From NCBI GenBank assembly GCA_035550055.1, contig DASZRO010000073.1, positions 1 to 32,877 of the forward strand: a DNA stretch of 32,877 nt, read 5' to 3'. Shown in pieces: positions 1 to 32,877 of the stretch. The notes beneath the pieces are model-generated. The model did not search any database. It saw only the letters and a list, made by a program, of their open reading frames with translations, and had not been told where the DNA came from. Position 1 is the first letter of the stretch; the number at the start of each line of letters is the position of its first letter. The position numbers and the translations under genes are program-made. The stretch is from Mycobacteriales bacterium. Its GTDB lineage: Bacteria > Actinomycetota > Actinomycetes > JAFAQI01.

Positions 1-42
1 AGGGCGTCATATAGCGGTCGCCCCTGACTGGAAGGCAACACC

Positions 43-1068
43 TTGCTCATTGCACAGCGCCCCACGCTGACCGAGGAGCCGATCGACGACAGTCGTTCGC
101 GCTTCGTCATCGAGCCGCTCGAGCCCGGCTTCGGCTACACGCTCGGCAACTCGCTTCGCCGTACCTTGCTCTCGTCGATCCCGGGCGCGGCCGTCACGTC
201 GCTGCGGATCGCCGACGTCCTCCACGAGTTCTCGACCGTGGCCGGCGTCAAGGAAGACGTCACCGACCTCATCCTCAACATCAAGAACCTCGTCGTCTCC
301 AGCGAGCACGACGAGCCGGTCGTGATGTACCTGCGCAAGCAGGGCCCCGGCGCGGTCACCGCGGCCGACATCGCACCGCCGGCCGGTGTCGAGATCCACA
401 ACCCGGACCTGCACATCGCGACGCTGAACGCGAAGGGCAAGCTCGAGATCGAGTTCACCGTCGAGCGCGGTCGCGGCTACGTCTCCGCGGTGCAGAACAA
501 GCAGCCCGGCCAGCCGATCGGCGTCATCCCGATCGACTCGATCTACTCGCCGGTCCTCAAGGTGACCTACAAGGTCGAGGCCACCCGAGTCGAGCAGCGC
601 ACCGACTTCGACCGGCTCGTGGTCGACGTCGAGACGAAGTCCTCGATCACGCCGCGTACGGCGATGGCGTCGGCCGGCCACACCCTGGTCGAGCTGTTCG
701 GCCTGGCCCGCGAGCTCGACGAGAACGCCGAGGGTGTCGAGATCGGCCCGTCGCCGACCGACGCGCAGCTCATGGCCGACCTCGCACTGCCGATCGAGGA
801 GCTCGACCTCACCGTCCGCTCCTACAACTGCCTCAAGCGCGAGGGCATCCACACCGTCGGCGAGCTGGTGTCGCGTTCCGAAGCCGACCTCATGGACATT
901 CGCAACTTCGGCCAGAAGTCGATCGACGAGGTCAAGGGCAAGCTCGCCGGTCTCGGGCTCGCGCTCAAGGACAGCCCTCCTGGGTTCGACCCGAGCGCGG
1001 TCGTCACGACCTATGACCCGGGCTACGAGGACGGCGACGCCGGCTTCGCCGAGACCGAGCAGTACTAA
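43..1068 (+). CDS. rpoA: DNA-directed RNA polymerase subunit alpha
   Basis: Encodes the 341-residue alpha subunit, whose dimer scaffolds assembly of RNA polymerase and whose C-terminal domain contacts UP elements and activators. The N-terminal dimerisation domain covers about residues 1-230, with the conserved stretch [18 protein letters not shown] near residue 30. The C-terminal helix-hairpin-helix domain follows at about 250-320 ([16 protein letters not shown]). The tail ends in acidic residues. The start is a TTG preceded by GGAAGG with a 7-nt gap, and the N-terminus MLIAQRPTL is the normal actinobacterial form. It lies upstream of rplQ, as in the ribosomal alpha operon. Upstream operon members (rpsD etc.) are outside the window. 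Confidence 0.98.
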
Positions 1069-1079
1069 TACCCCACGAA

Positions 1080-1124
1080 CTTTTCTCCCTCCGCTCGAAA
1101 ACTCCGCGGGGGCCCCGAGAAAAG
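1080..1124 (+). other. Long RNA hairpin in the rpoA-rplQ gap
   Basis: An 8-nt perfect inverted repeat, CTTTTCTC (1080-1087) and GAGAAAAG (1117-1124), encloses a second pairing of CCTCCGC (1088-1094) with GCGGGGG (1106-1112, one G-U pair). A four-C bulge (1113-1116) lies on the 3' side and an 11-nt loop in the middle. No U-tract follows, so it does not look like an intrinsic terminator. The rplQ Shine-Dalgarno AAGGAG (1130-1135) starts 5 nt after the stem. It may adjust rplQ translation or be a processing site. The pairing is seen directly; the role is inference. Confidence 0.5.
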
Positions 1125-1144
1125 ACAACAAGGAGTACGTAGCG

Positions 1145-1888
1145 ATGCCCACACCTACCAAGGGACCGCGGCTCGGCGGTAGCCCGCAGCACGAGCGGCT
1201 GTTGCTGGCGAACCTCGCCACCTCGCTGTTCGAGCACGGGCGGATCACGACCACGCTGGCAAAGGCGAAGCGACTCCAGCCGCTGGCCGAGCGGATGGTG
1301 ACCTTCGCCAAGAAGGGCGACATCCACGCCCGTCGCCAGGTGCTCAGCGTCGTGCGGGACAAGTCCGTCGTGCACACGTTGTTCGCCGAGATCGGCCCGG
1401 CGTTCGCCCAGCGTGCGGGCGGCTACACCCGTATCACCAAGCTCGGTCCGCGCAAGGGTGACAACGCCGCCATGGCGGTCATCGAGCTGGTCGAGTCGCA
1501 GACCGTCGGACAGCAGGCCGTCGCCGAGGCGGAGGCCGCGCGCGGCACTCGCTTCGCCCGACGTCGCCGGCCGACCGGCGCGACCGCCGAGGCGGCCGCA
1601 GAGCTCGCTGCGGAGTCGCCGACCGCTGCCGCGGTGGCCGCTGAGGCCGCTGAGGCCGCTGCCGACGACGCCGACGACGCCGGTCTCGACGTCCTGAACG
1701 ACGACGCGGAGGCCGAGGCTGAGGTCGAAGCGCCCGAGGCCGAAGCGGCTGAGGTCGACGCCGTCGAGGCTGAGGCGCCGCAGGTCGAGGCGGAGCAGGC
1801 AGAGGCGGAGCAGGTCGAGGCAGAGCAGGCCGAGGCGCCGGCTGAGGACGGCGAGCCGACCGAGCCCGAGGCGTCCGCCGAGGAGTGA
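1145..1888 (+). CDS. rplQ: 50S ribosomal protein L17 with long acidic C-terminal tail
   Basis: L17 of the large ribosomal subunit. The core, residues 1 to about 118, has the expected motifs [19 protein letters not shown] and [15 protein letters not shown], and matches the E. coli protein in length. Residues from about 119 to 247 form a low-complexity Ala/Glu/Asp-rich tail, first basic (RFARRRRP) and then strongly acidic, ending in four QVEAE-type repeats. Actinobacterial L17 proteins often carry tails, but this one is more than half the protein. The start at 1145 is supported by AAGGAG with a 9-nt gap and by the family N-terminus MPTPTKGPR. The stop overlaps the truA start by 4 nt. Confidence 0.97.
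1781..1840 (+). repeat. 15-bp tandem repeat, four copies, in the rplQ tail
   Basis: Four consecutive 15-bp units begin at 1781, 1796, 1811 and 1826. Each starts with CAGG, and they encode [15 protein letters not shown] and QAEAP. They sit in frame in the acidic tail of L17, so copy-number changes keep the reading frame. Repeat slippage is a plausible origin of the long tail. Confidence 0.8.
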
Positions 1889-2736
1889 GCACGTCGTACG
1901 ACGCCGACGAGCCCGCCACCCCTTCGGGGGACGGCGGGCTCGTCCGTCTGCGGCTCGATCTGCGTTACGACGGGACGGACTTCGCCGGGTGGGCGCGTCA
2001 GCCGGGGCAGCGCACGGTGCAGGAGACGGTCGAGGCGGCGCTGGCTCGAGTGCTGCGGCTGCCGGACCCCCCGCGGCTGACCGTTGCGGGGCGCACCGAC
2101 GCCGGGGTTCACGCGATCGGCCAGGTCGCCCATGTCGATCTTGTCGACGCGCCGGAGGTGACCGGGCTGGCCCGGCGCCTCGCCGGCGTCCTGCCCGCTG
2201 ATGTCGCGGTGACCGGCGTGAGCCTTCCCGCCGCCGGGTTCGACGCGCGGTTCGCCGCCACCGGCCGGCACTATCGCTACCGGATGACCGACGGCCGGCC
2301 GAACCCGCTGCGCCGTCGTGACACGGTCTTTTGGCATCGTGTCCTCGACGTGGCAACCATGCGGGAGGCCGCCCTGGGACTGGTCGGCGAGCACGACTTC
2401 GCCGCGTTCTGCCGTCGTCGCGAGGGCGCCACCACGGTTCGCCACCTCCGTTCGTTGACGGTCGCGCGCGACGACGACGACGTCATCGTGATCGGAGCGC
2501 ACGCGGACGCGTTCTGCCACAACCAGGTGCGCTCGATGGTGGGGGCGCTGATCGCCGTGGGGGAGGCGCGTCGCCCGGTCGCCTGGCCGGCGGAGGTCCT
2601 CGCTGCGAAGGTTCGCGATTCGGCGGTCACGGTTGCGCCCGCGCACGGCCTGACGCTGGTCGCGGTCGACTATCCGCCCGACGATGAGCTCGGCGCGCAA
2701 GCCGAGCGCACCCGACGACGCAGGGACGAGCAATGA
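1885..2736 (+). CDS. truA: tRNA pseudouridine(38-40) synthase TruA
   Basis: Converts uridines 38-40 of the tRNA anticodon arm to pseudouridine. The protein has 283 residues. It opens with about 18 variable residues, then the family start [20 protein letters not shown]. The catalytic aspartate is D72 in GRTDAGVHA. Further family motifs are RHYRYRM and [15 protein letters not shown] (substrate-binding second half). The GTG start lies within the end of rplQ (GTGA overlap), so translation is probably coupled. The rplQ-truA order is standard in actinobacteria. Confidence 0.96.
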
Positions 2737-3197
2737 CCGTTTCGCTCTACGAGCACGCGGGTGGCGCTGCGGCGATGCTGGCCTTGGCCTCAGCCCATCA
2801 CGCCCGCTGTCTGGCGGATCCGGAGCTCAACCACCCGTTCTCCCATCCCGGCCAGAACCCGCGCCACGTCGAGCGTCTCGCGGCGTACTGGGGTGAAGCG
2901 CTCGGCGGGCCGGAGGAGTACTCGCGGCACTGCGGCAACCAGACCGACCTGCTCGCCATGCACGCGGGCAACGGTGACATGACCGACCTCGCCCAGCGGT
3001 TCGTCCGTTGCTTCATGGCGGCAGCGGACGATGCTGGTCTGCCGGCCGACCAGCCGTTCCGGGACGCGCTGCGCAGCTACATGGAGTGGGCGGTGGCGCG
3101 GTTCAACGAGCACCCCACCGGCGCCCACACGGTCGCGTCCGGCCTGTCGGTCCCGCGCTGGGACTGGGACGGGCTGGTCGGCGACGTCACCACCTAG
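2733..3197 (+). CDS. Truncated hemoglobin-like protein
   Basis: A 154-residue all-helical globin of the truncated (2-on-2) class, closest by eye to actinobacterial group II members. Known members bind heme and act in O2/NO chemistry. The pattern LYEHAGGAAAML, then DPELNHPF, HVERLAAYWGEALGGP and a proximal-histidine candidate H77 (LLAMHAGNGD), fits the family, as does the ending SYMEWAV. The B-helix position that usually reads FY is HH (22-23). The ATG overlaps the truA stop (ATGA), so it is translated with the alpha operon. The last 11 nt overlap the end of the opposite-strand HTH gene. Confidence 0.85.
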   Translation: MTVSLYEHAGGAAAMLALASAHHARCLADPELNHPFSHPGQNPRHVERLAAYWGEALGGPEEYSRHCGNQTDLLAMHAGNGDMTDLAQRFVRCFMAAADDAGLPADQPFRDALRSYMEWAVARFNEHPTGAHTVASGLSVPRWDWDGLVGDVTT

Positions 3198-3729
3198 CCG
3201 CGCGGATGAAAGTCGCTGCCGGCTCATCGAGCCACTGGGTGATGCGCATGGCCAGCACGATGTTCGTCGCGAAGCGGGCCGCTTTCAGGCCGGTCAGCTG
3301 GTTCGGCGTGCATCGCAGGATCTTCGCCAGCTGCGACCAGGTCAGCGCCTCGGCCTGACGGCGCTCGTCGAGGGCGGCGTACAGCGTTTTGAGACTCCAC
3401 CGCAGCCGGCGGTCCGGCCCGCATCGCGGGAGTGTCGCGTCCGGACGGACCGATGTCGCCCCTTCAAGAAACGACTCGGGCACCCGGTCGAGCCAGTGCA
3501 ACATGAACAGCGCGTGCTGGCAGCTGGTCATGCCGCGCTTCGGCATCCCGATGATCGTCGCGGGGCTGATTGGATGGTCGCCGCGCTCGGCGTTGAGCAG
3601 GTGCGACATCTGCCAGATGTCGCGGGCGACGCCGGTCCAGTTGAGGCCGCGTTCCCGCCGCTGGGCGTCGAGCGCTTCGAAGAGTGCGACGACGTCGAAG
3701 TCGAAAATCGGTGCTGGCGTCGCGGCCAT
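3187..3729 (-). CDS. Small protein with two tandem HTH-like repeats
   Basis: A 180-residue protein that I do not recognise as a named family. It contains two similar blocks. The first, about residues 16-88, has LFEALDAQRRERGLNW and ends in LHWLDRVPESFL. The second, about 116-175, has LYAALDERRQAEALTW and ends in ITQWLDEPAATFI. Each resembles an XRE/Cro-type helix-turn-helix unit followed by a helix. This suggests an internally duplicated DNA-binding protein, perhaps able to bind a half-site with each block. It is transcribed away from the PaiB-type gene with only 18 bp between the starts. Its 3' end overlaps the globin gene by 11 nt. The DNA-binding role is inferred from the sequence pattern. 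Confidence 0.75.
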   Translation of the reverse strand: MAATPAPIFDFDVVALFEALDAQRRERGLNWTGVARDIWQMSHLLNAERGDHPISPATIIGMPKRGMTSCQHALFMLHWLDRVPESFLEGATSVRPDATLPRCGPDRRLRWSLKTLYAALDERRQAEALTWSQLAKILRCTPNQLTGLKAARFATNIVLAMRITQWLDEPAATFIRAARW

Positions 3730-3747
3730 GTCAGTGATGATGCACGA

Positions 3748-4362
3748 GTGCTGATCCACCCGTGGGATGCGACCTCGGGCGAAGCCGAGTGGCGGGCCTT
3801 CGTCGTCAACCAGGGCTTCGGCCAGCTGATCGCGTCGGGACGCGACCGTGACGTGCCGGTCGTCGTCCCCACGCAGTTCGTCCTTTCCGGCGGCGAGGTG
3901 CTGCTGCACCTGGCACGCCCGAACCCGATCTGGGGCGCGATCGAGGAGAACCCGGCCGTGCTGCTGAGCGTTGCGGGGGACTGGGCCTACATCCCGGCCG
4001 CCTGGAAGGCGATCGGCGAGGAGGGCCGGGCGTTGGGCATCCCGACGACCTACTACGCGGCGGTCCAGCTCCGCTGCGAGGCGAGCGTGGTCGACGACCC
4101 TGCCGGCAAGCTCGCCATCCTGCGCAGCCAGCTCGGTGACCTCGAGCCCGACAGCGGTCACGCCGACCCGGCGGTGCACGAGCGCAAGCTCGCCGGGATC
4201 AGAGGCTTGCGGCTGGACATCCGTGACGTCGCCGGCAAGTTCAAGTACGGCGGCAACGTCGACCGGGCGCATCGCGAAGCGATCGCGACCGACCTCGAGC
4301 GCCGGGGCGATCCCGGTGACGTCGCCGCTCGGGAGCACCTGCTGCGGCGGCTGGATTTTTGA
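3748..4362 (+). CDS. PaiB-type FMN-binding protein
   Basis: A 204-residue protein of the FMN-binding split-barrel family to which Bacillus PaiB belongs (often annotated as negative transcriptional regulator). Family motifs are VVVPTQFVL, LLHLARPNPIW, VLLSVAGDWAYIPAAW, the central TTYYAAVQLRCEA and the C-terminal KLAGIRGLRLDIRDVAGKFKYGGN. The flavin and the exact function are inferred from the family. The chosen GTG start gives the common N-terminus MLIHPWDA. No Shine-Dalgarno is visible, and a GATGAT sequence 6 nt upstream could be the -10 of a leaderless promoter. The stop codon overlaps the -35 element of the rplM promoter. Confidence 0.85.
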   Translation: MLIHPWDATSGEAEWRAFVVNQGFGQLIASGRDRDVPVVVPTQFVLSGGEVLLHLARPNPIWGAIEENPAVLLSVAGDWAYIPAAWKAIGEEGRALGIPTTYYAAVQLRCEASVVDDPAGKLAILRSQLGDLEPDSGHADPAVHERKLAGIRGLRLDIRDVAGKFKYGGNVDRAHREAIATDLERRGDPGDVAAREHLLRRLDF

Positions 4363-4388
4363 CCGCCCGACACGGCCACGGGTAACCT
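4359..4388 (+). promoter_or_regulatory. Promoter of rplM-rpsI
   Basis: TTGACC (4359-4364) and TAACCT (4383-4388) are separated by 18 nt, a good match to the housekeeping actinobacterial promoter. The -35 includes the stop codon of the preceding gene. Predicted transcription starts near 4395, leaving a leader of about 80 nt before rplM. This leader could carry ribosomal-protein autoregulation, but no known leader class was recognised. Confidence 0.65.
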
Positions 4389-4475
4389 CGACCGGTCGCA
4401 CGGGCGTCAGCCTGCGCGTCTCCTGGCGTCAGTGGCGCCGCTGGAAACCAATCGAAGACACGAAAAGGCACCCCT

Positions 4476-4919
4476 GTGCGTACGTTCCAACCGAAGGCTG
4501 GCCAGGTCACTCGCCAGTGGCACGTCATCGACGCAACCGATGTCGTGCTCGGTCGGCTTGCCAGCCAGACGGCTCGGCTGCTTCGCGGCAAGCACAAGCC
4601 GATCTTCGCCCCGCACATGGACACCGGTGACTTCGTCATCATCGTCAACGCCAGCAAGGTTGCCCTGACCGGCAACAAGCGGGCGGACAAGCTCGCCCAC
4701 CGCCACTCCGGCTACCCGGGTGGTCTGACCTCGACCGCGATCGGCGAGTTGCTCGACAAGCGGCCGGACCGGGTCGTCGAGAAGGCGGTCAAGGGCATGC
4801 TTCCCCACAACACGCTTGGTCGCCAGATGGCCAGCAAGCTCAAGGTGTACGCCGGCCCCGACCACCCGCACCAGGCGCAGCAGCCGGTGCCTTACGAGAT
4901 CACGCAGGTGGCGCAGTAG
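4476..4919 (+). CDS. rplM: 50S ribosomal protein L13
   Basis: L13 of the large subunit, an early assembly protein. It has 147 residues, the normal length. Motifs are [41 protein letters not shown] and [13 protein letters not shown], all diagnostic of L13. The GTG start follows AAAAGG. The stop TAG shares its last base with the GTG start of rpsI, so the two proteins are translationally coupled. Confidence 0.98.
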
Positions 4920-5449
4920 TGAGCGAGACCGTGACCGAGGACGCAATCGACGACGTCGTGGATGACGACGCCGCCACCGAGGACGACAGCCCTGCCGCGG
5001 AGACCTCCGACTACTCCCCCGAGACCACGTCGGCGCCCGCCGAGCGCAAGCCCCTCGTGCAGGTCGGCGGCCCGTCGGCGGCCACCGGTCGGCGCAAGGA
5101 GGCGATCGCCCGGGTGCGCCTGGTGCCCGGCACCGGCGTGTGGACGATCAACGGCCGCACCCTCGACGACTACTTCCCGAACAAGGTCCACCAGCAGATC
5201 GTCAACGAGCCGTTCGAGACGCTCGGCATCCCCGACGGATACGACGTCCTGGTCCGCGTCAGCGGCGGTGGCGTGTCGGGCCAGGCCGGCGCGGTCCGCC
5301 TCGGCGTCGCTCGCGCGCTGCTCGAGGTCGACGGGGCCCGCCCGCCGCTGAAGAAGGCCGGGTACCTCACCCGCGACGCGCGGGCGAAGGAACGCAAGAA
5401 GTACGGCCTCAAGAAGGCCCGCAAAGCCCCGCAGTACAGCAAGCGCTGA
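4919..5449 (+). CDS. rpsI: 30S ribosomal protein S9 with acidic N-terminal extension
   Basis: S9 of the small subunit, whose C-terminal tail reaches toward the P-site tRNA. It has 176 residues. The conserved core begins at about residue 55 ([17 protein letters not shown]) and ends in the universal [12 protein letters not shown]. About 50 residues before the core are acidic and low-complexity. A shorter extension is usual in actinobacteria. No alternative start lies close to the core, and the GTG is fixed by the 1-nt overlap with rplM. Confidence 0.97.
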
Positions 5450-5477
5450 GAACGCGATCGGCCGCGCCCCCGGCGCC

Positions 5478-5494
5478 TGCGGACAGGTTCCGCA
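5478..5494 (+). other. Small hairpin just before glmM
   Basis: A perfect 6-bp inverted repeat, TGCGGA and TCCGCA, encloses the 5-nt loop CAGGT and ends 4 nt before the glmM GTG start. The only Shine-Dalgarno-like bases (AGG) lie in the loop. It could expose or mask the ribosome site, or be chance in GC-rich DNA. Confidence 0.3.
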
Positions 5495-5498
5495 CGCG

Positions 5499-6821
5499 GT
5501 GACGCTGTTCGGGACGGACGGCGTTCGCGGCGTTGCGGGCGTCGACCTCACGGCGGATCTCGCGAGATCACTCGCGAGCGCGGCCGTCGGCGTACTCGCC
5601 TCCGGCGTCGATCGTCCGCTCGTCGTCGTCGGTCGTGACCCACGGCCCTCCGGCGGCTGGCTGCAGGACGCGGTCGTCGACGGCCTGACCTCGGCCGGCG
5701 CGGACGTGGCGTTGCTCGGCGTCATCCCGACGCCGGCGGTTGCGCGTGCGATCGCGGACGGCCTGCCGGGACGAGCCGAGCGGCCGCGGTTCGGCGTCGT
5801 CGTCTCGGCCAGCCACAACCCGGCCGCCGACAACGGCATCAAGCTGTTCGGCGCGGGCGGCCGGAAGCTCGCCGAAACGACCGAGGCTTCGATCGAGAGC
5901 AAGCTGGGTGAGGCGTCCTCGCAGCCGTCGGCCGGCTCGGTGGTCGCCGACCTCAGCGACGATCCGAGCTGGTACGTCGAGGCCCTCCTTCGGACCTTGC
6001 CGGCCCGGCTCGACGGGCTGCGGGTGCTCGTCGACTGCGCCAACGGCGCGGCCGCCACGGTGGCCGCGGCGGTGTACGGCGGGGCCGGCGCCGACGTCAC
6101 CGTGATCAACACCGACCTGTCCGGCGAGCACATCAACGACCGGTGTGGCGCGACCCACCTTGCCGCGGTGGCAGACGCGGTGAGGACCGCCGGAGCCGAC
6201 GTCGGCATCTCCCACGACGGCGACGCCGATCGCTGCCTGGCCGTCGACGCTTCGGGCACGCCGGTCGACGGGGACGTGATCCTCGCGATCCTCGCCCTCG
6301 CACGGCAGCGCCAGGGCAACCTGCCGGGCGGTCGGGTCGTCGTCACGGTGATGAGCAACCTCGGGCTGCATCGGCTGATGACCGAGCACGGCATCGTCGT
6401 CGAGACCACGCCGGTCGGGGACCGCCACGTCGCCGAACGCATGCGCGTGACCGGCGCGGTGATCGGCGGCGAGCAGTCCGGCCACACGGTGCTGTCCGAG
6501 CATGCCTCGACCGGTGACGGCCTGCTGACCGGCCTGCACTTGCTGGCCGCACTGCGTCAGGCCAACCAGTCGCTCGAGTCGCTGGCGGCCCAGTTCCCGG
6601 CGTACCCGCAGGTGCTGGTCAACGTCCGGGTCGACGACGTACCCGCTGCCCTGGCGGCAGTCCAACCCGTGGCGGACGCGGTCCGGGCCGAGCTCGGCGA
6701 CGACGGGCGGGTGCTGGTGCGAGCCAGCGGCACCGAGCCGCTCGTGCGCGTCATGGTCGAGGCGGCCGACGCCGGGCTAGCGCGTTCGTACGCCGAGCGG
6801 ATCGCGGCGGGAATCGGATGA
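5499..6821 (+). CDS. glmM: Phosphoglucosamine mutase
   Basis: Interconverts glucosamine-6-phosphate and glucosamine-1-phosphate on the route to UDP-GlcNAc for peptidoglycan. At 440 residues it is of usual length. The N-terminus LFGTDGVRG is diagnostic. The phosphorylated serine is S105 in SASHNP, the magnesium-binding loop is DGDADR (240-245), the sugar-binding loop is GEQSGH (324-329), and the phosphate-binding loop RASGTEPLVRVMVE is near the C-terminus. It lies 49 nt after rpsI, the standard actinobacterial arrangement, and may be co-transcribed from the rplM promoter. Its stop overlaps the next gene (ATGA). Confidence 0.97.
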   Translation: MTLFGTDGVRGVAGVDLTADLARSLASAAVGVLASGVDRPLVVVGRDPRPSGGWLQDAVVDGLTSAGADVALLGVIPTPAVARAIADGLPGRAERPRFGVVVSASHNPAADNGIKLFGAGGRKLAETTEASIESKLGEASSQPSAGSVVADLSDDPSWYVEALLRTLPARLDGLRVLVDCANGAAATVAAAVYGGAGADVTVINTDLSGEHINDRCGATHLAAVADAVRTAGADVGISHDGDADRCLAVDASGTPVDGDVILAILALARQRQGNLPGGRVVVTVMSNLGLHRLMTEHGIVVETTPVGDRHVAERMRVTGAVIGGEQSGHTVLSEHASTGDGLLTGLHLLAALRQANQSLESLAAQFPAYPQVLVNVRVDDVPAALAAVQPVADAVRAELGDDGRVLVRASGTEPLVRVMVEAADAGLARSYAERIAAGIG

Positions 6822-7972
6822 GACGCCGACTGGTCGCGGCGGTTGTGCTCGGCCTCGGTGTCGCGACCGTCGGCACGGCCGCTGCGCATCCGGTGCGAAC
6901 CCACGCGGTGCGGACCCAGCCCGGCCCGGTCGCGCCGTCACCCGGTGCCCAGGCACTCGCGAGGTACGCGTCGATGTCGCCCGCCCAGCGGGTTGGGCAG
7001 CTGTTCATGGCAGGGGTCAGCTCGACCGGTCCCTCGTCGAGCGCGCTGACGGCGCTGGCAGCGCACCACGTCGGCAACGTGATCCTGGTCGGCAACTCCT
7101 CAGCCGGCATCGCGGGCACCGCCGGCGTCACCGGGGAGCTCTCCGCCGCGCTGAGCGTCCGCGGCGTCAAACCGTTCGTCTCCACCGATCAGGAGGGTGG
7201 CGAGGTCCAGCGGCTGTCCGGCCCGGGCTTCTCGAACATGCCGACCGCCCTTGCGCAGGGCCGGCTGGCGCCGTCGACGCTGCAGCGCCGCGCACAGACG
7301 TGGGGCGAGCAGCTGGCAGCCGCCGGCGTGAGCGTCAACCTCGCGCCGGACGCGGACACTGTGCCTGCCGGACACCCCCGCGCGAACCCGCCCATCGGCC
7401 GCTACGACCGCGAGTTCGGCGACACGCCGACCGTCGTCGCCTCGCACGCCGCCGCAGTGGTGCGCGGTGAGGACCGCGGCGGCGTCGACGTCACCGTCAA
7501 GCACTTCCCCGGGCTCGGCCGGGCGAACGGAAACACCGACCTACGCCGCCACGTCACCGACCCGACCGGCCCGCACAGCCCCTACCTCTCGCCGTTTCAG
7601 GCCGGGATCGATGCGGGCGCGCCGTTCGTCATGGTGTCGCTCGCGACGTACCCGAACATCGACCCGGGCCGTCCGGCGTGCTTCTCCCCGGCGGTGATCA
7701 CCGGCCTGCTGCGCCGTGCGCTCGGCTTCACCGGCATCGTCATCTCCGACAGCTTCCACGCGAAGGCGGTCCGTGCGGTGCCGCCGGGCGAGGCAGCGGT
7801 GCGCTTCTTCCGCGCGGGCGGCACCATGCTGCTCGACACCCAGCGCTCGCCGGTCTACGCGATGGAGCGGGCGGTACGCGCGAGGGTCGAGTCCGACGCG
7901 GGATTCGCCGCCGTCGTCAAGGCCGATGTGCTGACGGTGCTGCAGGCAAAGGCCGCCGCCGGCCTGCTCTAG
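6818..7972 (+). CDS. Secreted glycoside hydrolase family 3 protein
   Basis: A 384-residue exported hydrolase of the GH3 beta-N-acetylhexosaminidase type (NagZ-like). It starts with a signal peptide (MRRRLVAAVVLGLGVATVGT, cleavage after about AAA). The GH3 barrel follows, with STDQEGGEVQRL (122-133), VTVKHFPGLG (K228-H229) and the likely nucleophile D311 in GIVISDS. The loop that in NagZ reads D-S-H here reads GNTDLRRH, so the mechanism may differ in detail. Coupling to glmM by ATGA overlap suggests a link to cell-wall amino sugars, such as cleavage of GlcNAc-containing fragments outside the membrane. The substrate is not known. Confidence 0.87.
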   Translation: MRRRLVAAVVLGLGVATVGTAAAHPVRTHAVRTQPGPVAPSPGAQALARYASMSPAQRVGQLFMAGVSSTGPSSSALTALAAHHVGNVILVGNSSAGIAGTAGVTGELSAALSVRGVKPFVSTDQEGGEVQRLSGPGFSNMPTALAQGRLAPSTLQRRAQTWGEQLAAAGVSVNLAPDADTVPAGHPRANPPIGRYDREFGDTPTVVASHAAAVVRGEDRGGVDVTVKHFPGLGRANGNTDLRRHVTDPTGPHSPYLSPFQAGIDAGAPFVMVSLATYPNIDPGRPACFSPAVITGLLRRALGFTGIVISDSFHAKAVRAVPPGEAAVRFFRAGGTMLLDTQRSPVYAMERAVRARVESDAGFAAVVKADVLTVLQAKAAAGLL

Positions 7973-7975
7973 ATT
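7970..7975 (+). promoter_or_regulatory. Candidate leaderless -10 of the DUF2461 gene
   Basis: TAGATT lies 7 nt before the ATG at 7983, the spacing expected for a leaderless transcript. Its first three bases are the stop codon of the GH3 gene. No convincing -35 was seen. Confidence 0.45.
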
Positions 7976-7982
7976 GCCGCTC

Positions 7983-8609
7983 ATGACCTTCGCGGGCATT
8001 CCGGTCGCGGCGCTGGACTTCTACGAGGACCTCGAGAACGACAACTCGAAGTCGTTCTGGACCGCCAACAAGGCGGTGTACGACGAGCAGGTCAAGGCGC
8101 CGATCCTCGAGCTGATGGCCGCCGTCGCCGGCGAGTTCGGAGAGGGCAAGTTGTTCCGCCCGTACCGGGACATCAGGTTCGCCAAGGACAAGACGCCGTA
8201 CAAGACCCACCAGGGCGTCTGGTTCGACGACAGCCGCCGCTATCTACAGGTGTCGGCCGCCGGCCTGTTCGTCGGTGGCGGCTACTGGCACACCACGTCC
8301 GAGCAGGTCGGGCGCCTTCGACGGGCCGTCGCCGACGACCGGACCGGACCCGACCTCGAGGCGGCGATCGGCGCGGTGTCGAAGGCCGGCTTGCGCGTCC
8401 ACGGCGAGCAGCTCACCCGGGTGCCCGCGGGCTACGACAAGGAGCACCCGCGGGCCGACCTGCTGCGCTACAAGTCGCTGACCTGCCACAGGGAGTTCGG
8501 CTGCCCGGCGTGGCTTTCCACCAAGCGGGCGCAGACCGAGGTCGTGAAGGCGTGGCGAGCGATGAACCCGGTCGTCGACTGGCTCGACCGCCACGTCGGG
8601 ACGGACTAG
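7983..8609 (+). CDS. DUF2461 (TIGR02453-type) protein
   Basis: A 208-residue member of the DUF2461 family, whose biochemical role is unknown to me. Family features are ALDFYEDLENDNSKSFWTANK at the N-terminus, PYRDIRFAKDKTPYKTHQGV in the first third, and the GGGYWHT and CPAWLSTK segments. It is soluble with no signal peptide. A TTG at 7974 is also in frame, but the ATG at 7983 begins the conserved part and fits the leaderless -10. Its stop shares the CTAG at 8606-8609 with the convergent membrane-protein gene. Confidence 0.85.
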   Translation: MTFAGIPVAALDFYEDLENDNSKSFWTANKAVYDEQVKAPILELMAAVAGEFGEGKLFRPYRDIRFAKDKTPYKTHQGVWFDDSRRYLQVSAAGLFVGGGYWHTTSEQVGRLRRAVADDRTGPDLEAAIGAVSKAGLRVHGEQLTRVPAGYDKEHPRADLLRYKSLTCHREFGCPAWLSTKRAQTEVVKAWRAMNPVVDWLDRHVGTD

Positions 8610-8983
8610 GACTTGGGCTTGACGACCCGGCACGTGTAGATCGTCTCGGCCCCGTGCTTGGTCCGCTTCACGACGAGGTACTCCCCGCCCTTGCGGTGCT
8701 TCGCCTTGTGCCACTTCACGCACTCCTTGCCGATGTGCGTCGGCGACGGGCTTGCGCTGGCAGCCAGGGCAACGCTCGCGCCCGGGGTGCTGTGAGCCGA
8801 TGCCGCGACGGGTACGGCGACCGCAGTGGCGATTGCCGCGGTCCCCAAAGCGCCGGCGACGGCGGTCACCGTGGTGCGCCGCCGAAGTGCTCGCCGTCCG
8901 CCGGCGACGATGCCGTCGAGGTTCTGCGGCGCGGCGGGCTCGTCCTCGATCATCCTGGCGAAGCGCTCGTTCAGGTCGGTCAT
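8606..8983 (-). CDS. Single-pass membrane protein, probable regulator of the adjacent ECF sigma factor
   Basis: A 125-residue protein with a cytoplasmic N-terminus of about 36 residues ending in RRALRRR, one transmembrane helix (about 37-62), a Ser/Ala/Pro linker and a small basic extracytoplasmic domain with two cysteines (C88, C118) that could form a disulphide. The start overlaps the end of the sigma gene by 4 nt (ATGA), the usual layout for an ECF sigma factor and its membrane anti-sigma. The classical zinc anti-sigma HxxxCxxC motif is absent, so the anti-sigma function is inferred from position and topology only. Confidence 0.75.
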   Translation of the reverse strand: MTDLNERFARMIEDEPAAPQNLDGIVAGGRRALRRRTTVTAVAGALGTAAIATAVAVPVAASAHSTPGASVALAASASPSPTHIGKECVKWHKAKHRKGGEYLVVKRTKHGAETIYTCRVVKPKS

Positions 8984-9483
8984 GACATCTCCTCAGCGAG
9001 TACCGGGTCCGCGAGCAGCGAACGCAGCGTGGAAAGGGCGCGGGCGGTCTGGCTCTTGACGGTTCCTTCGCTGCAGCCGAGCGCTTCCGCGGTCTCGATG
9101 ACGGAGGCGTCCGCCCAGAAGCGAAGGACGACGGTGGCGCGCTGTCGCGCCGGCAGCCGGTCGAGTGCGTCTCGCAGCTCCAGGTGCTCGACCCCGAGCT
9201 GCTCGGGTGCGGCCTGGTCCTCGAGCACCTCGAAGGGTGCCTCCCGTCGCCACGGACGGCGACGTTCGTCGAGGTAGCAGCGGGTGAGGATGCGCCGGAC
9301 GTAGGCGTCGGGCTGCTCGTCGCTGCGCAGCCGCTTCCAGGCGACGAACAGCTTCGTCAGCGTGGTCTGGACCAGGTCGTCCGCCTGATGCCAGTCGCCG
9401 CACATCAGGTAGGCGGTGCGCCGCAGCGCAGGCCGACGCGCGACGGCGTACGCGCGAAACGCGGACTCGTCCGCCTCAGTCAT
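8980..9483 (-). CDS. ECF RNA polymerase sigma factor, SigE family
   Basis: A 167-residue alternative sigma factor with only regions 2 and 4. Region 2 contains YLMCGDWHQADDLVQTTLTK and region 4 the helix-turn-helix DASVIETAEALGCSEGTVKS. The pattern matches the actinobacterial SigE-type small ECF group. It is followed in the same operon by the membrane protein at 8606-8983, which probably controls it. I chose the ATG at 9483; a GTG at 9489 is also in frame. A divergent ECF-type promoter with almost no leader lies just upstream, suggesting that it directs its own transcription. Confidence 0.92.
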   Translation of the reverse strand: MTEADESAFRAYAVARRPALRRTAYLMCGDWHQADDLVQTTLTKLFVAWKRLRSDEQPDAYVRRILTRCYLDERRRPWRREAPFEVLEDQAAPEQLGVEHLELRDALDRLPARQRATVVLRFWADASVIETAEALGCSEGTVKSQTARALSTLRSLLADPVLAEEMS

Positions 9484-9494
9484 CGCCACAACGT

Positions 9495-9525
9495 CTTATA
9501 CGTAACGACGCCGTCGTCGGGTTGT
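9495..9525 (-). promoter_or_regulatory. Candidate autoregulated ECF promoter of the sigma gene
   Basis: On the minus strand, ACAACC (9520-9525) and CGTATAAG (9495-9502) are separated by 17 nt, matching the AAC-type -35 and CGT-type -10 of ECF promoters. The predicted transcription start is at about 9488-9490, level with the alternative GTG and 5-7 nt before the ATG. The mRNA would have essentially no leader. Confidence 0.55.
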
Positions 9526-9547
9526 CATCCGTTTCGCCGGCACTGAC

Positions 9548-9553
9548 TACCCT
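9548..9553 (+). promoter_or_regulatory. Candidate leaderless -10 of glmS
   Basis: TACCCT lies 7 nt before the glmS ATG at 9561. No Shine-Dalgarno is present in the gap, consistent with a leaderless transcript. The -35 region is weak and overlaps the -35 of the divergent ECF promoter. Confidence 0.5.
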
Positions 9554-9560
9554 TCGGGGT

Positions 9561-11399
<1,839 letters not shown>

Positions 11400-11753
11400 G
11401 TGATCGTCGGGATCGGGGTCGACGTTGCAAGCCTCGACCGGTTCGCCGAGAGCCTCGAACGCACTCCGCATTTGCGGGAGCGACTGTTCACGCCGGACGA
11501 GCGGGCGGCGAAGCCCGAGTCGCTGGCCGCGACGTTCGCCGCGAAGGAAGCTGTGGCGAAGGCCCTCGGCGCGCCGGGCGGGCTGGACTGGCACGACGTC
11601 GAGGTGCGCCACGATCCGGCTGGCGCGCCGTACCTCGCGGTGACCGGCACCGTCGCGCAAGCCTCCCTCGACAAGCGCATCGACCGGTGGCACCTGTCGA
11701 TCTCGCACGACGCGGGGGTGGTCGTCGCGATGGTGATTGCGGAGACCGTCTGA
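11400..11753 (+). CDS. acpS: Holo-[acyl-carrier-protein] synthase
   Basis: Transfers 4'-phosphopantetheine from CoA to apo-ACP, activating fatty acid synthesis. It has 117 residues. The signature motifs are [11 protein letters not shown] (D8 binds Mg) and [13 protein letters not shown] (catalytic Glu), and the C-terminal [13 protein letters not shown] is typical. The GTG start is the base right after the glmS stop. The stop TGA shares one base with the nnrDE start. Confidence 0.96.
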
Positions 11754-13222
11754 TGCGCGCGGCGTACGACGCGGACACGGTTCGCAGCGCCGAGCAGGCG
11801 CTGCTGGACGCGTTGCCCGAAGGAACGCTGATGCAGCGGGCTGCGCACGCGCTCGCACGCCGTTGCGCCGAGCTGCTCGCGCCGGTCTACGGCTCGCGTG
11901 TCGTTCTGCTCGTCGGGTCGGGCGGCAACGGCGGGGACGCGCTCTACGCCGGAGCGCAGCTGGCGCGACGCGGCGCGCGCGTCGACGCGTTGCTGCTCAG
12001 CCCGACGCCGCTCGCGCCAGCCCTCGCCGCGCTGCATGACAGCGGCGGCAGGTCGCGCCCGGCCGGCGGCGACCGCGACGGCGAGCTGCTCAACGCCGCG
12101 GACCTGGTCGTGGACGGCATGGTCGGCATCGGCGCGTCCGGCGCGCTGCGCGCCCCGATGGCGCGCCTGGCGCAGCTGTCGGCCGACAGCGACGCCACCG
12201 TCGTCGCCGTCGACGTCCCCAGCGGGATCGACGCCTCGACCGGCACCGTGGACGGCGTCGCGGTACACGCGAACGTCACGGTGACGTTCGGGGGGATCAA
12301 GACCGGTCTGCTGGTCGACCCGGGGGCCGCACACGCCGGCCTCGTCGAGCTCGTCGAGATCGGGCTCGACCTCCCGGCATCCCGCTTCACAGCGCTGGAT
12401 GCCGGGGACGTCGCCGCGCTCATGCCGCGACCGGCGGCGGAGTCGGACAAGTATCGCCGCGGGGTGCTGGGCGTTGTCGCGGGCAGCAACGGCTATCCCG
12501 GCGCGGCGCTGCTCTCGGTGGGCGGCGCCCTCGCGACCGGCCCCGGGATGGTCCGCTTCGTCGGAACCTACGGACCGGCCCACGTGGTGCGGTTGCGCTG
12601 GCCCGAGGCGGTCGTGACCGAGATCCAGGCCGGCGACGCGGACGCGATGCTCGACGCCGGCCGGGTCCAGGCCTGGGTCGTCGGCCCCGGCCTGGGTACG
12701 GGCGAGGAGGCGCGTGCCCTGGTGGCGGCAGCGCTCGACACCGAGGTGCCGGTGCTGCTCGACGCGGACGCCATCACGATCGTCGCGGCCAGCCCTGACC
12801 TGGTCAGCGGACGCGACCAACCCACGCTTCTCACCCCACACGCCGGCGAGCTGGCGAGACTGATCGACCGCGACCGTGGCTGGATCGAGGGCCATCGGAT
12901 CGAGGCCGCCTGCGGCGCCGCCCGCTCACTCGGCGCGACGGTCCTGCTCAAAGGATCGACCACGATCGTCGCGGAGCCGTCCGGCGACGTACGCGTCAAC
13001 ACCGTGTCGACGCCGTACCTCGCCACCGCTGGGAGTGGCGATGTGCTGTCCGGGGTGTGCGGCGCGCTGCTGGCCGGCGGCGTGAGCGCGCTGGATGCCG
13101 GATCGGCCGGTGCGTTCGTTCATGGCCTCGCCGGCTTGGTGGCGGCGGGGCAGCCGGCGGCGCCGATCACCGCGATCAGCGTCGTCGAGGCGATTGCGGA
13201 GGCGATCCGCCGGACCCGCTGA
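11753..13222 (+). CDS. nnrD: Bifunctional NAD(P)H-hydrate epimerase/dehydratase
   Basis: Repairs damaged NADHX/NADPHX. The 489-residue fusion has an N-terminal YjeF_N epimerase domain (about 1-205; VLLVGSGGNGGDALYAG, VDVPSGIDASTG) and a C-terminal ribokinase-like ADP/ATP-dependent dehydratase (about 220-489; LLTPHAGELARL, LLKGSTTIV, ATAGSGDVLSGV with the catalytic Asp). This fusion is usual in bacteria. The start at 11753 gives the family N-terminus [14 protein letters not shown] and overlaps the acpS stop. The acpS-nnrD-alr order is common in actinobacteria. Confidence 0.95.
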   Translation: MRAAYDADTVRSAEQALLDALPEGTLMQRAAHALARRCAELLAPVYGSRVVLLVGSGGNGGDALYAGAQLARRGARVDALLLSPTPLAPALAALHDSGGRSRPAGGDRDGELLNAADLVVDGMVGIGASGALRAPMARLAQLSADSDATVVAVDVPSGIDASTGTVDGVAVHANVTVTFGGIKTGLLVDPGAAHAGLVELVEIGLDLPASRFTALDAGDVAALMPRPAAESDKYRRGVLGVVAGSNGYPGAALLSVGGALATGPGMVRFVGTYGPAHVVRLRWPEAVVTEIQAGDADAMLDAGRVQAWVVGPGLGTGEEARALVAAALDTEVPVLLDADAITIVAASPDLVSGRDQPTLLTPHAGELARLIDRDRGWIEGHRIEAACGAARSLGATVLLKGSTTIVAEPSGDVRVNTVSTPYLATAGSGDVLSGVCGALLAGGVSALDAGSAGAFVHGLAGLVAAGQPAAPITAISVVEAIAEAIRRTR

Positions 13223-13228
13223 CAGACT
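13223..13228 (+). promoter_or_regulatory. Weak leaderless -10-like element before alr
   Basis: CAGACT differs from TANNNT in one fixed base and lies 6 nt before the GTG at 13235, immediately after the nnrDE stop. It may give alr an internal promoter in the operon. This is a weak call. Confidence 0.3.
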
Positions 13229-13234
13229 GTGGGG

Positions 13235-14362
13235 GTGAGCGTGTCGGCTGCCCGGATCGACCTTTCCGCGATCCGCAGCAACGTCGCAGCCCTGAAGCGA
13301 TACGCCGGGAGCGCCGCCGTGATGGCGGTGGTCAAGGCCGACGGCTACGGGCACGGCATGGTCGAGTGCGCCCGGGCGGCACTGGCGGGCGGCGCCAGCT
13401 GGCTCGGCGTCGCCATGGCGGACGAGGCGCTGGCGCTGCGTGCGGCCGGCATCGACGCGCCGACGCTCGTCTGGCTGCTCGGCCCGCACGACGACTGGAG
13501 CGCCGTGGTGGCCGCCGGGGTCGACGTGGGAGTCAACGCCGGGTGGGCGCTCGACCGCGCGGTCGCGGCCGCCACCGCCACCGGGCGCTCCACCCGGGTC
13601 CACCTGAAGGTCGACACCGGGCTCGGTCGGGGCGGCGCCCAGCCCGCGGACTGGCCGGACCTCGTCGCGGCCGCCGCCAAGGCCCAGGCCGACGCGAGCA
13701 TCGAGGTCGTCGGCGTGTGGTCGCATCTTGCGTACGCCGACGAGCCGCAGCACCCGACCATCGAGGCGCAGCGGCGGGCGTTCGAGGACGCCCTCGAGCT
13801 CGCCGAGCACGCGGGGATCAGCCCGGTCGTGCGGCATCTCGCCAACTCCGCGGCGACGCTTCGGCTGCCCGACACCCACTACGACCTGGTGCGTCCCGGC
13901 GTGGCGGTCTACGGGCTCTCGCCGGGACCGGCGGTCGGCGTGGCCGGCGAGCTCGGTCTCGTCCCTGCGATGAGGTTGACCACGCAGGTCGCGCTCGCCA
14001 AGCGGGTCCCGGCCGGTCACGGCGTGTCCTACGGACACCAGTACACGACGCAGCGGGAGACGACGCTCGCGGTGGTCCCGCTCGGCTACGCCGACGGCGT
14101 GCCGCGCCATCTGACCAACGTCGGAGAGGTGTCGGTCGCTGGCCGGCGCTACCGCGTTGCCGGCCGGATCTGCATGGACCAGTTCGTCATCGACGTGGGC
14201 GACGACTCGGTCGCGGCAGGCGACGAGGTGGTGTTGTTCGGCTCGGGCGCGGCAGGGGAGCCGACGGCGGAGGACTGGGCGAGCGCGGTCGGCACCATCA
14301 ACTACGAAATCGTCACGAGAGTGGGAGCCCGCGTGCCGCGTCGATACCTCTCCGCGTCATGA
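13235..14362 (+). CDS. alr: Alanine racemase
   Basis: A PLP enzyme making D-alanine for peptidoglycan. It has 375 residues. The PLP lysine is K34 in AVVKADGYGHG and the second catalytic base is Y266 in GVSYGHQY. Further motifs are HLKVDTGLGRGG, GYADGVPR and RICMDQFVIDVG. In-frame GTG codons lie at 13229, 13235 and 13241. I chose 13235 because a CAGACT -10-like element is 6 nt upstream and the conserved part begins soon after. No Shine-Dalgarno is seen. The stop overlaps the hydrolase start by ATGA. Confidence 0.96.
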   Translation: MSVSAARIDLSAIRSNVAALKRYAGSAAVMAVVKADGYGHGMVECARAALAGGASWLGVAMADEALALRAAGIDAPTLVWLLGPHDDWSAVVAAGVDVGVNAGWALDRAVAAATATGRSTRVHLKVDTGLGRGGAQPADWPDLVAAAAKAQADASIEVVGVWSHLAYADEPQHPTIEAQRRAFEDALELAEHAGISPVVRHLANSAATLRLPDTHYDLVRPGVAVYGLSPGPAVGVAGELGLVPAMRLTTQVALAKRVPAGHGVSYGHQYTTQRETTLAVVPLGYADGVPRHLTNVGEVSVAGRRYRVAGRICMDQFVIDVGDDSVAAGDEVVLFGSGAAGEPTAEDWASAVGTINYEIVTRVGARVPRRYLSAS

Positions 14363-15399
14363 GCCGTCGTCGCAACGTCGGGCTCGTCGCGCTGGCGACC
14401 GGCATCGCCGGCACCGCGGTCGCGGCGGGTGTGGCTGCGGAACGACGCGCGGTCGGACGGGCACGGTCGGCGCCCGACCCGTACGCCGACGAGCCGTTCG
14501 GCAAGCTCCACACCGAGGGCATCGAGGTCGTCACCTCCGACGGGGTGCCACTGCACGTCGAGATCGACGGCAACCTCGACGCGCCGCTGACGGTCGTCTT
14601 CGCTCACGGCTTCACGTTGCGGATGGACGCGTTCCACTTCCAGCGCCGCGATCTGGGTGAGCTGGCCCGCCTGGTCTTCTACGACCAGCGCAGTCACGGC
14701 AGGTCCGGGCGATCCGCCCCTGAGCGCTGCACGATCGACCAGCTCGGCAAGGACCTCGACGCGGTGCTACAGGCCGTCGCACCGACCGGCCCGGTCGTTC
14801 TGGTCGGCCACTCGATGGGCGGCATGACGATCCTCGCCCTCGCCGACCAGCGGCCGGAGCTCTTCGGCGATCGGATCGTCGGGGTCGGCCTGCTCTCCAC
14901 CTCGACCGGCAACCTGGCCAAGGAGCTGGTGGGCCTGCCGGGAATCGTCTCGCGCCTGGTCAGCCCGCTGGTGCCGCGCGGGGCGACGTTGGTCCGCAAG
15001 CGGGCCGCGGTCCTCGAACGCGGACGCCGCGTCGGCAGCGACTTCGGCTTCATCGTCACGCGCTATGTGTCCTTCGGGCCTGGCGCGGCGCCGTCGCTCG
15101 TCGCCTTCATGGAACAGATGCTGCTCGACACTCCGATCGAGGTGATGAGCGAGTTCTTCGACACCTTCCTGTCCCACGACAAGCTGAAGGCGCTCGACGT
15201 GCTCGACGGTTTGCCGGTGCTCGTCTCGTGCGGGAGCGCCGACGTACTCACCCCGCTGTCGCACAGCCAGGTGATCGCGACCGCTCTGCCGTCGGCTGAG
15301 CTCCAGGTGCTCGACGGTGCCAACCACATGGCAAAGCTGGAACGCCACGAGGACGTCAACGCCGCGCTGCGCAGGCTCGTCGAACGTGCGTCAGCCTGA
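14359..15399 (+). CDS. Alpha/beta-fold hydrolase with N-terminal membrane anchor
   Basis: A 346-residue protein. A basic start and a hydrophobic helix (about residues 7-27) suggest an anchor or uncleaved signal. The alpha/beta hydrolase fold follows: VVFAHGFTLRMDAF (oxyanion region), FYDQRSHGRSG, nucleophile elbow GHSMGG (S152), the acid in SCGSADVLTP and the histidine in LDGANHMAKLE. All three members of a catalytic triad can be assigned, so it is probably active, but the substrate is unknown. It sits between alr and the t6A genes, a conserved actinobacterial neighbourhood. Confidence 0.88.
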   Translation: MSRRRNVGLVALATGIAGTAVAAGVAAERRAVGRARSAPDPYADEPFGKLHTEGIEVVTSDGVPLHVEIDGNLDAPLTVVFAHGFTLRMDAFHFQRRDLGELARLVFYDQRSHGRSGRSAPERCTIDQLGKDLDAVLQAVAPTGPVVLVGHSMGGMTILALADQRPELFGDRIVGVGLLSTSTGNLAKELVGLPGIVSRLVSPLVPRGATLVRKRAAVLERGRRVGSDFGFIVTRYVSFGPGAAPSLVAFMEQMLLDTPIEVMSEFFDTFLSHDKLKALDVLDGLPVLVSCGSADVLTPLSHSQVIATALPSAELQVLDGANHMAKLERHEDVNAALRRLVERASA

Positions 15400-15994
15400 C
15401 CCCGCGGCCGTCGAGATCAGCGATCGCGCCAAGGCGTGCGCCGATCTCGCGCGGCTCGCCGCCGAAGCGCGAGGCTGCGTCGCCTGCCCGGAGCTCGCCA
15501 TCACCCGACGGCAGGTCGTCGTCGGCGATGCGGTCGTCGGCAGCAGGCTGCTGATCGTCGGCGAGGCCCCCGGCGCCACCGAGGACGAATCCGGTCGTCC
15601 CTTCGTCGGCAAGGGCGGCCAGCTGTTGGACCGGCTCCTGGCCGAAGCGGGGATCGCGCGAGCGGACGTGTCGGTGCTCAACGTGTTGAAGTGCCGGCCG
15701 CCCGCCAATCGCACCCCGACGCGGGCAGAGGTGAGCCGCTGCACCGGATGGCTGGACCGCCAGCTCGACCTGCTCGACCCGCCGCTCGTGCTCACCCTCG
15801 GGCGGACCGCCCTGACCTGGGCACTCGGAGCGAAGACGACCCTCGACGCGGTACGCCACCAGGTGCACGAGTGGCGGGGCCGGCGGCTGGTCGCCTCCTA
15901 CCACCCGTCGGCGGCGCTGCGGTTCGGCCCGAACGGGCCGCCGCACGTCGCCCTCGCGGCCGACCTCCGGTTCGTCGCGGAGGTGCTCCGGTGA
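15386..15994 (+). CDS. Family 4-type uracil-DNA glycosylase
   Basis: Removes uracil from DNA, starting base-excision repair of deaminated cytosine. It has 202 residues. The UDG-superfamily motifs are GEAPGATEDESGRPFVGKGG (59-78) and SYHPSAALR (161-169, H163). Four cysteines (C31, C34, C103, C119) are placed as in the [4Fe-4S]-containing family 4 enzymes. The GTG at 15386 lies inside the end of the hydrolase gene (14-nt overlap). Its stop overlaps the tsaE start by GTGA. No role in t6A synthesis is implied. Confidence 0.9.
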   Translation: MRQPDPAAVEISDRAKACADLARLAAEARGCVACPELAITRRQVVVGDAVVGSRLLIVGEAPGATEDESGRPFVGKGGQLLDRLLAEAGIARADVSVLNVLKCRPPANRTPTRAEVSRCTGWLDRQLDLLDPPLVLTLGRTALTWALGAKTTLDAVRHQVHEWRGRRLVASYHPSAALRFGPNGPPHVALAADLRFVAEVLR

Positions 15995-16446
15995 GCGTGC
16001 GCGTGAGGACACCGGAGGCGATGCGCGAGCTCGGCGTCGAGCTGGCGGCCGGGCTGAAGCCGGGTGACCTGGTGCTGCTGATCGGGCCGGTCGGCGCCGG
16101 CAAGACGACGCTGGCGCAGGGCATCGGCGCGGGGCTCGGCGTGTCGGGCGTGCTCTCGCCGACCTTCGTGATCGCGAGGGTGCACGCCGACGGGCGCGTG
16201 CCGCTGGTACACGTCGACGCCTACCGGCTGTCCTCGATCGAAGAGGTCGACGACCTCGATCTCGACGCCTCGCTCGAGGAGTCGGTGACCCTCGTCGAGT
16301 GGGGCGAAGGACTGGTCGAAGGGCTGGCCGGCAACCGGCTCGAGATCCGCATCGAGCGTGACGACGACGACGTACGACGGGTCGACGTGGCCGCGATCGG
16401 CGAGCGCTGGGCTACCAGCCCACTGAGCCCTCGACGAGCTCTCTGA
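15991..16446 (+). CDS. tsaE: tRNA threonylcarbamoyladenosine biosynthesis ATPase TsaE
   Basis: The ATPase partner of TsaB-TsaD in making t6A at position 37 of ANN-decoding tRNAs. It has 151 residues. The P-loop is GPVGAGKTT (K38), followed by SPTFVIARVH, HVDAYRL and VEWGEGL, all characteristic. The GTG start overlaps the uracil-DNA glycosylase stop. Its last 35 nt overlap the end of the convergent DinB-type gene, which separates it from tsaB. Confidence 0.96.
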   Translation: MSVRVRTPEAMRELGVELAAGLKPGDLVLLIGPVGAGKTTLAQGIGAGLGVSGVLSPTFVIARVHADGRVPLVHVDAYRLSSIEEVDDLDLDASLEESVTLVEWGEGLVEGLAGNRLEIRIERDDDDVRRVDVAAIGERWATSPLSPRRAL

Positions 16447-16930
16447 TCAGGTCGGCGTGGCCGTTGTGCCGGGCGTACTCCTCGATCATGTGGTTGTAGG
16501 CCCAGCGCAGCGACACGTCCTCGCCCCGGCGTACGCCGGTGTGGTCGAGCGGCAGCCGCGCCACCGCCTCACGGGCCGCCGTGATCTCGGACTGCCACCA
16601 CGACAGGTCCGCCTCCCAGTCGGCTTCCTCGACGGCGAAGTCGGCGTCCTCGTCCGTCGTGTAGTCGAGGACGAGGGGCGCATCGTCCTGAGCGACGACC
16701 CGCCGGAACCACTGTCGCTCGACCTCCGCCATGTGGCGTACCAGACCGTGCAACGACATCAGTGACGTCCCTACCGGCCGTGCCTTGCGCTGAGCGTCGG
16801 TGAGGCCTTCGCACTTGAACAGCAGCGTCATGCGGTGGAACTCCAGCCACCCTTCGAGCATCGCCCGCTCGTCCAGCAGGAACGCCGGCTCGATCCGCCG
16901 CGGGTCCTTGATGTCTGCGACCATGGCCAT
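16412..16930 (-). CDS. DinB/DUF664 family protein
   Basis: A 172-residue four-helix-bundle protein of the DinB-like DUF664 group, many of which use thiol cofactors such as mycothiol or bind a metal. The family pattern is visible: LEGWLEFHRMTLLFKCEGL with a histidine, SLHGLVRHMAEVERQWF, and IEEYARHNGHADLIREL at the end, giving three histidine-containing helices for metal binding. The ATG at 16930 has AGAGGA upstream with a 5-nt gap; an ATG at 16924 is also possible. It lies on the opposite strand inside the t6A cluster, with 25 bp between its start and that of tsaB. Confidence 0.86.
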   Translation of the reverse strand: MAMVADIKDPRRIEPAFLLDERAMLEGWLEFHRMTLLFKCEGLTDAQRKARPVGTSLMSLHGLVRHMAEVERQWFRRVVAQDDAPLVLDYTTDEDADFAVEEADWEADLSWWQSEITAAREAVARLPLDHTGVRRGEDVSLRWAYNHMIEEYARHNGHADLIRELVEGSVGW

Positions 16931-16943
16931 CAGTGTCCTCTCG

Positions 16944-16949
16944 TAGCCT
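16944..16949 (+). promoter_or_regulatory. Candidate leaderless -10 of tsaB
   Basis: TAGCCT lies 6 nt before the tsaB ATG at 16956, with no Shine-Dalgarno in the gap. This fits a leaderless transcript for tsaB-rimI-tsaD. It lies in the 25-bp gap shared with the divergent DinB-type gene. Confidence 0.5.
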
Positions 16950-16955
16950 CGTCGG

Positions 16956-17624
16956 ATGCTCGTACTCGCGCTCGACACCTCGAGCCCGACCGTGACGGTT
17001 GCGGTCTGCTCGGCGGCGGGCGGCGACGTGCGGGTGCGGGCGGAACGCGCCGAGACTGCGCACAACCGCCACGGCGAGCGGGTCGCGCCGCTCACCGCCG
17101 CCGTGCTCCGCGACGCCGGCGTCACGGTCGGCGACCTCGAGGGCGTCGTCGTCGGCGTGGGGCCGGCGCCGTTCACCGGGCTGCGCGTCGGCGTCATGAC
17201 GGCGCGGGCGATGAGCGACGCGTTGCAGATCCCGGCGTTCGGCGTGTGCTCGCTCGACGGCATCGCCCATCGGTTCGCCTGCTCGGACGGGCCGTTCGCG
17301 GTGCTCACTGACGCTCGCCGCAAGCAGGTCTACTGGGCGTTGTACGACGAGAGCGGCGCGCGTCGCGACGGACCCGAGCTCGGTACGCCGGCCGACGTCG
17401 CCGCGGTGCTGGAAGGCCACACCACGGAAGTGGCCGGTGCCGGCGCGTTGATGTACCGCGACGCGTTCGCCGGTTTCGCGGTGCGCGAGGGCGAACCGGC
17501 GCCGCGCGCCGCGGATCTCGTCTGGCGGGCAGACCTCAGCTCGCCGGGCGGCCTCGCACCGCTGTACCTGCGCCGCCCGGACGCGCAGCCGCCGGGCAAG
17601 CCGAAGCCGGTGACGCCGTCATGA
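16956..17624 (+). CDS. tsaB: tRNA threonylcarbamoyladenosine biosynthesis protein TsaB
   Basis: The dimer partner that holds TsaD and lets it load threonylcarbamoyl on tRNA A37. It has 222 residues. The ASKHA-fold start LVLALDTSSPTVTVAVC and the motif GVGPAPFTGLRVGV are diagnostic, and TDARRKQVYWALYD is typical. The C-terminal half is diverged, as normal for TsaB. The stop overlaps the rimI ATG by 4 nt. Confidence 0.94.
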   Translation: MLVLALDTSSPTVTVAVCSAAGGDVRVRAERAETAHNRHGERVAPLTAAVLRDAGVTVGDLEGVVVGVGPAPFTGLRVGVMTARAMSDALQIPAFGVCSLDGIAHRFACSDGPFAVLTDARRKQVYWALYDESGARRDGPELGTPADVAAVLEGHTTEVAGAGALMYRDAFAGFAVREGEPAPRAADLVWRADLSSPGGLAPLYLRRPDAQPPGKPKPVTPS

Positions 17625-18064
17625 GGGCGATGCGGTGGTGGGACATCGAGGCGGTGATGACCCTGGAAGAGCAGCTGTTCGCCGAGGACTCGTGGAGCGA
17701 GGGCATGTTCTGGTCGGAGCTCGCCGAACGTGACACCCGGCGCTACCTCGTCGAAGACGACGACGCGGGTGCCGTCTGCGCCTACGCCGGCCTGTGTGCG
17801 TACGCACCGCACGAGTCCTACATCCAGACCATCGCCGTCGCGCCGCACTCACAGGGCAGAGGGATCGGCAACGCGCTGCTCACCGAGCTGATCGCGGAGT
17901 CCGAGCGGCGCGGTTGCCCGCATCTGGACCTGGAGGTCCGGGCGGACAACGACAGCGCGATCCGTCTCTACGAACGGCACGGCTTCACCCGGATCGGGCT
18001 GCGGCGCGGCTACTACCAGCCGAGCAACACCGATGCACTGGTCATGCGGAGGGTGGCGTCGTGA
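17621..18064 (+). CDS. rimI: Ribosomal protein S18-alanine N-acetyltransferase
   Basis: A GNAT-family N-acetyltransferase of 147 residues, placed between tsaB and tsaD as in many actinobacteria. The acetyl-CoA loop is [16 protein letters not shown], followed by [22 protein letters not shown]. Its family acetylates the N-terminus of S18 in E. coli; the substrate here is assumed. The stop overlaps the tsaD start (GTGA). Confidence 0.92.
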
Positions 18065-19080
18065 CGGCGCCTGCGGTCGTGCTCGGGATCGAGACGTCGT
18101 GCGACGAGACCGGGGTCGGCATCGTGCGCGGAGGCGAGCTCCTCGCGGACGCGCTCGCGTCGAGCGTCGAGGAGCACGCCCGGTTCGGTGGCGTCGTACC
18201 GGAGGTGGCCAGCCGGGCTCACCTCGAGGCGATGGTCCCGACGGTGCATCGCGCGCTCGAGCAGGCCGGCCTGACGATGGCGCAGGTCGACGCCATCGCG
18301 GTCACCGCCGGGCCGGGCCTGGCGGGCGCCTTGCTCGTCGGCGTCGCCGCCGCGAAGGCCTACGCGCTGTCGGCGGGCAAGCCGCTCTACGGCGTCAACC
18401 ACCTCGCTGCGCACGTCGCGGTGGACCGGCTGGCCAACGGCGACCTGCCCGAGCCGTGCATCGCGCTGCTCGTGTCGGGCGGTCACTCCTCGTTGCTGTT
18501 GGTCGGGGATCTCGTCGGCGACCTGACGACGTTGGGCGCCACCGTCGACGACGCCGCGGGTGAGGCGTTCGACAAGGTCGCCCGAGTGCTCGGGCTGCCG
18601 TTCCCGGGCGGTCCGTACATCGACCGCGCCGCCGGTGAGGGTGATGCCTACTCGATCGACTTCCCGCGCGGCGTGGTCCGGGACGCCCCGTTCTCCTTCA
18701 CCTTCTCCGGGCTGAAGACGGCGGTCGCCCGGTGGGTCGAGGCAAAGCAGCGGTCCGGTGAGAGCGTGCCGGTGGCCGACGTCGCCGCCTCGTTCCAGGA
18801 GGCCGTGACGGACGTGTTGACCGCGCGCGCGATCGCGGCCTGCCGCGAGTACGGCGTCGGGTCGCTGGTCGTCGGCGGTGGGGTGGCCGCCAACTCTCGG
18901 CTGCGGGCGATGGCCGCCGAGCGCTGCGAGGACGCCGGCATCACGTTGCGGGTGCCACCGCGCAACCTGTGTACCGACAATGGCGCCATGGTCGCCGCAC
19001 TCGGCGCGCTGCTCGTCGAGCGCGAGATCGATCCGTCGCCGTTGGACATCCCGGCTGACTCCGCCATGGTCCTCGGGTGA
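18061..19080 (+). CDS. tsaD: tRNA N6-adenosine threonylcarbamoyltransferase
   Basis: Transfers threonylcarbamoyl to tRNA A37. It has 339 residues. Diagnostic features are [14 protein letters not shown], the iron-binding histidines H114 and H118 in [41 protein letters not shown] and [11 protein letters not shown]. The GTG start overlaps rimI. The stop overlaps the next gene (GTGA), so four genes from tsaB onward are coupled. Confidence 0.97.
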
Positions 19081-20090
19081 GCGAGCCTCCGCCGCCGGTG
19101 CCGAGGCTGCGCCGCGGTCCCGGTCCGACGCCCGGCAACGGCAAGAAGGTGCTGGTCGGCGTTCTCGCGCTCTTCCTGGTCCTGCTCGGCTTCGTACTCA
19201 TCCTGGTGTTCACGATCGGGCTGAACAACAACGGCGTGAAGATCCCGTCGAGCCAGCCGTCGTCCGCCCCGACCGGGACTCAATCGGCCGGCGCGCCGCC
19301 TACGTTCTTCGCGATCGGCGCCGACACCGGCGCGGCCGCCTTCGTACGGCGGGGCGTGGTCTATCGCTCACAGCACGGTCATGCCCGCGCGGTCGCGGCG
19401 GCCTCCGCAGTCGACGGTCGGGTCGGCTACTTCGCAGTGCCGGTCGGCGGCTGTCGTACCCGGCTCGACACGCTGTCGGCGGGCCGCTCGATCGACCTGC
19501 GAAAGCTCGCCACGATCGCCGGACGGGCGCAGCCCGTGCCGATGTCGATCAGCCCTGACGGCAGGCAGCTCGCCCTGGTCGTGCAGCCGCGCTGCGACGG
19601 ACGATCACAGCTCGTCGTCTACGACCTGCAGTCGCGCTCGCTCCGCCCGCTCGCCGGCTTCGCGAGAAGCGCTCCGGTCCTGTCGCTGGCGTGGGCCTCC
19701 GACAGCCGGCGGCTCGCCGCCCTCACGTCCGGCGTTCGCGGTGGTGGCGGGGTGGTGCAGGAGTTCACCGTGGCGACCCGGTCCGTCCCACGGGGCAACC
19801 CGGTTGGCGACGCCCGGGTGGTGCTGTGGTGGCACGGCCGGTTCGCGGTCATCTCAGACGGGGCGATCCGCACGTTCAGCTCCGCCGGCCTCGGCGCGAC
19901 GCTCGGCACGGGTCTGCCCAGCAGCGTGACGTCGGTGTCGGTGGACCCCAGCGGGACCCGCCTGTTGATGTCAGCCGGTCTGCAGACCGTCGCGGAGCCG
20001 GGCGGCATCTCTTTCGGCACCACCTACGTCTGGTCGGCGGGCCAGGCGCGTGTGCTCTCCTCGGGGCACTGGGACGATCCGGTCTGGTAG
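19077..20090 (+). CDS. Membrane-anchored protein with propeller-like extracytoplasmic domain
   Basis: A 337-residue protein of unknown function. A Pro/Arg-rich cytoplasmic segment (1-23) precedes one transmembrane helix (about 24-48, [20 protein letters not shown]). A Ser/Pro/Thr linker and an outer domain follow. The outer domain has repeats resembling TolB/WD40-type blades ([37 protein letters not shown]), so a beta-propeller is likely. The GTG overlaps the tsaD stop, and it probably shares the t6A transcript. No catalytic motif was recognised. Confidence 0.75.
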
Positions 20091-20139
20091 CCCAGACCGC
20101 GCCCTAGTCCTTTCGCAGCGCAACTAATACGGTGGCGGC

Positions 20140-20883
20140 ATGGCCACCGACGCATTCCTCTCCGAGACCGTCTCCATCACCGGGCACGACGGCGACGCCA
20201 TCGAGGCGTACGCCGCGCTGCCGCAGGACAGCGCACCTCGCGGCGGGGTGGTCGTCATCCACCACATGCCGGGGTACGACGCGCCGACCAAGGAGATCAC
20301 CCGGGCGTTCGGGGCGCGCGGCTACAACGCGGTCTGTCCGAACCTGTACTGGCGCGAGGCGCCGGGCGCCGACCCCTCCGACGCGGCAGCGACGGCGCGC
20401 GCCCAGGGCGGGGTCCCCGACGAGCGATTCGTCGGCGACGCGGGCGGCGCACTGAGCTATCTGCGGGGGCTGCCCAACAGCAACGGGAAGGTCGCGGTCA
20501 TCGGCTACTGCTCGGGAGGCCGCCACTCGTGGCTCGCCAACGGCAGCCTGCCCTTCGACGCCGCGATCGTCTGCTACGGCGCGTTCATCGTCGGGGAGAC
20601 CCCTGAAGGGCTGCCCCCGCGCCCGAACCTGGCGCATCTCGCCACGTCGATGTCCGGGCCGGTGCTCGGACTGTTCGGCAACGAAGACGTCTACCCGACC
20701 CCGGCGCAGGTCGACGAGCTGGAGGGTCTGCTCAAAGACGCCGGGAAGCCGTACGAGTTCCATCGCTACGACGGCGCGGGGCACGCCTTCTTCGCCGTCG
20801 ACCGGGCGTCGTACCGGCCCGAGGTGGCCATGGACGCCTGGGGCAAGATCTGGGCCTTTCTGGCGACGACCATCGGGAGCTGA
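20140..20883 (+). CDS. Dienelactone hydrolase family protein
   Basis: A 247-residue alpha/beta hydrolase of the dienelactone hydrolase family. The nucleophile is a cysteine, C124 in IGYCSGGR, with D183 in GNEDVYPTP and H215 in GAGHAFF completing the triad. The N-terminal HHMPGYDAPT is typical. The family opens lactone rings in aromatic breakdown, but many members have other substrates, so the role is open. A TAATAC element 9 nt before the ATG could be the -10 of a nearly leaderless promoter. The DUF6295 gene follows after 5 nt. Confidence 0.9.
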   Translation: MATDAFLSETVSITGHDGDAIEAYAALPQDSAPRGGVVVIHHMPGYDAPTKEITRAFGARGYNAVCPNLYWREAPGADPSDAAATARAQGGVPDERFVGDAGGALSYLRGLPNSNGKVAVIGYCSGGRHSWLANGSLPFDAAIVCYGAFIVGETPEGLPPRPNLAHLATSMSGPVLGLFGNEDVYPTPAQVDELEGLLKDAGKPYEFHRYDGAGHAFFAVDRASYRPEVAMDAWGKIWAFLATTIGS

Positions 20884-20888
20884 CCGGC

Positions 20889-21158
20889 ATGTGCACCTAC
20901 CAGACCGAGCTGTTCGAGGTCAGCGGCAGCGGCCGCGGCCCGTCGCAGTGGCTGCGCTTCACCGACGCCAGCGTCTACGTCGACCACCCCGTGCACGCCA
21001 TGGCCGGGCACACGGTCAACATCGACCTGCGGCGGCCGGCGGACGGTCCCGCGGCACGGGTGGCGCTCGAGCTGCACCCGCAGGCGGCCCGCGACCTCGC
21101 CGAGGCGATCCTGCGCTCGCTGGCCGCCGTCCCCGAGGCGGTGCTCGCGGCCGGCTGA
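20889..21158 (+). CDS. DUF6295 small protein
   Basis: An 89-residue protein of the small actinobacterial DUF6295 group as I recall it. Visible features are MCTYQTELFEVSGSGRG, DHPVHAMAGHTVNIDLRRP and a C-terminal helix rich in alanine and leucine. There is no signal peptide or membrane helix. The function is unknown. It lies 5 nt after the dienelactone hydrolase stop, so the two are probably one transcript, and it precedes the groES promoter. Confidence 0.75.
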   Translation: MCTYQTELFEVSGSGRGPSQWLRFTDASVYVDHPVHAMAGHTVNIDLRRPADGPAARVALELHPQAARDLAEAILRSLAAVPEAVLAAG

Positions 21159-21164
21159 GGCCCT

Positions 21165-21194
21165 TTGACGGAACTTGACAGCCTGACGTAGGTT
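21165..21194 (+). promoter_or_regulatory. Promoter of groES
   Basis: TTGACG (21165-21170) and TAGGTT (21189-21194) have an 18-nt spacer. The -10 runs into the first CIRCE arm, so HrcA bound there would block polymerase. Transcription probably starts near 21201, giving a leader of about 90 nt that contains most of CIRCE. Confidence 0.7.
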
Positions 21195-21219
21195 GGCACT
21201 CGACACCTCAGAGTGCCAA
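21193..21219 (+). promoter_or_regulatory. CIRCE operator of groES
   Basis: TTGGCACTC, nine spacer bases and GAGTGCCAA form a perfect inverted repeat, one symmetric base change from the consensus TTAGCACTC-N9-GAGTGCTAA. This is the binding site of the heat-shock repressor HrcA. The hrcA gene is not in the window. Confidence 0.95.
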
Positions 21220-21290
21220 CCCGCCGCGTCGCAGCGGGTCCCGGCAGGCTGGGGGAATCCGTCCACATTCATCTCGCAGGAGGTCCGGTC

Positions 21291-21590
21291 GTGGCCAGCA
21301 AGACCAAGATCAAGCCGCTCGAGGACCGCATCGTGATCTCGGTGCTCGACAGCGAGCAGACCACGGCGTCGGGCATCGTGATCCCGGACACCGCCAAGGA
21401 GAAGCCCCAGGAGGGCACCGTGATCGCGGTCGGCCCGGGTCGCTTCGAAGACGGTGCTCGGGTCCCGCTCGACATCAACGAAGGCGACACGGTCATCTTC
21501 TCGAAGTACGGCGGAACCGAGGTCAAGTTCGGCGCGGATGAGTACCTCATCCTGTCCGCCCGCGACGTCCTCGCGGTGGTCAACCGCTAG
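21291..21590 (+). CDS. groES: Co-chaperonin GroES
   Basis: The 99-residue heptameric lid of the GroEL chamber. [10 protein letters not shown], the mobile loop with the family [18 protein letters not shown] pattern and the C-terminal [13 protein letters not shown] are diagnostic. The GTG start follows a strong AGGAGGT with a 6-nt gap. It is controlled by the promoter and CIRCE upstream and followed by a strong terminator. Confidence 0.98.
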
Positions 21591-21611
21591 TTCCGCACCC
21601 TTCGCGCAACA

Positions 21612-21644
21612 GGAAAAGCCCGGGCTGCGCCCGGGCTTTTCCTT

Positions 21645-21646
<2 letters not shown>
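21612..21646 (+). terminator. Strong intrinsic terminator after groES
   Basis: A perfect 14-bp stem (21612-21625 with 21629-21642) closes a 3-nt TGC loop and contains AAAAGCCCGGGC. It is followed by TTTT. It lies 21 nt after the groES stop and before the groEL promoter/CIRCE, so it should limit read-through. Confidence 0.9.
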
Positions 21647-23313
<1,667 letters not shown>

Positions 23314-23323
23314 CCTTCGCGGC

Positions 23324-24250
23324 GTGGCGAAAACCGCCGATCTGCCGTCGCTGCTCGCGACCAGCGAGCGCGCGGTGTTCCACGGTGCGCCCGGCAAGGC
23401 CGTCGCCGACCTCGAGCAAGCGGTCGGGCTCGCGCAAAGCGAGGGCCTGCACGCCGAGGTCGCCGCGGCGGCCTGGCTGCTCGGCGTCGCGCTGACCGCC
23501 TCCGGGCGCTACGGCGCGGGCCTTCGGGTGCTCGTCCCGCTGCTCGAGGCGGGAGAGGCACGCGACGCCAGCACGACGACGGCGGAGTTGAAGCTGTTCT
23601 CCTCCCTTGCCGGCGGTACGGCGGCGAGCGTGCATCGCGGGCTCGGCCGGGCGGAGGCCGCGATGGCCCTCGACGCGCGTGGGCTTTCCCTGACCGACGG
23701 CCCCGGCGAGGCCGCGTTCGACTGCCTGCTCGGGCTGGCCGCCGACGCGGTCGGAGCCGGCCGGGCGGATGAGGCGAAGAAGCGGTTCACGCAGGCGAGT
23801 GCCGTGATCGAGGGCCACGGCGGCGACTGGTGGCGGCAGAAGGTGCGCCTGGAGTGGGTGCGCGCCGAGATCGCGATGCTGGCCGGCAGGCCCAGCGAGG
23901 CGCGCGCGGCCGCGGTCGAGGCGGTCGCGGGTGCGGAGCGGGCGCGGGCGCCGCGGCACGTCTCCAAAGGGTTGCTGTTCCAGGGCGTCGCGGAGCTTCA
24001 GTCGGGCGAGGGAGACGCGGCAGCCACGTTGCGTCGCGCGGCGACCCTCGCCGAGGGCCTCGGCGCGCTGCCGCTGGTCTGGCAGTCCCGAGCATTGCTC
24101 GGCGCGCTGCTCGGCGCCGGCAACGAGGAGGCCGCACGGTCGCTGGCCGCAGCTCGAAACGCCGTCCTCACCATCGCCGCGGACCTGCCTGCCGAGCTGC
24201 GCGACGAGTGGCTGGCCAGGCCCAACGTCAGCGCGCTGCTCGAGGGCTGA
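23324..24250 (+). CDS. Predicted TPR-like helical-repeat protein
   Basis: A 308-residue soluble protein without an assigned function. It consists of alanine-rich helix pairs of about 35-40 residues, with TPR-like spacing: AVADLEQAVGLAQSEG, AAWLLGVALTASGRYGAGL, GLLFQGVAELQSGEGDAAAT and others. A protein-protein interaction role is therefore likely. The GTG lies 10 nt after the groEL stop with no Shine-Dalgarno. It ends 85 nt before the bldM-like gene, and it could provide input to that regulator or be unrelated. Confidence 0.7.
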   Translation: MAKTADLPSLLATSERAVFHGAPGKAVADLEQAVGLAQSEGLHAEVAAAAWLLGVALTASGRYGAGLRVLVPLLEAGEARDASTTTAELKLFSSLAGGTAASVHRGLGRAEAAMALDARGLSLTDGPGEAAFDCLLGLAADAVGAGRADEAKKRFTQASAVIEGHGGDWWRQKVRLEWVRAEIAMLAGRPSEARAAAVEAVAGAERARAPRHVSKGLLFQGVAELQSGEGDAAATLRRAATLAEGLGALPLVWQSRALLGALLGAGNEEAARSLAAARNAVLTIAADLPAELRDEWLARPNVSALLEG

Positions 24251-24335
24251 ACCTGCGCATCGCCCTTCGTAGGAGCGGCGTTCAGGTGCTCGCTCACCAG
24301 TGAAGTCGAGGCGGGTTCGTGCCGATGAAGCACTC

Positions 24336-24950
24336 GTGACCAGCGTGTTGATCTGCGACGACCAGCGCACCGTGCGCGACGGTCTGGCGCGCTGCGTCGC
24401 CTCGATCCCCGGGGTCGCCCGGGTGGACACTGCGGCCAGCGGTGAAGAGGTGCTCGCCCGCTGGCCGGCGGAGCGTCACGACCTGGTGCTGATGGACGTC
24501 CAGATGCCGGGCATCGGCGGCGTCGAGGCCACCCGCCGGCTCACCCGCGACTACCCGACCGCCACCGTGGTCATGCTCACCGTCGCCGCCGACCGCGACG
24601 CCGTCGCGACAGCGATCGCCGGCGGCGCCCGCGGTTACCTGCACAAGGAGACCTCGCGCGAGGAGGTGTGCGCGACGGTCGCCCACGCGCTGACGTTGTC
24701 GGTGCTCGGCGGTGAGGCGCCGAAGCCGGCCGCGCCGCGACGTACCGACGATGCGCCTGACCTCACCCAGCGTGAGCTGCAGGTCCTGACCGGCATGGCG
24801 GGCGGCAAGAGCAACGCGCAGATCGGCCGGGACCTGTTCCTGTCCGAGGACACGATCAAGACCCACGCTCGGCGGCTGTTCCGCAAGCTCGACGTCGGGG
24901 ACCGCGCCGAGGCTGTCGCCTCAGGCTTCCGCCACGGGCTCGTCTCCTAG
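24336..24950 (+). CDS. bldM: BldM-like response regulator (NarL/LuxR-type HTH)
   Basis: A 204-residue regulator with an N-terminal receiver domain (about 1-120) and a C-terminal LuxR-type HTH (about 144-204). From memory it closely resembles Streptomyces BldM, a regulator of aerial growth and spore formation, in length, the N-terminus MTSVLICDD, YLHKETSREE, SNAQIGRDLFLSEDTIKTHARRLF and the final GFRHGLVS. Context agrees: DUF5319, guaB and guaB3 follow, as in Streptomyces. The pocket residues D8, D9, D54, T82 and K104 are all present. No sensor kinase gene is nearby. The GTG at 24336 is chosen by family length; an ATG 12 codons upstream is open. Confidence 0.87.
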   Translation: MTSVLICDDQRTVRDGLARCVASIPGVARVDTAASGEEVLARWPAERHDLVLMDVQMPGIGGVEATRRLTRDYPTATVVMLTVAADRDAVATAIAGGARGYLHKETSREEVCATVAHALTLSVLGGEAPKPAAPRRTDDAPDLTQRELQVLTGMAGGKSNAQIGRDLFLSEDTIKTHARRLFRKLDVGDRAEAVASGFRHGLVS

Positions 24951-24959
24951 CGCAGCCGA

Positions 24960-25356
24960 TCAGCCCGGCTGGTCGTCGTCGGCCGGGTCGTCGTCGGCGG
25001 TCAGCACGCCGTCGGCGAACCCGCGCGCGTAGTCCCAGCTGACGTAGTCGGCCGGGTCGGGCGCGTACGCCGGCTCGTGCACGTGCGGAGCGCCGGCGTC
25101 GAGCAGGCTGCGCAGGTTCCCGCGGATCAGGTCCCACGAGAAGTAGTGCGCCTCGTGGCAGTCGTCGCAGTCGACCACGAGACCCTTGATCCCGCGCGGG
25201 CCGAGCAACGCCTGGAACACCTCGAGGTCCTCGAGATCCTCGAGCAGATCCTGTCGCTCGTCGTCGGTCAGCGGCTCGTCGTCGTAGTCGTCGGCCGACA
25301 GCGCTGCCGCAGGGTCGCTCGGATCACCCGCGAACGGGTCGATCGGGCTGTCGTCC

Positions 25357-25361
<5 letters not shown>
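24960..25361 (-). CDS. DUF5319 protein
   Basis: A 133-residue, strongly acidic protein of the actinobacterial DUF5319 family, function unknown. The first 47 residues are rich in Asp/Glu. The central part contains CDDCHEAHYFSWDLIRGNL (C65, C68, H69, H72), which could bind a metal. The end is again acidic. It is convergent with the bldM-like gene and divergent from guaB, 31 bp apart. The GTG start has a TAGCGT -10 element 6 nt upstream, so its transcript is probably leaderless. Confidence 0.85.
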
Positions 25362-28006
<2,645 letters not shown>

Positions 28007-28010
<4 letters not shown>

Positions 28011-28642
28011 CCGGCGTCGGCGCTCGCTCGCTCCAGGACCTGCGCCAGCACCTCCGGCGGCTGGGCACCGGACAGCCCGTACCGGCGGTCGATCACGAAG
28101 AACGGCACGCCGGTGACGCCGAGCTCGTGGGCCTGCCGCTCGTCGGCGACCACCTGCTCCTCGAACGCGCCGGTCCGCAGCGTCGCCACGGCCTCGTCGG
28201 GGTCCATCCCGTCGACCTCGGCAGCGAGCGCGGCGAGCGAGTCGGCGTCGAAGATCGACCGCTGCTCGCTGAAGTGGGCGCGATAGAGCCGTTCGACCAT
28301 CGCGTCCTGGACGCCGCGCTGGCGGGCGAGGTGGATCAGCCGGTGCGCGTTCCGCGTGTTGCCCGACCGCTGCCCGTCGAGGTTGAACGTCAGGCCCGCT
28401 TCAGCGGCGCGTGCGGTCATCTGCTGCTGGGCGGCAACGGCCTGCCCCTCCGACATCCCGTACTTGGTGGCGAGCCGCTTGATCGTCAACGGCGACTCGT
28501 CGCGAGGCGAGGTCGGATCCAGCTCGAAGGAGTGATGGACGACCTCCACCTCGCCCTCGAAGCCCTCCAGCGCCTTGTGCAGATGCTGGCGTCCCAGGTA
28601 GCACCACGGGCAGATGACGTCGGACCAGATGTCGATGCGCAC
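28007..28642 (-). CDS. DsbA family oxidoreductase (FrnE-like)
   Basis: A 211-residue cytoplasmic thioredoxin-fold protein of the FrnE/2-hydroxychromene isomerase-like group. The active site CPWC (residues 11-14, in [13 protein letters not shown]) lies right at the N-terminus, so there is no signal peptide. The C-terminal [20 protein letters not shown] contains the cis-proline loop and the usual end of the fold. It probably acts in thiol-disulphide chemistry; the partner is unknown. The GTG start gives the family N-terminus. It is convergent with guaB3 and divergent from guaA. Confidence 0.93.
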
Positions 28643-28700
28643 GTCTGGTCAACAGCGCGAGACGGCGATGTCATCCGTGTGCCGACGATGCGTCGGCCGA

Positions 28701-28706
28701 TATCCT
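28701..28706 (+). promoter_or_regulatory. Candidate leaderless -10 of guaA
   Basis: TATCCT lies 7 nt before the guaA GTG at 28714, without a Shine-Dalgarno in the gap. No good -35 was found. No purine riboswitch fold was recognised in the 71-nt gap. Confidence 0.5.
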
Positions 28707-28713
28707 CGACCCG

Positions 28714-30293
<1,580 letters not shown>

Positions 30294-30294
<1 letters not shown>

Positions 30295-30308
30295 CGCGCT
30301 ACGCGCGC
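30294..30308. terminator. Possible bidirectional terminator hairpin
   Basis: GCGCGC-TAC-GCGCGC can form a 6-bp all-GC stem between the 3' ends of guaA and the opposite-strand small gene. It includes bases of both stop codons. There is no T-tract on either side, so intrinsic termination is uncertain. Confidence 0.3.
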
Positions 30309-30529
30309 GGAAGCGCGACCCTTGGCGCACGCGCGGCGGAGTAGTGCACCGGCGCGAAGTACTCGGGGGTGTAGGCCGGGACAGCAGAGGGCGCAGCAAC
30401 GGTCGGGGCAGCCGCCGGTTGCGGGTCCACTGAGACGGCAGTGTTGTTCGCCTCGATGCGTTTGCAGACCATGCAGTACGCCGCGGTGCCGACGATTGCC
30501 GCGATAGCGAGGACTACCAGCAGCATCAT
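30299..30529 (-). CDS. Small single-pass membrane protein
   Basis: A 76-residue hypothetical protein. A membrane helix at residues 3-22 (LLVVLAIAAIVGTAAYCMVC) is followed by KRIE and a Pro/Ala/Val-rich tail (PAAAPTVAAPSAVPAYTPEY). The helix ends with two cysteines spaced CMVC. Codon use is GC-rich at third positions, supporting a real gene. The ATG at 30529 (or 30526) lies 29 nt after the trmB stop on the same strand, so it may be co-transcribed with trmB. No family was recognised. Confidence 0.5.
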   Translation of the reverse strand: MMLLVVLAIAAIVGTAAYCMVCKRIEANNTAVSVDPQPAAAPTVAAPSAVPAYTPEYFAPVHYSAARAPRVALPRA

Positions 30530-30558
30530 GGCCTGAGATTGCCCCTGTCCCGACTCGG

Positions 30559-31260
30559 CTAACCCTTGCGGTAGGCCAGATCGACGATCGGACGTTGCGC
30601 GGCGATGCCCCGTCGCTCGAACCGGGTCAGCGGGCGAGCGTCGTAGCGCTCGGTCACCCCGCCGGACAGCAGCGGCTCGGCGTCGAGCACCTCCTGCATC
30701 TGTACGGCGTAGTGCGGCCAGTCGGTGGCGAGCCGCCAGACGCCGCCGGGCGCTAGTCGAGACGCTGCCAGGGCGGCGAACGCGGGCCCGACCAGCCGTC
30801 GTTTGTGGTGGCGCGGCTTCGGCCACGGGTCGGGGAAGAAGGTCCAGAGCTCCTCGATCGACGACGGCGCGACGATGTGCTCGAGACACCAGGCGGCGTC
30901 GAGCGTCGAGAGCCGGACGTTGGCAGGCTGCGGACCGGACAGGGCGGCAAGGCAGGCCGCATGCCCTGGCTGCCAGACCTCGAAGCCGACGACGTTCCAG
31001 TCGGGGCGCGCCACCGCCAGCGCGAGGAGTGACTCGCCGACCCCGAAGCCGATCTCCACCGCGAGGGGCGCTGCGCGGTCGAAGGCGTCGGTGATCCTGA
31101 AGCCCTCGACGGTCTGGGTCGCGGGCGGGAGCACGTAGCGCTCGGCGCCGGCATCCCACGCGCGCTGCTGGGCTTCGGTCAGCCGGGTGCCCCGCCGGCG
31201 GTAGCTGCGGATCCGGTAGGCCTCGGTCGGTCGTGCGGGGGCTGCTCCGACCGGTTCCAC
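30559..31260 (-). CDS. trmB: tRNA (guanine-N7-)-methyltransferase
   Basis: Methylates G46 in the tRNA variable loop using S-adenosylmethionine. It has 233 residues. The SAM-binding motif is VEIGFGVGESL (68-78), followed by the family signature FFPDPWPKPRHHKRR and WRLATDWPHYA. The C-terminus RPLTRFERRGIAA is typical. The GTG start at 31260 has TAGCAT 6 nt upstream, so the transcript is probably leaderless. The promoter region contains a FadR-type palindrome. Confidence 0.96.
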   Translation of the reverse strand: MEPVGAAPARPTEAYRIRSYRRRGTRLTEAQQRAWDAGAERYVLPPATQTVEGFRITDAFDRAAPLAVEIGFGVGESLLALAVARPDWNVVGFEVWQPGHAACLAALSGPQPANVRLSTLDAAWCLEHIVAPSSIEELWTFFPDPWPKPRHHKRRLVGPAFAALAASRLAPGGVWRLATDWPHYAVQMQEVLDAEPLLSGGVTERYDARPLTRFERRGIAAQRPIVDLAYRKG

Positions 31261-31266
31261 ATCTCG

Positions 31267-31296
31267 ATGCTACGTGTGACCTACCTCACTGGTCCA
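31267..31296 (-). promoter_or_regulatory. Leaderless promoter of trmB
   Basis: On the minus strand TGGACC (31291-31296) and TAGCAT (31267-31272) have an 18-nt spacer, and the -10 lies 6 nt before the GTG. The -35 falls entirely inside the palindrome at 31288-31302. Confidence 0.55.
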
Positions 31297-31302
31297 ACCA
31301 GT
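31288..31302. promoter_or_regulatory. FadR/GntR-type operator palindrome
   Basis: ACTGGT-CCA-ACCAGT is a perfect 15-bp inverted repeat and contains TGGTnnnACCA, fitting the TNGTNNNACNA pattern of FadR-subfamily GntR operators. It lies between two divergent promoters, covers the trmB -35 and touches the desaturase -35. A FadR-type gene is the second gene of the rightward operon, so autoregulation is likely. Confidence 0.75.
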
Positions 31303-31331
31303 AGACCAGCACGGTCGCTCAGTCGTAGGGT
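31302..31331 (+). promoter_or_regulatory. Leaderless promoter of the desaturase-gntR operon
   Basis: TAGACC (31302-31307) and TAGGGT (31326-31331) are spaced by 18 nt. The -10 lies 7 nt before the ATG at 31339. The -35 begins at the last base of the operator palindrome. Confidence 0.55.
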
Positions 31332-31338
31332 GCGTCCC

Positions 31339-32193
31339 ATGAGCCCTGGAACGGCGGTGCTGCTGGCCGCGATCCCGATGTTCGTGATCCTGCTCGCGGT
31401 CGAGGCGCTGTCCTTCCGGTTCGACCCGGACGAGGACATGCGGGGCTACTACTGGCGCGACAGTGTGGCGAGCGTGTCGATGGGCTTCGGGTTCCTGGTC
31501 ATCGAAGTCGGCTGGAAGATCGTGTCGCTCGCGGCGTACGTCGGGGTCTACGAGCTGACGCCACTGCGGTTGTCGCCGCACGACTGGTGGACCTGGGTCG
31601 CGCTCTTCTTCGCCGACGACTTCGTCTACTACTGGTATCACCGGGCGCACCACGAGATCCGCGTGTTGTGGGCCAGCCACGTGGTCCATCACTCGAGCGA
31701 GCGCTACAACCTCTCGACGGCGCTGCGCCAGACCTGGACCCCGTTCACGGTGGTCCCGTTCTACGTGCCGCTCGCCGCGATCGGCATCCCGCCGTGGATG
31801 ATCCTGCTCGAGCAGTCGGTCAGCCTAATCTACCAGTTCTGGATCCACACCGAGCGGATCGGCAAGCTCCCGCGCTGGTTCGAGTACGTCTGGAACACCC
31901 CGTCGCACCACCGGGTGCACCACGGCTCCAACGCGGCCTACCTCGACCGCAACTACGGCGGCATCCTGATCATTTGGGACCGGCTGTTCGCCACCTTCAC
32001 CGCCGAAGCCGAGCGGGTCCGTTACGGGCTGACCAAGAACATCTCGACCTACAACCCACTGCGGGTCGCCTTCCACGAGTACGCCGCGATCTGGTCTGAC
32101 GTCGCCGGCGCCCGGCGGCTGCGCGACCGGCTTGCACACCTCACCCGCGGACCGGGGTGGGCACCGGCACACGTCGAGCTCGCCGTCCGATGA
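31339..32193 (+). CDS. Sterol desaturase / fatty acid hydroxylase superfamily protein
   Basis: A 284-residue integral membrane di-iron enzyme. Hydrophobic segments lie at about 5-22, 46-70, 84-98 and 131-168. The histidine clusters are complete: HRAHH (101-105), HVVHH (114-118), HTER (about 170) and HHRVHH (190-195), as needed for a di-iron site. The superfamily hydroxylates or desaturates fatty acids, sterols and carotenoids; the substrate here is unknown. The ATG at 31339 fits the leaderless promoter. The stop overlaps the gntR ATG (ATGA). The FadR-type neighbour suggests control by fatty acyl-CoA. Confidence 0.93.
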   Translation: MSPGTAVLLAAIPMFVILLAVEALSFRFDPDEDMRGYYWRDSVASVSMGFGFLVIEVGWKIVSLAAYVGVYELTPLRLSPHDWWTWVALFFADDFVYYWYHRAHHEIRVLWASHVVHHSSERYNLSTALRQTWTPFTVVPFYVPLAAIGIPPWMILLEQSVSLIYQFWIHTERIGKLPRWFEYVWNTPSHHRVHHGSNAAYLDRNYGGILIIWDRLFATFTAEAERVRYGLTKNISTYNPLRVAFHEYAAIWSDVAGARRLRDRLAHLTRGPGWAPAHVELAVR

Positions 32194-32877
32194 CCGCCTC
32201 TGGCGGTGCCGTCGTGTTCGCGCCGGTCGCGCGGGCGTCGGTGTCCGACGACGTCTACCGGCAGCTCAGAGACGCGATCGTCGGGGGAGCGGTCGAAGGC
32301 GGCTCGCCACTGGCCGGGGAGCGGGCCCTCGCGGAGCAGTTCGGCGTCAACCGCCACGCGGTCCGCGAAGCGATCCGCCGACTCGAGCAGGCGAAGCTGG
32401 TCGAGGTCAGCCACGGTGGTGCGACCCGGGTACTCGACTGGCGCACCAGCGCCGGGCTCGAGCTCCTGGCCGAGCTCGGCGCCTCCGGCGACGTCACCCC
32501 CGCGGAGCTGATCAGGTCCGTGGTCGAGATGCGGCTGGCGGTCGGGGTCGATGCCGCGAGGCTGGCCGCCCGACGCATCTCCAAGCCTGCCGCCGACGAG
32601 CTCCTGCGCCACGTCAGCGACCTGCAGGAGCGTGACCCGGCGCCAGAGGTCGGCGAGCTCGCCGTCGCCTACGACGCGCTGTGGCGGCTGATCGTCGCGG
32701 CCTCCGGGAACATCGCCTACCAGCTCGCCGACAACTCGCTGGTCGAGGCGTTGCAGCGGATGCCCGAGCTGGCGCTTGCGCTCTCCGAGCCGGAGATCAC
32801 CGACCTGGCGACGCAACGTGAGCTGGTCGCCGCGATCGCTGCTGGCTCGCAGGACGAGGCGGTGCGACTGGCGACGA
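32190..32877 (+). CDS. FadR/GntR family transcriptional regulator (partial, runs off the window)
   Basis: At least 229 residues are present and the C-terminus is outside the window. The winged helix-turn-helix spans about 17-85 (DDVYRQLRDAIVGG, GERALAEQFGVNRHAVREAI), typical of the GntR family. The C-terminal helical FCD-like domain follows from about 100. The family metal-binding D..FH position reads AYDALWRLIVAASGN, without the histidine, as in acyl-CoA-binding FadR rather than metal-binding members. It is coupled to the desaturase by ATGA overlap. A matching palindrome lies at the head of the operon. Confidence 0.92.
   Translation, partial: MTASGGAVVFAPVARASVSDDVYRQLRDAIVGGAVEGGSPLAGERALAEQFGVNRHAVREAIRRLEQAKLVEVSHGGATRVLDWRTSAGLELLAELGASGDVTPAELIRSVVEMRLAVGVDAARLAARRISKPAADELLRHVSDLQERDPAPEVGELAVAYDALWRLIVAASGNIAYQLADNSLVEALQRMPELALALSEPEITDLATQRELVAAIAAGSQDEAVRLAT

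Follow-up and report, generated by a model that had tools for sequence, protein, structure and literature searches.

A perfect palindrome lies in the short gap between trmB and a divergently oriented gene for a membrane enzyme, raising the question of which genes it serves. The first-pass annotation took it for a shared FadR-type operator through which lipid status would control both neighbours. Our analysis of the window (the whole stretch of DNA examined, 32,877 nucleotides; Table 1) indicates that the palindrome very likely serves a two-gene operon as its autoregulatory operator; the two genes encode a membrane hydroxylase/monooxygenase of lipids and the operon's own regulator, a member of the GntR/FadR subfamily. 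This reading is built on the conservation of the site, its position, its co-occurrence with the operon and its single copy in the genome.

Table 1. Features of the trmB-hydroxylase-regulator locus (window coordinates)
Feature	Position	Strand	Remark
trmB, tRNA (guanine46-N7)-methyltransferase	30559..31260	-	divergent neighbour, most likely outside the system
-10 of trmB, TAGCAT	31267..31272	-	6 nt before GTG
Candidate GntR/FadR-type operator, ACTGGT-CCA-ACCAGT	31288..31302	+	perfect palindrome
-35-like element of the hydroxylase-regulator operon, TAGACC	31302..31307	+	putative role; first base shared with the operator
Third half-site, GACCAG	31304..31309	+	direct repeat of the right arm; overlaps the -35; conserved together with the operator
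-10 of the rightward operon, TAGGGT	31326..31331	+	leaderless; 18 nt separate it from the -35 and 7 nt from the ATG
Membrane enzyme of the FA_hydroxylase superfamily, 284 aa	31339..32193	+	AGMO-like residue pattern
GntR/FadR-subfamily regulator (wHTH + FCD)	32190..32877	+	gene truncated at the contig end, with 229 aa visible

The gap, its promoters and the palindrome

The gap (31261-31338) lies between the GTG of trmB, at 31260 on the minus strand, and the ATG at 31339 that starts the membrane-enzyme gene; these start codons confirm the previously given size of 78 bp. The palindrome described there is present; from its centre, the hydroxylase start is 44 bp away on one side and the inferred trmB start 35 bp away on the other. 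Its full sequence has no second exact match anywhere in the genome of 3.5 Mb, and the core TGGTNNNACCA occurs once in the window (0.23 expected; 0.0005 expected in the gap). Perfect 6-3-6 palindromes of any sequence number 39 in the window (0.04 expected in the gap), and because they are so common, conservation weighs more than symmetry. That abundance would favour a functionless chance inverted repeat, but given the tiny expectation for this specific motif in the gap and its retention in about 17 loci over several families, such an origin is extremely improbable.

The palindrome had been described as abutting the -35 of the rightward promoter, but its final T is also the first base of this -35, which reads TAGACC in the window and TTGACC in most relatives. 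An 18-nt spacer, earlier assigned to both promoters, separates TAGACC from TAGGGT; for trmB, the minus-strand TTGGAC (31297-31292) stands 19 nt from the -10, and a spacer of 18 nt requires the reading TGGACC instead. Moreover, TTGGAC corresponds to the operator core on the complementary strand and is found in nearly every relative whatever the neighbour. The palindrome thus does overlap the -35 proposed for trmB, but that element is simply the operator core read backwards.

The placement of the -10 boxes 6-7 nt before the start codons stands for both promoters. The motif TANNNT was detected in the 40 nt upstream of 7 of the 22 window starts checked (20140, 21673, 23324, 25393, 28714, 31260 and 31339), each time at a distance of 6 or 7 nt from the start codon; leaderless promoters therefore seem routine here. 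The -10 motif of Mycobacterium tuberculosis is likewise TANNNT; a -35 motif was not identified in that species, and leaderless genes make up about a quarter of those with a primary start site (PMC3898074). A scan with the sigma-70 consensus, uninformative for such leaderless promoters, passed neither promoter and found no terminator. A predicted leaderless promoter for the rightward operon is supported by where its elements lie and by comparable spacing among the relatives.

A TGTGA(C/T)C-type element is located directly upstream of the operator in the window (31274-31287) and also in loci L165, L161, L163, L021 and L022, and may be the site of a second protein.

Conservation of the probable operator with the hydroxylase-regulator operon

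Relatives of the hydroxylase were collected by protein search, those of the regulator by a separate protein search covering 394 genomes of the class, and a class-wide pattern scan, blind to proteins, provided a third sampling. Several loci were picked by the pattern, and every one of them was recovered by protein search too; start codons of some homologues were assigned by inspection. Among the 17 aligned actinobacterial loci of this regulator, the operator is identical in 13 and the TGGTNNNACCA core is retained in 15. The same alignment delineates a 22-bp block, ACTGGTCCAACCAGT-TGACCAG (columns 0 to +21), with about 1-2 bits per column and flanks mostly below 0.7. The last seven bases of the block comprise the -35 element and the third half-site, and some columns past the palindrome owe their conservation to the -35 and not to contacts with the regulator.

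The site follows the gene pair. Of the 12 genomes from the regulator search that encode both regulator and hydroxylase, 10 have TGGTNNNACCA immediately before the operon, and the remaining two (G159 and G064) have degenerate sites at the same place; TGGTNNNACCA also precedes the operon in loci of Mycobacterium, Mycolicibacterium, Antrihabitans and Nocardia. In the pattern scan, all eight fetched ACTGGTCCAACCAGT sites, that is, those with the CCA spacer and with the window's own excluded, directly precede the hydroxylase/regulator pair, whereas no hydroxylase was seen near ten sites with other spacers. Where the hydroxylase occurs without the regulator, ten Amycolatopsis and Streptomyces records included, the site is lacking, with the exception of three stray matches in two other loci. 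In most loci, about 35 bp separate the site from the operon's first gene, whichever gene that is: the hydroxylase in the window and in G003, the regulator in mycobacteria, G196 and G366; in G002, the two genes are divergent. The palindrome is conserved in relatives together with the hydroxylase/regulator pair, and in none of the relatives examined is trmB its neighbour. Counted against the operator model are the two imperfect sites and the window's departure from the -35 hexamer of most relatives.

In the literature searched, we found no description of this regulator/hydroxylase pair with its fixed CCA spacer. An uncharacterised actinobacterial lipid enzyme thus gains a well-supported candidate operator, a clear cognate regulator and a place in a conserved two-gene module, consisting of an AGMO-like (alkylglycerol monooxygenase-like) membrane hydroxylase and a FadR-like regulator.

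The regulator, its predicted binding and the enzyme

The stop codon of the hydroxylase and the start codon of the regulator share a 4-bp ATGA overlap. The window is the entire contig, so that the regulator is visible for 229 residues, which match the GntR (64.9 bits, cut-off 27) and FCD (41.9 bits, cut-off 24.3) profiles; its homologue in G003 is complete. Its domain layout, an N-terminal GntR wHTH followed by a C-terminal domain of the all-helical FCD/FadR_C type, with the helices seen in the structural model, is that of the FadR subfamily, and the earlier label "FadR-type" is right at this level. The same holds for the assignment of the palindrome to the FadR-subfamily operator class, for which the consensus is TKGT-N3-ACMA (PMC4494728): the TGGT and ACCA boxes are 3 nt apart and lie upstream of the regulator's own operon. 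The third half-site also fits this class, in which further weaker boxes occur 7-12 nt away from the site centres (PMC4494728).

The AlphaFold model of the regulator (pLDDT 86.7) has E. coli FadR as its closest solved fold (1e2x/1hw2; Z 15.9 over 205 residues, 23% identity), with several other FCD regulators within one to two Z units of this match. The two proteins share the subfamily and the operator class. However, FadR itself was rejected as an identity, with equivalog scores of 50.3 bits against a cut-off of 249.2 (TIGR02812) and 53.9 against 189 (NF003444), and E. coli FadR controls a fad/fab regulon, unlike the one genome-wide site found here. FadR_C (PF07840) does not match the window protein and matches the homologues L164 and L021 weakly (26.7 and 27.1 against 23.6). 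A metal-binding FCD regulator was also considered and rejected: the metal-ligand His of the D-x-x-x-H segment in the FCD domain, which we take to correspond to position 165 of the regulator, is an invariant Trp (W165) in 15 of 15 aligned proteins. The FadR-like fold, the Trp at the metal-His position and the weak FadR_C matches of the homologues make an acyl-CoA-type or other hydrophobic acyl effector plausible, as far as the model can suggest. The homologues share no more than 39-65% identity, and ligand and sign could therefore differ among them.

The top PDB sequence match of the regulator is a chimera that joins the wHTH of Rv0494 with the ligand domain of E. coli FadR. Rv0494 of M. tuberculosis is an acyl-CoA-responsive FadR-like regulator (PMC5541348) and, like the window protein, an actinobacterial one of FadR type, but its gene context differs, and the comparison is made through the chimera match.

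The operon's own regulator is very probably the cognate binder of the palindrome, judging by the co-variation of recognition helix and operator, the autoregulatory position and the lack of a comparable second site in the genome. Hydroxylase-linked regulators have the recognition helix NRHA(V/I)REA in common; in paralogous regulators (36-40% identical, with no hydroxylase nearby), the helix is SRPAVREA, and ACTGGTCTGACCACT stands before their own genes. A genome-wide search for a second site with the extended pattern and up to 3 mismatches gave 14 matches, against 47 for the control, none of them comparable; a search of the whole genome for a wider regulon with up to 2 mismatches gave 106 matches where the reversed control gave 337, so that no wider regulon was callable. 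Binding by a different GntR regulator of the genome would be compatible with TGGTNNNACCA being a generic FadR-subfamily motif (PMC4494728) and with the occurrence of exact ACTGGTNNNACCAGT sites with other spacers elsewhere in other genomes. This alternative is nonetheless very unlikely, as the CCA-spacer site tracks this particular regulator across gene orders and families, and the paralogues with a changed recognition helix carry a changed site.

The paralogous GntR subfamily, represented in mycobacteria and relatives (L193-L207), has the conserved operator ACTGGTCTGACCACT, followed by TTGACC.

In the proposed mechanism, a dimer of the operon's own regulator would most likely bind ACTGGTCCAACCAGT, possibly assisted by the adjacent half-site GACCAG. 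With the -35 region of the operon's leaderless promoter covered in this way, both genes would be repressed; release of the dimer is predicted to come from a ligand, probably a hydrophobic compound of acyl or lipid type.

The membrane enzyme, previously called a desaturase, is better read as a hydroxylase/monooxygenase: its family match is Pfam FA_hydroxylase (99.5 bits against a cut-off of 31), and the His motifs are conserved. It shares the FA_hydroxylase motif with alkylglycerol monooxygenase (AGMO/TMEM195) and reproduces the spacings E-Q (25), Q-H (39) and D-W (10) of residues reported as essential in AGMO (positions from PMC3617469), but has an H-D spacing of 33 instead of 32. The pterin-type Glu beside the second His is present in the window enzyme (E106) but is not kept in its mycobacterial homologues, which have Thr, and is Arg in the G366 homologues. 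We found no PTPS gene in the genome, which encodes one Pterin_4a protein. The variation of the Glu and the missing PTPS gene weaken the reading as a pterin-dependent ether-lipid monooxygenase; the enzyme may plausibly be a monooxygenase acting on ether lipids or on other lipids.

The position of trmB

The trmB product scores 118.0 bits against the TrmB equivalog cut-off of 112.65 (TIGR00091). The link of trmB to the operator could be of the kind first proposed, a true divergon in which the same regulator represses the hydroxylase operon and trmB, tying lipid status to tRNA m7G46 methylation. FadR-subfamily regulators frequently control divergons (PMC4494728), and here the operator centre would fall inside the RNA polymerase footprint at the inferred trmB start, so that both promoters could be blocked. 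However, trmB adjoins the operator in none of the relatives, among all hydroxylase or regulator loci examined, and TGGTNNNACCA is absent within about 1.5 kb on either side of all 14 trmB homologues in relatives. In relatives as here, the asymmetric CCA spacer is oriented to the hydroxylase operon; the putative trmB -35 is accounted for by the operator sequence itself.

The nearest relative with all three genes, G003, also speaks against the divergon. Its trmB is on a different contig from the operon, with no operator, and has its own -10 (TAGCGT, 7 nt before GTG) and an RCC1-repeat-like neighbour, whereas the operon is preceded by a histidine-phosphatase-like frame of the same orientation (both labels come from reading the sequence). 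The divergon is thus unlikely, and we consider it equally unlikely that in this lineage a relocated hydroxylase-regulator operon has captured trmB into one, such that the lipid-responsive repressor would also tune m7G46 methylation.

Because the operator follows the hydroxylase/regulator pair and trmB adjoins it only in this genome, the proposed wiring of lipid status to trmB is not upheld. From the sequence comparisons, the divergent position of trmB appears most likely to be an accident of gene order, which is the simplest explanation for the surprising-looking link to tRNA modification. The leaderless -10 of trmB would be enough to account for its promoter. Local steric repression of trmB by the operator-bound regulator is possible in this genome alone; nothing points to selection for such interference at the trmB promoter.

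Among the genomes of the same genus, family and order (G001-G012), trmB was found only in G003, and the gene appears to be patchily distributed in this family.
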